From NCBI RefSeq assembly GCF_015100395.1, contig NZ_AP022847.1:684501-748500 (forward strand): 64,000 nt of DNA. The letters run 5' to 3'. Shown in pieces: positions 1 to 64,000 of this stretch (its first letter is position 1; each line of letters begins with the position of its first letter). The notes under the pieces were generated by a model. That model saw only the letters and a list, made by a program, of their open reading frames with translations, was not told where the DNA came from and searched no databases. The translations under genes were made by a program, and so were the position numbers. Origin of the DNA: Nitrosophilus alvini (GTDB lineage Bacteria; Campylobacterota; Campylobacteria; Campylobacterales; Nitratiruptoraceae).

Positions 1-289
1 AAAGCAGTGCAAACTCTTCTGATGGAGTGTGACCATATCTTTGAGCCGCTTCCAAAAGATGATCAAGTGAAATGACGATTACGCCGAGCATAGCACCGGG
101 AGTATCTTGTAGCGGAAAACTCAGTACATCGGTAGGCTGATCTATACCTCTAAACTCTTTATTTATTTTTTTTATCTCTTCATCATCGGTTAAGATCAGC
201 TCTATATCTTTTGAAGTAAGAGAATCAGCGATATTTTCGATAAGTTTGATATCGAACTGATAATCTGTTCTGTTGTCAAATTCGATCAT
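1..289 (-). CDS. ybeY: Endoribonuclease YbeY / rRNA maturation factor (3' part cut by the window edge)
   Basis: Translating the minus strand from the ATG at 289 gives an open frame that runs off the left edge, about 96 residues. It carries the YbeY block FRGIDQPTDVLSFPL at about residues 47-61, typical of this single-domain zinc-dependent RNase acting on 16S rRNA 3' ends and ribosome quality control. The zinc-binding HGxLHLxGxDH motif lies further along the protein and is outside the window. A purine-rich AAGGAA precedes the start. The gene is divergent from the chemoreceptor at 450. The family call is firm; nothing can be said about the missing half. Confidence 0.9.
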   Translation of the reverse strand, partial: MIEFDNRTDYQFDIKLIENIADSLTSKDIELILTDDEEIKKINKEFRGIDQPTDVLSFPLQDTPGAMLGVIVISLDHLLEAAQRYGHTPSEEFALL

Positions 290-406
290 TTTTTTTCCTT
301 TGGATTGAACCGTGCTCAGTAAAGTTCAATTTTGTGTATTTTACCAAAAATTAGCTTATTAAGGGCGCTCTAGTTTGCCTTAATATTGTTTTTAATACAA
401 ATGGCT

Positions 407-412
407 TAAAAT
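407..412 (+). promoter_or_regulatory. Possible -10 box (TAAAAT) for the chemoreceptor operon
   Basis: The 160-base divergent gap between ybeY and the chemoreceptor holds a TAAAAT hexamer about 40 bases before the chemoreceptor ATG. Campylobacterota sigma-70 promoters usually show only an extended -10 box, so the lack of a -35 is not against it. I see no other structure in this gap. Confidence 0.3.
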
Positions 413-449
413 AAAAAAAACATTTTATAAATCGTGACAAAGGGTCTGA

Positions 450-2444
450 ATGAGTTTTTTGAACAATATAAAGATTAAAACAAAACTGGCAATTCTTGTT
501 TTTTTGCCAATATGTGGAATGCTGTTCTTTTCTTATCTTGAAATTACAAAGGACTATGAAACATATAAAGAAAATTCCATTTTATCTGAACAGGTAAAGC
601 TTTCGACAAAAATATCGGCTCTTGTGCATGAGCTTCAGAAAGAGAGAGGAAGAACAGCTGGTTTTCTTTCAAGCAGAGGAGAAAAGTTTGCTGAAGAGAT
701 ACTCTCTCAAAGAAAATTGACAGATAAAAAGATAAAGGATTTAAAAGCATATATATCGAAAATGGATCAAAAAAGACTTAGCGGTATAAAGGATAAACTT
801 AAAGCTGCTCTTAAACTTTTGGATAATATAGAAAAAGTGAGAAAAAAGATAGACAAGTTTGCTATAGATACGAAAAATGCTCTAGATTACTATACTAAAA
901 TGAACGGACTTTTTCTCGATAGTATCGGTCTTATATCAAAACTTAGCCATAATGACCGTATCAGCAAAGAGCTCTTTGCCTATACGTTTTTTCTTCTTTC
1001 AAAAGAGAGAGCAGGTATTGAGAGAGCGGTTCTGTCCAGTACTTTTGCAAGAGACTCTTTTTTGCCTGGTTTTTACGAAAAGCTGGTCGTTCTCATCACA
1101 GAGCAGAAGGCTTTTTTAAAAGCTTTTTACACAACCGCTCCGGATAGTTTTATAAAGTACTATATGAAAGTAAGCCAGGGAAAGGCAGAAAAAGAAGTAG
1201 AAAGAATGGAACATATTGCATTGTCGAAATTTCAGGAAGGAAAATTCGGCATAGATCCATCCTACTGGTTTGATACAATTACTGCCAAAATAAACAATCT
1301 AAAAAAAGTTGAAGATACCATTTCCAGTGAACTTATAAAAGGTATAGGATATGAAGTGGACAAATCAAAACAGGAGCTTATACTTCTATCTTCAATTGTT
1401 CTAATTATGACTATAATTATTCTTGTTCTGGGATATATTGTTGCAGAAAAAAACATTAACGAAACTATTCAAAAAATAGAAGAGGAGCTTGATTATATAT
1501 CAAGAAATAAAAACTTGACCAGGACTATAAAACTAGACAGAAAAGATGAGATGGGACAGATAGCTGAATCGATAAATAAACTGATCGAATCTTCGAACAA
1601 AGTGATACAAAAAGCAAAAAGTTCTGCCCAGGAAAACGCTTCTATTGCTGCCGAGCTTAGCTCTACATCTATGGAAATAGGAAAAAGGGCTGAAGAGGAG
1701 TCAGAAATAGTAACTCATACAACGGAAAAAGCTGTACAGATGATAGGTCCTTTACAAAACTCTGTCAGCAGACTTGACGAATCTAAAAAGGTAGTAACAA
1801 ATGCTTATGAAAAACTCGATGTCGCAAATGCAAATATTATGAAACTTTTGAATGCTGTGAAAAAAAGTTCCGAAGAGGAGAAGCATATTGTCGAAGAGCT
1901 TAATACTGTGGTTGAGAGTACGGATGAAGCGAAAGACGCTCTTAAACTCATAGAAGATATAGCAAATCAAACAAATCTTTTGGCTCTCAACGCCGCAATC
2001 GAAGCTGCAAGGGCCGGAGAGCACGGGAAAGGATTTGCCGTTGTTGCCGAAGAGGTGAGAAATCTTGCGGAAAAATCGAGAGGATATGTGGATGAAATAA
2101 ACGATACCATCTCAAAATTTATTGACAATATAAATATGATTGCAAAAAAAATATCTACAAATGCCCAAAATATAAACAAACTTGCCGATTCTGCTTCAAA
2201 CGTGGAAAATGATGTTAACGATGTCTCTGCTGTTATGCAAAACAGTGTATCATTGTCAAGTGAAGCGGTAGGAAATATGAAAGAAATCAGTAAAAAAATC
2301 GAAGAGATTATAAAAGATATAGAACAGATTAATGAAATATCATCATCTAATACCAGAAGTGTCGAAGAGATAGCTACAGCGACCGAACATCTCTACAAGC
2401 AGATAGAAGAACTTAACATTTTGCTTGATGAATTTAAAACGTGA
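450..2444 (+). CDS. Methyl-accepting chemotaxis protein with a NIT (nitrate/nitrite-sensing) domain
   Basis: A transmembrane chemoreceptor of 664 residues. A membrane segment at about 12-30 is followed by a periplasmic region (about 50-290) that begins with [16 protein letters not shown], the hallmark of the NIT domain known in nitrate/nitrite sensors. A second membrane segment lies at about 311-333 and a HAMP domain at about 334-388. The cytoplasmic signalling hairpin has its conserved tip around residues 501-544 ([20 protein letters not shown]), which contacts CheA and CheW. cheB and cheR follow at once, so receptor and adaptation enzymes are probably one operon. Nitrate or nitrite taxis is inferred from the domain and from the nap genes at the other end of the window; the ligand is not proven. 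Confidence 0.9.
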
Positions 2445-2458
2445 TAAATGAAGTTTGA

Positions 2459-3031
2459 ATGAAGATAGCTGTTATAGGGGTATCCACCGGAGGCCCTTCT
2501 CAGATAGAGAGAATTGTTAAAGAGATAAAAGAGGCAAGGAGGGGTGTAATTGTTATCTGCTTGCATATGCAGCCTGAGATTTTGAAAAGTTTTGTAAAAA
2601 GGCTGTCGAATATAAGCCAGATGCCCGTGTATGAGAGTGCGGAAGCGTTAAGACTCGAAAAAAACAGTATAATAGTCTGTACAGCTGATAAAGATACTCT
2701 TCTTAAAAGAGATAGGGAGAAAAAAATATTAAAACTTGATAAAGATAGCTCCTCATTTTATAAGCCGGATATCAATAAATTTTTTCTTTCTGTTGCGGAA
2801 AATTTTACAGATTATAAAAATATAATGGCTATACTTCTTACGGGAATAGGAGAAGACGGAGTAGAAGGACTCAAGGTACTAAAAGACAGAGGTGCAAAAA
2901 CATATGCTGCGGATGAGAAAAGCTGTATCGTATACGGTATGCCAAAACGTGCACATGAAGAGAATGCTTGCAGTGAAGTTTTGACTCTGGATGAAATAAT
3001 AGAAAAAATGAAAAGATTCTTAAATGAATAA
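2459..3031 (+). CDS. cheB: CheB-type protein-glutamate methylesterase without a receiver domain
   Basis: 190 residues covering only the catalytic domain that removes methyl groups from chemoreceptor glutamates. The Ser-His-Asp catalytic residues are visible as Ser9 in GVSTGG, His36 in CLHMQP and Asp133 in GIGEDGVEG. The N-terminal receiver domain of enterobacterial CheB is absent, as in C. jejuni CheB', so CheA cannot activate it by phosphorylation in the usual way. It starts 14 bases after the chemoreceptor stop and overlaps cheR by 8 bases, so the three are almost certainly co-transcribed. Confidence 0.9.
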   Translation: MKIAVIGVSTGGPSQIERIVKEIKEARRGVIVICLHMQPEILKSFVKRLSNISQMPVYESAEALRLEKNSIIVCTADKDTLLKRDREKKILKLDKDSSSFYKPDINKFFLSVAENFTDYKNIMAILLTGIGEDGVEGLKVLKDRGAKTYAADEKSCIVYGMPKRAHEENACSEVLTLDEIIEKMKRFLNE

Positions 3032-3794
3032 GTGCATGAAAGATATTCTTTCTCTTTTTAAAAAAGAGACAGGAATCGTTTTTGAAAACAAGCTGCATAT
3101 TCTAGAAAAAAAGATAGGTAAATTTTTTACCGATTTGAACTTTGCCACATGTGAAATTTTTCTTTCACAGCTTAAATCAAATAAAAAGCTATTTCAGTAC
3201 TTTATAGATTCTTTGACGGTATCGGAAAGTTATTTTTATAGAGAAACAAAGCATTTTGATATAATCGTTGAAATTTTGAAAAGAAAAAGAGGCAATAAGA
3301 GAGTTTTGTCTATTCCATGTTCTTCGGGCGAGGAGCCTTATACCCTTCTTATATATTGTCTGGAGCATGATGTAAAACTGAATGATTTGCAAATTACAGG
3401 AGTTGATATAAATTCGAAAGTTATTGAGATTGCAAAACTTGGCAGATATAGTAGCAGAAGAGTAAACAATGTACCCAAAGAGATACTAGAAAAATATTTT
3501 TACAAAGAGGGTGATTTTTACTATTTTAAAGATGAGTATAAAGAGCATATTAAATTTGAAAGAATGAATCTTTTTGAACTCTCCTCTATGAAAATGGGAA
3601 AATTCGATATTGTCATAAGTAGAAATCTTTTTATCTATTTTGATAATGAGACAAGACAAAAGGCCCTGAAAGTTTTTCATAGTATTATAAAACCCGGAGG
3701 CTGTTTGATACTTGGACATGCCGATACGGTTAAAAATATGATAGGATTTGAAAAAAAGCTGATAAATGGTGTAGTCATATATGAGAAGATTTGA
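3024..3794 (+). CDS. cheR: CheR chemoreceptor glutamate methyltransferase
   Basis: 256 residues, the normal length for this SAM-dependent enzyme that methylates receptor glutamates during adaptation. The N-terminal helical domain contains SLTVSESYFYRE (about 62-73), and the Rossmann domain has the SAM loop IPCSSGEEPYTLL (about 97-109). The late motif VISRNLFIYFD (about 197-207) is also typical. It overlaps cheB by 8 bases, so translation is probably coupled. The C-terminal tethering pentapeptide pocket cannot be judged. The likely promoter of queC lies across its stop codon. Confidence 0.92.
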   Translation: MNKCMKDILSLFKKETGIVFENKLHILEKKIGKFFTDLNFATCEIFLSQLKSNKKLFQYFIDSLTVSESYFYRETKHFDIIVEILKRKRGNKRVLSIPCSSGEEPYTLLIYCLEHDVKLNDLQITGVDINSKVIEIAKLGRYSSRRVNNVPKEILEKYFYKEGDFYYFKDEYKEHIKFERMNLFELSSMKMGKFDIVISRNLFIYFDNETRQKALKVFHSIIKPGGCLILGHADTVKNMIGFEKKLINGVVIYEKI

Positions 3795-3800
3795 TATAAT
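3795..3800 (+). promoter_or_regulatory. -10 box (TATAAT) for queC
   Basis: A perfect TATAAT, preceded by TTTGA, starts directly after the cheR stop codon and 36 bases before the queC ATG. The position fits a sigma-70 promoter giving queC its own short leader. Confidence 0.55.
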
Positions 3801-3830
3801 CGCCGCCAAAAGAGTGTAAGAGGTTTATTT

Positions 3831-4502
3831 ATGAAAAAAGCGATCTGTATTATCAGTGGAGGCATGGATAGTGCTGTTGCGGCATATATGGCTAAAAATG
3901 AAGGCTATGAAATAATCGCCGTGCATTTTAACTACGGACAAAGGACTGAGAGAAAAGAGCTTGAATGTTTCAGAAACATATCAAGATCTTTAAATGCCAA
4001 AACTTACGAAATAGATCTTCCCTTTTTTAAACTTATAGGTGCCTCTGCATTGACTGATGAAAAAATAGAAGTACCTACAGAGGGAATAAAGCCCGGCATA
4101 CCAGTTACTTATGTCCCTTTTAGAAACGGTATTTTTTTAAGTATTGCGGCAGCAGTTGCAGAAAAAGAGGGAGCAACGTCTATATATATCGGTGTTGTTG
4201 AGGAGGATAGCAGCGGATATCCCGACTGCAGAGAAGCATTTATAGAAGCTATGCAAAAAGCGATAAATCTTGGTACAAAAGATGAGACGATTATTGAAAT
4301 CGCTACACCTTTAGTCCATCTAAAGAAAGAGGACATCGTATCCAAAGCGGTTGAGTTGGGTGTGCCCCTGGAATACACCTGGAGCTGCTATCAAAGTGAA
4401 GATAAAGCTTGCGGAGTATGCGATAGCTGCCGTTTGAGATTGAAAGGATTTAAAAAAGCCGGTATAGAAGACAAGATACCTTATGAGGTGGTCGAAGGTT
4501 AA
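3831..4502 (+). CDS. queC: 7-cyano-7-deazaguanine synthase (queuosine pathway)
   Basis: 223 residues. QueC converts 7-carboxy-7-deazaguanine to preQ0 with ATP and ammonia, a cytoplasmic step of queuosine tRNA modification. The PP-loop for ATP is SGGMDS at residues 9-14. The C-terminal zinc site is complete: Cys186, Cys194, Cys197 and Cys200 (CxxxxxxxCxxCxxC). No other queuosine gene is adjacent. It has its own -10 box at 3795 and is followed, five bases after the stop, by a GTG-hexamer repeat tract. Convergent with the binding-protein gene at 4577. Confidence 0.95.
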
Positions 4503-4506
4503 ATAA

Positions 4507-4576
4507 GTGTGAGTGTGAGTGTGGGTGTGGGTGATAGTGTGGGGTAAGCACGAATTACGAATCACGAATCACGAAA
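4507..4576 (+). repeat. Composite intergenic repeat, copy A: GTGNGT hexamers then ACGAATC heptamers
   Basis: The 74-base gap between convergent queC and the TRAP-type binding protein is filled by repeats. GTG-initiated hexamers (GTGTGA, GTGGGT and variants) cover about 4508-4545, then heptamers close to ACGAATC cover about 4552-4576. The same two-part order, read from the upstream gene's coding strand, recurs after pepA and lepB. Three GGG/GGGG runs are present, so a G-rich RNA structure is possible. Confidence 0.8.
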
Positions 4577-5674
4577 TCATCCCCTCATTTTCAGGAAATT
4601 TCCCATTCCCAGTTTTGTCCACTCTCTGTTATCTTTCCAGAAAGGCTCAATTTTTTCCCATACGGCTCTAAAATCCTTACTTTTATCGCTTTGTTCTTCA
4701 ATAACTTCGAATAGCGCTTTTTTTGCGGCTTCTACTATTTCATCAGGAAAATTCATCAACTTCACGCCGTATTTTTCTATAGTTTTCAGTGCTTTTGCGT
4801 TTTGAGTCTGGAAATCATATACCATCTGAGAATTAAGCTCATTTGATGCCATCTCTATGATAGCCTTGTGTTCTTTGGATAGCTTTTCCCATTTGTGTCT
4901 GTTAAAAGTCAGTTCAAGTACGGAACCCGGTTCATGAAATCCGCTGTAGTAATATTTTGCAACTTTGTAAAATCCCATTTTTATATCAAGAGCAGGTCCT
5001 ACCCATTCGGTAGCATCTATCGTGCCTCTTTCAAGTGAAGTAAATATCTCGCCTGCGGGAAGAAGTATGGGATTTACACCCAGTTTTGCCATTACCTCTC
5101 CACCTAGACCGGGTATTCTCATCTTAAGGCCTTTGAGATCTGAGAGGGATTCTATAGGTTTTCTAAACCATCCTCCCATCTGAGTATCGGTATTACCTCC
5201 CAAAAGAGGATAGAGATTGTATCTGGCATAAAGTTCTCTCCAAATATCAAGGCCTCCGCCGTAGTTCATCCATGCACCCATTTCATTTGATGTAAAACCG
5301 AAAGGAAAGCCGCCAAAAAGGCTAAATGCGGCATTTTTACCTTTCCAGTAGTATGGACCTGAATGAAAGGCGTCTATCTGGCCGCTGCTGGTGGCATCGA
5401 ATACAGCCAGAGCAGGAACGAGTACATTTTTGGGATAAACTTTTATTTTGATACTGCCGCCACTGGCTTCTTTAACTCTTTTTGCAAACCTCTCTACACC
5501 TTCCCCCATTATTGGAAAATTTGCAGGCCAGCTCGTTGCCAGTTTTATCTTGACTTTTCTGTTTCTGTTTATATTGAATCGTTTTTTTTCTTCACCCTCT
5601 TTGCCAGTTCCGCAGCCGGTAATTGCAGATGCTGCCAGAATGGCACTTCCTGTCAAAAAAACTCTTCTTTTCAC
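4577..5674 (-). CDS. TRAP transporter substrate-binding lipoprotein, DctP/TakP type
   Basis: 365 residues. The N-terminus has Arg3-Arg4 in RRVFLTG and a lipobox ending ITGC with Cys21, so it looks like a Tat-exported lipoprotein. The mature part matches TRAP-type extracytoplasmic solute receptors: KIKLATSWP start, DLKGLKMRIPG (about 183-193) and SLERGTIDATEWVGP (about 213-227), which resemble the 2-oxoacid-binding TakP group. The small and large membrane subunits (DctQ, DctM) are not adjacent, so the partners are elsewhere or the protein is an orphan. The ligand is unknown; an organic acid is the family expectation. Convergent with queC across repeat A. Confidence 0.85.
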   Translation of the reverse strand: MKRRVFLTGSAILAASAITGCGTGKEGEEKKRFNINRNRKVKIKLATSWPANFPIMGEGVERFAKRVKEASGGSIKIKVYPKNVLVPALAVFDATSSGQIDAFHSGPYYWKGKNAAFSLFGGFPFGFTSNEMGAWMNYGGGLDIWRELYARYNLYPLLGGNTDTQMGGWFRKPIESLSDLKGLKMRIPGLGGEVMAKLGVNPILLPAGEIFTSLERGTIDATEWVGPALDIKMGFYKVAKYYYSGFHEPGSVLELTFNRHKWEKLSKEHKAIIEMASNELNSQMVYDFQTQNAKALKTIEKYGVKLMNFPDEIVEAAKKALFEVIEEQSDKSKDFRAVWEKIEPFWKDNREWTKLGMGNFLKMRG

Positions 5675-5692
5675 AATCTATCCTTGATTTAT

Positions 5693-6850
5693 TTAATATA
5701 GTGCTGCAATTACAGCAAAACAGATAAAAAACATTAGATGTGATATTCCTTCGAAATAGTTTGTTTCACCGTCATCGGTGGTTTTCCATGCAAGTATAAC
5801 GGTCAGTATTAACGCTCCTATCTGAAGACTGTTAAAATCAAGTGTCAGATCAATTCCGTTGAGACTTGCAAGCGCCATCAAAATTGGAACAGTAAGAAGA
5901 ATTGATACGGTAGACGCTCCCATAGCTATATTTACAACTCTTTGTATCTGATCGTTTTTTGCAGCTTTGATAGCTGTAAAAAGTTCAGGTGAAACACTTA
6001 TTATTGCTATTATAAGACCGGCGAGTCCTGTTGATATTCCCATTTCTTTAAAAAGCGGCATACCGTCTGCTGCGAAAATTTCTGCGGCTATTCCAACTAT
6101 AAGAATAAGCATAAAAATAACAAAAAGATTTATGAAATTGGGAAGTTTTTCAAAAATATAATTCTCCTCTTCCTCTTCTTCTCCTTCTCCCTTTTTTCTT
6201 TTTAGTCTGAAAATTCTACTTCTTGCTGTAGGTTTGAAGAAATGGGAGTGCGTTTTTGTCTGAAATATATAGATAACTATATAAAAACCGATAAGAAGAA
6301 ATGAGACTATAACACTTGCCTGTTTTAGTTTTTCTTCGCCTCCGGGTGAGAATTGTAAAAGACTTGGGACCAGAAGTGCCAAAGCAGTAACAAGCAGAAT
6401 AGTCGTATATGTACTTGATGTATCTTCGTTATGTTCCTGCTCTTTGAATGCAAGGCCGCCTATGAAAACCGCAAGACCTAGTAGAACATTCATATCGACT
6501 ATTACTGCGGAAATAATACCGCTTTTTACTGTCTCAATCGCTTCAGGATTGCTGCTGGACTCTTGCAAGATCATAAATAGAAGCAATATCTCAACAGCTA
6601 CTGCACTGAAAGTCAATACGAAACTGCCGTAAGGTTCACCCAGTCTTTCGGCAAGAATTTCTGCAATTTCTGATATGGTGACAGAAAGAAAACCTATCGA
6701 TAGAGCTGCAAGAAGTGTGCTCAGATGAGAATGACCGTTTTTGTGAAAGATAAAAGCCAGTATGGCAAAAACAAAACCTCCTACAATATCCCAATATGCA
6801 AAAAATAGCTCTTTACTACGCGAGGGGGATGGTGTGTCGGAACTTTCCAA
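5693..6850 (-). CDS. Ca2+/H+ (or Na+/H+) antiporter of the ChaA / CaCA family
   Basis: 385 residues, a polytopic inner-membrane protein with about 10-11 hydrophobic segments and a charged central cytoplasmic loop (KRKKGEGEEEEEENY, about 218-232). The two CaCA alpha-repeat signatures are present: GEPYGSFVLTFSAVAVEILL in the first half and ISVSPELFTAIKAAKND in the second, with the expected acidic residues. The order and the GEPYGS motif match E. coli ChaA. The start is TTG at 6850, chosen because AAGGAG lies eight bases before it and no nearby in-frame ATG exists. It probably exports calcium or sodium; the ion cannot be read from sequence. Confidence 0.85.
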   Translation of the reverse strand: MESSDTPSPSRSKELFFAYWDIVGGFVFAILAFIFHKNGHSHLSTLLAALSIGFLSVTISEIAEILAERLGEPYGSFVLTFSAVAVEILLLFMILQESSSNPEAIETVKSGIISAVIVDMNVLLGLAVFIGGLAFKEQEHNEDTSSTYTTILLVTALALLVPSLLQFSPGGEEKLKQASVIVSFLLIGFYIVIYIFQTKTHSHFFKPTARSRIFRLKRKKGEGEEEEEENYIFEKLPNFINLFVIFMLILIVGIAAEIFAADGMPLFKEMGISTGLAGLIIAIISVSPELFTAIKAAKNDQIQRVVNIAMGASTVSILLTVPILMALASLNGIDLTLDFNSLQIGALILTVILAWKTTDDGETNYFEGISHLMFFICFAVIAALY

Positions 6851-6864
6851 TTTTACTTCTCCTT

Positions 6865-7857
6865 TTAAAAAAGCGTAGGCTGAACCGGTTTTTTTGCAAA
6901 ATGTGTGATATTTGATATATCATTACCCGCAATAAGTGCGTAGTTGAATTTTCTGTTTTGCAAAATTTCTGCCAGTTCTCCATTGCTGTTGAAATAAAGA
7001 TAATTGTTATTATAACCTAAAATTTTTTTATATTTTGAATGTGCTAAAATTACTTTTTTTGCCCAAGTTGCATTTTTGTTTATAAAAAGAGTCTCTTTTT
7101 CCAAAAGGGATGGGTTACTTTCTGTAATTAAAACTTTATCACTCTTTCCAAATTCTACTATATTGAGATGCTTATCTACAAAGTGCGGTTTAAAATGGCT
7201 AATTTCATGCAGCTTTTTCAGCGAAAAATCCAAAGCACTATTTTTGAAAAAACCGACTGTTTTTTTAAGTTCGTTTATGAAAAGAGGTGAGATGCGGATA
7301 TGTTCAAAAAACTCATTTTCGTATAAAAAGGAGGTTTCAAAAAGTGTACTTTTTATAATTTTGAGTTCTGCTATCGTTTTGGGTATCTCAAAATCCAAAG
7401 AAAGAGTTTTGATGAAATCCATATCTGATATCGCGACATATTCCGTATCACTGTTTTTGTATAATTTTTTACAGTTTTCAAAAACGGAGTCGGTAAAAAA
7501 AAGAAGTTTTTTGGAGTCGTTTATCTGTTGGGCTATCTCATAAGATACCGAATCAAGAAAGATGATTTTTGACTGGTTGTTTATTAGAAAAAATCTAAGA
7601 AGTCTCAAAGCTGCATTTTCTAGAGATCCTGTTTTTATCCAGGCTATTTCATTGTCGGTAATTTGAGCCCATCCTTCGAAAACTATTCCGAAAGCACGGT
7701 TCCTGACAGCTTCATCTATCTCTTCTTTGTCTACAGCGAAAAAAAGATCCCCTCTTTTTACCTTCGACGCTTCAAAACTGAAACCGGTTATTTCGCTTAT
7801 CGAAGGGCTGTTTTTAAGTTCGCCTCCGATGAGATATGCGATGCTGTCTATTTTCAC
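6865..7857 (-). CDS. MurF-like protein lacking the ATP-binding loop, function unknown
   Basis: 330 residues. The first 90 residues resemble the UDP-substrate-binding domain of Mur ligases, with FSFEASKVKRGDLFFAV (about 26-42) in place of the usual DSRxVxPGDLFxA. The central region has no GTNGKT ATP loop and none of the Mur ligase catalytic lysine context, so it is unlikely to be an active ligase. It lies 33 bases after metG in the same direction, at the place where C. jejuni also has an uncharacterised gene next to metG. No membrane segments or signal peptide are seen. It may bind a nucleotide-linked substrate without ATP chemistry; this is inference. Confidence 0.6.
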   Translation of the reverse strand: MKIDSIAYLIGGELKNSPSISEITGFSFEASKVKRGDLFFAVDKEEIDEAVRNRAFGIVFEGWAQITDNEIAWIKTGSLENAALRLLRFFLINNQSKIIFLDSVSYEIAQQINDSKKLLFFTDSVFENCKKLYKNSDTEYVAISDMDFIKTLSLDFEIPKTIAELKIIKSTLFETSFLYENEFFEHIRISPLFINELKKTVGFFKNSALDFSLKKLHEISHFKPHFVDKHLNIVEFGKSDKVLITESNPSLLEKETLFINKNATWAKKVILAHSKYKKILGYNNNYLYFNSNGELAEILQNRKFNYALIAGNDISNITHFAKKPVQPTLF

Positions 7858-7889
7858 TTTCTGTTTTCCGATATCAATTAGATCCAGTC

Positions 7890-9800
7890 CTATTTTACGG
7901 GTGTTCCAGGTTTTTTTGTTGTCTCAGGCATCAACAGGCTGAGTCCGTTTTCATCTCTTGCGGCAAGTATCATTCCTTCGCTCAAAAGTCCCATCAGTTT
8001 TGCGGGCTTAAGATTTGCCACAACACATACCTGTTTTCCTATAAGATCTTCAGGAGAATAAAACTCTTTTATACCTGCAATTATCTGTCTTGGTCTCTCT
8101 TCACCCAGATCAACTCTCAATTTTAGAAGTTTTTTACTTTTGGGTACCTCTTCAGCTTCTATAACTGTTCCTATTTTCAAAGAGACTTTGAAGAAATCAT
8201 CTATAGTAATTATACCTTCTTCTTTTGGTGCTTTTTTGGGTGTGGTTTCTCTTTTTTTCTCTTCCAACAGAGGTTTTTCAATTTTTGGAAAAAGCGGCGG
8301 GATGCTTTTTATAGTAAAGTCAGGCAGAAGTTCGTTTTGTAATATGAATTTTTCAAAATTTTTGTTTTCTATTTCAAAACCGAGAGCCTGGGCAATTTTC
8401 AGAGTGGTTTTTGGCATAACAGGATGCAGCATCAAAGCGGTCTTTGCCAGTATATTTGCAACGAGAGCGATTGTGGCCATAGCTTCGTCTTCTTTGCCCT
8501 CTTTCATTTTTGACCATGGGGCATATGTGTCTATGGATTTATTTGCGATACCCAGTATTTTCCAAAGCTCTTCGAGATATTTATGAAGGCGCATATCAAA
8601 CATATACTCTTCAAGTCCATTTATGATACTTTCTGTTTTTTTAATCTCCCGGGCGTGATATTTTCTTACATTTGTGCCGGATATTTTATGATCGAAGTAT
8701 TTTCCGCTCATACCGATGATTCTGTTTAAAAGGTTGCCAAGATCGTTGCTCAAATCGCTGTTTATTCTGTCTATCAAAGCTCTTTGACTAAAATCCCCGT
8801 CCTGACCGAATGGAACTTCTCTTAGAAGAAAATATCTGAAATTATCCAGTCCGTATGCATCTGCTACAATTTTCGGATCAACCACATTTCCTTTGGATTT
8901 ACTCATCTTTTCACCGTCTCTTGTCCACCATCCGTGTGCGGCTATATGTTTTGGAAGAGGCAATCCAAGACTCATCAAAAATGCCGGCCAGTATACGGCG
9001 TGAAATCTAAGAATATCTTTCCCGACAAGATGGAAATCTGCAGGCCAGTAGCGCATAAGCTTTTCATCCGTACCGTATCCCAGAGCGGTAATATAGTTCA
9101 AAAGTGCATCGAGCCATACATACATAACATGTTTGGGGTCATTAAGAGATTTTGGCAGTTTTACTCCCCAGTCAAAACTTGTTCTTGTAATGGAGAGGTC
9201 ATTCAAACCGCCCTCCACAAATTTGATCACTTCGTTTTTCTTCGATTTCGGAAGTATGCATTCTTCCTCACTCTTATACCAGTCAAGTAGTTTCTCCTGA
9301 TATTTTGAAAGTCTGAAAAAGTAGCTTTCCTCTTTTACAATTACGGTCTCTTTGCCGCAGTCTGGACAAAACTCCCCATCTACCAACTGGCTTTCCGGAA
9401 AGAAGGCTTCACAGCTGATGCAGTAATGCCCTTCGTATGTACCTTTGTATATATCTCCTCTTTCATACATTATCTCAAAGGCTTTTTGAACACCTTCAAT
9501 ATGCTCTTTGTCTGTAGTTCTTATAAATTTGTCATAGCTTATTTCAAAACTGTCCCACAGTTCTTTGAATTTTCTACTTATCTCGTCTGCATACTCCTGC
9601 GGAGTTTTTCCTTTCGCTTTTGCGGACTGTTCGATTTTCTGTCCATGCTCATCTGTTCCTGTAAGGAAAAATGTATCCATTCCCCTGAGTCTTGCATATC
9701 TTGCGACCGTGTCTGCAATGATTGTGGTATATGCGTGACCTATGTGTGGAACATCATTTACATAATAGATAGGAGTAGTTATATACATTTTACTGCTCAT
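7890..9800 (-). CDS. metG: Methionine-tRNA ligase with C-terminal tRNA-binding domain
   Basis: 636 residues, class I synthetase charging tRNA-Met. The HIGH motif is HIGHAYTT (about 20-27) and the KMSKS motif is KMSKSKGN (about 295-302). A zinc knuckle with CISC and CPDC (about 127-147) is present. After the anticodon-binding helices comes a charged linker and a C-terminal OB-fold (FFKVSLKIGTVIEAEEVPKS, about 540-559), the Trbp111/EMAP-type domain that dimerises and binds tRNA. The start ATG follows an AAAAGGAAT purine run. It is the second gene of a downstream-running block fbp, small Cys protein, metG, MurF-like, as in C. jejuni. Confidence 0.97.
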   Translation of the reverse strand: MSSKMYITTPIYYVNDVPHIGHAYTTIIADTVARYARLRGMDTFFLTGTDEHGQKIEQSAKAKGKTPQEYADEISRKFKELWDSFEISYDKFIRTTDKEHIEGVQKAFEIMYERGDIYKGTYEGHYCISCEAFFPESQLVDGEFCPDCGKETVIVKEESYFFRLSKYQEKLLDWYKSEEECILPKSKKNEVIKFVEGGLNDLSITRTSFDWGVKLPKSLNDPKHVMYVWLDALLNYITALGYGTDEKLMRYWPADFHLVGKDILRFHAVYWPAFLMSLGLPLPKHIAAHGWWTRDGEKMSKSKGNVVDPKIVADAYGLDNFRYFLLREVPFGQDGDFSQRALIDRINSDLSNDLGNLLNRIIGMSGKYFDHKISGTNVRKYHAREIKKTESIINGLEEYMFDMRLHKYLEELWKILGIANKSIDTYAPWSKMKEGKEDEAMATIALVANILAKTALMLHPVMPKTTLKIAQALGFEIENKNFEKFILQNELLPDFTIKSIPPLFPKIEKPLLEEKKRETTPKKAPKEEGIITIDDFFKVSLKIGTVIEAEEVPKSKKLLKLRVDLGEERPRQIIAGIKEFYSPEDLIGKQVCVVANLKPAKLMGLLSEGMILAARDENGLSLLMPETTKKPGTPVK

Positions 9801-9812
9801 TTCATTCCTTTT

Positions 9813-10016
9813 TTAAAATTCAAATCCGCCGCCTTTTCCTTTATTCATACTTTCATATACGGCATTTACATAAGATTTTCTAATTTCGCAACCTATTATT
9901 TTTTTGCATTTGAGGCAGCTATTGATACTGTTTTCTTCTTGGCATTTTTTGAGAATTTCAAGCTTTTCAAACATTTTAAGTTCATATTCGTCATACTCTT
10001 TATTGCTGTTTTTCAT
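9813..10016 (-). CDS. Small cysteine-containing conserved protein between fbp and metG
   Basis: 67 residues, acidic N-terminus, then CLKCKKIIGCEIRKSY with three cysteines (CxxC plus one) and a Gly-rich end. No membrane segment. A gene of this size at the same place (between fbp and metG) is known in C. jejuni, so I treat it as real. The cysteines could hold a metal, but one typical ligand is missing. Spacing to metG is 12 bases and to fbp 18 bases, so all are in one transcript. Confidence 0.7.
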   Translation of the reverse strand: MKNSNKEYDEYELKMFEKLEILKKCQEENSINSCLKCKKIIGCEIRKSYVNAVYESMNKGKGGGFEF

Positions 10017-10034
10017 ATAAAATTTTCCTGTTGT

Positions 10035-10877
10035 TTACGATCGGTTTTTATAATACTCTTTGACTCTCTGGATTTCATATTGTGAGCCAAAAAAGCAGGG
10101 AGTGGTATCGTGAATATGTTCCGGCTCCAGTTCAAGAAGTCTCTTGTGACCATCTATCGCAAACCCTTCTGCTTTTTCAAAAATCTTTGCAAAAGGAAAT
10201 ACTTCGAAAACCTGTCTGAGTTTGCCTTTTGGTTTGTCTTCTGTTCCTGGATAGCTGAAAAGTCCGCCCCCTTTGAGAAGTATCTGATGCAAATCCGGAA
10301 CCATTCCCCCGGAATATCTGAGTCTGTAGCCCTCTTTAAACAAAGATTCCACCATCTCCTTGTGGTGAGCAGGCCAAAATTTTTGTGTAGCACCTGGTGC
10401 GTTTATTTTGCCTTTTTCTTTAAGCCTTATCTCCTTTACAAACTCAAACTCTCCGTTTTGAAGAAGATAGAGACTGGTGCATCTGTCGGCAATTACAAGT
10501 TCGACTCTAGGACCATAGACTACATATGCAGCCGCTACGAGATTTTTGCCGGAAAAATCGTTTTCATAAATTCCGAAAATCGAACCTACGCTCAGGTTTA
10601 CATCCACTAATGAGCTGCCGTCAAGCGGGTCATATCCGATGAGATATTTTCCTTTTTCGTTTATAACTACAGGTTCCGTTTTTTCTTCACTGGCAAGTGT
10701 TTTGACGCTTGATGTTTGGCTTAGTTCCTCTTCGATAATCATATCGCTTTTTATGTCAAGCTTCAGCTGTGTCTCCCCTGATCTGTTTTGCTGTTCGGAG
10801 TAGCCCAAATCTTCATTGTTTATCGCTTCGTTGATTCGTTTTGCGCTTCTTTTTATCGCTTCGAAAATTTCGTGCAT
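10035..10877 (-). CDS. fbp: Class I fructose-1,6-bisphosphatase
   Basis: 280 residues. It hydrolyses fructose-1,6-bisphosphate to fructose-6-phosphate, the committed step of gluconeogenesis, which an autotroph or organic-acid user without full glycolysis needs. The metal- and substrate-binding core [19 protein letters not shown] begins near residue 81, and the sugar-phosphate-binding region [13 protein letters not shown] (about 189-201) follows. Its start lies one base after the mobB stop region, so it is co-transcribed with mobB. Pgi is encoded elsewhere in the window at 45711. Confidence 0.95.
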
Positions 10878-10878
10878 T

Positions 10879-11373
10879 TTATACCTCTTTGGCGTTTTTG
10901 AATATCCACTCTATCACTTGGTTTGGATTGTTCAAATCAAGTATATCTATATTTTCGGGTATAGAGTTTTTATCTACACTCTCATCTGTTGCAATTGCTT
11001 CTATATAGCCCAAATAGCTCTCATCCAGACTGTTTCTGAAAACCGCAATCCTAGGCAGAGGCAAAGTTTTAAGTCCTTCTACAAGAAGAATGTCAAAGTC
11101 GTTTACCATATCTATGATATCTTCCAGACTCTTTTTTCTGTGCGAAAAATATGTGGTTCTTGTAGGTGATGTGACTACCACTTCCGCACCTGTTTGGAAA
11201 AACTTGTAGCTGTCTTTTCCCTCTATATCAAACTTTGCTTTGTCTTTGGGATCATTTTTTATTATCGCTACTTTATACTCTTTTATAAGTAATTTTGCAA
11301 TTTTTTCGATAAGCGTTGTTTTGCCGCTGTTTGACGGACCTGTAAAGGCAACTGCAAGTCTTCTTTTTTTCAT
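10879..11373 (-). CDS. mobB: Molybdopterin-guanine dinucleotide biosynthesis adaptor MobB
   Basis: 164 residues, a small P-loop GTPase that supports attachment of GMP to molybdopterin. The Walker A loop GPSNSGKTT spans residues 12-20, and [20 protein letters not shown] (about 94-113) is characteristic. The bis-MGD cofactor is used by NapA, encoded at the right end of the window, so the two share a pathway. First gene of the fbp-metG block; divergent from the lipoprotein gene at 11496. Confidence 0.92.
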
Positions 11374-11462
11374 AAAGCCTCTTTGTTTTTCTGGAATTAA
11401 ATAGTGAGTTCAATTTTACCAAATCATATATAAAACTCAGTTAATTCACAATCATCATTTGA

Positions 11463-11468
11463 TATAAT
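11463..11468 (+). promoter_or_regulatory. -10 box (TATAAT) for the small lipoprotein gene
   Basis: A perfect TATAAT, preceded by TTTGA, lies 33 bases before the lipoprotein ATG in the divergent gap with mobB. This is the same TTTGATATAAT context as the queC promoter. Confidence 0.55.
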
Positions 11469-11495
11469 GGCTAAAAATTTGCAAAAAGGTGTCAG

Positions 11496-12002
11496 ATGAA
11501 GTTTAAACTATTGATATCTGTTTTTTTAATAATCTCTATATTTTCCGGATGTGCCGATAAAAGCGCATTTAGAGTATTTAGTAAAGATAAATTGTATGAA
11601 GAGGCTATAAGCAATACCAAAAAAGGCGAAATTCTCTCCTCTTTGGAAAACAAAGCTATTATTATCGCAACATATCTGAATAAAATGAATAAAAATTATG
11701 AAAAAAAATATGCAGATGGCGAATATTTTTTTGTAAGGGTCTTTATAGATAACGATTTTGATGAGAGCAGTAGGGCGGGCCTCTTCAATCCAAAATATCA
11801 CATCTATCTGAATGAGAACGAACCGGTTGAGATAAAAGAGCTCTCTATGGAAGATGAGCTTGCAAAATCCATGCCACTGGTCAAAAAATGGTATAGAATC
11901 TATCTGGTAAAATTTTCCAAAACAGAGTCACAGACGCTGAAACTTATTTTCAAAAGCGATGATTATGGTCAAATTCGGCTAATTTTTGAAAAAGGGGAGT
12001 GA
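11496..12002 (+). CDS. Putative lipoprotein of unknown function
   Basis: 168 residues with a signal peptide ending in the lipobox IFSGC (Cys19), so probably an outer- or inner-membrane lipoprotein. The rest is a predicted beta-rich domain with no motif I recognise. C. jejuni has an uncharacterised gene at the equivalent site between mobB and slt. It faces slt, and the two coding regions overlap by 53 bases at their 3' ends. Confidence 0.75.
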   Translation: MKFKLLISVFLIISIFSGCADKSAFRVFSKDKLYEEAISNTKKGEILSSLENKAIIIATYLNKMNKNYEKKYADGEYFFVRVFIDNDFDESSRAGLFNPKYHIYLNENEPVEIKELSMEDELAKSMPLVKKWYRIYLVKFSKTESQTLKLIFKSDDYGQIRLIFEKGE

Positions 12003-13566
12003 TTTTTCCGCTTTTTTCAAAAATCTTTTTATATATCACATAGTTCGCCAGCACTTTTTTGGCATACCTTCTGGACTCCGGATATGGAATAAGCTCCATA
12101 CTTAAATAGGGTTCGAATTCTTTTTGTTTGAAAAGGGAGTTTTTTATAACTTTTCTCTTTGTAAAACCTATACCCCCGTTATACGCGTATGATATTAAAA
12201 CAGGATGTTTTAGATATTTTTTTAGATATTTCAAGTGATGAAGTGCAAATCTGACGTTGATTTTGGGATCGAACATCATATCCAGATCAAAATTTTCAAC
12301 TCTCATCTCTTTGGCGATGGCTTTTGCCAAAAAAGGCATTATCTGCATAGCTCCAAGTGCATATGATGTGGATATGGAAGAGGGGATAAATCTGCTCTCC
12401 TGTCTGGCCAGAGCATACACAAGAGCTTTTTCGTCATTTGTCAAACCTTTCAGGATATCTTCGTATGGAGTTATAAATGGGTGTTTTTTATATCCGTATG
12501 CTCTTTCCAAAATAAAAGCGTATGCACTTATAGTCTGTTTTGAGTTGAATTTTTTTGCAAATTCGAAAAGTTTTTCTTTAGGTATTTTGTTGATTTTTTT
12601 CAAAAGACCGAGCCATATAAAAGGATCTTTAAGGTCTATATCTGTTTTCTCGATATTTGATACACGAAGATGGACAAAATTGTCGATTTTTCTGCCCAGT
12701 TTCTCTTTTGCATAAATTGTATATATATTCAGATCGAAAGAGTCGCAGAGCTCTTCAAGGTATTTTTTCTCACCTGTCAGCATATACTGCCAGAATATTG
12801 ATTTATCTATATCAAATCTATAATAGGCTTTTTCCTTTGCTTTTTCCAAAAACTTAAGAGCTGTTTTTTTCTGACCGTATCTCACGGCATTCATAGCAAG
12901 AAGGAAGGCAGAGCTGTGGCTTAGATTTTCAGGTGAGAGGGCAAAAAGAGAGTAGTGGAGTTTTTTCATTTTGGGATTGGTTACGGCTATATTTACAAAA
13001 GTGTCGAATCCTTTTTGTTTTTTCAGCCCTTCAAGGTAATTTGCCGGTATGGAATGGTTTAGATATTTTTCTCTGAAACTGTCACCTACCGAAGAGAAAA
13101 CATATAAAAAAATCTCTTTTTCACTTTTCAGCAAAGATGCAAAAGGAAATGAAGAAGAGAGGACAAAAAGTGAACTGTATGTTTTTTCAAACTTTTTTAT
13201 TTTAGGCAGAAGTTCTCTTCTTTGTTTCAAAGAGAGCTTTGTCATCTTATAGGGAGTAAGACCCGTTGCTATACATTCTGCAGACTCTTTTATAAGCTCT
13301 TTAGGTTTCATTTTCATACAGTGGGCAAGATATTTGTACTCTTTGTTTCCGCTCTTTTTGGCAAATCTTGAAAATATTTTGATATTTACGCTTTTTGCCT
13401 GATAAAAAGCTTTTTCTGCCTCCTGGGGAGTGATATCTTGAGAGAGATATCTCCATATATAATAGTCTTTTGCGATTGAAGTGGGTTTTGATTCCAAAAA
13501 CTGTAGTGTTATCTCTTTAGAAAAGAGAAAAAGCGGCAAAAGAGCCGCTAAAACAAGTGTTTTCAT
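11950..13566 (-). CDS. slt: Soluble lytic murein transglycosylase (Slt70 type)
   Basis: 538 residues. A signal peptide ([18 protein letters not shown]) exports it to the periplasm, where it cleaves peptidoglycan glycan strands to 1,6-anhydro products. A long alpha-helical ring region precedes the C-terminal catalytic domain with ALARQESRFIPSSISTSYAL (the Glu in QES is the catalytic acid), GAMQIMP and AYNGG motifs, the order seen in transglycosylase family 1. The start overlaps the yggT stop by 4 bases. The 3' end overlaps the facing lipoprotein gene. Confidence 0.93.
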   Translation of the reverse strand: MKTLVLAALLPLFLFSKEITLQFLESKPTSIAKDYYIWRYLSQDITPQEAEKAFYQAKSVNIKIFSRFAKKSGNKEYKYLAHCMKMKPKELIKESAECIATGLTPYKMTKLSLKQRRELLPKIKKFEKTYSSLFVLSSSFPFASLLKSEKEIFLYVFSSVGDSFREKYLNHSIPANYLEGLKKQKGFDTFVNIAVTNPKMKKLHYSLFALSPENLSHSSAFLLAMNAVRYGQKKTALKFLEKAKEKAYYRFDIDKSIFWQYMLTGEKKYLEELCDSFDLNIYTIYAKEKLGRKIDNFVHLRVSNIEKTDIDLKDPFIWLGLLKKINKIPKEKLFEFAKKFNSKQTISAYAFILERAYGYKKHPFITPYEDILKGLTNDEKALVYALARQESRFIPSSISTSYALGAMQIMPFLAKAIAKEMRVENFDLDMMFDPKINVRFALHHLKYLKKYLKHPVLISYAYNGGIGFTKRKVIKNSLFKQKEFEPYLSMELIPYPESRRYAKKVLANYVIYKKIFEKSGKITPLFQKLAEFDHNHRF

Positions 13567-13859
13567 AGACTTGCTGCAAGAGCAAATAGTAGTTTGACCA
13601 GAAAAAGGTCTATAAACTGCAGTGCAATAATCACGATAAGAGGACTCAGATCAATTCCGCTTATCACCGTTGGAATATATCTTCTGATAAACGCATAGAC
13701 AGGTTCTGTAAGTCTGTATAGTATCTGAACTATGGGATTGTAAGGATCGGGTCTTACCCATGTTATCAAGGCCGCTATTATCACGACCCAGATATATATG
13801 TTTATTACCATATGTAAAATATTTGCTATCGCTTCTATGAGTGTTGCTATCACCATCAT
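13563..13859 (-). CDS. YggT family inner-membrane protein
   Basis: 98 residues with two hydrophobic hairpins and the family core [20 protein letters not shown] (about 33-52), followed by [15 protein letters not shown]. YggT proteins are linked to osmotic tolerance and cell division in other bacteria, but the molecular role is not settled. It overlaps gltX and slt by 4 bases each (ATGA junctions), so all three are translationally coupled, the same order as in C. jejuni. Confidence 0.88.
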
Positions 13860-15154
13860 TTCGCTATCTCCTTGATATCTTCTTTAATGTATGGATATAT
13901 ATCGGACAGATCAGGGCCGTGCTCGCTACCGGTAAGCAGTACTCTTAAAGGTTTAAAAAAGTTTTTTCCCTTGAGTCCGCTTTTTTGCATAAGATATTTT
14001 TTAAATTCGTCAAAACTCTCAAATTGGGGAGAGTTTTGTATAATTTCTTTTAGTTTTTCGGCACTCTCTTTAAATTCGCCTTCAATCTTTTTTTCGGAAA
14101 AAACCGCATCGATTTTGTTTTTGAGCTCTTTAAGTGTACTAGCTTCTTCAAGATATATTTTAGCAAGTTTTCCTATGTTTTCATTCTCAAAACCCAAAAG
14201 TTTCGAAAGCTCTTTATCGTTTAACCGGCCTAGATGAGCTCTGTTTATAAATCTCAGTCTGTCAAGGTCGAATTTTGCGGCGGCTCTGGAGAGGTTCTTT
14301 ATGTCAAACCACTCTATAGCCTCATCCATTGTAAATATCTCTTCTGGAGTTTTGTTTCCCAATGATATCAGATAGTTTGCAATTGCACCAGGTAAAAATC
14401 CTTCTTCTAAAAGCCATTTTACACTTGAAGCCTTTTCTCTTTTACTCATTTTTTTGCCTTCCGCGTTTAGTATGATGGGAAGGTGTAGATACTCTATCTC
14501 CTTTGTGTAGCCAAGCATATTTCTTACATGTATCTGTTTAGGGGTGTTTGATAGGTGATCCTCTCCTCTTATCACCAAAGATATGTCGTGCAGCATATCA
14601 TCTACTGCGCATGCAAAGTTGTATGTAGGCATCGAGTTTGCTCTGACGATGACAAAAGAGTCCACATCTTTGGGCTCAAACAAAAGCTCACCTTTCAAAA
14701 GGTCTTTGAAAGCTATCGCCTCTGTAGGCTTCTTTATTCTTATTACAAAAGGTTCGGCTCTTTTTGCCGCTTCTTCGATAGTTATCTCTTCGCATTTTCC
14801 GCTGTATCTGTACGCCAAAGATTTAGCTTTTGCTTTTTCTCTTTCGACTTCCAGTTCTTCAGGGGTACAAAAACATGCAAATGCTTTCTTTTCGTTTAGA
14901 AGTTTGTATGCAAAATTTTGGTGAAAAGACACATTTTTACTCTGATATATCACATCATCATATTCAATATCGAATTTTTCCAAAATTTTAAGTATCTCTT
15001 TGTCTTTTCCTTCAATATTTCTTTCAATATCGGTATCTTCTATACGTATTATAAATCTTTCATTTCTCTGTTTTGCAACGATATAGTTAAAAATTGCAAC
15101 CCTCAGGTTTCCTATATGCATGTCTCCTGTGGGGCTCGGTGCAAATCTTAGCAT
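13856..15154 (-). CDS. gltX: Glutamate-tRNA ligase (one of two expected paralogues)
   Basis: 432 residues, class I synthetase. HIGH motif region [15 protein letters not shown] at residues 4-18, [12 protein letters not shown] (about 195-206), and the KMSKS loop [11 protein letters not shown] (about 233-243). Campylobacterota typically have two GltX enzymes, one of which acts on tRNA-Gln before amidation by GatCAB; which one this is cannot be told here. The tRNA-Glu gene lies at 50232. Confidence 0.93.
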
Positions 15155-15235
15155 TAAAAATCCTTTTTTTCAGATATGATGGCGCTTTCGGATTTTATCA
15201 AAGTTTCGATAAAATTACTATTCAAATACGGTGTA

Positions 15236-15241
15236 TAAAAT
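15236..15241 (+). promoter_or_regulatory. Possible -10 box (TAAAAT) for psd
   Basis: GTGTATAAAATT in the divergent gltX-psd gap places a TAAAAT (or TATAAA) box about 30 bases before the psd ATG. No -35 seen. Confidence 0.4.
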
Positions 15242-15270
15242 TTTGTTTCCGGATATTATGAAAGGAATTG

Positions 15271-16092
15271 ATGAAAAAAAGAGTAATTACCAATATAGTT
15301 TCAAGGTCTTTTGGAAAATTTGCCTCACACAGATTTCATCCGGTTCTTCAAAAATTTATAAATATATCCTATGTAAAGTTGATGAAACTGGATATGAGCG
15401 AATTTAAAAAGCCTAAAGAGTACAGGTCTTTAAATGAACTTTTTACACGTAGTCTTGTAAAAAAGAGGGTTATAGATATAGCTGACGAATCAATTATATC
15501 TCCCGTTGACTCTCTTATCACAGAGTGTGGAAGGCTTGAGTCCGATAGACTTCTGCAGATAAAAGGTATGGAGTATTCCGTAAAAGAGCTTTTAAAAGAG
15601 ATAAGTGCTCAAAATATCAACAGGATTTTAGATGGTGAATATATCAACTTTTATCTCTCCCCAAGAGATTATCACAGATATCATGTACCTTGCGATATGC
15701 AGGTTAGAAAAGCGGTGCATATACCCGGTAGACTCTATCCTGTCAATCTGAGGTTTCTAAAAAAGAAGTTAAATCTTTTTGTGGAAAACGAGAGAGTCAT
15801 TCTTGAGTGTTTGAACAAAGAAGGAGTACTTTTTTATATCGTTCTTGTGGGTGCTCTCAATGTAGGAGAGATGGTTTTGACATTCGAAGAGAGGATAAGA
15901 ACAAATCTGGATCCTGATATAAAAGTTTACGAGTATGAAGATCTGTGGCTAAAAAGAGGAGAACTGTTCGGATATTTCAAAATGGGCTCTACAATCGTTA
16001 TGTTATTTGAAAAAGAGAGTGTGGAATTGAGAGTTAAAAGCAAAGATAGGGTAAAATACGGTATAGAAGTAGCAAAATTCAAGAAAGGATAG
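15271..16092 (+). CDS. psd: Phosphatidylserine decarboxylase proenzyme
   Basis: 273 residues from the ATG at 15271; the in-frame TTG just before it is too close to the AAAGGA ribosome site to be the start. The enzyme makes phosphatidylethanolamine at the inner membrane. The self-cleavage site is the Gly-Ser of KMGSTIVML near the C-terminus, which forms the pyruvoyl group; SPRDYHRYHVP carries the conserved catalytic histidines and VGALNVGEM is also typical. A small unknown gene follows after 3 bases. Confidence 0.95.
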   Translation: MKKRVITNIVSRSFGKFASHRFHPVLQKFINISYVKLMKLDMSEFKKPKEYRSLNELFTRSLVKKRVIDIADESIISPVDSLITECGRLESDRLLQIKGMEYSVKELLKEISAQNINRILDGEYINFYLSPRDYHRYHVPCDMQVRKAVHIPGRLYPVNLRFLKKKLNLFVENERVILECLNKEGVLFYIVLVGALNVGEMVLTFEERIRTNLDPDIKVYEYEDLWLKRGELFGYFKMGSTIVMLFEKESVELRVKSKDRVKYGIEVAKFKKG

Positions 16093-16095
16093 AAA

Positions 16096-16380
16096 ATGGA
16101 AGAGAGAGAAGATATACTTGTTGTAACGGCATCGATTGAACCAAACGGTCTTGGAGGCTGGTATATAAAGGCTGTAAATACTGAAACGGATGAGGTTAGA
16201 AACTGTAACACTATTCAGGAATATAGTGATTTTTTAACCGAAAGTGTATATCAAACCGAGAAAGAGAATTTTAAAGCGGTATGGCTAGAGTCGCCAAATG
16301 CAACAAAAGAGATGATAGAAGATGTAAGGTATAAGCTTGTTAAGTTTCATGAGGATATGGAGTCAATGGGCAGTGAGTGA
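16096..16380 (+). CDS. Small conserved hypothetical protein downstream of psd
   Basis: 94 residues, acidic, no signal peptide or membrane segment. I do not recognise the family. It starts 3 bases after psd with an AAAGGA-type ribosome site inside the psd end (AAGAAAGGATAG), so it is read from the psd message. Its stop codon lies inside the hairpin shared with ychF. Confidence 0.65.
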   Translation: MEEREDILVVTASIEPNGLGGWYIKAVNTETDEVRNCNTIQEYSDFLTESVYQTEKENFKAVWLESPNATKEMIEDVRYKLVKFHEDMESMGSE

Positions 16381-16398
16381 GAAAGTCTCCTTTCTCAC
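16377..16398. terminator. Perfect 9-bp inverted repeat spanning both stop codons of convergent genes
   Basis: GTGAGAAAG, a 4-base TCTC loop and CTTTCTCAC form a perfect stem between the hypothetical gene (stop TGA at 16378-16380) and ychF (stop at 16395-16397 on the minus strand). Both stops sit inside the stem. There is no T-run on either side, so this is not a classical intrinsic terminator, but a bidirectional stop or 3'-end stabiliser is likely. Confidence 0.5.
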
Positions 16399-17498
16399 AC
16401 ATTGAAACGAAAGTGCATAACATCGCCGTCCTGTACGATGTAGTCTTTTCCTTCAAGTCTCATTTTACCGGCATCTTTGGCACCCTGTTCTCCGCCGTAT
16501 TTTATAAAATCTTCGTATGATATGACTTCGGCTCTTATAAAGCCTTTTTCAAAATCGTTATGTATTACACTTGCAGCCTTGGGTGCTGTCCACCCTCTGT
16601 GTATTGTCCAGGCTCTGACTTCCTTTACACCGGCTGTAAAATAGCTGATAAGTCCCAGTCTTTCAAAGGCAGTTCTTATTATCTTGTCAAGCCCGCTCTC
16701 TTCAACTCCCAGCTCTGCCAGAAACTCTTTTGCCTCCTCTTCATCCAAAGAGACAAGTTCTTCTTCGATTTTTGCACAAAGCTTTATAACGTCTGCTCCC
16801 ACTTCTTCGGCATGCTTTTTCACAGCTTTTACATATTCGTTGTCTTCCAGAAGTCCGTCTTCATCAACATTTGCACCGTAAATTATAGGTTTTGAACTCA
16901 AAAATCTCATCTCTTTGTTCAAAGCTTTAAAAACATCATTTTCTTTCTCTTCAAATGTGCTTACAGGCTTTAGTTCATCCAGATGTTCTTTTAGTTTCAA
17001 AGCGATTTCAAGCGCAGCTTTTGCTTCTTTATTGTTTGCACGTGCCTGTTTTTGTAGCCTTTCTATCTTCTTTTCAAGCTGCTGTATATCGGCAAATATA
17101 AGTTCGCTCTCTATTATTTCTATATCTCTTATAGGGTCGATACCGCCTTCAACATGCGTTATGTTTTCATCTTCAAAACATCTGACCATATGTAAAATCA
17201 TATCCGTCTCTCTTATGTTTGAGAGAAACTGGTTTCCGAGTCCTTCTCCTTTGCTCGCTCCTTTGACAAGACCTGCAATGTCCACAAAATCGATAGTTGA
17301 ATGCTGAATTCTTTGCGGATTTACGATTTTTGCAAGCTCAGATAGACGTAGATCGGGAACAGGAACTACGGCTTTGTTAGGTTCAATTGTGCAGAACGGA
17401 TAATTTGCGCTTTCTGCATTTTGAGCTTTTGTAAGAGCATTGAATGTTGTTGACTTTCCTACGTTGGGAAGTCCCACTATACCTACGCTGAGTCCCAT
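16395..17498 (-). CDS. ychF: YchF/Obg-family ATPase
   Basis: 367 residues, cytoplasmic. G1 loop GLPNVGKSTTFNAL at residues 9-22, G3 region DIAGLV (about 73-78), a coiled-coil arm (about 135-175), and a C-terminal TGS-type domain with HRGWTAPKAASVIHNDFEKG. YchF binds ATP rather than GTP and is linked to ribosomes and oxidative stress. The gene is preceded upstream (higher coordinates) by repeat B and pepA, matching the ychF/pepA/dedA block of C. jejuni. Confidence 0.95.
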   Translation of the reverse strand: MGLSVGIVGLPNVGKSTTFNALTKAQNAESANYPFCTIEPNKAVVPVPDLRLSELAKIVNPQRIQHSTIDFVDIAGLVKGASKGEGLGNQFLSNIRETDMILHMVRCFEDENITHVEGGIDPIRDIEIIESELIFADIQQLEKKIERLQKQARANNKEAKAALEIALKLKEHLDELKPVSTFEEKENDVFKALNKEMRFLSSKPIIYGANVDEDGLLEDNEYVKAVKKHAEEVGADVIKLCAKIEEELVSLDEEEAKEFLAELGVEESGLDKIIRTAFERLGLISYFTAGVKEVRAWTIHRGWTAPKAASVIHNDFEKGFIRAEVISYEDFIKYGGEQGAKDAGKMRLEGKDYIVQDGDVMHFRFNV

Positions 17499-17574
17499 TT
17501 TATTCCTTAAATTTATTTAATTTTTGCGAAATTATATCATAACTGATTGATGTTTAACAGAGGATATTAGAAGT

Positions 17575-17670
17575 AGGGTGCGGGTGATTCGTGATTGGTG
17601 ATTGGTGATTGAGCTTTCACCCACACCCACACTAACACTCACACTATCACTATCACCCACACTCACACAA
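17575..17670 (-). repeat. Composite intergenic repeat, copy B, after pepA
   Basis: Read on the pepA coding strand, GTG-type hexamers (GTGTGA, GTGGGT, GTGATA, GTGTTA) start six bases after the pepA stop and are followed by heptamers close to CACCAAT/CACGAAT. On the plus strand this shows as GTGATTG units at about 17576-17611 and CAC hexamers at about 17617-17670. Same two-part architecture as copies A and C. It fills most of the ychF upstream gap, so it may also touch the ychF promoter. Confidence 0.8.
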
Positions 17671-17674
17671 TTAT

Positions 17675-19144
17675 CTACGAATGCTTCTTATGGAAAACAA
17701 ACTCTTTTTGCAGCCATTTTATGGCAAGTCTCACTCCCGCACCGCTGGCACCGTACGGATTGCATCCCCATGCCTTTTCAACGAATGCAGGACCGGCGAT
17801 ATCTATATGAACCCATTTGTCCCTGTTTTTTTCTTCAATAAATTCACTTAAAAAGAGAGCTGCAGTAATTGCTCCGCCGTATCTTGAAGAGCTTATATTG
17901 CAAATATCGGCAACTTCGCTTTTTAAAAGCTTAGGTAGATATCTATTGAATGGAAGTTCCGAGGCTAGCTCTCCGCTGGCATTTGCAGCGTTGAGTATCT
18001 TTTTGATAAGTGATTTGTTGTGCCCCATGATACCGCTTGTGTATTCACCCAGAGCAACGACACACGCACCGGTTAAAGTGGCAAAGTCTAAGATGAAGTC
18101 CGGTTTTACTTCATCTTGTGCGTAGCATAGACAGTCTGCTAGCACAAGACGGCCTTCAGCGTCTGTGTTTCTTACTTCTATGGTTTTGCCGTTTTTGGCT
18201 GTCAGGATATCATCGGGTTTGTATGCATTTCCGTTCACCATATTTTCAGCTGCACCGGCAATTGCATGAATTTCAACGGGAAGCTCCATCTCACTTGCGG
18301 CTTTTATGATGCCAAGCACAGCACAAGCGCCGCTTTTGTCCGATTTCATAGTAACCATAAAATCACTCGGTTTCAGACTGAGTCCGCCGCTATCATAAGT
18401 AAGACCTTTACCTACAATCGCTATTTTTGCTTTCGGATTTTTTGGTTTATATGTCAAATGTATGAGTCTCGGGGGGTTCGTACTTGCTCTTGCAACGGCC
18501 AAAAATGCGTTCATGCCGTTTTTTTCAAGATATTTTTCATCATATATCTTGCACTCTAGATTGTTCTCTTCTGCAAGCTTTTTTGCCTCTTCGGCCAGTT
18601 TTTCGGGTGTCATATCCTGAGGTGGATGGTTGACTATATCTCTTGTATAGTTGGTTGCGAGGCTTACGATTTTGGCTTCTTTTATCGATTTTTTTGCATT
18701 TTCAATTGTAAAGTCTTTATCACTGTAATCCTCTTTTGCCATATAAACATTTTCAAGAGGATGTGTCTCTTTTTTGGATTTGTATTTGTCAAAAGAGTAG
18801 CTTCCTAGTATAAAACCCTCTACAACCGCTTTGATATTGGTAATAGGACAGTTTTCTATATATGTACCGATTTTAACACTTTTTATACCGGTTTTTTTAA
18901 GCTTTTTGGCTGCTTTTGCCGCAGCTATTCTTATTTCATCATGATTTAACGACTTTGCTCCCACATACAGTTTTTTTAGATGCGGAAGAAAAGCGACCTC
19001 TTCAGGCTCTGCCTTGAAGTTTAGAAGTTTCAGATCCTTTTTATCCGTTACCCATTTATGCTCAAAATTTTTATCTATTACAAAAATTACTTCGCAATCC
19101 GCTTTTATTTCTGATAGTTTCTTATCATATACTTCAAAATTCAT
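17675..19144 (-). CDS. pepA: Leucyl aminopeptidase, M17 family
   Basis: 489 residues. An N-terminal macro-like domain is followed by the catalytic domain with the two-metal site: VGKGLTYDSGGLSLKPSD (about 245-262), GACAVLG, and the family signature NTDAEGRLVLADCL (about 330-343). It removes N-terminal residues from peptides in the cytoplasm and forms hexamers in homologues. Second from the upstream side in the dedA-pepA pair. Repeat B begins almost at its stop codon. Confidence 0.95.
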   Translation of the reverse strand: MNFEVYDKKLSEIKADCEVIFVIDKNFEHKWVTDKKDLKLLNFKAEPEEVAFLPHLKKLYVGAKSLNHDEIRIAAAKAAKKLKKTGIKSVKIGTYIENCPITNIKAVVEGFILGSYSFDKYKSKKETHPLENVYMAKEDYSDKDFTIENAKKSIKEAKIVSLATNYTRDIVNHPPQDMTPEKLAEEAKKLAEENNLECKIYDEKYLEKNGMNAFLAVARASTNPPRLIHLTYKPKNPKAKIAIVGKGLTYDSGGLSLKPSDFMVTMKSDKSGACAVLGIIKAASEMELPVEIHAIAGAAENMVNGNAYKPDDILTAKNGKTIEVRNTDAEGRLVLADCLCYAQDEVKPDFILDFATLTGACVVALGEYTSGIMGHNKSLIKKILNAANASGELASELPFNRYLPKLLKSEVADICNISSSRYGGAITAALFLSEFIEEKNRDKWVHIDIAGPAFVEKAWGCNPYGASGAGVRLAIKWLQKEFVFHKKHS

Positions 19145-19203
19145 CCTCTTATCTCCTTCTATATTCTTGTATGAGTGTGGAAAAAGTCATTCATTGTCAA
19201 TAC

Positions 19204-19764
19204 CTATTTCTGTGTCGCTTTGTGAAAATAGTAATATATCCCTCCGCCGATAATGATTGCAAAAGGAAGAGCAAAATACCAGTGTTCTTTTGCAAAGTGA
19301 AGAATTTTAAGTATCTCTTCTCCAAATATATAAGCAAGTATTATTGTTATACTTGCCCACGCAATAGCACTTACGAAATTTATAAGAGCAAACTTTTTTG
19401 CATCATATCTTGTAAGACCAATCGCCATAGGAATTACTGTTCTCATGCCGTAGAGATATCTTTGTATAAAAATTACGGGCCAACCGTATTTTTTCAAAAG
19501 AAGATGGGCAAGGGCAAACTTTCTTCTTTGGGTTTTAAGTTTTTTATGTATATATTTTTTGTTAAATCTGCCTGTGTAAAAATATATCTGGTCACCGATA
19601 AAGCCTCCAAGAGATGCTACCGTTATAGCTGTAAATATATTCATATCACCTGTATGACACATAACTCCGGCCATGACAAGACCTGTTTCACCCTCCATTA
19701 TACTCCAGATAAAAAGTATTACATAACCATACTCTCTTAACCACTCGATAAAAAGTTGTTCCAT
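19204..19764 (-). CDS. DedA family membrane protein
   Basis: 186 residues with an N-terminal amphipathic segment, the DedA core GGFIGDQIYFYTGRFNKK (about 54-71), the RYLYGMRTVIPMAIGLTRY motif (about 101-119) and C-terminal membrane helices. DedA proteins are undecaprenyl-phosphate or phospholipid flippases in recent work on homologues. A second paralogue lies at 57500. It precedes pepA as in C. jejuni and is only 18 bases from trpB. Confidence 0.9.
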   Translation of the reverse strand: MEQLFIEWLREYGYVILFIWSIMEGETGLVMAGVMCHTGDMNIFTAITVASLGGFIGDQIYFYTGRFNKKYIHKKLKTQRRKFALAHLLLKKYGWPVIFIQRYLYGMRTVIPMAIGLTRYDAKKFALINFVSAIAWASITIILAYIFGEEILKILHFAKEHWYFALPFAIIIGGGIYYYFHKATQK

Positions 19765-19782
19765 CTGCTCCCCTATGTTTTA

Positions 19783-20988
19783 TCAGTCGAAACTGAGCAA
19801 TTCTTTTGCCTGAATCATATCTTTGTCGCCTCTGCCGGAGAGGTTTACGATAATAAGGCTGTTTTTAAGCATCTCTTTGTCCATTTTTTTAAGATATGCT
19901 ATTGCATGGGAGCTTTCAAATGCCGGGATGATACCCTCTTTTTGACTCAGCCATACAAAAGCATCTAGTGCTTCTTGATCGGTGATATTATCATATTTTA
20001 CTACGCCCAGATCCTTTAAATAGGAGTGTTCTGGACCGATTCCGGGATAATCCAGACCGGCACTTATGGAGTGGGCCTCAAGTATCTGCCCGTCATCATC
20101 TTGCAGAACGTAGCTCATCTGTCCATGCAGCACCCCTGGACTTCCTTTTGCGAGGCTTGCCCCATGTTTTCCCGTTTCGAGTCCCAGACCTCCGGCTTCT
20201 ATACCTATGCACTCTACCTCTTCTTCATCCAAAAAGGCATTGAATATTCCTATGGCGTTGCTTCCGCCTCCGATGCATGCTATTACATAATCCGGAAGTC
20301 TATGTTCAGCTCTTAGTATCTGTGCTTTTGCCTCATATCCGATAATTCCCTGAAAATCTCTAACCATCATTGGGTAGGGGTGCGGTCCTGCGACTGTCCC
20401 TATAACGTAAAATGTATCTCTTGCATTTGTAACCCAGTGTCTTATGGCCTCATTCATAGCGTCTTTGAGGGTTCTTGAACCGTTTTTGACACTATGGACT
20501 TTTGCGCCAAGAAGCTTCATTCTGAAAACATTGAGTTCTTGTCTTTTGACATCTTTTTCACCCATGAATATTTCGCATTCAAGTCCGAAAAGAGCAGCCA
20601 TGGTGGCAGTTGCAACTCCGTGCTGTCCGGCTCCTGTTTCTGCTATGACTTTTTTCTTACCGAGTCTTTTCGCAACTAGACCCTGAAGAATAGTATTGTT
20701 GATTTTATGTGCACCGGTATGGTTGAGGTCCTCTCTTTTGAGATAAACTAAAGCACCCAACTCGTCAGATATGTTTTTGGCAAAATAGAGCGGGTTTGGA
20801 CGTCCTATATAGTTTTCAAGATAGTATCTTGCCTCTTTCCAGAAATTTTCATCAAATCTTATCTTTTTATAATCCTCTTCCAGTTCAAAAAGAATAGGCA
20901 TTAACGTTTCGGGAACATATCTTCCGCCGAAAATCCCGAAATGGCCTTTTTCATCTGGATCGTAACTGCTCGGTTTTGGTATATACAT
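19783..20988 (-). CDS. trpB: Tryptophan synthase beta chain
   Basis: 401 residues from ATG 20988, which overlaps the apt stop by one base and has GGAG eight bases upstream; the in-frame TTG one codon earlier is less likely. The PLP lysine is Lys95 in [10 protein letters not shown], and the glycine-rich phosphate cup GGGSNAIG (about 231-238) is present. It condenses indole with serine. The TrpA-contact type sequence [12 protein letters not shown] indicates the standard TrpB1 class. No other trp gene is adjacent: it is inserted between apt and dedA, unlike C. jejuni. Confidence 0.95.
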
Positions 20989-21539
20989 CAATCAATCTCC
21001 AGTATAGTGTAAACTTTTGTAATATCTTTTAGTTTTTCTTCCCCTTTCAGGAACTTAAGGCCTATCAGAAAACAGGCTTCAATACATTCTGCTTCTACTT
21101 TGTTTATCAGATTTGCCGCGGCAACTGCCGTTCCTCCTGTAGCAATCAGGTCATCTATAAGCAGAACTTTTGCGCCTTTTTTATGTCCAAATGCATCTAT
21201 ATGTACTTCTATTTCGTCAAAGCCGTATTCGAGAGAGTATTTTTCGGCAACGGTGGTATAAGGAAGTTTCCCTTTTTTCCTTATTGGTACAAAGCCTATC
21301 TCAAGCCTTGCTGCCAGAGCGGAGCCAAATATAAAACCTCTGCTTTCAATTCCCGCTATATAATCTAAATCATACTCTTTGTATCTTTTTTCAAGATGAT
21401 CAATAAGCAGAGAAAATGCCTGTTTATTGTTTAAAAGTGTAGTTATATCTTTGAAAACAATTCCCGGTTTAGGAAAATCTGGAATATCTCTTATGGACTC
21501 GAGCAGAAATTTTTTGTCACTTTCGCTTAGATATGCCAT
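20988..21539 (-). CDS. apt: Adenine phosphoribosyltransferase
   Basis: 183 residues. Salvages adenine to AMP using PRPP. The PRPP-binding motif [14 protein letters not shown] (about 125-138) is clear and the N-terminal [15 protein letters not shown] (about 22-36) is typical. It lies in an operon rpiB, 28-residue membrane peptide, apt, trpB. Confidence 0.95.
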
Positions 21540-21553
21540 TTTGTATCCTTTTA

Positions 21554-21640
21554 TCAGTCTCTGAACATAAAAACTTTCATCGCAATCATAGCGGAAAAAA
21601 GTATTCCAAACAGAATGTACCCAACTGTTTCTATTCCCAT
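21554..21640 (-). CDS. 28-residue single-span membrane peptide between rpiB and apt
   Basis: An ATG at 21640 opens 28 codons to a TGA at 21554: [18 protein letters not shown] and so on, ending KVFMFRD. It has one hydrophobic span (about 6-25) and a positively charged end. A good GGAG ribosome site lies inside the last codons of rpiB, one base before the rpiB stop region, so translation is coupled. The C. jejuni apt-rpiB interval also holds a membrane-protein gene, although I cannot confirm homology. Probably a real small protein; function unknown. Confidence 0.55.
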
Positions 21641-21641
21641 T

Positions 21642-22079
21642 TTATTGCTCCAGGTTCATTATCTTTTCGACTCTTCCGGCGTGTCTACCACCTTCAAACT
21701 CGGTTTTGCTCCAGGCATCTATGATAGATTCTATAACCCCTTTGCCTACGACTCTTTCTCCGAAACATAAAATATTTGCATCATTGTGCGCTCTTGCCAT
21801 AGCTGCAGTATAAGCATCGTGGCACAAAGCGGCTCTTATGCCTTTTACTTTATTGGCGGCTATGCTCATGCCTATACCGGTTCCGCATATCAAAACGCCG
21901 AAACTGTTTTGGTTTTGCGCCACTTTCATAGCAACTTTTTCAGCAAAATCGGGATAATCGACTCTTTCGGCACTTTTTGGTCCAAGATCTTCAACTATAT
22001 ATCCTTTTTTGAGAAGAATTTCCTTTGCAAAATCTTTAACTTCAAATCCCGCATGATCGCTAGCTATGTAACATATCAT
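21642..22079 (-). CDS. rpiB: Ribose-5-phosphate isomerase B
   Basis: 145 residues. Interconverts ribose-5-phosphate and ribulose-5-phosphate in the pentose phosphate pathway, which feeds PRPP for the neighbouring apt. Motifs: IASDHAGFEVK at the N-terminus (Asp8-His9), the anion hole CGTGIGMSIAANK (about 66-78) and the CHDAYTA segment with His. The length is normal for the family. The end of the gene carries the ribosome site of the 28-residue peptide. Confidence 0.95.
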   Translation of the reverse strand: MICYIASDHAGFEVKDFAKEILLKKGYIVEDLGPKSAERVDYPDFAEKVAMKVAQNQNSFGVLICGTGIGMSIAANKVKGIRAALCHDAYTAAMARAHNDANILCFGERVVGKGVIESIIDAWSKTEFEGGRHAGRVEKIMNLEQ

Positions 22080-22094
22080 TTTTTATCCTTTCCA

Positions 22095-22769
22095 TTAGAA
22101 TTGTAGCAAATTTATACCTGTAATCTGAGAAAGAAATATTAAAAGAAAATAGACCGGTGAAAAGAGAATCATACTTAGTGGAGTAGCTATTACTATTATT
22201 AGTATTATCATTCCGTAAGGCTGGATTTTTTGGTAAAACTCTACAAGTTTATACATTTTCATCTTAAGAGCGGTATATATAAGAGCATTTGATCCGTCAA
22301 GAGGCGGAATAGGCCATAGATTGAAGATACCAAGGACTATATTTATCTGGATTAGTTTCACAAAAATCAAAAATAAAATCAATTCGATTATGCTTTTTGG
22401 TTCGCCTAAAATTGTAAGTAAAAGTGTCGCAATAGCCGCAACAGTGAAATTATATCCGACTCCTGCTAAACTTACGGCAATGGCGGCTTTCTCTCCACCA
22501 TTTCTTAAAACAGTTCTCATATCCACAGGAACGGGTTTTGCCCATCCAAATATAAATCCGGCATTAAGTATATAGAGCATTGCAGGTATGATAACAGTAC
22601 CTACAGGGTCAATGTGCTTTATAGGATTTATACTTAGCCTTCCTTCATCTTTTGCTGTAGAATCGCCATATCTGTAAGCAACATATCCGTGCATTATCTC
22701 ATGTCCAACAACTGCGATAACAAGTGCGACAATAGTGGCGATAATGGTAAAAATTTCTAAAATATTCAT
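22095..22769 (-). CDS. Site-2 protease family membrane metalloprotease (M50)
   Basis: 224 residues with about five membrane segments. The zinc motif HEIMH (residues 24-28) lies in the first membrane region, and NLWPIPPLDGSNAL (about 151-164) supplies the third ligand as NxxPxPPLDG, the pattern of compact M50B enzymes without PDZ domains. It may cleave transmembrane substrates, but none is known. It lies 15 bases before rpiB and after repeat C. Confidence 0.88.
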   Translation of the reverse strand: MNILEIFTIIATIVALVIAVVGHEIMHGYVAYRYGDSTAKDEGRLSINPIKHIDPVGTVIIPAMLYILNAGFIFGWAKPVPVDMRTVLRNGGEKAAIAVSLAGVGYNFTVAAIATLLLTILGEPKSIIELILFLIFVKLIQINIVLGIFNLWPIPPLDGSNALIYTALKMKMYKLVEFYQKIQPYGMIILIIVIATPLSMILFSPVYFLLIFLSQITGINLLQF

Positions 22770-22788
22770 AGTAGCCTTTAGGTTTATA

Positions 22789-22882
22789 ATTCGTGACTCG
22801 TGACTCGTGATTCGTGACTGCTTATATCCATACTAACACTATCATTCACACCACACCCACACCCACACTTACGCTTACGCTT
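22789..22882 (-). repeat. Composite intergenic repeat, copy C, after lepB
   Basis: On the lepB coding strand, hexamers GCGTAA, GTGTGG and GTGTTA begin at the lepB stop codon itself, followed by heptamers close to ACGAGTC/ACGAATC up to about 22789. On the plus strand this is CGTGACT units at about 22790-22820 and CAC hexamers at about 22830-22880. The tract replaces nearly the whole lepB-M50 gap. Confidence 0.8.
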
Positions 22883-23645
22883 AACGTCCCTTTTTCATCT
22901 CCTCTTCAATCATACTGACCGTTTTGCCTATCCTCTCCCATCTTATTTCATAATTTTTATCCCAGCTAAAATAGATAAACCACGGCTTTCCTACGATGAG
23001 TCTGTAAGGAACGCTTCCCCAGAATCTGCTATCGTTTGAATGGTCTCTGTTATCTCCCATCATAAAAAATTCATCATCAGGTACTCTTACTGGCCCAAAG
23101 TTAAATATCTGCGGTGGAAATCTTCCGTCGTTTATGACTTCCGGATCGTTATGGATACCGGGATGATCGTTTCTATATGGATCTTTAACCCACAGCATAC
23201 TGTTTATTTCAACGATATTTTCTTTAGGATAGTTATTTTTTATAAACTCATCTCCTTCATGAGGATGCAGATAGAGTGATTTTTCATGAACAAAAAGATA
23301 GTCTCCTCCCACTGCCACACATCTTTTAACGTAATGAATCTTTTCATTTACAGGATACCTGAAAATAACTATATCTCCTCTTTTTGGCCTTTCTCCTTCT
23401 ATTATGTGACCGTCGCCGTCATTATCAGGCCAGACCGGTATTTCAAGCCAGGGAATATGCGGAGTAGGAACTCCGTATGCAAACTTTTTGACAAAAAGGT
23501 GGTCTCCTATCAAAAGTGTATTTTTCATACTCCCGCTCGGTATAACAAATGCCTGAGCAACAAAAAAAATAACCAGAAGAACGATAACTATAGTGCCTGT
23601 CCAAGTATTTGACCAGTCGTAAAATTTTTTAAACGCTTTTTTCAA
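22881..23645 (-). CDS. lepB: Signal peptidase I
   Basis: 254 residues. An N-terminal membrane span (about 15-36) precedes the catalytic serine in IPSGSMKNTLLIGDHLFV and the lysine in KRGDIVIFRYP / IHYVKRCVA; the late motif MGDNRDHSNDSRFWG (about 196-210) completes the family pattern. It removes signal peptides from exported proteins. The start is TTG at 23645, supported by AAGGGGAAAG just upstream and no nearby ATG. The stop codon TAA is the first unit of repeat C. Confidence 0.94.
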   Translation of the reverse strand: MKKAFKKFYDWSNTWTGTIVIVLLVIFFVAQAFVIPSGSMKNTLLIGDHLFVKKFAYGVPTPHIPWLEIPVWPDNDGDGHIIEGERPKRGDIVIFRYPVNEKIHYVKRCVAVGGDYLFVHEKSLYLHPHEGDEFIKNNYPKENIVEINSMLWVKDPYRNDHPGIHNDPEVINDGRFPPQIFNFGPVRVPDDEFFMMGDNRDHSNDSRFWGSVPYRLIVGKPWFIYFSWDKNYEIRWERIGKTVSMIEEEMKKGR

Positions 23646-23656
23646 CTTTCCCCTTT

Positions 23657-23684
23657 TTAGTTAGTGTTAGTGTTGGTGTTAGTT
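23657..23684 (+). repeat. Short GTTAGT hexamer tract between folD and lepB
   Basis: Four to five imperfect GTTAGT/GTTGGT units lie in the 52-base gap between the folD stop and the lepB start. The motif belongs to the same family as the longer tracts, but here the G-rich strand is opposite to the coding strand and there is no heptamer part. Confidence 0.65.
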
Positions 23685-23697
23685 ATACAATAAATTC

Positions 23698-24543
23698 TCA
23701 ATTTCGTCCTTTTGCCGCTTTTATCGTGTTTTTGAGCAGCATGGCTATTGTCATTGGGCCCACACCACCGGGGACCGGTGTTATGAAACTCGCTTTTTTA
23801 CTTACATGTTCAAAATCCACATCACCGACGATTTTCCCATCTTCGGTTTTGTTGATGCCTATATCTATGACTATGGCACCCTCTTTAACCATATCTTCAG
23901 TGATAAGTCCGGGTTTTCCCACACCTACGACAAGTATGTCTGCTCTTTGCGTATGGCTTTTAAGATCTTTTGTGTATATATGGCATATATCTACTGTTGC
24001 GTTGGCATTGAGCAAAAGTGCAGCCATCGGTTTTCCGACTATATTGCTGGCTCCTACCACTACAGCATCCATTCCCTTTGGATCTATATGGTATTCATTC
24101 AGAAGCTCCATAACTCCAAGAGGCGTACATGGTACAAAACTATCAAGTCCCGATGTAAGCCTTCCCACATTGTACGGATGAAAACCGTCCACATCCTTTT
24201 TGGGAGATATTACTTCAAGAATTTTTGTAGAGTCTATATGTTCAGGAAGCGGTAACTGAACCAGTATTCCGTCGATATTTGGGTTTTTATTCATCATCTC
24301 TATCGTTTCTATGATCTCCGCTTCACTTATGGAAGATGGCATCTCATGGGTTATTGAGTAGATGCCGACCTCTTTACATGCTTTTGCTTTCATTTTTACA
24401 TATGTATGGCTAGCAGGATCGTCTCCTACAAGTATGACTGCTAGGCCCGGCACAATATTTCTTGTCTGTTTAAGCTCTTCTACCTCTTTTTTCATCTCGT
24501 CTTTGATCTTTAAGGAGAGCGCTTTACCGTCTAAAATAGTCAT
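23698..24543 (-). CDS. folD: Bifunctional methylenetetrahydrofolate dehydrogenase / cyclohydrolase
   Basis: 281 residues. Produces 10-formyl-THF for purine and formyl-Met synthesis. Motifs: KMKAKACKEVGI with the active-site lysines (about 50-61), GILVQLPLPEHID (about 95-107), the NADP fold VVGASNIVGKP (about 161-171) and the C-terminal PVPGGVGPMTIAML. The product links to purU at 40069, which drains 10-formyl-THF. First gene of the lepB transcription unit, divergent from the cytochrome gene. Confidence 0.96.
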   Translation of the reverse strand: MTILDGKALSLKIKDEMKKEVEELKQTRNIVPGLAVILVGDDPASHTYVKMKAKACKEVGIYSITHEMPSSISEAEIIETIEMMNKNPNIDGILVQLPLPEHIDSTKILEVISPKKDVDGFHPYNVGRLTSGLDSFVPCTPLGVMELLNEYHIDPKGMDAVVVGASNIVGKPMAALLLNANATVDICHIYTKDLKSHTQRADILVVGVGKPGLITEDMVKEGAIVIDIGINKTEDGKIVGDVDFEHVSKKASFITPVPGGVGPMTIAMLLKNTIKAAKGRN

Positions 24544-24603
24544 GAGAACCTCTTTTTCGATAGAGTAGTTTTTCTTCTTACATTCACTTTTAAAAATATT
24601 TGG

Positions 24604-24609
24604 TATGAT
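24604..24609 (+). promoter_or_regulatory. Possible -10 box (TATGAT) for the cytochrome c gene
   Basis: The divergent gap upstream of the GTG start at 24650 has TATGAT about 40 bases before the start, preceded by TTTGG. A moderate match. Confidence 0.35.
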
Positions 24610-24649
24610 AGCAAAAATAGATTTGATATTGGTTTAAGCAAGGATTTGG

Positions 24650-24985
24650 GTGATTAAAAAAAGCGTGATTTTGATTTTGATGCTTGTACTGGCAAATGCT
24701 GAAGACTCTTTTATAACCAAAAAAGAGTATGCTCAGATGCTATATAAAAACCCCAGAGGAATAGGCTGTAATCTCTGTCACGGTGATGATGCCAAAGGAA
24801 AAACGATTGCCTACTATGTAGAAAAAGGAACTAAAACTCCACTAAAAACCCCTGATATAACTGGGCTTAGATTTAAAAAGTTTTATGAGGCGCTCAATTC
24901 ATCCAAACATAGACTTATGCCAAAATACTTTCTGACAAATGAAGAGATAAAAATCCTCTACTACTATGTAACATCAAAAAAATAG
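24650..24985 (+). CDS. Small periplasmic c-type cytochrome
   Basis: 111 residues from a GTG start with AAGGA upstream. A signal peptide (about 1-17, ending ANA) is followed by one haem-binding motif CNLCH (about residues 38-42), and Met93 in HRLMPKYF could be the sixth ligand. Class I cytochrome c size, probably an electron carrier in the periplasm. The CitE-like gene follows after 8 bases, an odd partner with no clear link in function. Confidence 0.85.
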   Translation: MIKKSVILILMLVLANAEDSFITKKEYAQMLYKNPRGIGCNLCHGDDAKGKTIAYYVEKGTKTPLKTPDITGLRFKKFYEALNSSKHRLMPKYFLTNEEIKILYYYVTSKK

Positions 24986-24993
24986 GAAAACTC

Positions 24994-25944
24994 ATGATTT
25001 TTGAAGATACTGCTTTTCTCAATGAGCTTTTGGAAAAAAGGAATATATACGGTTTTGACGATTACATAAAAGAGCCGGGTAGGGTAAAAAAGTCTATTCA
25101 AAATCCAAAAAGTGCTTTAATGGTTTCAGCTCATCAGATAAAGCATATGAACAGACTTGATTGTTTGAAAGCAGATATAGCGATGATAAATCTCGAAGAC
25201 GGTGTTAGCAGTGAACTCAAACCTTTTGCTTTAAAACTTGCAGCCGTTTTTCTCTCACATATCAAAACTTCTGACTCAATGCTGGTTGTTCGTATAAATC
25301 CCCTGGGTGAAGGGGGTGAAGAGGAGATAGGTTTATTGAACCGGGTTAAACCTGATGCTATCAGAGTTCCTAAGATAAAAAATGCCGAAGATGTCCAAAA
25401 AGCGCTTACACTCATAGATGATGATATAGATGTTCATCTCTCTATAGAAACAAAAGAGGCTTTCTTAAATCTCGAAAAACTTAAAATTGATAAGAGAGTA
25501 ACCTTTTTTTACCTGGGTATTTTAGATCTTTTAAGTTCACTTGATATTCCGCAGGGGATTTTAAAAATCGAGAATCCAACTATCGACTATATACTCACAC
25601 GCTTTTTGGTAGTCTCTAAAGCGGTAGGAGCATATCCGGTCTCTTTTGTATATCAGGACTACAAAAACTTAGAAGAGTTTGAGGAGTGGTGCAGATATGA
25701 AAGAGAGATGGGATACAGCGCAAAAGGATGCATATCTCCGTCTCAGGTAGAAATAGCTAACAGAATTTTTAAAATTTACGATAATGATATAGAAAAAGCG
25801 ATCTATATCGTCAGGAGATTTGAAGAGATGAGAAAAAAAGGTATAACCGGATTTGTGGATGAAAATTACGGTTTTATAGACGAGCCGATATATAAAGATG
25901 CGCTAAATATTATCAAAAAAGGAAAATTCTCTACAAAATTGTAA
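24994..25944 (+). CDS. HpcH/HpaI aldolase / citrate lyase beta-like (CitE-like) protein
   Basis: 316 residues with the CitE-type TIM barrel: INLEDGVSSELKPFA (about 67-81) with a metal-binding acidic pair, VVRINPLGEGG (about 101-111), RVPKIKNAEDV (about 124-134) and LSIETKEAF (about 149-157). Such enzymes cleave or form C-C bonds of acyl-CoA or oxo acids with Mg2+. No citrate lyase alpha or acyl-carrier subunit is near, so it is a stand-alone CitE-like enzyme and the substrate is unknown. Confidence 0.8.
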   Translation: MIFEDTAFLNELLEKRNIYGFDDYIKEPGRVKKSIQNPKSALMVSAHQIKHMNRLDCLKADIAMINLEDGVSSELKPFALKLAAVFLSHIKTSDSMLVVRINPLGEGGEEEIGLLNRVKPDAIRVPKIKNAEDVQKALTLIDDDIDVHLSIETKEAFLNLEKLKIDKRVTFFYLGILDLLSSLDIPQGILKIENPTIDYILTRFLVVSKAVGAYPVSFVYQDYKNLEEFEEWCRYEREMGYSAKGCISPSQVEIANRIFKIYDNDIEKAIYIVRRFEEMRKKGITGFVDENYGFIDEPIYKDALNIIKKGKFSTKL

Positions 25945-25996
25945 AAATTTTCTTTCCTTACACCATTTTTTAAGTTGAAAATTTAAGATTGTGAGC

Positions 25997-26002
25997 TAAA
26001 AT
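25997..26002 (+). promoter_or_regulatory. -10 box (TAAAAT) for the acyltransferase / TonB-receptor operon
   Basis: GAGCTAAAATAG lies 27 bases before the acyltransferase start, whose ribosome site is AGGAAGGAAAG. This is the only good promoter before the five-gene accessory operon. Confidence 0.45.
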
Positions 26003-26028
26003 AGAAAAAAACAGAGGAAGGAAAGAAA

Positions 26029-26628
26029 ATGTTTAGATTTGTAGAGGCCGATACGGAAGAACTGCTCGATAAAGTTTTCAGATTCAGATGCAAAATAATG
26101 TGTGAAGAGAAAAAGTTTTTAGATATTAACGATTTTCCAGATAAAAAAGAGAGAGACAAATATGATGAATATGCAATTCAGTTTGCGGCTCTAGATGAGA
26201 ATGATGAGGTTTGTGCCTGTGTAAGGCTGATACACCATTCACCTATAGGATATCCTACGGAAAATAATCTGGAGTTTGACAAAGAAAAATATAAATTTGA
26301 CAGAGAAAAATTGTGTGAAGTTTCAAGGATTTTTATAGATAAAAAATATAGAAATATGAAGGATACAAAGGTTTTGATGGAATTTGTCAAAAAATATGTC
26401 TATTTTAAGATGAAAGATTTTGGAATTGAGTATAGTTATGGTGCTCTTGAAAATAATTTTATTAAACTTCTTAATATTTTTAAAATTCCTTACAAGAAAA
26501 TTGGAATTGGAAAAGAATTTTATTCTGTTCTGAGATATCCATGCATAATGTATGTTGAAGATTTAGAAAATATAAATCCTGGTTTACTGGAAGAGTGGGA
26601 GAGACAAAGAGATGTGCTCAAAGTTTAA
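26029..26628 (+). CDS. LuxI/FeeM-like acyltransferase (autoinducer-synthase fold)
   Basis: 199 residues, cytoplasmic. The layout follows N-acyl amino-acid / acyl-homoserine-lactone synthase-like GNAT proteins: an arginine-bearing segment FRFRCKIMCEE (about 17-27), an acidic ERDKYDEYA (about 44-52), a CVRLIHHSPIGYP strand (about 64-76) and CEVSRIFIDKKYRN (about 95-108), equivalent to the ExSRF block of LuxI. The same group includes PEP-CTERM-associated acyltransferases, but no exosortase is seen. It probably joins an acyl chain from ACP or CoA to an amino compound. It overlaps the TonB receptor by 17 bases, heading an operon with receptor, YfiR-like and c-di-GMP genes. Fold call fair, product unknown. 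Confidence 0.65.
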   Translation: MFRFVEADTEELLDKVFRFRCKIMCEEKKFLDINDFPDKKERDKYDEYAIQFAALDENDEVCACVRLIHHSPIGYPTENNLEFDKEKYKFDREKLCEVSRIFIDKKYRNMKDTKVLMEFVKKYVYFKMKDFGIEYSYGALENNFIKLLNIFKIPYKKIGIGKEFYSVLRYPCIMYVEDLENINPGLLEEWERQRDVLKV

Positions 26629-28678
26629 GTTTTTAATGATAACAGCTATCGTTTTATTGAATAGCAGGTTTGTATATGCGGAGGAGCCGGACAAAATATT
26701 GACACAAATAAGCGGCGAACTTGAAAAATATAAAGAGGTTGCTACAAAGACAAAAGAGAATATCCACTATCAGCCCTTTATTATATCAGTTTATGAGGGA
26801 AAGGAACTTGAAAAACTGGGTATTACAAATCTAAAAGAGGCTCTCGAACTTGTTCCCGGTGTGGATATGGCAACAGATAATATCGATAACAAAACACCTA
26901 TCTTTAGAGGCTCCAATCCTTTCGCATACGGTCAGTCGAAACTTATAATAGACGGTGTTGTTGTAAACGATCTGATGTATGACGGATACTCCAACTATCT
27001 ATATATGCCGATAGAAGTTATCAAAAGGATAGAGGTAGTCAGAGGACCGGGAAGTAAAACGGATGGAGTTAATGCATATGCAGGGTCTATAAATGTCATA
27101 ACATATGCGGAAGAGTTTAAACAGTTGAAAAACAAAGACACACTATTTATAAAGGCTGGGTCATATAATTACAAAGCGGCTGGATTTGTAAAAAACTATA
27201 AAAAAGGGGATCTTAAAATATATACAGATTTTTACTATCAAAAAGATAATAAAAAGTTGCCTATAGGCTATGATGGGTTGAGTCAAGGTATTTTTGGTGA
27301 TATTAATAAAAAACTTTCAAGGTCAGGCAAAGCTCCTTTGTGGCTTAGAAACTACTCTCTTGGTATTACTGCAAAGTATCATGATTTTACTCTTAAAGCG
27401 AGAACGCTTTACTATAAGCATGGAAGTGCATACGGTATAAACGCCATTTTGCCGGAAGATGAAGATTTTATGAAATTTCCAAGTAATTATATGGAGATTT
27501 CCTATGATAAAAAAAGAAAGAATATTGAAACAGTTTTAAAAGCAGGCATTAAATTTGATAGTTTCTATAGTCAGTCAAAACTTGCTCCTGATGGTTTTGT
27601 GCTTCCCAGTCTTTCTAATCCCTCCATACCAGTGCCTTACCCAAATGGCTTTTATGGTATACATGAAGCTAAACAGAGAACCTTTTATCATTCCAGCTTT
27701 TTGAAATATACTGGCATAGATAAGCATAAATTGACGTTCGGTTACTATCTGTCAAAAGAGGAGACCTACAAGGTAGTCACTAAAACTACTGACAGAGATA
27801 CCGGCACAGGTCTTGTGGACTATAGCGACTCCTATCCTTTTTTCGATGAGGATGCAAAAAGATATACCTATATCATCTCTTTTCAGGATAAATACGACTA
27901 CAGTGATAAACTGAGTCTTTCGTACGGTCTCAACTATGAAAACAACACACATATAAAAGGGCAGCTAAATCCCAGAGTATCTTTTGTCTATCTAAAAGAT
28001 AGCGAAAACATCTTCAAAGCTATGTATAGCCGGTCTCACAGAAACCCCTCATGGCAGGAGTTATATACGAAAAATAATCGTGCAAGAAGAGGAAATCCGG
28101 ATCTAAAACCGGAGATAGTTCACGCTTTTGAGACCGCATATATAAAAAAGTTTTCTGCTGACAGTTATATGCAGGCAAATCTTTTCTATCTCATAAACAA
28201 AGACCAGATAAACAAGGCAAACGCCGAAAACGAATATCGAAATGCTATGGATACAGATATCTATGGTCTTGAACTTGAATATAAGGGGAACATAACACAC
28301 AAAGATCTTATATATATGACATATTCCTATGTGGACGGTAAAGATAATGAAGATCACCATCTGGCCAATGTCGCAAAGCATATGATAAAGGGATACTATC
28401 TCTACAACATCACAAGCAAAGTTGCATGGAGTCTGACGGGAAAATATGTGGGCTCCAAAGAGCGGGTATATTATGATAACAGAGATGAACTTGATCCATA
28501 TTATTGCTTCGATACGTCACTGAGGTACAGAAACTACAAAAAAAAGTATACTTTGCAGTTTTCTGTAAAAAATATGTTTAATAACAGCATAAAATACCCT
28601 TCTGAGCCGTATACGTATTATGATGATTATCCGCAGGAAGGAAGAAACTATATGTTTACATTTAAGAAAGAGTTTTAG
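26612..28678 (+). CDS. TonB-dependent outer-membrane receptor
   Basis: 688 residues. A signal peptide ends near VYAEEPDK, then the plug domain contains LKEALELVPGVDM (about 74-86), FRGSNPFAYGQSKLIIDGV (about 99-117) and IEVVRGPGSKTDGVNAYAG (about 138-156). The remaining 500 residues are a beta-barrel ending in aromatic Phe, with SHRNPSWQELY and NPDLKPEIVHAFE typical of FecA/BtuB-like barrels. It imports a siderophore, cobalamin or other ligand driven by TonB, encoded at 31149. The ligand may be related to the product of the acyltransferase just upstream, which is speculation. Confidence 0.93.
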   Translation: MCSKFKFLMITAIVLLNSRFVYAEEPDKILTQISGELEKYKEVATKTKENIHYQPFIISVYEGKELEKLGITNLKEALELVPGVDMATDNIDNKTPIFRGSNPFAYGQSKLIIDGVVVNDLMYDGYSNYLYMPIEVIKRIEVVRGPGSKTDGVNAYAGSINVITYAEEFKQLKNKDTLFIKAGSYNYKAAGFVKNYKKGDLKIYTDFYYQKDNKKLPIGYDGLSQGIFGDINKKLSRSGKAPLWLRNYSLGITAKYHDFTLKARTLYYKHGSAYGINAILPEDEDFMKFPSNYMEISYDKKRKNIETVLKAGIKFDSFYSQSKLAPDGFVLPSLSNPSIPVPYPNGFYGIHEAKQRTFYHSSFLKYTGIDKHKLTFGYYLSKEETYKVVTKTTDRDTGTGLVDYSDSYPFFDEDAKRYTYIISFQDKYDYSDKLSLSYGLNYENNTHIKGQLNPRVSFVYLKDSENIFKAMYSRSHRNPSWQELYTKNNRARRGNPDLKPEIVHAFETAYIKKFSADSYMQANLFYLINKDQINKANAENEYRNAMDTDIYGLELEYKGNITHKDLIYMTYSYVDGKDNEDHHLANVAKHMIKGYYLYNITSKVAWSLTGKYVGSKERVYYDNRDELDPYYCFDTSLRYRNYKKKYTLQFSVKNMFNNSIKYPSEPYTYYDDYPQEGRNYMFTFKKEF

Positions 28679-28680
28679 AT

Positions 28681-29223
28681 ATGAGAAAAGCAGTCCTAAT
28701 ATTGTTACTGTTTAAAATTTTTCTTTTTGGATACAACTATAATGAACTATTGTTAAAAGCTCAGGCTTCGCTGTTTCCTAAACTGCTGCTTCTTGATAAA
28801 AAATTGAATGAAAAACTTGTGAACGGGAGTATAGTCTATACTATAGTCTATAATGAAAATGACGAATACACCGCTCTTGAAGTAAGAAATATGATAGTAA
28901 AATACCATGACCATCAACTTGGAAATTACAACTTTTCTATCAATATGGTAAAATATTCCGAAATATCCTATGATTTCGATTCAACTGCGGTTTATGCTCT
29001 GAATTCCGCAGAAGAGGATATGAGCAGACTGGGATATATTGTATTGTCAAAAGGTATAATATCTTTTGCTTATGATATCAAAAATCTCAAATATGGATTT
29101 CTATTTTCATTAATGATAGAAAATACCACTGTTATTTATATGAATAAAAATACATTGAAACTCTACAAAACAGACTTTATTGACGAACTTTATCATTTAG
29201 TCAGGTTGGTTGATGCAAAATAG
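28681..29223 (+). CDS. YfiR-like periplasmic protein (DUF4154-like)
   Basis: 180 residues with a signal peptide (about 1-17). The C-terminal third, SRLGYIVLSKGIISFAYDIK and the segment with MNKNTLKLYKTDFIDEL, resembles the end of YfiR-family proteins, periplasmic repressors of membrane diguanylate cyclases. The match is weak by eye, but the gene lies 2 bases after the receptor and overlaps a HAMP-GGDEF gene, the exact context of YfiR-YfiN. No cysteines for the YfiR disulfides are visible, which is unlike P. aeruginosa YfiR. Call is tentative. Confidence 0.45.
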   Translation: MRKAVLILLLFKIFLFGYNYNELLLKAQASLFPKLLLLDKKLNEKLVNGSIVYTIVYNENDEYTALEVRNMIVKYHDHQLGNYNFSINMVKYSEISYDFDSTAVYALNSAEEDMSRLGYIVLSKGIISFAYDIKNLKYGFLFSLMIENTTVIYMNKNTLKLYKTDFIDELYHLVRLVDAK

Positions 29224-29932
29224 ATATAATAAAAGTCTTTCGGGAAAAATTATATTTTCTACTGCACTTATGTCCGTCCTTATTCTTTTTATAATCTTTT
29301 TTGTATTTGAAAAAATCAGCAAAACCGCATTAATGGATGTTGAAAAGGAGAAAGCCAATCTTATAGCACAGACAGTCGAGCCTTTTATAGCACTTGATAT
29401 CTATCTTGATCTGGATGGAAAAATAGATCAGATAGTAAAGCAGTTGATACAAAACCCCAATATCTTAGCAGTAAGGATTTTTAAAAAAGGGAAAATTTTA
29501 AAAGAAGCGAAATCAAGCAGATATAAAAACAACTGGGCTAACTCTTTTTTGATTGTCAGAGATATACACAAACCCAATACGGGAGAAAAAATAGGAAAAT
29601 TAGAGATACTCTACTCAAGTACTCACTACAATGAACTTGTTAGTAAATATACATATGTTATTCTTGGCTTAAGCGGTATTCTTGCTTTTATTTTTATACT
29701 TTTTAGTATGCAGGTTCAAAAATATCTCTATCCTCTAAGAGATATAGCTACAAGACTTAAAAACTACTCACCTAAAAAAGGTATTATAAAACTGCCGTAT
29801 GAAAACGAGAACAATGAAATCGGTCTGATCTCAAATACTGTCAACGAGATGCAAAAAAGAATAGATGAGTATTCAAAGCTTCAAAAAAGAGTAAATAAAA
29901 CACTTGAAGAAAAAGTAAAAGAGAAAACATAA
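29213..29932 (+). CDS. Sensor part of an interrupted HAMP-GGDEF-EAL protein
   Basis: 239 residues from ATG 29213 (the TTG one codon earlier lies inside the previous gene). Membrane spans at about 14-34 and 146-166 enclose a periplasmic region of about 110 residues like the CHASE8 domain of YfiN, then a HAMP domain (about 167-220) and the start of a coiled coil ending KVKEKT. A TAA at 29930-29932 stops it. The same frame continues at once with ELRNQLYTDSLTLLPNR, the normal start of a GGDEF domain, so the protein should run on to 31159. On its own this piece has no output domain. Confidence 0.7.
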   Translation: MQNRYNKSLSGKIIFSTALMSVLILFIIFFVFEKISKTALMDVEKEKANLIAQTVEPFIALDIYLDLDGKIDQIVKQLIQNPNILAVRIFKKGKILKEAKSSRYKNNWANSFLIVRDIHKPNTGEKIGKLEILYSSTHYNELVSKYTYVILGLSGILAFIFILFSMQVQKYLYPLRDIATRLKNYSPKKGIIKLPYENENNEIGLISNTVNEMQKRIDEYSKLQKRVNKTLEEKVKEKT

Positions 29933-29992
29933 GAACTTAGAAATCAGCTTTATACAGACTCACTGACACTGCTTCCGAATAGATTTAGTCTT

Positions 29993-31159
29993 ATGAATGA
30001 TATCGATGAAGAGAGTGAAGAGATACTTTTGATAATAAATATAGACGATTTTAGAGAGATTAACGATTTCTACGGTCAAATTGCGGGCGATAAGGTTTTA
30101 AAAGGTTTCGCAAACAGACTAAAAGTTATAATTAAAGATAAAAATATAGATATCTACCGCCTTTCGGGAGATGAATTTGCACTCTATATACATACTCCTA
30201 TGACAAAAAACGATCTTTCTCACTATATAAACTCATTGATCGATCATATTGAAAAGATGATTTTTTATCATGAGGACAATGAAATTTCTATACGAGTGAC
30301 TATAGGCGCTACGCTTGATATGGAATCTGCTCTTGAAAAAGCTGATATTGCGTTAAAACACGCTAGAAAAACCAGAAAGCATTTTATGATTTATGACGAA
30401 AATCTAAAGATAGAGAAACAGTACAAAGAGAATATGGAATGGGTCAAAAAAATAAAAAAAGCAATAAATTATGATAGAGTGGTTCCTTATTTTCAACCTA
30501 TTTTCGATAACAGAACAGGGAGTGCGGTCAGCTTTGAGTGTTTAATGAGAATGACTGATGAGAATTATGATCTATATCTACCTGGTGATTTTCTTGAAAT
30601 AGCAAAAAAAAGTAGACTCTATTCGGAGCTTACCAAAAAAATGGTGACAAAATGTTGCGAACATTTTCAAAATATCGATTGTAAATTTTCTATAAATTTG
30701 TCGGTAGATGATATCTTAAATGAAGAAGTGGTTTGGTATATAAAAGATGAGATAAAAAAATATAAAGTAGAAGATAAAATAGTTTTTGAGATTGTAGAAT
30801 CAGAAGGTATAGAAGAGTATGAAGAGATTGCAAAGTTTATATCCGATATGAAAAAGATGGGATGTAAAATTGCGGTGGATGACTTTGGTACCGGATATTC
30901 AAATTTTGAACATCTCTTAAAACTGCAAATAGACTACATAAAGATTGATGCCTCTTTGATAAAAAACCTTGAACATGATAAAAATGCTGAGATTATCGTT
31001 AAAACGATTGTAGATTTCGCAAACAGACTCGGTATAGGAACAGTTGCTGAGTTTGTAAGTTCGGATAAAATTCTTGCCAAAGTGAAAAAGCTTGGAATAG
31101 GATATTCTCAGGGATTTTTTCTTGGAAAACCGGCACCTGATACTGTAATTATTGAATAA
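29993..31159 (+). CDS. GGDEF-EAL output part of the interrupted c-di-GMP protein
   Basis: 388 residues from the first ATG after the break. The GGDEF domain (about 1-140) has SGDEF in place of GGDEF in [11 protein letters not shown], still with the catalytic acidic residues. The EAL domain (about 150-385) has ECL for EAL but keeps the metal and catalytic residues in [27 protein letters not shown] and IKIDASLI, with [10 protein letters not shown] near the end. It could therefore be an active c-di-GMP phosphodiesterase if made. Its last 11 bases overlap the facing tonB gene. Confidence 0.7.
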
Positions 31160-32054
31160 GTTTATACTGAACGTATATTTTGATTTTTGTTGTTTCCCGC
31201 GGTCTCGGATAGTCTTTATATGCTGTCTCAATCGTTTCTATAGAGTTTTTATCGAGTATGGTGTAGTCTGAGCTTTTTATAACTTTCAGACCGCTTATAT
31301 CCCCGTTTGGATGGAGATAAAATTCAACTATACAGACTCCTTGTTGTCCTGTTCTGGCGGCAATTACAGGATATCCTCTTTGACTGAGATAGCGTTGTGT
31401 TATCTCTCCTATTTTGTCCAGATTTTCTCTGATAAACTCTTTTTGTCCTTTTGTAAAGGTATCGAAATCATCCTTATATAGTTTTCTATATTTTTCATCT
31501 TCAATTGATTTGCTTATATCTGTAAGTGAGGGAAGTTTTTTTAGTGAAGATGAGAGAGGAGATGCTTGTGTCGGTGTTGGTGTGGATTTAGGCTTGGGCT
31601 CAGGCTTAGACTCAGGCTTAGACTCAGGTTTGGGTTCAGGCTCTAATTCGGGCTCAGGTGTTTGTACCGGTGCAGGGGTGGGCTTAGGTTTTGGTTTGGA
31701 TTTGGGTTCAGGTTTTGGCAGGGGACTTGGTTTAGGCTTAGGCTTAGGTTTAGGTTTAGGTTTTGGCTTAGATTTTGGCTTAGATTTTGGCTTTGGCTTT
31801 GGTTTTGGTGCCTCTTTCTTTACTATCTTGGGTTTTGGTTTAGGTTTGGTCCTTGGAGTAGGTTTTATAGGCACGTTCTTTATCTGTTCCGTTTTTTGTT
31901 GTTGGTTAAAGCTTGATAGATTTAAAGATATGCTCTTTCTCTCTTTTGCTTTTAAAGAGGGTATTTCAGGTGTCTTTATTTCGTAATAAAAGAGTAAAAG
32001 TACAATAGAATGAATTATAAATGATATAAAAAAAGCTTGCCTTTTTCTTGACAT
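31149..32054 (-). CDS. tonB: TonB energy-transducing protein
   Basis: 301 residues. One N-terminal membrane span (about 8-24) with the SxxxH-type histidine in [10 protein letters not shown], then a very long Pro-Lys/Glu-Pro spacer (about 60-165) to cross the periplasm, and a C-terminal TonB domain with [19 protein letters not shown] and [17 protein letters not shown]. It passes proton-motive force from ExbBD to outer-membrane receptors such as the one at 26612. ExbB and ExbD are not in the window. The spacer DNA is made of GGCTTA/GGTTTA hexamers. Confidence 0.93.
31590..31855 (-). repeat. Hexameric repeat tract encoding the TonB Pro-Lys/Glu-Pro spacer
   Basis: The plus strand shows runs of GGCTTA, GGTTTA and GATTTT hexamers; on the coding strand these are Lys-Pro, Ser-Lys-Pro and Glu-Pro repeats. 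All length changes by one unit keep the frame, so the spacer can grow or shrink by slippage. The antisense reading frames are open only because of this repeat. Confidence 0.75.
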
Positions 32055-32194
32055 TGTCCGCCTATAAAATTTAGTTATATAAGTAATTGGTGTTTGGTAT
32101 ATTAAAATAGAGATTATATAGTTTTAATATCTATTAATCAATATTTTTGTAATATTCAGTAAGTTTTTTGGTATTAAATCAAAGAGAGGTGAAT

Positions 32195-33481
32195 ATGAAA
32201 ATCCAAAATAGTATCAAAGCTTTTGAAGAAGCTCAAAAGTATATACCGGGTGGAGTCGATTCTCCTGTAAGGGCGTTTAAAAGCGTGGGAGGTACGCCAG
32301 TTTTTATAGAAAAAGGTGAAGGTGCATATCTGTACGATATCGATTCCAACAGATATATAGACTATGTGCAAAGCTGGGGGCCGTTGATTTTTGGACATGC
32401 AGATGAAAAGACACTTGAAGCGGTTACGGAAACTGCAAAAAAGGGCCTTAGCTTTGGTGCTCCTACCCTTTTGGAAACAGAGCTGGCAAAAGAGATAACA
32501 GATCTTTTTGACACTGTTGATAAGGTTAGGTTTGTAAATAGTGGAACAGAAGCGGTTATGAGTGCAATCAGGCTGGCAAGAGGATATACAGGACGTGATG
32601 ATATTGTTAAATTTGAAGGGTGCTATCACGGCCATAGCGACTCACTGCTCGTTCAGGCGGGAAGCGGTGCCGCTACTTTTGGAAATCCAAGCTCTCCCGG
32701 AGTTCCGGCTGACTTTACAAAGCATACTCTGCTGGCAAGATACAATGATATAGAAAGTGTAAAAAAGTGTTTCGAGTCAAGCAGTGAAATAGCATGTGTT
32801 ATCTTAGAGCCTATTGCAGGAAATATGGGGCTTGTACCTGCTGATGAAGAGTTTTTGAAGGAACTTAGATCTCTTTGTGATGAAAACGGTACACTATTGA
32901 TTTTCGACGAGGTTATGAGCGGATTTAGAGCAAGTCTGAAAGGTGCGCAGGGGCTTACTGATGTAAAGCCTGATCTTGTAACACTTGGAAAAGTCATAGG
33001 CGGTGGAATGCCGGTAGGAGCTTTTGGAGGAAGAGAAGAGATAATGAACAGCCTGTCTCCTGAAGGCCCTGTTTATCAGGCAGGAACTCTAAGCGGAAAT
33101 CCGGTTGCAATGGCTGCGGGGCTTTCTACTATCAAACGCCTTAAAGAAAATCCTGATATATATGAAGTTTTAGAAAACCGTGCCAAAAAACTTGTGGGGG
33201 GTATGAAAGAAGCAGCCGAGAAATGCGGCATAGCTCTGCAGATAGATGTAAGAGGAAGTATGTTTGGATTTTTCTTCAATGAAAATCCTGTAAAAAATTT
33301 TGACGATGCATTAAAATCAGATACTGAGCTTTTCGCAAAATTTCATGCAGCGATGATAGAAAGAGGTGTTTATTTTGCCTGCAGTCAGTTTGAAGCAGGA
33401 TTTATCTGTACTGAAACGACAGATGAGCTTATAGATGAAACTATAGAAAAAGCGAAAGAGGTATTCGGTATCATTAAGTAG
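32195..33481 (+). CDS. hemL: Glutamate-1-semialdehyde 2,1-aminomutase
   Basis: 428 residues from ATG 32195, which has AGAGAGGTGA just upstream; the TTG nine codons earlier has no ribosome site. The PLP-dependent enzyme makes 5-aminolevulinate for haem. N-terminal [40 protein letters not shown] and the PLP lysine in [17 protein letters not shown] are all present. hemH at 44770 serves the last step of the same pathway. A GTG-hexamer tract begins at the first base after the stop. AtpZ-like gene follows, as in C. jejuni. Confidence 0.96.
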
Positions 33482-33578
33482 TGTGAGTGTAGGTGTGAGT
33501 GTGGGTGTTGATGTTCTCTTGCTAACACTAATACTAACACAAACACCAACACCAACACTAACACTAGCACCAACGTTG
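33481..33578 (+). repeat. Intergenic repeat, copy E: GTG hexamers facing CACTAA hexamers
   Basis: GTG-type hexamers (33481-33513) start at the last base of the hemL stop and are followed after a short spacer by CAC/AAC hexamers (about 33521-33573). The two arms are partly complementary, so the transcript could fold into a long imperfect hairpin between hemL and the AtpZ-like gene. No heptamer part is present. Confidence 0.8.
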
Positions 33579-33588
33579 AGGAAAAAAG

Positions 33589-33897
33589 ATGGGTAAGCAG
33601 CCAAAATACAGAAAGATAATTGAAGGTGCCGAGGCATTGTCTCTGGGTGTCTCTATTGTTGTAGCTATACTTATAGGGGTAGGGATTGGAATATGGATGA
33701 AAAACTTATTTGGATATTCATGGCTTTTGTGGTTGGGAGTTTTCTGGGGGGTAGCTGCAGCCGGTTTGAATATCTACAAAGCATACCAGAAACAGAAAAA
33801 AGAGCTTGATGAGCTTAAAAACGATCCAAAATACAAAAACTATATCGACAAAAGCGATGAGACCGATTTTGAAGGACAGGATGTTTATGAGAAATAG
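33589..33897 (+). CDS. AtpZ/AtpI-family small membrane protein
   Basis: 102 residues with two membrane helices: EGAEALSLGVSIVVAILIGVG (about 12-32) and LLWLGVFWGVAAAGLNIY (about 45-62), then a charged tail. The Gly-rich first helix and NIYKAYQ match AtpZ/AtpI proteins that help F1Fo ATP synthase c-ring assembly or Mg2+/Ca2+ handling. No atp operon is adjacent. It follows hemL across repeat E and precedes another membrane protein by 9 bases. Confidence 0.75.
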   Translation: MGKQPKYRKIIEGAEALSLGVSIVVAILIGVGIGIWMKNLFGYSWLLWLGVFWGVAAAGLNIYKAYQKQKKELDELKNDPKYKNYIDKSDETDFEGQDVYEK

Positions 33898-33906
33898 GCA
33901 GAATTG

Positions 33907-34449
33907 ATGAAAATATTTTTTAAGGTTCTTTTGGTTATTGATTTTATGGTAATTATATTTTGTCTGATAAATAATAATTTTATATGGATGCTGAATACTC
34001 AGGTTGCTCTTTTGGGTTCATTGGCTGTCTCGTTTGGAACATATATAAGTTACAAAAAAGTGGTGGAAGAGAAATCTAAGGAGCATATTGTAGCAGATAA
34101 CAGAGATGTTTTGGAAAAGATAGAAGACCCATATTTTGTTTATGATGAAGAGAGCGAGAGTGAAGGAATTGACGAAAAAACTTTTAAAGAGATAGTGGTC
34201 GAAGAGAAAAAAAAGCTTAAGAGCCCAAAAACTGCTCTAAAAAACTTTGTTTTGACTTCAAAAGGATTTTTATCTATATATAGAATCGCAGCGTATGCTT
34301 TTTTAGCTGTAACTTTGCTTATGCTGATAGACAGAAAAGTTCTTGATATATTCTCTTATCTTGTAGGGCTTTCAATAGTTCCTGTTTCTGCGTTGATAAC
34401 TTCTTTTGTTTCCGGGAAAAAAATCGGTGGGGAAAATCAGTCGTTGTAG
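33907..34449 (+). CDS. Membrane protein of unknown function
   Basis: 180 residues from ATG 33907 (the TTG before it is disfavoured). Two hydrophobic segments at the N-terminus (about 4-45), a charged middle region (about 55-110) with many Glu and Lys, and two further spans at the C-terminus (about 123-170). I do not recognise the family. It sits in an operon with the AtpZ-like gene; its 3' end overlaps the convergent gene by 13 bases. Confidence 0.65.
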   Translation: MKIFFKVLLVIDFMVIIFCLINNNFIWMLNTQVALLGSLAVSFGTYISYKKVVEEKSKEHIVADNRDVLEKIEDPYFVYDEESESEGIDEKTFKEIVVEEKKKLKSPKTALKNFVLTSKGFLSIYRIAAYAFLAVTLLMLIDRKVLDIFSYLVGLSIVPVSALITSFVSGKKIGGENQSL

Positions 34450-35129
34450 ATTATTGGTGCACTGATTGTAATGCAGTTTTTGTGTGTTTCTATATAGCCG
34501 TTTATCTCTTGAGCCAGCTCTTTTAGTTCATCAAAACTACTCTTTTTTATGTTGTCACCGCATATATCAATTGCAAAAAGGGTATATTTTTTCTGTTTAA
34601 GTTTGAGATATTCGCCGATTTTGAAATAGAGTTTTGTTTTGATCTCTTTCGAATCCAAAAAGAGTTCATATATGTGATTGAGCAGTTTTATAAAGTACTC
34701 TGTTTTTATTTTTATTTCCGGAAAAGTGGGGTCAAGGATTTTTGTAAACTTTGCATCTGTTTTTGTTGCATTGGCGCTTATACATAGATCGATTAAAGCG
34801 TATATATTTGTGATTTCTCCCACATCTTCTTCTATGTTTTCTATTTTCATGGAAGGGTATTGATATAGCTTTATACCTATATTTTCATCGTTTTCATATC
34901 CTACGCATATTCCAAAAAATTTAAATCTGCCAAATTCAAGATTTACAAATGTTGTTTTAAATCCGTATGAGGCGCTTGCGTAGCTCAGAGCGAGCTCATA
35001 TAGTACGCTTGGAGCAACCGAACCTATAAGGAACTGAGCTTCTTGGTTTAAAGAGACGACTTTCCCCTCTTTATTGAACATCAAGAAGGGATTGAAGTCG
35101 TACTCTATCCACTTTTCAAAAAAGTCCAT
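34437..35129 (-). CDS. Uncharacterised cytoplasmic protein, perhaps a degenerate sensor kinase
   Basis: 230 residues, no membrane segment. The start (NPFLMFNKEGKVVSLNQEAQFLIG) reads like a PAS domain, and the second half (YFIKLLNHIYELFLDSKEI, then YTLFAIDICGDNI) has the rhythm of a histidine-kinase ATPase domain, but the phospho-acceptor His, the N-box Asn and the Gly-rich ATP lid are missing. It lies 13 bases after rpoD in the same direction, so it may be co-transcribed. Degenerate kinase is inference only. Confidence 0.5.
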   Translation of the reverse strand: MDFFEKWIEYDFNPFLMFNKEGKVVSLNQEAQFLIGSVAPSVLYELALSYASASYGFKTTFVNLEFGRFKFFGICVGYENDENIGIKLYQYPSMKIENIEEDVGEITNIYALIDLCISANATKTDAKFTKILDPTFPEIKIKTEYFIKLLNHIYELFLDSKEIKTKLYFKIGEYLKLKQKKYTLFAIDICGDNIKKSSFDELKELAQEINGYIETHKNCITISAPIIYND

Positions 35130-35142
35130 TTCAGATCAGCTC

Positions 35143-36972
35143 TTACTCTTCTATATAGTTTTTAAGTTTTTTGCCCACTTTAGGATGTTTTAGTTTTTTG
35201 ATGGCACTCGATTCTATCTGTCTTACTCTTTCCCTTGTGACATTTAGCTCTTTACCTATCTCTTCAAGTGTTCTGTCGCTTTCATCAGGCATAAGGCCGA
35301 ACCTCATTCTGATAACCGCCTTTTCTCTCTCGTTGAGCTGATCAAGAACGTCTTCTATCTGATGTTTGAGATCCTCTTTCAAAATAGCCTCAAGAGGATT
35401 TACAGTACTTTTGTCTTCAATGAAATCACCGAATTTTCCATCTTCGTCACTTCCTATAGGAGCTTCGAGACTGATAGGTTCTTTTGTTATTTTGATGACA
35501 TTTTTTACTTTGTCGACTGATAATCCAACCTCTTTTGCTATAGTCTCTACATCAGGTTCTTTACCTGTTTCCTGTAGATGTTTTCTTATGATTTTGTTGA
35601 TTCTGTTTATCGTTTCTATCATATGAATAGGAATTCTTATAGTTCTTGCCTGATCGGCAATGGCTCTTGAAATCGCCTGTCTTATCCACCAAGTTGCATA
35701 GGTGGAGAATTTATATCCTTTTTTGTATTCAAACTTGTCAACGGCTTTCATAAGTCCTATATTGCCTTCCTGGATAAGATCGAGGAAAGGCAGGCCTCTG
35801 TTTGTATATCTTTTAGCGATTGAGACGACAAGTCTAAGGTTTGATTTTGCCATTCTGGTTTTGGCTTCTTCGCTTATTTTTTTACCTCTTTTTATCTGCT
35901 CAAGTATCTCGGCAAGTTTCTCAGGTTCCAGGTTGAAACCTTTTTTGCTTGCCTCTTTTGCCTGGAACAACTTTTTTATCTCCATATAGGTGCTGACCAT
36001 AGTTGCTTCCGGAACGGCCGCAGCTATCTCTTCTTTAGACATATTTACAATATTTTCAAGAAGTTTTTTATGATCTTCTTTAAGCTTTTCATTGAAAAGA
36101 GGAAGTTTGTATTCTAGTCTTTTAAGCTCTTTTTCAAAACCCTCATCACTTTTCAATGCCGTTTCCATAGACTTTACAAGTTCATTGATGAGTTTGCTTG
36201 TAGGGCCAAGATCAAGCAATTTTTCTTTAATAATTTTCTTTTTAAATGACAAAATGAGCTGATGATGAAGCTTTTCCTCTTCAGATGCATCTTCAGGAAG
36301 CTGTTTATCTCTGACTTTGAGCCACTCTTTTTTCGCTTTTTCAAGAGCTTTAAAACTCTCAATTACCTTTTTCGCTCTTTTTGAGTTTTTTGTAATTTTA
36401 GCGCTCTCTTTGCTCTCTTCGGTTTCCTCTTCCTCAGTCTCCTCTTCTTCAAAACTTTTGAAAAGCTCTTTTACTCTTCTTTCTCTGTTTATAAGAGGTT
36501 CTTTGTAATCTAGAATAAAATCGATCAGATAAGGGACAGAGCAGATTGCATCGAGAATGATATTTTCTCCCATCTCGATCTTTTTGCTTAGCTCAATCTC
36601 TTCTTCTTTTGTAAGCAAAGGAATCTGACCCATCTCTCTGAGGTACATTCTTACCGGACTATCGCTTCTGCTCCATTCCAGAAGGTCTTTTTCTTTCATC
36701 AGGTCAAACTCTTCTACCAGTGCCTCGTCACTAACCTTCTTTTTTTCCTCTATATCTTTTTGTTTCTCTTCTATATTCATGAGTTTGGCGGCTTCTGAAG
36801 AGGTGATAAGTCTTACGTTATATTTTTCCATAAGATTTTTTATCTTTTTTGTCTGCGCCAGAGTGGGTTGTTTTTCAAAAAGTTCCACTAAATTTTCATA
36901 TGTTATGTATGAGTCTTTATGCTCTTTGAAAAGCTCTTCGATTTTTTTGTTTAGTTCTTTAGCAGTTGCCAT
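35143..36972 (-). CDS. rpoD: Primary RNA polymerase sigma factor RpoD (sigma-70)
   Basis: 609 residues. Region 1.1 at the N-terminus, region 1.2 in [21 protein letters not shown] (about 105-125), an acidic non-conserved insert (about 180-290), region 2 with [30 protein letters not shown] and [13 protein letters not shown], region 3 and region 4.2 with [19 protein letters not shown] near the C-terminus. It reads the housekeeping promoters whose -10 boxes are seen through the window. The 240-base gap upstream of it is described at 37012. Confidence 0.97.
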
Positions 36973-37011
36973 AGTGGGAATTCTCCTTGTGAAAAAGGGG
37001 TATGTGTAGAA

Positions 37012-37215
37012 AATATCTAATCATGCCCGATTATACATAAAAAAGTTTAAATTTACATTAATAATTAACTTTAAACTTTAACAGGTTTGAAGATAGATTG
37101 GAAAATAGACTGTTAGAGCTGTTAAGGCTTATTTTACAAAGATTTTGTTTTAAATGTTTTTTTGGTAGAATTGCCCAAAATTTTAAGGGTCTTTTTTGCC
37201 CATAGAAGGAAAGGT
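37012..37215 (+). promoter_or_regulatory. Divergent rpoD-leuD gap with a possible leuD -10 box (TAGAAT at 37166)
   Basis: The 243 bases between the rpoD start and the leuD ATG are AT-rich and hold no gene that I can support. GGTAGAAT at 37164-37171 stands 45 bases before leuD and is the best plus-strand promoter candidate. No riboswitch or leucine-rich leader peptide was found. Confidence 0.35.
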
Positions 37216-37722
37216 ATGAATACTATAACCGGAAAAGTCTGGAAATTCGGTGACAATATAGATACCGATTTGATAATAGCTGCAAGATATTTGAATACTT
37301 CCGATCCTCACGAGCTTGCGAAACATGTTATGGAAGATGCCGATCCCGAATTTGTAAAAAAGATGAGTCCGGGTGATATTATAGTCGCGGGTGAGAATTT
37401 CGGATGCGGAAGCAGCAGGGAGCATGCTCCTATAGCCCTCAAGGCTGCAGGTGTAGCTGCTGTTGTTGCAAAAAGCTTTGCGAGAATTTTCTATAGAAAC
37501 GCTTTCAATATGGGACTGCCTATATTTGAACTCAAAGATGCCGATAAGATAAACGAAGGGGACTTGATATCGATAAAAATGGATGAGGGTGTTATAGAAG
37601 ATATAAACAAAAACGTAAAATATAAATTTACGCCGATTCCGCCTTTTATGCAAGAACTTATTGCATGCGGAGGACTTATAAATTATGCAAAGGCACAGAT
37701 TCTTAAAGAGAGTGACAGATAA
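37216..37722 (+). CDS. leuD: 3-isopropylmalate dehydratase small subunit
   Basis: 168 residues from ATG 37216, with AGAAGGAAAGGT upstream; the longer frame from 37162 adds residues unlike the family. Motifs: [16 protein letters not shown] at the N-terminus and the aconitase-swivel signature [17 protein letters not shown] (about 62-78). With LeuC (not in the window) it isomerises isopropylmalate in leucine synthesis. leuB follows after 72 bases. Confidence 0.95.
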
Positions 37723-37794
37723 AGTTTAGGATTGGGTAATGCTTTTATATTTATCTGATTTTATTGCTTTGTCACTTATAAAAATGGAGGATAT

Positions 37795-38862
37795 ATGAAA
37801 AAATATAGAATAGCTGTTATTAAAGGTGACGGAATAGGCCCTGAAATTGTAGAGGAGGCGATAAAAGTTCTTGATGCCGTATCCGTTGCGGAAGGTTTTG
37901 AAATCAGCTACAAAGAGTTTCTTTTAGGCGGGGCTGCTATCGATGTTACGGGTGAACCTTTGCCTGAAGAGACTATAGAAGGTGCAATGAATGCCGATGC
38001 AGTTCTGTTTGGTGCTATAGGCGGTGAAAAATGGGATAACCTTCCAAGAGACAAAAGACCTGAAACTGGTCTTTTAAAGCTTAGAAAGGCTTTGGGAGTA
38101 TTTGCAAATCTAAGACCCGTAACTGTTTATGATGAACTTATAAATGCCAGCACCTTGAAACCGGAAGTTATTCAGGGCGTTGATCTTATGGTTGTACGTG
38201 AGCTCATCGGCGGCATATATTTTGGAGAGCCCAGAGGAAGAGAAGGCGACAAAGCTTTTAATACGATGGTTTACAGTGTAGATGAGGTTAAGAGGATCGC
38301 GAAAGTAGCTTTTGAAATAGCGATGAAAAGAAAAAAGAGAGTCACTTCTGTTGATAAAGCAAACGTTCTTGAAGTAAGTCAGCTCTGGAGAGAGAGCGTA
38401 GAAGAGGTTGCAAAAGAGTATCCTGAAGTAACTCTTGAGCATATGTATGTGGATAATGCGGCGATGCAGCTTGTACGCGATCCAAAACAGTTTGATGTTA
38501 TTTTGACCGGAAATATTTTCGGTGATATACTGAGTGATGAAGCAAGTATGCTTAGCGGTTCCATCGGTCTTCTTCCTTCCGCTTCCATAGGCGAAAAACA
38601 TGGTCTTTACGAGCCTATTCACGGCTCTGCTCCCGATATTGCCGGACAGGGTATCGCAAATCCTATTGCTACTATTGCGAGTGCAAGTATGATGCTTAGA
38701 TATCAGCTTGGAGAAGATGCTGCGGCAGACAGAATAGACAGAGCCATCAAACAGGTTTTGGCAGAAGGATACAGAACAAAGGATCTCAGCTCATATGATG
38801 CAAAAGAGATAGTCTCTACCAGTGAGATGGGCTCTTTGATAGCTCATTACGCTTCAAAATAA
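37795..38862 (+). CDS. leuB: 3-isopropylmalate dehydrogenase
   Basis: 355 residues. NAD-dependent oxidative decarboxylation in leucine synthesis. The N-terminal [21 protein letters not shown], the substrate-binding [14 protein letters not shown] (about 95-108), [14 protein letters not shown] and the metal motif [19 protein letters not shown] all fit. GGAGG lies just before the ATG. Follows leuD; the CCA-type gene starts 10 bases later. Confidence 0.97.
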
Positions 38863-38872
38863 AAATTATGCA

Positions 38873-40072
38873 ATGGAAGAGCATGAAATAAAAAGATGGG
38901 ATATAGGCTCCCATCTTTACGAACTTCTACCTTTGAGGTTAAAAAAAGAGCTTGAATTTCTGAAAAATTTCTTCGATCCATATACACATAGAATATATCT
39001 TGTAGGGGGAGCCGTTAGAGATCTATACAGGATCTATACAAAACAGGTAAGCCCCGAAGAGGCGAATATAACGGATATAGATATTGAAGTGTATTCTGTC
39101 GAGCCCCATTTTTTTGATGAATTGATGAAAAAAATAGGTGCAAAAGGTGTAGGAAAATCTTTTTTTGTATATAAATTTGGATCAAATATCGATATAGCAC
39201 TTCCACGAATCGAGAGAAAAATCGGTGTTGGTCATAAAGCTTTTGAAGTAAAACTGGCATATGATGAAAGAGAGGCATCGAAAAGAAGAGATTTTTGCAT
39301 GAACGCTTTGATGCTCAATATATATAACTGCAATCTTCTCGATTTCTGGGGAGGGCTCGATGATATATTGAACAGGAGAATAAAGATTATAGATGAAGAG
39401 AAGTTCAAAGAGGATAGCTTAAGAGTTCTCAGAGGTATGCAGTTTGCTGCTAGATTTGGATATAAGATAGATAAAAAAAGTGCTGAAATTATGAAAAAGA
39501 TAGATCTTGATGATTTGAGCAAAGAGAGAATTTTTTGGGAGTTTGAAAAACTTTTCGGGGCAAAATATCTACATTTTGGGTTATATTATCTTTTATGCCT
39601 AAAGATTTCGGAAAAAATACTTAAAATTAGTCCCAAAAAATATGAGTTTTTCAAAATCTCAAAAGAGCTTGCCAAAAAAAGAGAAAAATTTCAGCCTCAT
39701 CTTAAAAAATTCTATTTTTTATATATATTTTCAAAAAATTTACATAGAAATCCGCTGTTTTTTTTAGATAGAATAGGAGCTACAAACGAGTATCGAAAGG
39801 CTCTTAGCAAACAGAAATTTGTTCCGAAAAATATAACGGACAGGTTTTTGGTAGCTCTTTCTATGCTCTATCCTATCAGAGACTGGCTTGGAAATTATGC
39901 TGATGAGGTAAAGAAAAGAGCTCTTATGCTTGGCGTATGGGATAGATGTTTTGACGGAGGAGTAACACCCAAACAGCTTATCAAAGAGGGCTACAGTGGT
40001 AAAGAGCTTGGAATAGAACTTAGGCGCAGAAGACTTGAGATAATTAGAAAAAGATATAAGGGCAGAGTATGA
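38873..40072 (+). CDS. Class II CCA-adding enzyme / poly(A) polymerase family nucleotidyltransferase
   Basis: 399 residues. The N-terminal palm has the family start YLVGGAVRDLYR (about 42-53) and the catalytic carboxylates in DIDIEVYSV (about 68-76), followed by RRDFCMNALMLNI and LRVLRGMQFAARFGYKID. It probably adds or repairs the CCA end of tRNAs, although the tRNA-Glu gene in this window already encodes CCA. No HD domain is obvious. There is no clear ribosome site; the start lies 10 bases after leuB, suggesting coupling. It overlaps purU by 4 bases. Confidence 0.85.
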   Translation: MEEHEIKRWDIGSHLYELLPLRLKKELEFLKNFFDPYTHRIYLVGGAVRDLYRIYTKQVSPEEANITDIDIEVYSVEPHFFDELMKKIGAKGVGKSFFVYKFGSNIDIALPRIERKIGVGHKAFEVKLAYDEREASKRRDFCMNALMLNIYNCNLLDFWGGLDDILNRRIKIIDEEKFKEDSLRVLRGMQFAARFGYKIDKKSAEIMKKIDLDDLSKERIFWEFEKLFGAKYLHFGLYYLLCLKISEKILKISPKKYEFFKISKELAKKREKFQPHLKKFYFLYIFSKNLHRNPLFFLDRIGATNEYRKALSKQKFVPKNITDRFLVALSMLYPIRDWLGNYADEVKKRALMLGVWDRCFDGGVTPKQLIKEGYSGKELGIELRRRRLEIIRKRYKGRV

Positions 40073-40905
40073 AAAACTATAGAATTTTGATCGATTGTAA
40101 AGATGAAAAAGGACTTGTTTACAAAGTTTCCAAAGTTTTTTTTGAGAATGATCTCAATATTGTAAAAAATGACGAATTTGTGGACAGAACAAACGGTAAA
40201 TTTTTTATGAGAAGTGAAGTAAGCGGCAGAGTTGAAAAAGACAGATTGGCTGTAGCTTTAAAAGATATACTGCCGGAAAATGCAAATATCAAAGTAATCG
40301 AGCCTAAAAGAAAAAAGATAGTGCTAATGGCAACGAAAGAGTCGCATGTTCTGGGTGATATACTCATAAGACATTTCGACGGTGAACTTGAGGTGGATAT
40401 AGTTGCTGTTATATCCAATTATGATCTGCTTAGACCTCTTGTTGAGAAGTTTGATATAGAATATTTTCATGTCCCTCATAATGGTCTTGAAAGAAGCGAA
40501 CATGAAGAAAAAATATTGGATTATCTAAATCTTTTCGAAAATATAGACTATATTGTTCTGGCAAAGTATATGAGGATTCTGACTCCGGGTTTTGTGGAGA
40601 AGTATGAAAATCGTATCATAAATATTCATCACTCGTTTCTTCCCGCTTTCATAGGAGCCAATCCATACAAACAGGCGTATGACAGAGGTGTTAAAATCAT
40701 CGGTGCAACTGCACATTTTGTAAATAACAATCTGGACGAAGGACCTATAATAGCTCAGGATGTGATACATGTGGATCATACATATTCATGGGAAGATATG
40801 AGAAATGCAGGCAGAGATGTGGAAAAAGTTGTTCTTGCAAAGGCTTTGAAACTGGCTGTTGAAGACAGGATATTTGTATATGCGAATAAAACGGTGATAT
40901 TTTAG
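40069..40905 (+). CDS. purU: Formyltetrahydrofolate deformylase
   Basis: 278 residues. An N-terminal ACT domain (about 1-75) for regulation precedes the formyl-transferase domain with LAKYMRILTPGF (about 163-174), the catalytic Asn-His in INIHHSFLPAFIGANPY and ATAHFVNNNLDEGPIIAQD. It releases formate from 10-formyl-THF, balancing one-carbon pools with FolD. A GTG-hexamer tract starts at the stop codon and supplies the ribosome site of trmL. Confidence 0.94.
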   Translation: MKNYRILIDCKDEKGLVYKVSKVFFENDLNIVKNDEFVDRTNGKFFMRSEVSGRVEKDRLAVALKDILPENANIKVIEPKRKKIVLMATKESHVLGDILIRHFDGELEVDIVAVISNYDLLRPLVEKFDIEYFHVPHNGLERSEHEEKILDYLNLFENIDYIVLAKYMRILTPGFVEKYENRIINIHHSFLPAFIGANPYKQAYDRGVKIIGATAHFVNNNLDEGPIIAQDVIHVDHTYSWEDMRNAGRDVEKVVLAKALKLAVEDRIFVYANKTVIF

Positions 40906-40925
40906 TGTGAGTGTGAGTGTGGGAG
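40905..40925 (+). repeat. Short GTG-hexamer tract, copy F, between purU and trmL
   Basis: Three GTGTGA-like units begin at the last base of the purU stop and run into the GGGAG that serves as the trmL ribosome site. This is the shortest copy of the family and has no heptamer part. Confidence 0.7.
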
Positions 40926-40931
40926 AAAAGG

Positions 40932-41396
40932 GTGTTTAATATTGTATTGGTAAATCCCAAGATCCCTCCAAATACCGGAAATATAGGCAGACTCTGTGTC
41001 AATACCGGTTCAACTCTGCATCTGGTTAAACCTTTGGGATTTGATATAGATGAAAAGAGTGTCAGAAGGGCGGGGCTTGATTACTGGCATAAACTGGACT
41101 TGATGGTTTGGGAGAGTCTTGAGGAGTTTTCTGAAAGTATAGATTTCAAAAGAGCTTTTTTTGCAACTACCAAAAGCGATAAGCCGTATTTTGAAGTTAA
41201 CTACAAACCGGGAGACTATCTGATTTTCGGTAGCGAAACCGAAGGCCTTCCGATGGAGTTTATGCAAAAAAACTGGAAAAACGCTGTAACTATTCCAATG
41301 ACAAAAGAGGGCAGAAGTCTCAATCTTGCAGTTAGTGCAGGTATAATTCTATATGAAGCTATAAGGCAGAATTTCGATACATTTAAGGGTTTGTGA
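40932..41396 (+). CDS. trmL: tRNA (cytidine/uridine-2'-O)-methyltransferase TrmL
   Basis: 154 residues from GTG 40932, with GGGAG six bases upstream; a GTG five codons earlier lies inside the repeat. A single SPOUT domain: FNIVLVNPKIPPNTGNIGRL at the start, LIFGSETEGLP (about 103-113) and IPMTKEGRSLNLAVSAGI for the trefoil knot. It methylates the wobble ribose of tRNA-Leu in E. coli. The 36-residue membrane peptide starts on its stop codon. Confidence 0.93.
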   Translation: MFNIVLVNPKIPPNTGNIGRLCVNTGSTLHLVKPLGFDIDEKSVRRAGLDYWHKLDLMVWESLEEFSESIDFKRAFFATTKSDKPYFEVNYKPGDYLIFGSETEGLPMEFMQKNWKNAVTIPMTKEGRSLNLAVSAGIILYEAIRQNFDTFKGL

Positions 41397-41506
41397 TGGG
41401 AAATTTTTTTGACTATATTATGATTGCTCTTTTTGTACTCTTTATGATCTGGATAATCGTAGGTTATCACCACCAGAGGGGGCACCATAAGCGAGATGAA
41501 AAGTAG
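41396..41506 (+). CDS. 36-residue membrane peptide with a His-rich tail, coupled to trmL
   Basis: An ATG overlapping the trmL stop (TGATG) opens 36 codons: an N-terminal MGNFFDY, one strong hydrophobic span (about 8-23), and a tail GYHHQRGHHKRDEK with four histidines and several basic residues. The one-base overlap is typical of translational coupling. A real small membrane protein is likely; metal binding by the tail is a guess. Confidence 0.55.
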   Translation: MGNFFDYIMIALFVLFMIWIIVGYHHQRGHHKRDEK

Positions 41507-41513
41507 TTTTGGA

Positions 41514-41519
41514 TAAAAT
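41514..41519 (+). promoter_or_regulatory. -10 box (TAAAAT) for glyS
   Basis: TTTGGATAAAATAG lies about 49 bases before the glyS ATG and just after the small peptide gene, in the same TTTGG context seen for the cytochrome promoter. glyS has AAAGGAAAG as its ribosome site. Confidence 0.45.
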
Positions 41520-41567
41520 AGCCGATTATTAACAAGAGTGATAAGAGATATTATTTAAAGGAAAGAG

Positions 41568-43616
41568 ATGTTCAAACCTCTTTTGATAGAAATAGGAACG
41601 GAAGAGCTTCCTGCAATTCCTTTTTTAAAAGAGTTACCGAATATAGAAAAAAAGTGGGCGAAAATCCTCGAAGAGAACAGTCTGCTATGCGAATTTGATT
41701 TTTATTTTACTCCCAGAAGATTGGTTTTATGGCACCCGGAATTTCCGGAAAAACAGCCCGATAGTGAAGAGGAGTTTTTCGGAGCGCCGGTTGATATCGC
41801 TTTTAAAAACGGAGAGCCTACAAAAGCGGCAGAGAGTTTTGCAAAAAAGTGCGGTGTAGGTATAGATGAGCTTGGACGTGCGCAAAAAGGCGGCAAAGAG
41901 GTGCTCTATTTCAAAAAAAATATAGAAGGACGCCCTTCACCCGAGATTCTGGGTCAGATGATAGAAGCTTGGCTCAAAAGCCTCAATTTCGGTCGTGCTA
42001 TGAGATGGGGGGAGCTTAAAGAGAGTTTCATAAGGCCTATTAGATGGAGTATTGTAAATTTCGGTGAAGATTTTCTTTCATACCGGTTTTACGATATCCA
42101 AAGTTCAAATTATACATACGGGCACAGAAGCGTATCTATGGAGCCTGTAGTTGTAGAAAACCAGAGCGATTATTTCGAAAAACTCAAAAGTTACGGCGTT
42201 GTTCTTTATCAGGATCTTAGAGAAGAGAAAATAAAAGAGGGATTTGAAGATATTGAGAAAAAAGAGGGTCTCTCTATCCAAAAGGATGAAGAGCTGCTAA
42301 GAGAGGTTGTGGCAATAACCGAATTTCCCACATCGCTTAGCGGAGAGTTTGATAAAGAGTTTCTGAAACTGCCGCCGGAGGTTATCATAACCTCTATGAA
42401 AGAGCACCAGAGATATTTTCCCTGTTTCAGAAATGGTACACTTACTAACCGTTTTATCGTAGTGTCGAATGCCAAAACGGATGATTTCTCTTTTGTTGTT
42501 AGAGGAAACGAAAGAGTTCTCAAAGCTAGACTTCAGGACGCCATCTTTTTTTATGAGAAAGACCTGGAAAGAGGTTTTGATGTGGAGGGACTGAAAAATA
42601 TCATATTTATGGATGGTCTGGGGTCTGTATTTGATAAAGAACTAAGAGAGCTTGCAATTGCGACAAGACTTTTTGAAAAATATAAAGAAAAGCTTATAAA
42701 GGAGAGTTCTCTTGAGGAAGGAGAGCTTAAAGCGCTGATAGAAAGAGCCGTTATGCTCTCAAAAGCGGATCTTCTTACCGAAATGGTTTATGAATTTCCG
42801 GAACTGCAGGGAATTATGGGGTATTATTACGCTCTTGCACTGGGTGAAGATCCTCTCGTAGCAGAAGCTATAAAAGAGCAATACCTTCCAAAAGGTGAAG
42901 AGAGTGAACTTCCTTCGACTCTTTTTTCTTCCCTGATAGCTCTTTCATACAGGATTGATACTCTGATGGCGCTATTTTCTGTTGGCAAGATCCCTACGGG
43001 TTCACGTGATCCCTTTGGGCTCAGACGAGCGGCTGCCGGTGTTATCAGAATAGTTCTGGATAGGAAACTTCCCTTTGATCTCTCAAGTATATTTGAGGAA
43101 TTTAAGGGCGAATACAAAGAGTTCGATATAAAAGAGCTTGAAAACTTTTTCTTAGAGAGAATCTATCAATTTTTCGATGTGAATCCGTCTATTATAAAAG
43201 CCGTTATAGACAGCGGTGAGAGAGATATCGTCGAAATAGCGAAAAAAATAGAAGCGGTTGCCCAGATTGCCGAAAGCGACTCTTTCAAAGAGGTGTTTAC
43301 AACATTTAAAAGGGTTGCAAACATAGTAAAAGACCTTGATCTCTCATCAGAGTTGAAGGTTGATGAATCGCTTTTTGAGAGCAGATTTGAAAAAGAGCTT
43401 TATGAGAAGTACAAAGAGGTGGTCTGCAAAAAATATGACTCATATGAAGAGCGCCTTGACGCACTTTTTTCACTGAAACATCAGCTTGACAACTTCTTTG
43501 ACAACGTTCTTGTAAATGCGGAAGATGAAAAAATCAGAACAAACAGAAAAAATCTGATCGGTTCTATTTACAGATCTTTCAAAGAGATAGCCGACATAAA
43601 AGAGATTAGCATATAA
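41568..43616 (+). CDS. glyS: Glycine-tRNA ligase beta subunit
   Basis: 682 residues, normal for the beta chain of the alpha2-beta2 bacterial enzyme. Starts LLIEIGTEELPAIPF; FYFTPRRLVLW, FIRPIRWSIVNFG and MKEHQRYFPCF follow; DPFGLRRAAAGVIRI lies near the C-terminal third. The alpha chain GlyQ is not in the window. Starts a long operon: glyS, MnmC-like oxidoreductase, hemH, pgi, deacetylase, ABC exporter. Confidence 0.96.
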   Translation: MFKPLLIEIGTEELPAIPFLKELPNIEKKWAKILEENSLLCEFDFYFTPRRLVLWHPEFPEKQPDSEEEFFGAPVDIAFKNGEPTKAAESFAKKCGVGIDELGRAQKGGKEVLYFKKNIEGRPSPEILGQMIEAWLKSLNFGRAMRWGELKESFIRPIRWSIVNFGEDFLSYRFYDIQSSNYTYGHRSVSMEPVVVENQSDYFEKLKSYGVVLYQDLREEKIKEGFEDIEKKEGLSIQKDEELLREVVAITEFPTSLSGEFDKEFLKLPPEVIITSMKEHQRYFPCFRNGTLTNRFIVVSNAKTDDFSFVVRGNERVLKARLQDAIFFYEKDLERGFDVEGLKNIIFMDGLGSVFDKELRELAIATRLFEKYKEKLIKESSLEEGELKALIERAVMLSKADLLTEMVYEFPELQGIMGYYYALALGEDPLVAEAIKEQYLPKGEESELPSTLFSSLIALSYRIDTLMALFSVGKIPTGSRDPFGLRRAAAGVIRIVLDRKLPFDLSSIFEEFKGEYKEFDIKELENFFLERIYQFFDVNPSIIKAVIDSGERDIVEIAKKIEAVAQIAESDSFKEVFTTFKRVANIVKDLDLSSELKVDESLFESRFEKELYEKYKEVVCKKYDSYEERLDALFSLKHQLDNFFDNVLVNAEDEKIRTNRKNLIGSIYRSFKEIADIKEISI

Positions 43617-43648
43617 TTTTTGGTTTTTAACTATCTAAAGAGCTTTTT

Positions 43649-44773
43649 ATGGTTTACGATTTTTGTATTTTGGGTGCCGGTATTGCCGGATGCAGTACGG
43701 CATATTTTTTATCCCGGGAGGGAGGAAATGTTGCTCTTGTTGATAAAAATTCCATAGCTGCAGGGGGAAGCGGGGCTGCAGGTGCCTTTATCTCTCCCAG
43801 GCTTGGCAAGGGCGGTCCACTTCAGAAACTGACGAATGAAGCGTACAGGTTCAGTATAGATTTTTACAAAAACTTTCCGGAACTCTTTTTGCAAAATGGG
43901 CTTCTTAAACTTCCGAAAGATGAAAAGGATGCCCAAAAATTCGAAATCTACAAAAAACATCTTGATATAGAGTATAAAGATATCGATCCCAAAAACTTCT
44001 CTTTTTTGAAAAAATATGCAACAGACTTTGACGCCATATTTTTTGAAGATGCAGGAATTGTCGAAGCGAAAAATATGTGTAAAACTCTATCAGAGGGAGC
44101 CGATGTTTATGAAAATTTCGATACCGGAAAGATTGAATATAAGAACGCTCTGTGGAGAGTGGGGAATATAAAAGCAAAAAGAGTGATTTTGGCGACAGGG
44201 GCTGCCCAGATAGATTTTGCCGACCTCTCCTATATCGTGATAAACGGGATCTGTGGACACAGGTTTGATATAAAGAGCGATATAGAAATACCTTTTAATA
44301 TTCACAAAAAAATATCTGTTTCGGCTACGAAAAAAGATGGCACTGTTGCTATAGGCGCCACACACGTTAGAATGAAGGAGTGCAGTCCCCAAAAATGTCC
44401 TTTGGGATATGACACTCTTATGGATGAAGCCAAAAAAATGCTCAGATTTGAAAAGACTGAAATTAAAAGAGTTTTTTACGGGCAAAGGGCAGCAAGTATT
44501 GACCATTTTCCTATTGTGGGCGAGGTTATCGATATAGGAAAAGCATTCGAACAATTCCCGTTTTTAAAAAACGGAACAAAAGTAGAGAGTGAAAAATTGC
44601 CAAAGATTAAAAATCTTTATATAATAAACGGTTTTGGAGGCAGAGGGTTTGTTTTTGGACCTTTCATTGCAAAAATGCTTACTGATTTTTTGGTACATAA
44701 GAAGCCTCTGAAAAGCGAAGTTGATGCAAACAGACTATTTTACAGATGGATCAGGAAAAGGGGAAAAGTATGA
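43649..44773 (+). CDS. FAD-dependent oxidoreductase like the MnmC C-terminal domain
   Basis: 374 residues. The FAD-binding dinucleotide fold ILGAGIAGCSTAYFLSREG spans about 7-25; GGSGAAGAFISPRLGKGGPL (about 39-58) matches the MnmC oxidase domain, and GFGGRGFVFGPFIAKML closes the FAD fold. In E. coli MnmC this domain removes the carboxymethyl group from cmnm5U in tRNA wobble uridines. The fused methyltransferase domain is absent here, so another enzyme would be needed or it acts alone. It overlaps hemH by 4 bases. Confidence 0.7.
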   Translation: MVYDFCILGAGIAGCSTAYFLSREGGNVALVDKNSIAAGGSGAAGAFISPRLGKGGPLQKLTNEAYRFSIDFYKNFPELFLQNGLLKLPKDEKDAQKFEIYKKHLDIEYKDIDPKNFSFLKKYATDFDAIFFEDAGIVEAKNMCKTLSEGADVYENFDTGKIEYKNALWRVGNIKAKRVILATGAAQIDFADLSYIVINGICGHRFDIKSDIEIPFNIHKKISVSATKKDGTVAIGATHVRMKECSPQKCPLGYDTLMDEAKKMLRFEKTEIKRVFYGQRAASIDHFPIVGEVIDIGKAFEQFPFLKNGTKVESEKLPKIKNLYIINGFGGRGFVFGPFIAKMLTDFLVHKKPLKSEVDANRLFYRWIRKRGKV

Positions 44774-45711
44774 AAAAAGCCGTTGTCCTTCTGAATATGG
44801 GAGGCCCCAACAACCTTGAGGAAGTAGAACTATTTTTGAAAAATATGTTCAATGATGAAAATATCATACCGATAAAAAACAGAATTTTAAGAAAATTTGT
44901 TTCATTTATGATAACGAATGCCAGAAAAAAAGAGGCTCGGGAAAATTACGAAAAACTTGGAGGAAAATCTCCTATTGTAGGGATTACCGAAAAACTTGTG
45001 GAAAAACTCTCATCTAAACTGGGTGATACGGATGTTACTTTTGCAATGAGATATACTCCCCCTTTTGCAAAAGATGTGATAAAAGAGTTAAAGAAAAAAG
45101 ATATAACCGATGTCTATCTTATACCGCTCTATCCTCAATACTCTTTTACTACAACAAAATCTTCGCTCGAAGATTTCGAAGAGTCGGCCAAAAAAGAGGG
45201 AATGAAAGCGAGAATCCACAAAATTGAAAGATTTTACAAAAACGAAAAATTCAATGAAACCGTGATAGAGAAAATCAAGGAGTGCATAAAAGATATCGAT
45301 GAAAAAGAGTATGATCTGATATTTTCGGCCCATTCCCTTCCCAAAAAAATGATAGAAAAAGGCGATCCGTACCAAAAAGAGATAACGGAGCATGTGGAAA
45401 TTTTGAAAGAGTTGCTGAAAAAAAACGGAATCGAGTTCAAAAATATCCATATCGCCTATCAGTCGAAACTGGGTCCTGTGGAATGGCTGGAACCGGGACT
45501 TGATGATAAACTAAAAGAGATAGAAAACAGAAAAGTTGTTATATATCCTCTATCTTTTACCATTGATAACAGTGAAACGGTATATGAACTGCATATTGAA
45601 TACAAAGAGATTGCCAAGGAGCTAGGTTTCGAGGATTACAGGGTATGTGAATGCCCCAACGAGAGCGACACTTTCTGCGAAGCGTTGAGAGATATATACA
45701 AAGGGATGTAA
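44770..45711 (+). CDS. hemH: Ferrochelatase
   Basis: 313 residues from ATG 44770, which overlaps the previous stop (ATGA) and has AGGAAAAGGGG upstream; the in-frame ATG at 44746 is less likely. It inserts iron into protoporphyrin to finish haem. N-terminal VVLLNMGGPNNLEEVELFL, GGKSPI, LYPQYS and the active-site FSAHSLPKKMIEKGDPY with the key His. pgi begins on the last base of its stop. Confidence 0.95.
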   Translation: MKKAVVLLNMGGPNNLEEVELFLKNMFNDENIIPIKNRILRKFVSFMITNARKKEARENYEKLGGKSPIVGITEKLVEKLSSKLGDTDVTFAMRYTPPFAKDVIKELKKKDITDVYLIPLYPQYSFTTTKSSLEDFEESAKKEGMKARIHKIERFYKNEKFNETVIEKIKECIKDIDEKEYDLIFSAHSLPKKMIEKGDPYQKEITEHVEILKELLKKNGIEFKNIHIAYQSKLGPVEWLEPGLDDKLKEIENRKVVIYPLSFTIDNSETVYELHIEYKEIAKELGFEDYRVCECPNESDTFCEALRDIYKGM

Positions 45712-46979
45712 TGGTACAAAAAACTATCTTTTTTGAACAGAACTTTGACAATGAAGCTCTTCTGAAAATCGAAGAAGCATATGACAGAATGCTTACAGAG
45801 ATGAATACCTCACTTTCAGGATATTATGACCTGCCTGTAAATCAGGATGATGTGATTGCAAATATTTACCGTTTTATTGCGGAAAATGAACTTTTGTCAG
45901 GCCATCTGATAAAAGATCTTGTGATAGTGGGTATAGGAGGTTCATCTCTAGGAACGAGAGCGATAGATACGCTTCTTCAGTTCAGCAGGCACAGAAATAT
46001 CATAAATATACACTTTCTTGAAAATCTCGATCCTCTGTATCTGGTAAACAGTGTAAAACGTATAGATCTTTCGCGCGCTTTTGTTATCATCGTCTCAAAA
46101 TCGGGAACTACAATAGAGACTATTTCGATTGCGAAATATATGCTCTCTCTTATGCAGGAAAACGAAGAGGTTGTGGATATAAACAGAAGGATTGCCGTTA
46201 TAACTGAGATTGAATCTCCTCTTGACAAACTTGCCGGTGAGAGAGGTTGGGAGAGGTTTTATATACCTAAAAATGTTGGAGGCAGGTTTTCCGTTTTGTC
46301 TCCGGTTGGTCTTCTTCCTCTGGCAATGCTCGGTTACGATATAGAAGCTCTTTTGGATGGTGCTGCAAAAATGCGGGATGAGTTTTTGAAAACCGGTATT
46401 GAACTACTTCTTTTCAAAAAGGCTTACTTTTACTATAAAAACAGACTTTCTCACAACATAAATATTCTTTTTTCCTACTCCTCTTTGTTTGAAGCGTTCA
46501 ACAAATGGTATGTACAGCTTTGGGGAGAGAGTCTTGGCAAGAAAGATAGCGATGGTAACAGGGTGGGGCTCACTCCCATAGGTCTTATCGGCTCGGTAGA
46601 TCAGCACTCCTTTTTGCAGCTGATACTGGAGGGACCGAAAGATAAAACGGTTACATTTTTGAAGCTGAAAAATTTTGAACTTCCCGTAACCATTCCCCAA
46701 ATGACTCTTCCGCATCTTGAAGCTACCGATTTTGTTAACGGCAGAAGATTCCAGACTATCATCAATACACAGTGTGATGCTACCATAGAGTCCGTTATCG
46801 AGTCAGATGTTCCGGTTGATCTGCTGGAAATAAATGAGTTGAGCGAACAGAGCATCGGATATCTTATATACTATTTTGAACTTCTTACCTCGGCCGTGGG
46901 AGCACTTTTGGATATCGATACTTACAATCAGCCTGGAGTCGAGATAGGAAAACGCAAACTCTATGAGAAGCTGAAATAG
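45711..46979 (+). CDS. pgi: Glucose-6-phosphate isomerase
   Basis: 422 residues from ATG 45711 (TAATG overlap with hemH; AAGGG ahead). The SIS domains show VIVGIGGSSLGTRAI (about 67-81), VSKSGTTIETI (about 126-136) and the sugar-phosphate loop GGRFSVLSPVGLLP (about 193-206); QQ/QHSFLQL supplies the active-site His region. It links fructose- and glucose-6-phosphate in gluconeogenesis together with Fbp at 10035. The short form is usual in Campylobacterota. Confidence 0.95.
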   Translation: MVQKTIFFEQNFDNEALLKIEEAYDRMLTEMNTSLSGYYDLPVNQDDVIANIYRFIAENELLSGHLIKDLVIVGIGGSSLGTRAIDTLLQFSRHRNIINIHFLENLDPLYLVNSVKRIDLSRAFVIIVSKSGTTIETISIAKYMLSLMQENEEVVDINRRIAVITEIESPLDKLAGERGWERFYIPKNVGGRFSVLSPVGLLPLAMLGYDIEALLDGAAKMRDEFLKTGIELLLFKKAYFYYKNRLSHNINILFSYSSLFEAFNKWYVQLWGESLGKKDSDGNRVGLTPIGLIGSVDQHSFLQLILEGPKDKTVTFLKLKNFELPVTIPQMTLPHLEATDFVNGRRFQTIINTQCDATIESVIESDVPVDLLEINELSEQSIGYLIYYFELLTSAVGALLDIDTYNQPGVEIGKRKLYEKLK

Positions 46980-46988
46980 GGAGCCATT

Positions 46989-47894
46989 ATGGTGGGCTAT
47001 ATATATGATCCGATTTTTACTCTGCATGAAACAGGTGAGCATATAGAAGTTCCCCAAAGAGTTGTTGTCATAAACGAAGTTTTGCAAAACTTTCCTTTGC
47101 AAAGACTCCCACTTCACAAAGCATCGAAAGAGGAACTCTATAAAGTTCACACAAAAAGATACGTTGACTGGGTAGAGACAGCATATGAAAACGGTGTCAG
47201 ATTTATACTCAACAGTGATACCGTTTTAAGTGAGAAAAGCTATGAGGTGGCATGTTATGCAGCCGGAAGCACGCTTCCTGTTATAGAAGCGATGAGAGAA
47301 GGTTCTATCAGCAGAGCGTTTTTAAATGTAAGGCCGCCGGGACATCATGCCGAAAGCGGTCAGGGACAGGGGTTTTGTATATTCAACAATATCGCGCTTA
47401 TGGCCAGATATGCCCAGGATGCTGGATTTGAAAAAGTCATGATAATAGATTTCGATGTGCATCACGGCAATGGAACACAGGAAATTTTCTACAGTGACGA
47501 TACTGTTTTTTATTTTTCTACTCATGAGAGAGATAACTATCCCTATTTTACCGGAAGCGAAGATGAGAGAGGCGAAGGCAGAGGAAAAGGCTTCAATCTA
47601 AACAGGCCTTACGGGGCTGAGTGCAGTGATGAAGAGCTGCTTAAACTTTATGATGATCTGCCTGAGTGGTTCGATTTCGATATAGTTCTGGTAAGTGCAG
47701 GATATGATCTTATGAAAGATGAGATGATATCGACTGCGCAGATAACATTTGAAGGGCTTGAAAAACTTATAGAAAAAATACTCAGATACGCAGGAGACAA
47801 ACCGATCGCATTTGTTCTGGAGGGCGGATACAATCTGAGCTCTTTGGCGAGAAGCGCCGAAATAACCGTTGAGAGACTTTTAAATTTTAGATAA
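46989..47894 (+). CDS. Histone-deacetylase-family (AcuC/APAH-like) zinc hydrolase
   Basis: 301 residues of the arginase/deacetylase fold. RPPGHHAESGQGQGFCIFNN (about 117-136) holds the His-His charge relay, IDFDVHHGNGTQEIF (about 156-170) gives the zinc-binding Asp and His, and VSAGYDLM (about 237-244) the second Asp. It deacetylates acetylated lysine or a small acetylated amine; the substrate is not known. Third from the end of the glyS operon. Confidence 0.9.
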   Translation: MVGYIYDPIFTLHETGEHIEVPQRVVVINEVLQNFPLQRLPLHKASKEELYKVHTKRYVDWVETAYENGVRFILNSDTVLSEKSYEVACYAAGSTLPVIEAMREGSISRAFLNVRPPGHHAESGQGQGFCIFNNIALMARYAQDAGFEKVMIIDFDVHHGNGTQEIFYSDDTVFYFSTHERDNYPYFTGSEDERGEGRGKGFNLNRPYGAECSDEELLKLYDDLPEWFDFDIVLVSAGYDLMKDEMISTAQITFEGLEKLIEKILRYAGDKPIAFVLEGGYNLSSLARSAEITVERLLNFR

Positions 47895-47905
47895 AAAAGA
47901 GTGAA

Positions 47906-49645
47906 ATGCAAAATAGATACAGCTGGAAAAAGATAATAAAGTTTATAAAAAGGGACAAAAAGAGATTTTTCATCGCTCAGATGCTGGCACTGTTTGCGGT
48001 GGCGGCCAGTGTTCCTACGCCGCTTCTGATGCCGGTGCTGGTAGATGAGGTTTTACTGCATAAACCGGGATTTTTGACCGGAGCTATCGACTCTCTTTTG
48101 GGCCCCGGAAGCGCATTGTACTATGTTGTTATAGTTCTTATTGTAGTGCTCTTTTTGAGGGCAGCTTTTTTTGCTTTAAATGTTATACAGAACAGAATAT
48201 TTGAAAATATATCCAAAAATATAACTTATATTATAAGAAGAGATATTCTACATCATCTAGAAAAAGTTTCCATGGCCGAATACGAGATGCTTGGTAGCGG
48301 CTCCATTGCATCGAGAATGGTGACAGATATAAATACAATAGATACTTTTTTGAGCATCTCCATAAGCAAATTTCTTATTTCCGTTCTTACGCTCACGGGT
48401 GTAAGTATAGTGCTTTTGTGGATCCACTGGCAGCTTGCCCTTTTTATTCTTTTTTTAAATCCTTTGGTTGTTGTTTTTGCAACGAAACTTGCCAGAAGAG
48501 TTTCAAAACTTAAAAAAGAAGAGAACCGTGCAATCGAAATTTTTCAAAAAACTCTTATAGAGACTCTAGAACTTTTTGAACAGATAAGAGCAGCAAACAA
48601 GGACAGAGAATTTTTCTCAAAACTTGTCGATCTTGCCAAAGAGGTAAAACAGCGATCTATAAATTTCAGTTGGAAAAGTGATGCGGCAAGCAGACTCTCT
48701 TTTCTTGTTTTTGTAAGTGGTTTTGAAATATTCAGAGCAGCCGGTATCCTTGCGGTTGCGTATTCGGATCTGAGTATAGGTCTTATGTTGGCGATATTTG
48801 GATATCTCTGGTTTATGATGACACCTGTTCAGGAGATTTTGGGTATACAGTATGCGTATAAAAATGCCACTGTTGCTCTTGAGAGGATTAATGAACTGCT
48901 GGAACTTAAAAACGAACCGCAGTATCCGCACAAAAAAAACCCGTTTCTGAGCAATTGGCCAGTTTCTATCGAGCTTGAAAATGTCTCTTTTTCATATGAT
49001 GAATCAAAAGAGATTCTTAAAAATGTTTCAATGAAAATCGAAGGCGGCAAAAAAGTGGCTGTTGTTGGAGCCAGCGGAAGCGGAAAAACCACTCTTGCCA
49101 GAATTCTTGTAGGGTTTTATCCTGTATCGTCGGGAGAATTGTATTATAACGATGTTTCTATAAAAGAGATAGGACTCGATGTTGTAAGGGAGCATGTCTC
49201 TTTGGTACTTCAAACTCCCGTGCTTTTCAATGATACTATAAGATTCAACCTTACTTTGGGAAAAGATATTCCGGAAGAAAAGATATGGAAAGCTTTGAAA
49301 ATTGCACAAATAGATTCAATTGTAAAGGAGATGGAGAAAGGACTCGATACCGCGGTAGGAAAAGGGGGGATAAGACTTTCCGGCGGACAGAGACAAAGGA
49401 TTGCAATTGCGAGGATGATCATTCAGGAACCAAAAGTTGTCATTTTAGATGAATCTACATCAGCTTTAGATATGGATACAGAATATAGACTTTTTGATTC
49501 ATTGAATGAGTTTTTGAAAAATAGAACTACAGTTATCATAGCACATAGACCAAGCACTATAAAACAGGCAGATTATATCTATTTTCTAGACAACGGTAAA
49601 ATAGTAAAAGAGGGAGAATTTGAAAAAATAAAAGAACAAAAATAA
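47906..49645 (+). CDS. ABC exporter with fused membrane and ATPase domains
   Basis: 579 residues. Six membrane helices (about 20-300) form a type I exporter domain, followed by the ATPase with Walker A GASGSGKTT (about 391-399), Q-loop LVLQTPVLF, signature LSGGQRQRIAIARM (about 491-504), Walker B VVILDEST and the H-loop in IIAHRPSTI. It works as a homodimer or with a partner. The exported substrate (lipid, drug or peptide) cannot be told. Confidence 0.92.
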   Translation: MQNRYSWKKIIKFIKRDKKRFFIAQMLALFAVAASVPTPLLMPVLVDEVLLHKPGFLTGAIDSLLGPGSALYYVVIVLIVVLFLRAAFFALNVIQNRIFENISKNITYIIRRDILHHLEKVSMAEYEMLGSGSIASRMVTDINTIDTFLSISISKFLISVLTLTGVSIVLLWIHWQLALFILFLNPLVVVFATKLARRVSKLKKEENRAIEIFQKTLIETLELFEQIRAANKDREFFSKLVDLAKEVKQRSINFSWKSDAASRLSFLVFVSGFEIFRAAGILAVAYSDLSIGLMLAIFGYLWFMMTPVQEILGIQYAYKNATVALERINELLELKNEPQYPHKKNPFLSNWPVSIELENVSFSYDESKEILKNVSMKIEGGKKVAVVGASGSGKTTLARILVGFYPVSSGELYYNDVSIKEIGLDVVREHVSLVLQTPVLFNDTIRFNLTLGKDIPEEKIWKALKIAQIDSIVKEMEKGLDTAVGKGGIRLSGGQRQRIAIARMIIQEPKVVILDESTSALDMDTEYRLFDSLNEFLKNRTTVIIAHRPSTIKQADYIYFLDNGKIVKEGEFEKIKEQK

Positions 49646-49708
49646 GATTAAACAATGTTTAAATTTTTGTATAGTAATATTTAAAGTGTCCTTAATAAAG
49701 GAGCTCTT

Positions 49709-50227
49709 ATGAAAAGTTTAATCAAAATCACAATAATTCTCTCTCTTGCTTCAGTACTTTTCGCGACACAAAATGAGGTCAGCATTATCAGAAATGGCGG
49801 TATGACGCTTACAGTAAAAAGTTCCGAAATACAATGTCGCAATAAGCTTCAAACTTGTAATAAAAAGATAGAAAAGATGGAAAAAAAGATAAATTATCTC
49901 AATCAGCAGGTAGATTATTTTAAGAATGAGATAAAAAGATTGAAAAAAACGAAAAAAAGAGTTTCACTTTTGGAAAATAGAAAAAAGCTTATAATAACTT
50001 TTTTCAGGCCTAATGTTTTTAAAATAGTGAGAGATGCCTATCTTGTAGATATAGCAAACAAAAAAGTTGAAAAATGGAAGAAAGGAAGAAAATTTACTTC
50101 CTATCTGCATGATGATAAAAACAGATATAAAATTAGCGGATATTTTAAAAATGGCAAATGGGTTAAAGAAGAAAAAGACCTTTGGATTGATAAGAGATAT
50201 ATTATCGAGGCAAGAAAAAAAGACTAA
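49709..50227 (+). CDS. Exported coiled-coil protein of unknown function
   Basis: 172 residues. A signal peptide (about 1-20, ending LFAT) precedes a Lys/Glu-rich coiled coil (about 45-95, including KMEKKINYLNQQVDYFKNEIK) and a basic C-terminal domain. I do not recognise the family. AAAGGAGCTC gives a strong ribosome site. The 63-base upstream gap contains TTAAAC-AAT-GTTTAA, an imperfect palindrome whose role is unclear. Lies alone between the ABC exporter and tRNA-Glu. Confidence 0.65.
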   Translation: MKSLIKITIILSLASVLFATQNEVSIIRNGGMTLTVKSSEIQCRNKLQTCNKKIEKMEKKINYLNQQVDYFKNEIKRLKKTKKRVSLLENRKKLIITFFRPNVFKIVRDAYLVDIANKKVEKWKKGRKFTSYLHDDKNRYKISGYFKNGKWVKEEKDLWIDKRYIIEARKKD

Positions 50228-50231
50228 ATTG

Positions 50232-50306
50232 TGGTGACCCCAGGGGGACTCGAACCCCCGTCACCGCCGTGAAAGGGCGGTGTCCTAACCGCTAGACGAT
50301 GGGGCC
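50232..50306 (-). tRNA. tRNA-Glu (anticodon TTC) with encoded CCA
   Basis: The minus strand reads GGCCCCATCGTCTAGCGG at the 5' end and GGTTCGAGTCCCCC in the T arm, ending in an encoded CCA. The anticodon loop CCCTTTCACGG gives TTC, decoding GAA/GAG. Acceptor and T stems pair as expected. A run of T follows the gene on its strand and may end transcription. Confidence 0.97.
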
Positions 50307-50363
50307 AGCGTTTTAAATGTGAATGAAATGATACCGAAAAAATCTTAAAAAAAGTTAAAAAAT

Positions 50364-51407
50364 TTAAAGAGTGTTTAGCTCTTTATTATCAAAGTTTTTG
50401 TGGTAATATTTTTTATATAAGACTTTTTTTTCGAGTGCATGTATAACACCTTCTGCAAAATCTACTTTTTCAAATTTCTGTGCACTATGCAGACCTCCAG
50501 GACTGAAAACATTAACTTCAAGCAGTTTGTCTCCAACGATATCGAGTCCTACCAGAAACATACCATCCTGAACAAGCTTTGGTCTTATGATTTCAGCAAG
50601 TTCAAGCATCTTATCGGTGATTTTCGCCGGTTCGGCATGTCCCCCTGCATGTATATTGCTTCTTATATCTCCTTTACCACTGACTCTTTTAAAAGCTGCA
50701 TATTTTCCTCTGTATTTAAAAGGTTTTCCATTCATCATAAATAGTCTTACATCACCTTTTGTTGCCTCTGAAAAGAACTCTTGTGCTATGGCATATCCGT
50801 CTCTTATGACTGCATCTACCATCTGATTGAGATTGTTTTCATCTTCAGGTCCGGCAAAAAAAACACTTCTTCCTGCCGAGCCCTGAAGCGGTTTGAGAAT
50901 TATCTTTTTATTGTTTTGAAGATAAAACTCTCTTATTTCATCATGATTGCGCGTAATTAAAGTTTTAAGTCTTACAATTTTGGGAAAATGCTGAAAATAC
51001 ATCTTGTTTATAGCTTTTGCAAGTCCGTCTGGGTCATTCAAAACTATAACCCCGTGTCTTCTTGCAGTTCTTCCAAAAATATAACCTGCATGCTGAGCCC
51101 ACGGTTTTTCATAATCGGAAGCGGGATCGTTTCTAAGAAACAGAATGTCCAGAGCATCTACCGTGATTCGTTCCTTTTTGGCTTCTTTTGACTGCAGATG
51201 TTTCATGAAGTCAAAATCGTTTTTAAAATCTCTTCTTGAAGGAGAAACCGATCTTGCATAAATCTTCTCATCCGGATCATATGCAAAACTCCCCACATCA
51301 GTTAGCCATACCTCATGACCCATATTTGCAGCAGTAAGTGCAAGCCTTATCGTGGTGCTAGGCAGTGTTTCATTAAAAACGTCATTAAGTACAAAACCGA
51401 TTCTCAT
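50364..51407 (-). CDS. GshB-like ATP-grasp ligase
   Basis: 347 residues resembling glutathione synthetase: an N-terminal substrate domain (MRIGFVLNDVF), FLRNDPASDYEKPW (about 91-104) and an ATP-grasp core with KIILKPLQGSAGRSVFF (about 169-185), DVRLFMMNGKPFKYRGKY and the metal motif LLEVNVFSPGGLH. No gamma-glutamylcysteine synthetase (GshA) gene is near and Campylobacterota generally lack glutathione, so it may join another peptide-like substrate. Last gene of a three-gene operon with a metallopeptidase and an N-formylglutamate amidohydrolase, 4-base overlap. Confidence 0.8.
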   Translation of the reverse strand: MRIGFVLNDVFNETLPSTTIRLALTAANMGHEVWLTDVGSFAYDPDEKIYARSVSPSRRDFKNDFDFMKHLQSKEAKKERITVDALDILFLRNDPASDYEKPWAQHAGYIFGRTARRHGVIVLNDPDGLAKAINKMYFQHFPKIVRLKTLITRNHDEIREFYLQNNKKIILKPLQGSAGRSVFFAGPEDENNLNQMVDAVIRDGYAIAQEFFSEATKGDVRLFMMNGKPFKYRGKYAAFKRVSGKGDIRSNIHAGGHAEPAKITDKMLELAEIIRPKLVQDGMFLVGLDIVGDKLLEVNVFSPGGLHSAQKFEKVDFAEGVIHALEKKVLYKKYYHKNFDNKELNTL

Positions 51408-53308
51408 TGTAGATCCCTTTTTATAATTTCCAAAATATCTTTTTCCTTTTTCAGATTTTCAATTTTTTTTATTGCATTTGGTGTATCGAGGTATTTAGGA
51501 TATAAAGGTGGCTCATGCAGTACTTTTCTAAGTATCAGTTCCTGAATTATCGGTATATGTTTTGCTGCTATTTTCCCTGCATATAGAGGTTTTATCTTTC
51601 CATCCTCTTTTATATAGTTCAATATTTCCAGAAAACCTCTGAGATATACGGCATCCTTTGTCAGCCCGCCGCCTCTGAATACCCGTGTAGTAACAGAAAA
51701 AGCCGATTTATGTGAAAGATTGGCAGAATTTATCAAAAATCTGAAAGTTTCAATAAAATCGGCACCTTCTACCATAGCATCCACAGCGAGAACCCTTGCT
51801 GCGAGAATTTTTAGTCTTTGGATAGTAAGCCCGTCGCATAGATATTCGGAAAGGACAGCGAGCCCTTCCTGCATTTCATCATATCCGCAAAGACCTGTGT
51901 GAAGCTGTTTGAAAGGCTGGGAAAGGCCGTTGAAAAAGGTTAGTATATGTGTTCCTATTTCATGATTAAGCAGTGCTTCGATTCTATGTTCAGGGAAAGT
52001 GGCCCATTTATAGATAAGAAATTTTTCGCTGCTGACCATCGCACTTGAGACTATATCTTCTCTTATCTCTATATCAGCTTTGAAGTCAGGATATATATTT
52101 TTATAATATTCTATCTCTTTTTTTGCGTATTCGGCAAACCGTTTGGCATCGATTTTTTTGCTTTCTTTTGGGGTAGTATGTTCTTTTGTAATTTCTATTA
52201 TTTTTTTTGCGCTCTCTTTGAGGTTTTCATCCGGTCTTCCGTAAACCTGAAGGCTTCCGTAGAGGAACTTTTTTGTGCCTCTGTCGCTAAGCATTGTCAG
52301 TTTTCTGTCAAGTTCATCTCTTTTTTCTGAAAAAATTTCAAAAAGTGTAGGATCTTCTATATCTTCAATCGGAATCGAAAAAAGTTCTCTTTTGACGATG
52401 GAAGGATCAAAAGGACGAGGTCTGTAATAAAAAACAGGCTCTTTTTCAAAACCGCTTTTTTTGAAATTTTCCCATGCATCGTGAATATTTACAGGTGTAG
52501 CCTGAAGAAGGAAGTCAAAACTATCTTCGATTTTTGCCAGTTCTTCATCTGTTTTTTTGACAATTTTTGTAACCGCTCTTCGTCCCAGAGCCCTATAGTC
52601 GGCAGGAACAGTATTTGTATGCTCTTTTGAAAAGGTAAAAAAAGCTTTTTTAAGAGCCTGAGAGACTCCTTTATGAAGTTTTGCCAGTTCAAACGGATAA
52701 AGTTTTTTACCTTCTATGTCTTGATATATCGGTTTTACCTCAAGACCTATGCAAAATATTCTGTTTTGCTCAGAACACTCTTTGTCGAACAGAGGTTCAA
52801 TGTCTGGAGGTGAAATGGTTTTTGAGTATTTGATATTGACTTTTGCTTCAAGTTTATGTATGGAGATTTCTGACAGCTTGTTTTTCAGGGACTCTACACT
52901 GTTTGTAAGTACCCCCAGTTTAGGTGCATATATTGTAAATTCGGGCCTTTTTTCCTCTTCCGAAAACTCCTCTATATTTTTATTATAGGGTTTAGACCAT
53001 ATCTCCACCAGTAAAAATGCACCACAGTCCTCTTTTACTGTATCAGCAATTTTTTTTATAAGTAGTTTTAGGCGACTGTTTGCAGACTCTTCTGCAATGA
53101 TATATGCTGCTTCACCGTAAACAAGTCTTTTGGTACCTATATCATCTCTATTTGCGGGTCTTCTGTAAAGTGCCAAAAAAGGCAGCATTCTGTCAATATG
53201 AATTCTTCCCCATCCGGGCAGTCTTTCTCTTATAAGCATATTTTTTCGGAGTTTTTCGCATATTTCATCTATATGTTTGGCTGTTAGTCCGTCTGATTGA
53301 TTTTTCAT
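51404..53308 (-). CDS. DUF1704 (QEGLA-motif) metallopeptidase-like protein
   Basis: 634 residues, no signal peptide. The zinc site HEIGTH lies at 449-454 and the family QEGLA motif at 480-484, the pattern of the DUF1704 family to which the human tubulin-tyrosine carboxypeptidase MATCAP belongs. Bacterial members have been labelled as modulators of flavohaemoglobin expression, but no activity is established. The N-terminal 300 residues are family-specific. It overlaps both neighbours by 4 bases, so the three products probably act together; a cycle of peptide-bond making and trimming is a reasonable guess. Confidence 0.85.
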   Translation of the reverse strand: MKNQSDGLTAKHIDEICEKLRKNMLIRERLPGWGRIHIDRMLPFLALYRRPANRDDIGTKRLVYGEAAYIIAEESANSRLKLLIKKIADTVKEDCGAFLLVEIWSKPYNKNIEEFSEEEKRPEFTIYAPKLGVLTNSVESLKNKLSEISIHKLEAKVNIKYSKTISPPDIEPLFDKECSEQNRIFCIGLEVKPIYQDIEGKKLYPFELAKLHKGVSQALKKAFFTFSKEHTNTVPADYRALGRRAVTKIVKKTDEELAKIEDSFDFLLQATPVNIHDAWENFKKSGFEKEPVFYYRPRPFDPSIVKRELFSIPIEDIEDPTLFEIFSEKRDELDRKLTMLSDRGTKKFLYGSLQVYGRPDENLKESAKKIIEITKEHTTPKESKKIDAKRFAEYAKKEIEYYKNIYPDFKADIEIREDIVSSAMVSSEKFLIYKWATFPEHRIEALLNHEIGTHILTFFNGLSQPFKQLHTGLCGYDEMQEGLAVLSEYLCDGLTIQRLKILAARVLAVDAMVEGADFIETFRFLINSANLSHKSAFSVTTRVFRGGGLTKDAVYLRGFLEILNYIKEDGKIKPLYAGKIAAKHIPIIQELILRKVLHEPPLYPKYLDTPNAIKKIENLKKEKDILEIIKRDLQ

Positions 53309-54102
53309 AATTTTGCTCCTAACGATACCAACTCTTTGAGTATAACAGGCTCTAAAGATTTTACAAGACGGCTTATCTCTTCTATTTTTTCAAAATCTGC
53401 TTCGCCTGTCCATTCATCCATAAAAATTTTTTTAAATTCAAGTGAAAGAACGCATACGTTGGGCCCAAAATTTTCATGTGACCATCTTGCAAAATAGCCG
53501 CCGTAAAATTTGATATTTTCTCTTACATCAAGATATTTTCCAAAAAATTCATGTTTTGAAAGCTGTTCTTTGACCGCTTCTATAAGAGTTTCCCATAGTT
53601 TTCTATTTTTTATCGTTTTTGTGCCGAGATTTATATCGGGATTGAACTTATCCGGTTCAGGTGGTGCATCCGGTCCTTTTCTTCTATAGTTGTATGAGTG
53701 CATATCCAATACAACAAAATATCTGTAGCGTTTTTTCATGTATATAAATAGTTCAGACATTAATCTGTAAAAGAGATCATAAATCAACAGAGACTTCTCT
53801 TCCAAATGTTTCGGCAGATCTGTTTTGTATACCTGAAGGCCCCAGGCATCTTTGGGTGTTTTATATATCGCTTTTTCTCTTGGCCTGTTTAAGTCGATTT
53901 CAAATCTGGATCTATATACTACAATCCTATTATCAAAATATTTTGTAAAGAGTCCCACGTAAGGGTCCTCTTCTCTCAGTCTATCCTCTTCATTTAAAAA
54001 AAGAAAATCTTTAATCTCTTTTCTAATGAAATGACCGTTATGAATTGCAGTGGATATTATGGGTGAATTGCCTGTGTTTATCTGCCAGAGTACTTTTTTC
54101 AT
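53305..54102 (-). CDS. N-formylglutamate amidohydrolase family protein
   Basis: 265 residues. Starts VLWQINTGNSPIISTAIHNG; DLNRPREKAIY (about 80-90) and VVLDMHSYNYRRKGPDAPP carry the conserved Arg and His residues of the FGase family, zinc hydrolases acting on N-acyl or N-formyl amino acids. No histidine-degradation gene is near, which argues against the classical role. First gene of the operon with the QEGLA peptidase and the GshB-like ligase. Confidence 0.85.
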   Translation of the reverse strand: MKKVLWQINTGNSPIISTAIHNGHFIRKEIKDFLFLNEEDRLREEDPYVGLFTKYFDNRIVVYRSRFEIDLNRPREKAIYKTPKDAWGLQVYKTDLPKHLEEKSLLIYDLFYRLMSELFIYMKKRYRYFVVLDMHSYNYRRKGPDAPPEPDKFNPDINLGTKTIKNRKLWETLIEAVKEQLSKHEFFGKYLDVRENIKFYGGYFARWSHENFGPNVCVLSLEFKKIFMDEWTGEADFEKIEEISRLVKSLEPVILKELVSLGAKL

Positions 54103-54174
54103 TTTAATCCATTTTTTTTATATTATCAACCCCCTCCTTTATAAATTATATCCTATATTTATACAATAATATAC

Positions 54175-54188
54175 TTGATATCGGTCAA
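54175..54188 (+). promoter_or_regulatory. Crp/Fnr-family operator 1 (TTGAT-N4-GTCAA) with -10 at 54211
   Basis: TTGATATCGGTCAA is a near-perfect Fnr/Dnr-type palindrome. Its centre lies 29.5 bases before the TATACT at 54211-54216, the spacing of class II activated promoters (site near -41.5). It faces the His-bearing membrane protein at 54241. Confidence 0.75.
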
Positions 54189-54240
54189 TGAATACTATAA
54201 ACGGCTTTGATATACTTTTTTAAAAAGTTAGAGGGGAAGA

Positions 54241-54687
54241 ATGGATACTGTTTTATATATTCATATTCTTGCTGCTACAGCGTGGATAGGAGGGTCTCTT
54301 TTTCTGTTTGCTTTGGGAATCTTTTTAAGAGACAAAAATGCACAATCAAATGTTTATCTCCATATCGGCCCTCTTTACGGATACTTTGAGACATTCTGGC
54401 TTATTTTACTGATACTTACCGGAACAGTCCTGTTTATATTCAACGGCCTGTATGATGTTTTGACTTTGGCGCCTGAGAGTTCTTTGGGAGAGGCTGTAAA
54501 AATAAAACTCCTATTTGTTTTCGCTATCACCGTACTTACCGCAATACATATGTATCTTGCTTTTAAAACACATGGTAAAGAGCGTACTTTGTTACAAACA
54601 GTTGTTTCAAGGTCAAGCTCTATGCTGATATTCATTTTGAATCTCTTTATCCTATGGTATGCTATTCAGCTTAGAAACTTTCTTTGA
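54241..54687 (+). CDS. Four-helix membrane protein with histidines, CopD-like
   Basis: 148 residues with four membrane helices. Histidines at 8 (helix 1), 41, 103 (helix 3) and 111 could bind haem or metal, and the AATAWIGGSLF helix resembles CopD/haem b membrane proteins. AGAGGGGAAG is the ribosome site. It is the first gene behind operator 1, and operator 2 for the next gene overlaps its stop codon. A role in N-oxide respiration or defence is inferred from the operators; no enzyme activity can be read. Confidence 0.6.
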   Translation: MDTVLYIHILAATAWIGGSLFLFALGIFLRDKNAQSNVYLHIGPLYGYFETFWLILLILTGTVLFIFNGLYDVLTLAPESSLGEAVKIKLLFVFAITVLTAIHMYLAFKTHGKERTLLQTVVSRSSSMLIFILNLFILWYAIQLRNFL

Positions 54688-54697
54688 TTTTTGTCAA
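54684..54697 (+). promoter_or_regulatory. Crp/Fnr-family operator 2 (TTGAT-N4-GTCAA) with -10 at 54720
   Basis: TTGATTTTTGTCAA overlaps the stop codon of the previous gene. A TATAAT at 54720-54725 starts 29.5 bases from its centre, exactly as at operator 1; another TATAAT lies at 54713. It should drive the DUF2249 / 12-TM / DUF59 operon. Confidence 0.75.
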
Positions 54698-54754
54698 AGA
54701 CTTTTTTTATCATATAATGTATAATTGTTATTATTTTGTTTCTCGGAGGGGGAT

Positions 54755-55102
54755 ATGGAAAATTTGCCAGAAAATGCACAAAAAGTAGAAGTTGAGGGTG
54801 CAACCGTCGATTTTTACAAATATGAGAAAGATGGTATAACCTACTATCAGTTCGACACTTCAAGATGCGGCCCGCCTGAACCTATGGTAAATGCAATGGC
54901 CGGACTCAGGCTTGTAACGGACAGTAATGTAAAACTTGTAATGATAAATCATAAAAAACCTATGGGCCTTCTTGACAAAATAGGTGAAAATTACGATATC
55001 GACATAGAAAATCTTCCTGATGGAAATGTAAAACTGGTATTCAGCTACAAACCAGAAGCTTCTGAAAAGGCGAATCTGAGCGAAGTTAGCTGCCACGGAT
55101 AG
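54755..55102 (+). CDS. DUF2249-domain protein
   Basis: 115 residues from ATG 54755, with GGAGGGGG upstream. The core FDTSRCGPPEPMVNAMAGL (about 34-52), then a strand-rich part with NHKKPMGLLDKIG, matches the DUF2249 pattern DxRxxxPPEPM...P..L. The cysteine in SRCGPP may act like that of TusA-type sulfur carriers, with which the fold is related; this is inference. DUF2249 proteins are often linked to nitric-oxide and denitrification regulons. The 12-TM gene starts 3 bases later. Confidence 0.6.
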   Translation: MENLPENAQKVEVEGATVDFYKYEKDGITYYQFDTSRCGPPEPMVNAMAGLRLVTDSNVKLVMINHKKPMGLLDKIGENYDIDIENLPDGNVKLVFSYKPEASEKANLSEVSCHG

Positions 55103-55105
55103 GAT

Positions 55106-56344
55106 ATGTTCAATATCTCCACAGATTTTGCTCCTCCCTTTAGGCTTATTGCGCCGTTTTTTATAGCCGGTACGATTGCTTATCTGCTGGCGGTTCTTTT
55201 TTTGCCCTATGCCGGCAGTTTTCTTACTGCGGGTAGATTTGATTTTACAATTATAGGATGGGTTCATCTATTTTTGCTTGGTTATGTAATGATGATAATA
55301 TTCGGTGCTATGGCGCAGCTTATACCGGTAGTATTGGAAATAGGGCACTATAGGGTAAAGCTTTTTTATGCTATTTTTTTTCTTTTGCTTTTTGGTGTTC
55401 TATTTTTGATATTCTCTTTTTTTATACAACCTGAGACTGCAGTTGTTGGTGGAGTGCTTCTGAGTGCTGCATTTTTTCTGTTTTCATTTAATGTTTTTAT
55501 GACGATAAAAAAGGTTCAAAACTGGTCATTTGCAGCCAAAGCTGTTTTTTTTTCAAATATATATCTTGTAGTGGGTACGTTTTTGGGTCTGATTATGACT
55601 ATATCTATATCAGGCTTGTTAGATATAAATATTGTCTCTTTCGTTACCGCACATGTTTTTTATATGGTAGCAGGGTATGTGATTTTAACAATTATCGGGA
55701 TATCTATGGTTTTGATACCGATGTTTAGTCTCTCTCACGGTTTTTCGCAAAAGAGTGCTGAATTATCTTTTCTGTTTCTTAATATCTCTGTAATTTTATC
55801 GATATTGAAAATTTTTACGGACTGGAAGCCGATACTATATCTTTCACTTCTTTTTTTTTATCTTGCTATGGTTGTGTATATATATCAGGTTTATATTATA
55901 TGGAAAGGTAGAGTACGCAAAGAGCAGGATGTTTGGTCAAAATCTGTGATAGTTTCTTTTCTTTTTCTGATTGTTTCACTAATTGTGGGTACTGTATATA
56001 TTTTAAGCGGGATTGAATCTGTTTTACTAGGAGCTGCATGGTTTATGTTTGCCGGTTTTTTTGCATTTTTGATTAATGGTCATTTTTTTAAAATTGTGCC
56101 GTTTCTTGTATGGTTTGATAGGTTTTCACCTCTTGTCGGTAAACAAAAGGTACCAATGCTTCATGAAATGGTTCCCAAAAAAGCATCCGATGCGGAATTT
56201 TTTTTCAGTCTCGTTGGTGTTACAGTTGTCGGGACTGGAATAATTTTTGAAAAATATGATATATTTATGGCGGGAGTAAGTTTTATGATAATGGGTGCTG
56301 CTATACTTTCGTATGCCGTACTATGGATGATAAGATTTAAGTAA
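55106..56344 (+). CDS. Twelve-helix membrane protein with paired His repeats (NnrS / haem-copper-like)
   Basis: 412 residues, about 12 membrane helices. Six histidines: 54, 81, 183, 211, 326, 353. The stretches around 51-83 and 180-213 are internal repeats: His, then Gly-Tyr 5-8 residues on, then LIP, then His after 27-28 residues. The PFRLIAPFFIAG start recalls NnrS, and a His in membrane helices followed by IP recalls haem-copper oxidase subunit I, but the full HxH and HH motifs are absent. It may bind haem and handle NO or oxygen. It is behind operator 2, with DUF2249 and DUF59 partners. Family assignment is open. Confidence 0.6.
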   Translation: MFNISTDFAPPFRLIAPFFIAGTIAYLLAVLFLPYAGSFLTAGRFDFTIIGWVHLFLLGYVMMIIFGAMAQLIPVVLEIGHYRVKLFYAIFFLLLFGVLFLIFSFFIQPETAVVGGVLLSAAFFLFSFNVFMTIKKVQNWSFAAKAVFFSNIYLVVGTFLGLIMTISISGLLDINIVSFVTAHVFYMVAGYVILTIIGISMVLIPMFSLSHGFSQKSAELSFLFLNISVILSILKIFTDWKPILYLSLLFFYLAMVVYIYQVYIIWKGRVRKEQDVWSKSVIVSFLFLIVSLIVGTVYILSGIESVLLGAAWFMFAGFFAFLINGHFFKIVPFLVWFDRFSPLVGKQKVPMLHEMVPKKASDAEFFFSLVGVTVVGTGIIFEKYDIFMAGVSFMIMGAAILSYAVLWMIRFK

Positions 56345-56354
56345 GGAGTCAGTC

Positions 56355-56705
56355 GTGGGAAAAGTTACAAAAGAGCAGGTCTATGATGCCATAAGAACCG
56401 TCATTGATCCTGAAGTCGGATTCAATCTTGTTGACATGGGATTAATATATGATGCAATTATAGATGATGAGAACAATGTAAAAGTTGTAATGACGCTCTC
56501 AACAAGAGGGTGTCCTCTGCATCAGATGCTGACACAATGGGTTAAAGATGCGGTTGAAAGAATACCTGAAGTAAAGTCATGCGAAGTAGAAGTTGTATGG
56601 GATCCGCCGTGGAATATATCAATGGCCAGTGAAAATGTAAAAAAAGCGCTTGGTGCAGGCGGCAACGATGAAAATTCCGAAAAAGGGTGGAATAATATTT
56701 TCTAA
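56355..56705 (+). CDS. DUF59/MIP18-family Fe-S assembly protein (SufT/PaaD-like)
   Basis: 116 residues from GTG 56355, with AAGGAG ten bases ahead. The MIP18 fold is clear: AIRTVIDPEVGFNLVDMGLIYDA (about 12-34) and TLSTRGCPLHQML (about 47-59) with the conserved Cys, then VVWDPPWN. Such proteins help insert Fe-S clusters into target enzymes. Here it may mature a cluster protein needed for N-oxide respiration, e.g. NapA or an NO-damaged protein. Confidence 0.85.
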   Translation: MGKVTKEQVYDAIRTVIDPEVGFNLVDMGLIYDAIIDDENNVKVVMTLSTRGCPLHQMLTQWVKDAVERIPEVKSCEVEVVWDPPWNISMASENVKKALGAGGNDENSEKGWNNIF

Positions 56706-56928
56706 AGAGAGTATTCTTAAAGAGTTTCGCCATATTTATGGAACGGGTATACTCTTTTTTTATTATCTGAAATGGCCATATGTTCTTGGTTTGCCCGTTC
56801 TGTATTTCTATTTGGATTATAAAAACAACTGGGTATTAAATATTTTATGGTTATATTGTTTGATATTGATTTTGAAAGATATATATATGAAATTTATCGC
56901 AAAAAAAAACTACTGCGACAAAAATTAA
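56668..56928 (+). CDS. Small membrane protein overlapping the DUF59 gene
   Basis: 86 residues from ATG 56668, which overlaps the end of the DUF59 gene by 38 bases. A basic N-terminus and two hydrophobic segments (about 26-50 and 56-75) are seen. No family recognised. The ribosome site is weak, so translation would depend on coupling. Its position between DUF59 and the DUF1858 gene with no gap makes it a likely real gene, though less certain. Confidence 0.5.
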   Translation: MKIPKKGGIIFSKESILKEFRHIYGTGILFFYYLKWPYVLGLPVLYFYLDYKNNWVLNILWLYCLILILKDIYMKFIAKKNYCDKN

Positions 56929-56940
56929 AAAAGGCAGATA

Positions 56941-57450
56941 ATGCAGATAGGTTTTGACACTAAAGTTTACGATCTTTTAAAAGAGTATCCGGAACTAGAA
57001 GAGAAGCTCATAGAGATAAATCCAAAATTCAAAAAGCTTAAAAATCCTGTACTTAGGCGTACCGTTGCAAAAATAGCATCATTGGCCCAGGCAGCAAAAA
57101 TTGGCGGGATGGATCCGGTTGATCTTGTGAACAGACTAAGAGCATATGTGGGGCAGCCGCCGATAGATAAAGCGTATGAAGAAAAAGTTCAGCCATCTGA
57201 ACGGCCTGAATGGATAAAAGAGATACCCTTTGTCGAAGTAGACGGAAGCAAACTTTTGGACGAGGGAAAAAATCCTCTCAGGGAGCTTCACAAAATTATC
57301 AAAAATGCTCAAGAGGGTGACATTATTTTGTTAAAAACAGATTTTATGCCTCTGCCTCTTATAGATACTTTCAAAAAAGAGGGACATCAAGTATTTGCTG
57401 AAGAAAAAGGCGAAGAGTGTTTTACATATATAAAAAAAAGAGCAAAATAG
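56941..57450 (+). CDS. DUF1858-DUF2249 fusion protein
   Basis: 169 residues. The N-terminal DUF1858 domain (about 3-68) has LKEYPELEEKLIEINPKF and LRRTVAKIASLAQAAKIGGM; the C-terminal DUF2249 domain (about 88-167) has EVDGSKLLDEGKNPLRELHK and TDFMPLPLIDTFKKEGHQVF. This pairing occurs in anaerobes near Fe-S or NO-related genes. With the stand-alone DUF2249 at 54755, the operon has two copies of the domain. Function unknown. Confidence 0.75.
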   Translation: MQIGFDTKVYDLLKEYPELEEKLIEINPKFKKLKNPVLRRTVAKIASLAQAAKIGGMDPVDLVNRLRAYVGQPPIDKAYEEKVQPSERPEWIKEIPFVEVDGSKLLDEGKNPLRELHKIIKNAQEGDIILLKTDFMPLPLIDTFKKEGHQVFAEEKGEECFTYIKKRAK

Positions 57451-57499
57451 GGTAAAATTTCTGTGTCTTTTTTAGAAAATTTGAATAGCAGGGAAATAG

Positions 57500-58066
57500 G
57501 TGCAAGAAGTAATAGATACTCTTTCAAAATATGGATATATTATTCTTTTTTTCTATTCACTTGGTGGAGGCTTCGTTGGTATAATTGCAGCGGGTATACT
57601 CTCATATATAGGAAAAATGGATCTTTACATCTCCATGGCGGTAGCTGCGACAGCTAACGCTTTGGGTGACCTTATTCTTTTTTATCTCGGAAGATATAAC
57701 AAATCGGTTGTGATGCCCTATCTGTCAAAACATAGAAGAAAACTTGCTCTGTGTCATGTTTTAATGAAAAAATACGGTTCAAAAATAATATTTTTTCAAA
57801 AATTTGTTTATGGACTTAAAACATTTATCCCGATTACTATCGGTCTTACAAAATATGAGTTCTCGAAATTTATGATATGGAATATTTTTTCGGCAATTTT
57901 ATGGGCGCTTTTTTTTGGTCTTCTCAGTTTTAACGCGGGAGCCATGCTTCTGGCGTTTGCTGATATTGTTTCGCAAAGGCCGTGGATAGCTCCGCTTATT
58001 GTGGTGACGCTTCTTGCTTTGATCTGGTACTATTTTTCATATGCAACCAGAAAAAAAAACGCATAA
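57500..58066 (+). CDS. DedA family membrane protein (second paralogue)
   Basis: 188 residues from GTG 57500, ribosome site AGGG. DedA motifs: ANALGDLILFYLGRYNKS (about 52-69), KFVYGLKTFIPITIGLTKYEF (about 99-119) and C-terminal membrane helices. It resembles the DedA at 19204 in length and layout but sits at the end of the operator-2 operon, an unusual place for this lipid-flippase family. It faces the FmdE-like gene across 19 bases. Confidence 0.88.
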   Translation: MQEVIDTLSKYGYIILFFYSLGGGFVGIIAAGILSYIGKMDLYISMAVAATANALGDLILFYLGRYNKSVVMPYLSKHRRKLALCHVLMKKYGSKIIFFQKFVYGLKTFIPITIGLTKYEFSKFMIWNIFSAILWALFFGLLSFNAGAMLLAFADIVSQRPWIAPLIVVTLLALIWYYFSYATRKKNA

Positions 58067-58085
58067 GATAAAAAGAGGATTTTTA

Positions 58086-58688
58086 TTATCTGATTTTTAC
58101 GATATTTTCCCATAAATTTTCATCACATAGAATTTTTTCTACGCGTTCTTGCCAGAGCGCTTTAAAAAGCTTCTTCTCTTCATCGTTTGCTATACCTGAC
58201 AGCATTTTTTGCATTAAAGTTCCTGTTCTAGGGTCGGAAGGAACGGATGAGGGGTCGTAGTCGATAAGACAACTTTCGTTTGTATCTATTCTGGTCAATT
58301 TTACTTCACTTTCAATATTTGCGCCGAATCTTAGTCTGTTTGCTCTTCCAAACTTTCCTGCCAGTCCTTTGAACCCCCCTTCATTGGCTGCTCCTGTTAT
58401 AAATCCTATTACATTTCCGATTACGCCTGTAACCCCTTCTCTTATATCTCCTTTCATATCTACTATAATCTCGCCTCTTACAGGTGTGCTATCGGGATAG
58501 AGTTTTTTAAGACCCAGCATTGTCATAAGATAAGCTCCTGCTACTGTAGGACATGAATGACCGGCAAACTTTGCTATATCTACATAGCGCATTTCTATAA
58601 TACCATCTTCAAAAGCTCCAAGAAAATCAGCAAGAGGGTCATATAAAGTTATCGATTTAACATTGTCGAAAAACTTAGGATAGTTCAT
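58086..58688 (-). CDS. FmdE-like protein
   Basis: 200 residues. AGHSCPTVAGAYLMTMLG (about 42-59) with His44 and Cys46 is the metal-binding signature of FmdE proteins, first seen beside molybdenum formylmethanofuran dehydrogenase. The rest includes GNVIGFITGAANEGGFKGL. Outside methanogens the role is unknown; binding of a metal or molybdopterin precursor is a guess. Its promoter (TATAAT on the minus strand at 58741-58736) lies 29.5 bases from operator 3, so it seems to belong to the same regulon as nap. Confidence 0.8.
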   Translation of the reverse strand: MNYPKFFDNVKSITLYDPLADFLGAFEDGIIEMRYVDIAKFAGHSCPTVAGAYLMTMLGLKKLYPDSTPVRGEIIVDMKGDIREGVTGVIGNVIGFITGAANEGGFKGLAGKFGRANRLRFGANIESEVKLTRIDTNESCLIDYDPSSVPSDPRTGTLMQKMLSGIANDEEKKLFKALWQERVEKILCDENLWENIVKIR

Positions 58689-58763
58689 ATTTTCTCCTGT
58701 GTAAAGTTTTTATTAAAAATATTATCAAGATAGTTATTATAAACTTAAATATCCAAAATAAAT

Positions 58764-58777
58764 TTGACCTCTGTCAA
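58764..58777. promoter_or_regulatory. Crp/Fnr-family operator 3 (TTGAC-N4-GTCAA), shared by divergent genes
   Basis: TTGACCTCTGTCAA is a perfect palindrome. On the minus strand a TATAAT at 58741-58736 is 29.5 bases from its centre, for the FmdE-like gene. On the plus strand a TATAAT at 58801-58806 is 30.5 bases away, for the regulator, though that start would leave almost no leader. So it may act in both directions and allow autoregulation. Confidence 0.78.
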
Positions 58778-58817
58778 TTTGTTATCATTTGTATGTTGGT
58801 TATAATCAAGGAGAATA

Positions 58818-59480
58818 ATGCTCAAAAAAGTGACTGTTGAGGATCTGAAAGGTCTCTTCCTTTTTGAATCGCTAAGTGAAGAGGATCTTGAGGAGCTTAC
58901 AGATTTTATAGTTTTAAGAAACTATAATGCCAAAGATATCATCTATTATGAAAGCGAAGTAAAAAAGCAGCTCTATTATCTGAAAAGCGGTTTGGTAAAA
59001 GTTTATAAAGTAGACAGGTTTGAAAACGAGATATTTTTATACAACATTGAGAGCGACAATATGATAACGAAGATAAGCAGCCTTAATGAAGATAGTATAA
59101 ACTGTTTTGGAAATATTGAATGTATCGAAGATTCAGAAGTTTTGATAATAAACTATGAAAAGTTTAGATATTTTTGCATACAAAAGTCCGATATATTGCT
59201 CAAACTTGTTGAAATTTTTGCAAAACGGAATGCGATGCTGGAGTGTCTTATAAGCAGAGAACTTGTATATGACGGTGTTGCGAAAGTGGCTTTTACTTTG
59301 ATAAACGACCTTGATATATTCAATAAGCTCAAAAAACAGGAGATTGCATATAGACTCAATATTCAACCTGAAACTCTGTCAAGAATTTTGAAAAAACTCT
59401 CCAGAAGAGGGCTGATAGAGACAAAAGGAAATGATATAAAAATAATCGATCCGGAAGGATTGAAAGAAATATATGAATGA
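58818..59480 (+). CDS. Crp/Fnr-family transcription regulator (Dnr/NssR-like)
   Basis: 220 residues. A cyclic-nucleotide-type sensor domain (about 10-120), a dimer helix and a C-terminal helix-turn-helix with QEIAYRLNIQPETLSRILKK (about 174-193). The Fnr Fe-S cysteines are missing at the N-terminus, so it is not a classical oxygen sensor; Dnr/NssR-type NO sensing is possible. AAGGAG is its ribosome site. Operator 3 lies in its promoter, and matching boxes precede nap and the DUF2249 operon, so it is the likely regulator of the whole region. Confidence 0.85.
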   Translation: MLKKVTVEDLKGLFLFESLSEEDLEELTDFIVLRNYNAKDIIYYESEVKKQLYYLKSGLVKVYKVDRFENEIFLYNIESDNMITKISSLNEDSINCFGNIECIEDSEVLIINYEKFRYFCIQKSDILLKLVEIFAKRNAMLECLISRELVYDGVAKVAFTLINDLDIFNKLKKQEIAYRLNIQPETLSRILKKLSRRGLIETKGNDIKIIDPEGLKEIYE

Positions 59481-59492
59481 TCAGGAACAGAT

Positions 59493-60851
59493 ATGCGAAA
59501 GATAACTTCACAAATAAAATTTATAGGCGGAGCTCTCTCTTTTTTTATTATTGCAATAATTTTTTCTGTAATTTACATCAACCACAAAAGTAAAACAGAC
59601 TCTGTAGTCATAAATGTTTCAGGAAAACAGAGAATGTTGACACAGAGGATAAGTAAAGAGGTTTTTAGATTAAAAACAGCCAATGATATCGATACAAAAG
59701 AGCTTGACCAGTCGATAGAAATTTTTGAAAAAAACCTGTTTGATCTTTTAAACGGCAATGAGAAAAGAGGTATATACAAGCCACCGACTCAAGAGATAAA
59801 AGAGCAGCTTGAAAGGGTAAAATCTCTCTGGCTTCCGTTCAGGCAGAAGGTATACGAATTTAAAGATCTGATTTTAAGAATTTATGACGATAAAAGATAT
59901 GTTATAGAAAAAAACAGTGAGATTCTTGATATTTCCGATGAGATAGTAAAAGCTATGACCCGTGCAGAAGTAAGCGGTGAATATATAGACAAAGCCGGCC
60001 GTCAAAGAATGCTTTCGCAGCGGATGATGTATTTTTTACTGCTTTATCTAAATGAAGGGGAACCAAAATATTACAGGATTTTTTATGAAAGTCTGAATCT
60101 TTATGATAAAACCTTGAATGAGTTTTACAATGACATGGAACTTTTAGGAAAAAGTACCGAAATTGAGGAGCTTGTAAAAACCAATATCAATCTTTGGAAA
60201 GTTTACTCCAGAAAAGCTCAGGAGTTGATGGAGACACAAAGCAATATAAACAATATCGTTTCATACGTTCATCAGTTCAATACCGTGCTTCTTGAAGGTA
60301 TGGATCAGGCAGTTTCTATGTATACGATATATTCCGAGCAGCAAAGAGAAACTCTTGAAAATATAGAGTATATACTGGGACTTATTGCTCTTGTGATTAT
60401 GTTCTATTCATCGTTTTTGATTAGAAGAATCCAAAAAGATTTTGATGAGTTTCTAAAACACTCTAAATCTCTCGTCAAGATAAGCGGTGATGACGCAAGC
60501 ACATATGAAAGTGAATCGGAAAAAAAGTTATGCGAGCAGACGGATGAGTTGACACAGGCTGCTACACATCTTGAAAAATTTATTAAAAAAATAGATAAAA
60601 TGATAGTTGATGCTCAAAACGCTATCGAAACATCTAAAAAAATAGCAAAAGAGATTGGAAGTGTAGGTGAAATTATTGAAAAAGATATTGACAAATTAAA
60701 TATAGACAAAGATAAAAAGAAAAAACTTGACAAATATGTCGATAACACCGAAGATATTGCAATCCAATCTCTGGAGGAACTTCAAAACAGTACACTGCTT
60801 CTTCAAAAGCTGCATGAAAATCTTGTTTCAATTCTTAAACATTCAAAGTAA
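59493..60851 (+). CDS. Membrane sensor with two NarX/PilJ-type modules and no kinase
   Basis: 452 residues. Membrane spans at about 9-28 and 290-307. The periplasmic part has two P-box-like repeats, SGKQRMLTQRISKE (about 43-56) and AGRQRMLSQRMMYF (about 168-181), the motif by which NarX/NarQ bind nitrate. After the second span there is only a short cytoplasmic coiled coil (about 355-450) with no HAMP-kinase, GGDEF or chemotaxis tip. It sits 12 bases after the Crp/Fnr gene and before napA, so nitrate sensing is likely, but how it signals is open. Confidence 0.8.
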   Translation: MRKITSQIKFIGGALSFFIIAIIFSVIYINHKSKTDSVVINVSGKQRMLTQRISKEVFRLKTANDIDTKELDQSIEIFEKNLFDLLNGNEKRGIYKPPTQEIKEQLERVKSLWLPFRQKVYEFKDLILRIYDDKRYVIEKNSEILDISDEIVKAMTRAEVSGEYIDKAGRQRMLSQRMMYFLLLYLNEGEPKYYRIFYESLNLYDKTLNEFYNDMELLGKSTEIEELVKTNINLWKVYSRKAQELMETQSNINNIVSYVHQFNTVLLEGMDQAVSMYTIYSEQQRETLENIEYILGLIALVIMFYSSFLIRRIQKDFDEFLKHSKSLVKISGDDASTYESESEKKLCEQTDELTQAATHLEKFIKKIDKMIVDAQNAIETSKKIAKEIGSVGEIIEKDIDKLNIDKDKKKKLDKYVDNTEDIAIQSLEELQNSTLLLQKLHENLVSILKHSK

Positions 60852-60932
60852 CTTTATAATGCCGGTTTTAGCGGCAAAAGTTAAATAGGATATATTTTAT
60901 CTTAATTATTTTAATAATGTTGAATTATAAAA

Positions 60933-60946
60933 TTGACTCAAGTCAA
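60933..60946 (+). promoter_or_regulatory. Crp/Fnr-family operator 4 (TTGAC-N4-GTCAA) upstream of napA
   Basis: TTGACTCAAGTCAA is a perfect palindrome, 30.5 bases (centre) before TAAAAT at 60970-60975, and about 95 bases before the napA ATG. The spacing fits class II activation. The intervening leader is about 60 bases with no other element seen. Confidence 0.8.
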
Positions 60947-61040
60947 GGACTCTTACTTTTAAGGAATGCTAAAATCATACCTGTAAACTACAGACATTGT
61001 GAAACTTTATGTTTTGCAAAATCATATACAGGAGGAGTAA

Positions 61041-63842
61041 ATGGCACTTAGTCGTAGAGATTTTTTGAAGAGTGCAGCTGCTGCAACTGCAGCGAGCGCC
61101 GTCGGGCTTGCAGTTCCAAAAGAGATGGAAGCTGCGAGCAAAAACGCTGAAGCCGGCTGGAGATGGGATAAAGCTGCCTGTCGTTTCTGCGGAACCGGTT
61201 GCGGTATTATGATCGCTACTAAAAACGGCAGAATAGTTGCTGTCAAAGGTGACCCTGCAGCACCTGTTAACAGAGGTCTTAACTGTATCAAGGGTTACTT
61301 CAACGCCAAGATTATGTACGGTGAAGACAGACTCAAAACTCCGCTTCTCAGAATGAATGACAAAGGTGAATTTGATAAGAAAGGCAAATTTAGACCTGTA
61401 AGCTGGAAAAGAGCATTCGATGAGATGGAGAAGCATATAAGAAGAGCTTTGAAAGAGAGCGGACCAGAAGGTGTTGCTGTATTTGCATCAGGACAGTATA
61501 CCGTTATGGAAGGATATGCCGCACATAAGATGATGAAAGCGGGATTTAGATCCAATGCTATAGACCCGAATGCAAGACACTGTATGGCAAGTGCGGTTGT
61601 CGGTTTTTATCAAACATTCGGTGTGGATGAGCCTTCAGGATGTTACGATGATATAGAGCTTACAGATACGATCGTAACATGGGGTTCAAATATGGCTGAG
61701 ATGCACCCGATTCTTTGGTCAAGGGTTACGGACAGAAAACTCAGCAACCCGGATAGAGTAAAGATAGTAAACCTTCAAACATACACTCACAGAACCTGCG
61801 ATTTGGGTGATATAAACATTATCTTCAAGCCCCAAACAGATATGCTTATATGGAACTATATAGCTCATGAGATAGTATACAATCATCCTGAAGCTATCGA
61901 TTGGGACTTTGTCAAAAAATATATAGTTTTTGCAACCGGACCTATAAATATCGGTTACGGTATGAGAAGAGCCGGCGATAAGTCTCTTAGCAAATATAGT
62001 CCAAAAGAGATGGAAACAATTAAACAAGAAATGGAGCATGTCGTAAGTGAAGATGAAGCTCCTGCTCTAGAGCCTTACGGATATAAAGCCGGAGATGTGA
62101 TTAAACACAAAGGTGGAACTCTCAAGCACTGGGAGATCTCTTTTGAAGAGTACAAAAAATCTCTAGCACCTTACACGCTAGATTATGTTGCAAGAGTGGC
62201 AAAAGGTGATCCTGATGAGTCTTTGGAAGAGTTCAAAGGTAAACTGAAAGCTCTTGCTGATCTATATATAGAAAAAGACAGAAAAATTGTATCTTTCTGG
62301 ACAATGGGTATGAACCAGCACACAAGAGGAACATGGGTAAATACTCTTTCTTACAATGTCCACTTTTTGCTTAATAAGCAAGCGAAGCCGGGATGTGGTG
62401 CATTCTCTTTGACAGGACAGCCTAGTGCGTGCGGTACCGCAAGGGAAGTTGGTACATTTACCCACAGATTGCCGGCTGATTTGATGGTAAAAAATCCTAA
62501 ACACAGAAAAATAGCAGAAAAAATCTGGAGAGTACCGCATGGTACTATAAACCCTGTAGGAAAGCAGCATATCATGGCTATCCACAGAGGTCTTGAAGAT
62601 GGATTGATCAAGTTTGCATGGGTTAACGTATGTAACCCGTATCAAGATTCTGCAAGTGCTAACCACTGGATCAAAGCTGCCAGAAACATGGATAACTTCA
62701 TAGTTGTAAGTGACGGTTATCCGGGAATCAGTGCAAAAGTTGCAGACCTTATTTTGCCAAGTGCGATGATTTATGAAAAATGGGGAGCATACGGAAACGC
62801 TGAAAGAAGAACTCAGCACTGGAGACAGCAAGTTCTTCCGGTTGGCGAAGCTATGAGTGATACATGGCAGTGGGTTGAACTTAGTAAAAGATTTACAGTA
62901 AAAGATCTATGGGGAGCTTATCCTCCAAGTGGCCCAAGAAAGAAACCTCTTCCAAGTGTTATCGAAGAAGCCAAAAAAATGGGCTACAGCGAAGATACTA
63001 CAATGTTCGAAATCCTATTTGCGAACGACAGAGCGAAAAAATATAAAATCGACTTGACTAAGTTCCCGCAAAAAGGATTTGATAACAGTGAATGTCTCGG
63101 TGATGCGAGAAATGTAAAAGGAAGTGACGGTAAAGTCTTCAAAGGGTATGGTTTTATGATTCATGAATATCTCTGGGAAGAGTACAGACTCTTTGGACTT
63201 GGACATGCTCATGACCTTGCTGACTTTGCAACATACCACAGAGTAAGAGGTTTGAGATGGCCAGTTGTTGACGGAAAAGAGACTCAGTGGAGATTTAACA
63301 CTAAATATGACCCATATGCAAGAAAAGCAAATCCGAACGGAGATTTTGCATTCTATGGAAAAATTGCTAAGGCTCTTCCATCCGGTAACTTGACTGGTGT
63401 AACAGACAAGAAAAAGAAACCTTTGCCAAACAAAGCGAAAATATTTGCAAGACCATATATGCAGCCACCTGAAATTCCTGATAACAAATATCCTTTCTGG
63501 CTATGTACAGGTAGGGTATTGGAGCACTGGCACAGTGGAACTATGACTATGAGAGTTCCTGAACTTTATAGAGCAGTTCCTGAAGCTCTTTGCTTTATGC
63601 ATCCTGAGGACGCCAAGAAAATCGGTGTTAAACCTGGCGAACTTGTTTGGGTTGAAAGTAGAAGAGGTAAGGTAAAAGCAAGAGTTACTACAAGAGGAAG
63701 AAACAGACCACCAAAAGGTCTTGTGTTCGTTCCATGGTTTGATGAGAGGGTATTTATCAACAAAGTTTGTCTGGATGCCACATGTCCTATGTCTAAACAG
63801 ACAGACTTCAAAAAGTGTGCTGTTAAGATATACAAAGCTTAA
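61041..63842 (+). CDS. napA: Periplasmic nitrate reductase catalytic subunit
   Basis: 933 residues. A Tat signal peptide [15 protein letters not shown] (about 4-18) exports it folded. A [4Fe-4S] site uses Cys47, Cys50, Cys54 and Cys82; the molybdenum ligand is Cys181 in [13 protein letters not shown]. The length and the inserts fit the epsilonproteobacterial NapA. It reduces nitrate to nitrite with bis-MGD, supplied through MobB. AGGAGG lies before the ATG. napG follows after 50 bases, as in the napAGHBFLD order of this phylum. Confidence 0.98.
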
Positions 63843-63892
63843 CGAAAGGATAGGGTTGTTTTGAACAATCAAGTCCGATACAGGGGGGAGGA

Positions 63893-64000
63893 ATGGATAA
63901 GAATGAAAAGTCTGTAATGACTGGAAGAAGAAGATTTCTTATTCAAATGGCGCAAAACGTTGCAACTGCAGGTCTTGGGGGGCTTTTATGGAGTGCTTAT
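63893..64000 (+). CDS. napG: NapG-type ferredoxin, 5' end only (cut by the window edge)
   Basis: 36 codons are visible from ATG 63893, with GGGGGGAGGA upstream. The start TGRRRFLIQMAQNVATAG is a Tat signal (Arg-Arg-Arg-Phe-Leu). No Fe-S motif is in view yet. Its place right after napA matches NapG, the periplasmic ferredoxin that feeds electrons from quinol toward NapA with NapH. The call rests on position and signal peptide. Confidence 0.75.
   Translation, partial: MDKNEKSVMTGRRRFLIQMAQNVATAGLGGLLWSAY

Follow-up and report, generated by a model that had tools for sequence, protein, structure and literature searches.

Putative class II operators for Nss/DNR-type Crp/Fnr activators at nitrate reduction, denitrification and NO-handling genes of Nitrosophilus alvini

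The window analysed here, a stretch of 64,000 nucleotides from the vent-type bacterium Nitrosophilus alvini (contig NZ_AP022847.1, positions 684,501 to 748,500), carries four palindromes of the form TTGAY-N4-GTCAA. Operator TTGATATCGGTCAA (54175..54188, plus strand) and a −10 box TATACT (54211..54216, plus) precede the gene for a 148-amino-acid membrane protein (54241..54687, plus), the His-bearing protein of the first-pass annotation, whose similarity to DUF2269 (E 0.011) fell under the Pfam cut-off. Operator TTGATTTTTGTCAA (54684..54697, plus) and a TATAAT box (54720..54725, plus) lie ahead of an operon encoding a DUF2249 protein (54755..55102, plus), a 12-TM protein with a heme-copper oxidase subunit I fold (55106..56344, plus; TM-score 0.79 to cbb3 subunit I) and a DUF59 protein (56355..56705, plus; PF01883). 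Operator TTGACCTCTGTCAA (58764..58777) is located between an FmdE-like gene (58086..58688, minus; PF02663) with its TATAAT box (58736..58741, minus) and the gene for an NssA-like Crp/Fnr regulator (58818..59480, plus), which is faced by a second TATAAT (58801..58806, plus) that is doubtful as a promoter. Finally, operator TTGACTCAAGTCAA (60933..60946, plus) and a TAAAAT box (60970..60975, plus) precede napA (61041..63842, plus), the first gene of nap, identified by its NapA equivalog match.

When the window was searched for TTGAY-N4-RTCAA, these four were the only matches, relative to 0.67 expected, and none of 100 shuffles reached four. All five gene-facing flanks carried a TAnnnT box at a gap of 22 bases (54211, 54720 and 58741) or 23 bases (58801 and 60970), for which P was about 3e-6; measured from the operator centre to the first base of the box, these distances were 29.5 and 30.5, respectively. 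The positions and spacings given in the first-pass annotation, including boxes on both strands at 58764, were thus confirmed. Genome-wide work consisted of pattern searches and of selected stretches. The scan of the whole genome that the annotation had proposed yielded 21 palindromes compared to four for a reversed-pattern control. Nine of the 21 were in one 38-kb nap-nor-nir-nos island; good sites were also found up to 1.06 Mb away, which does not support a "local" regulon as had been supposed. Two intergenic sites, 774733 and 1407748, lacked the spacing. For all intergenic sites in the genome, TAnnnT occurred at gap 22 in 12 of 16 gene-facing flanks and at gap 23 in two more; with a background of 0.039 per position elsewhere, 14 of 16 gives a binomial P of about 2e-14. 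Exact composite sites numbered 13 versus one in the control.

The same arrangement was found at orthologous promoters. The napA site and spacing were kept in four relatives, with all 14 operator bases identical; those of nor, nosB and the DUF2249 operon were kept in whichever of the four had the region examined, and those of the porin promoter in the relatives examined where the porin gene was present. The fmdE side showed the same geometry in four relatives, with one mismatch in the operator. For the 148-amino-acid protein, a one-mismatch orthologous site with TATACT was present in relatives G001 and G007, and none was found in relative G003. Across the order, 29 of 30 DUF2249/12-TM operons kept both site and geometry, the 30th locus being cut off by a contig end, as did 19 of 20 operons for a copper-A-less heme-copper oxidase. 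Composite sites in 120 genomes totalled 585, compared to 42 in controls.

The NssA-like regulator has Crp/Fnr architecture, with a PF00027 effector domain and a PF13545 Crp-type HTH both above cut-off, and its AlphaFold model (pLDDT 87) gave CRP/FNR structures as Foldseek matches; residues 145-150 of the model were of low confidence. Its best match by sequence among solved structures was Pseudomonas aeruginosa DNR, and it shares 70-73% identity, and its gene neighbourhood, with proteins of four family relatives. E. coli FNR reads TTGAT half-sites with Glu/Ser/Arg recognition residues and acts from the class II position. In the NssA-like protein (recognition helix QPETLSR), E185, S188 and R189, invariant in 17 aligned homologues, correspond to the Glu, Ser and Arg with which FNR recognises TTGAT/TTGAC. 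The resemblance to FNR extends to half-sites, recognition residues and class II position; in contrast, the N-terminal cysteine cluster with one internal cysteine typical of FNR was not found, the first cysteine of the NssA-like regulator being residue 96. The protein is nevertheless not free of cysteine, as had been stated, but has four (C96, C102, C120 and C143), and C96 and C143 are kept together in 89 of 104 NssA-like proteins.

A second Crp/Fnr protein, NssB-like, is encoded in the same island 10.5 kb downstream (genome positions 754429-755067, minus). Its recognition helix, APETLSR, has PETLSR in common with that of the NssA-like protein, and because the three FNR-type recognition residues occur in both proteins, the two probably use the same sites; NssA and NssB of Wolinella likewise have targets in common. 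A third Crp/Fnr protein (region 49943-50146, minus, in a 274-amino-acid reading) was rejected as the activator, since the Glu-Ser-Arg pattern is missing from its helix, TVRHVVNR, and it is 20% identical to the NssA-like regulator. Plasmid records searched for Crp/Fnr proteins gave distant matches only.

We consider it highly probable, from the sequence evidence, that the four palindromes are sites of an Nss/DNR-type Crp/Fnr activator in the class II position, with the NssA-like and NssB-like proteins as candidates. Such an activator, bound at about −41.5, would turn on genes for nitrate reduction, denitrification and NO handling; by analogy with Wolinella, the signals would be nitrate for NssA and NO for NssB. 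The sites, their spacing and conservation, the recognition residues and the gene identities were observed directly, and we infer binding, activation and a division of work between the two proteins.

One version of this two-regulator explanation, which we regard as quite possible, holds that the NssB-like protein is the main activator, with the NssA-like protein contributing a nitrate input at a small number of sites, for example napA. Sites persist where NssA-like proteins are absent, and 46 of the 71 genomes carrying the 12-TM gene lack one; however, genomes with an NssA-like protein are also rich in sites (mean 6.15), and in Nitrosophilus labii a correlation with nap, nor and nir was seen for the NssA-like gene and not for the NssB-like gene (PMC11539149). 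The first-pass annotation had instead assigned all five promoters, including the regulator's own, to the NssA-like protein alone. That protein sits among its presumed targets with fitting recognition residues, and its gene is faced by TATAAT at gap 23, but the paralogue carries the same residues, and 16 sister-genus genomes without an NssA-like protein averaged 6.5 composite sites (0.06 in controls), the DUF2249-operon site being kept in those with readable upstream DNA. As the sites are kept where NssA is missing, NssA cannot be the sole regulator, and we consider this proposal improbable. Self-activation is doubtful as well, because transcription directed by the box at 58801 would begin at about 58813, where the Shine-Dalgarno sequence has its last base, and would leave a 5-base leader, and because four relatives have the geometry on the fmdE side only, without the regulator-facing arrangement. 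TTGAC resembles a −35 hexamer, and the half-sites might be taken for ordinary sigma-70 −35 boxes with the palindromes incidental. This reading, very unlikely in our view, was rejected on spacing: the left half begins 36-37 bases before the −10 box, whereas the corresponding distance for a −35 hexamer with 17-base spacing is 23 bases; moreover, both palindrome halves are conserved in relatives. That the palindromes arose by chance in AT-rich intergenic DNA has a negligible probability, for although seven of the 21 in the genome fall inside genes and look incidental, the shuffle and reversed-pattern controls, the spacing peak and the finding that orthologous promoters across the order keep both site and spacing all argue against it.

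The predicted regulon of these Nss/DNR-type activators comprises nap, the porin, nor/nir, an accessory nos operon, heme d1 genes, the DUF2249/12-TM/DUF59 operon, a hemerythrin with a second 12-TM protein, and the copper-A-less oxidase. The analysis also supported the N-oxide regulon proposed in the first-pass annotation, with nap, the DUF2249/12-TM/DUF59 operon, the FmdE-like gene and the His-bearing membrane protein as predicted targets. The copper-A-less oxidase may be a second NO reductase; a search of the literature for oxidases of this type (gNOR and others) in this bacterial group found nothing specific. The 12-TM protein has five invariant histidines (H54, H81, H183, H211 and H326). No solved relative was found by sequence, and its identification as NnrS (PF05940) was rejected, as none of 16 orthologues matched at E up to 1 and the fold is that of oxidase subunit I. 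With E values up to 10 allowed, PF10006 was matched by nine of ten aligned DUF2249 members (lowest E 0.0018), and not by the copy in the window.

The control system is known in outline from N. labii, for which TTGA-N6-TCAA sites at nap, nor and nosB have already been described; here the gene set is larger and the likely regulators differ from those first proposed. In N. labii RNA-seq data, the first base of the site lies 48-49 bases upstream of the napA, norE and nosB start sites, so that its centre falls near −41.5, in support of the class II geometry (PMC11539149). The putative N. alvini sites have the same TTGA-N6-TCAA form and class II position at denitrification promoters. Both species have a PAS gene in a nap-nor-nir-nos arrangement, carry exact sites at napA, norE and nosB, and possess two Crp/Fnr genes, located upstream of nap and of nor (NIL_RS03760 and NIL_RS03815 in N. 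labii). The N. labii paper gives no −10 boxes, its text leaves the FmdE, DUF2249/12-TM and hemerythrin genes unnamed, and a negative effect on nosZ is inferred there. Two of its findings count against our explanation: expression of denitrification genes in the absence of any N-oxide, and a negative correlation of NssA-like gene expression with nosZ (PMC11539149). Identities to the Wolinella proteins, given for the N. labii orthologues only, were 44.8% for NssA and 50.0% for NssB (PMC11539149). In Wolinella succinogenes, likewise a member of the Campylobacterota, the Crp/Fnr proteins NssA, NssB and NssC regulate nitrate, nitrite and N2O reductases (Kern and Simon 2016, as summarised in PMC6682613), three regulators compared to two found in N. 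alvini. Pseudomonas DNR (CTTGATnnnnATCAAG, PMC1274295) has the same operator type and a similar target set, but low sequence similarity and another phylum set it apart; DNR itself is a heme/NO sensor. Campylobacter jejuni NssR (TTAACnnnnGTTAA, PMC1274295) is also a Crp/Fnr regulator of an NO response, in the phylum of N. alvini; its operator, TTAAC-N4-GTTAA, differs from TTGAY-N4-RTCAA, as had been noted before, and its recognition residues are Ala180-Gln181 rather than Pro-Glu, and we therefore rejected the NssR operator type for N. alvini.

A broader reading, which we offer tentatively and think rather unlikely as a whole, is that Campylobacterota would use two paralogous activators on one common class II site, that the regulon core would be an NO-handling module (DUF2249 together with a stand-alone membrane protein of oxidase fold, and the copper-A-less oxidase) and not nap, and that the NssA branch would sense through the C96/C143 pair, unlike FNR (iron-sulfur) and DNR (heme).

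Campylobacterota, in which a review found no FNR, ArcA or NarP orthologues (PMC6682613), have an important part in denitrification and N2O reduction at vents. According to the N. labii study, the step still missing was work on promoter elements and mutants (PMC11539149). The NssA cysteine pair is a feature open to mutation testing, and two uncharacterised membrane operons are constant members of the predicted regulon. Because the exactly spaced site is conserved across the order, it provides a usable rule with which to predict that regulon.

A pattern search of the window for TTGAY-N4-RTCAA returned the four palindromes that the first-pass annotation had placed at 54175, 54684, 58764 and 60933, and no others; shuffled versions of the window gave a mean of 0.67 matches and reached four in 0 of 100 trials. 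The −10 boxes described beside these palindromes were also seen, at 54211, 54720, 58801, 58741 (minus strand) and 60970. In the genome as a whole, a single contig of 1,807,889 bases in which the window spans 684501–748500, there were 21 palindromes versus 4 for the pattern read backwards. Seven of them lay within genes, with no consistent box, and the other 14 were intergenic or just overlapped a gene end. A TAnnnT box stood at a gap of 22 bases in 12, and 23 bases in 2, of the 16 gene-facing flanks of these 14, which were selected by hand from the ORF map. The background elsewhere was 0.039 boxes per position, giving P ~2e-14 for the spacing peak; for the five window promoters alone, P was ~3e-6.

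This arrangement is conserved. Four same-family genomes encode a regulator 70–73% identical to the window's NssA-like Crp/Fnr protein (58818–59480), and in them site and spacing were kept at the orthologous promoters fetched, with gene order preserved; the exception was the 148-aa membrane gene (54241), for which two of the relatives had a one-mismatch site and no site was found in relative G003. All five genomes have the same napA (61041) site, TTGACTCAAGTCAA, base for base, with diverged flanks. The DUF2249/12-TM operon (54755–56705 in the window) was compared at 30 loci across the order: in 29 the palindrome was perfect or one base off and was followed by a box at gap 22 or 23; at the thirtieth, just 430 bases were available 5′ of the operon. 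Among 120 genomes the exact composite site of palindrome and box occurred 585 times vs 42 for the control.

The window runs on into a denitrification island, and the region from 738.7 to 776.9 kb of the genome holds 9 of the 21 palindromes. It contains napA and more nap genes, a porin gene, a second Crp/Fnr gene, NO reductase and nir-like genes, nosZ with accessory nos genes, and a NirDL-type heme d1 gene, the names being taken from position and reading of the sequences except for NapA, the porin and the NirDL-like protein. Exact-spacing sites also occur outside the island, and therefore the description of the regulon as local was too narrow. One, at genome 257707 (TAATAT at gap 22), precedes a hemerythrin gene and then a second 12-TM protein (L204:2089–4143, genome 255588–257642, minus strand); it is less conserved, with a palindrome lacking the box in relative G001 and no site found in G003. 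Another, at 1797604, precedes a COX2/COX1-like pair (L230:79–2330, genome 1797678–1799929) whose COX2 lacks the copper-A cysteines; this pair, a candidate second NO reductase, has the site in 19 of 20 loci across the order, at gaps of 21 to 24. Two more were seen, one at 1388426 ahead of a multiheme cytochrome and one at 551560 ahead of an Mrp-like gene. The palindrome at genome 774733 (L017:19734–19747), TTGACATTCATCAA, has no correctly spaced box; it lies 61 bases 5′ of a 351-aa ORF that we read as cytochrome c peroxidase-like. Divergent from operator 54175, on the minus strand at 50364–54102, are FGase-like, PF08014 and glutathione-synthetase-like genes, a possible sixth target; a TATAAT on that side lies at 31.5 bases, 1–2 bases beyond the usual distance, and in G003 these genes are also near the 148-aa membrane gene.

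The 12-TM protein of the window (55106–56344) is stand-alone and was present in 71 of 120 related genomes. It did not match Pfam NnrS, which ruled out that assignment, and had no solved relative by sequence. Its model (pLDDT 90) has the heme-copper oxidase subunit I fold, with a TM-score of 0.79 to cbb3. Oxidases have a His pair in the seventh transmembrane helix; the 12-TM protein has five invariant His, none of them in its seventh helix (216–238), which would correspond to the His-pair helix. The oxidase fold, the predicted regulation and the pairing of its paralogue with a hemerythrin together suggest a role in NO handling. In a profile comparison of ten aligned DUF2249-type proteins, nine matched PF10006 weakly and the window's own did not. 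In Thermus, nitrate sensing has been proposed for DrpA, a DUF2249 protein whose expression is under the control of the master regulator DnrT (PMC6282519).

The palindrome at 58764 had been assigned both to the FmdE-like gene (58086–58688, minus strand) and to the regulator itself. The former is a well-supported target, the box being at the right distance on its side in the four relatives too. Self-activation is not well supported. The TATAAT at 58801–58806 predicts a start at ~58813, the last base of the Shine-Dalgarno AAGGAG (58808–58813), and the start codon is at 58818; therefore the leader would be five bases long and lack a Shine-Dalgarno sequence. In the four relatives the operator is ATGACATNNATCAA, with no right-distance box on the regulator side and a TATAAT immediately 5′ of the operator, where a bound protein would be expected to repress rather than activate.

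The closest solved relative of this regulator by sequence is P. aeruginosa DNR. FNR reads TTGAT through Glu, Ser and Arg, and the regulator's helix QPETLSR has these three residues, invariant in 17 homologues, at the corresponding positions. A second, NssB-like Crp/Fnr protein (genome 754429–755067, minus strand; 35% identity) has APETLSR; the helix of the third Crp/Fnr protein of the genome is different, and we set that protein aside. Attribution of all sites to one regulator was not supported. An NssA-like protein was missing from 16 sister-genus genomes, in which Crp/Fnr matches were weaker or absent, and the same genomes averaged 6.5 composite sites vs 0.06 for controls; where they contributed readable upstream sequence to the 30 DUF2249 loci, the site was present. 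Since sites are retained without it, the window's NssA-like protein, judged from sequence, cannot be the only regulator. The best reading is that the NssA-like and NssB-like proteins share the predicted sites. In N. labii, the counterpart of the former shares 44.8% identity with Wolinella NssA and that of the latter 50.0% with NssB (PMC11539149), and in Wolinella nitrate signals through NssA, NO through NssB and N2O through NssC, with reductase targets common to all (PMC6682613). Directly 3′ of the regulator is a PilJ-domain protein (59493–60851), a possible N-oxide sensor partner whose adjacency is kept in relatives.

Described earlier as Cys-free, the NssA-like regulator has Cys 96, 102, 120 and 143. 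Among 104 distinct homologues (at least 37% identity), C96 and C143 were both present in 89, both absent in 10 and represented by C96 only in 5 and C143 only in 0, counts inflated by relatedness and drawn from homologues gathered partly through conserved motifs; the more distant NssB-like proteins in the same table lack both. The pair may form a redox or metal sensor, a lead rather than proof.

The core of these findings is already published for N. labii, in which TTGA-N6-TCAA lies 48–49 bases before the napA, norE and nosB starts and was ascribed to two Nss-type regulators (PMC11539149). That study named −10/−35 elements and mutants as future work, and the words DUF, hemerythrin and formylmethanofuran are absent from its text. 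Our analysis adds to it the −10 boxes with their exact spacing, a wider set of targets and conservation across the order; it also calls self-activation into question and reports the cysteine pair.
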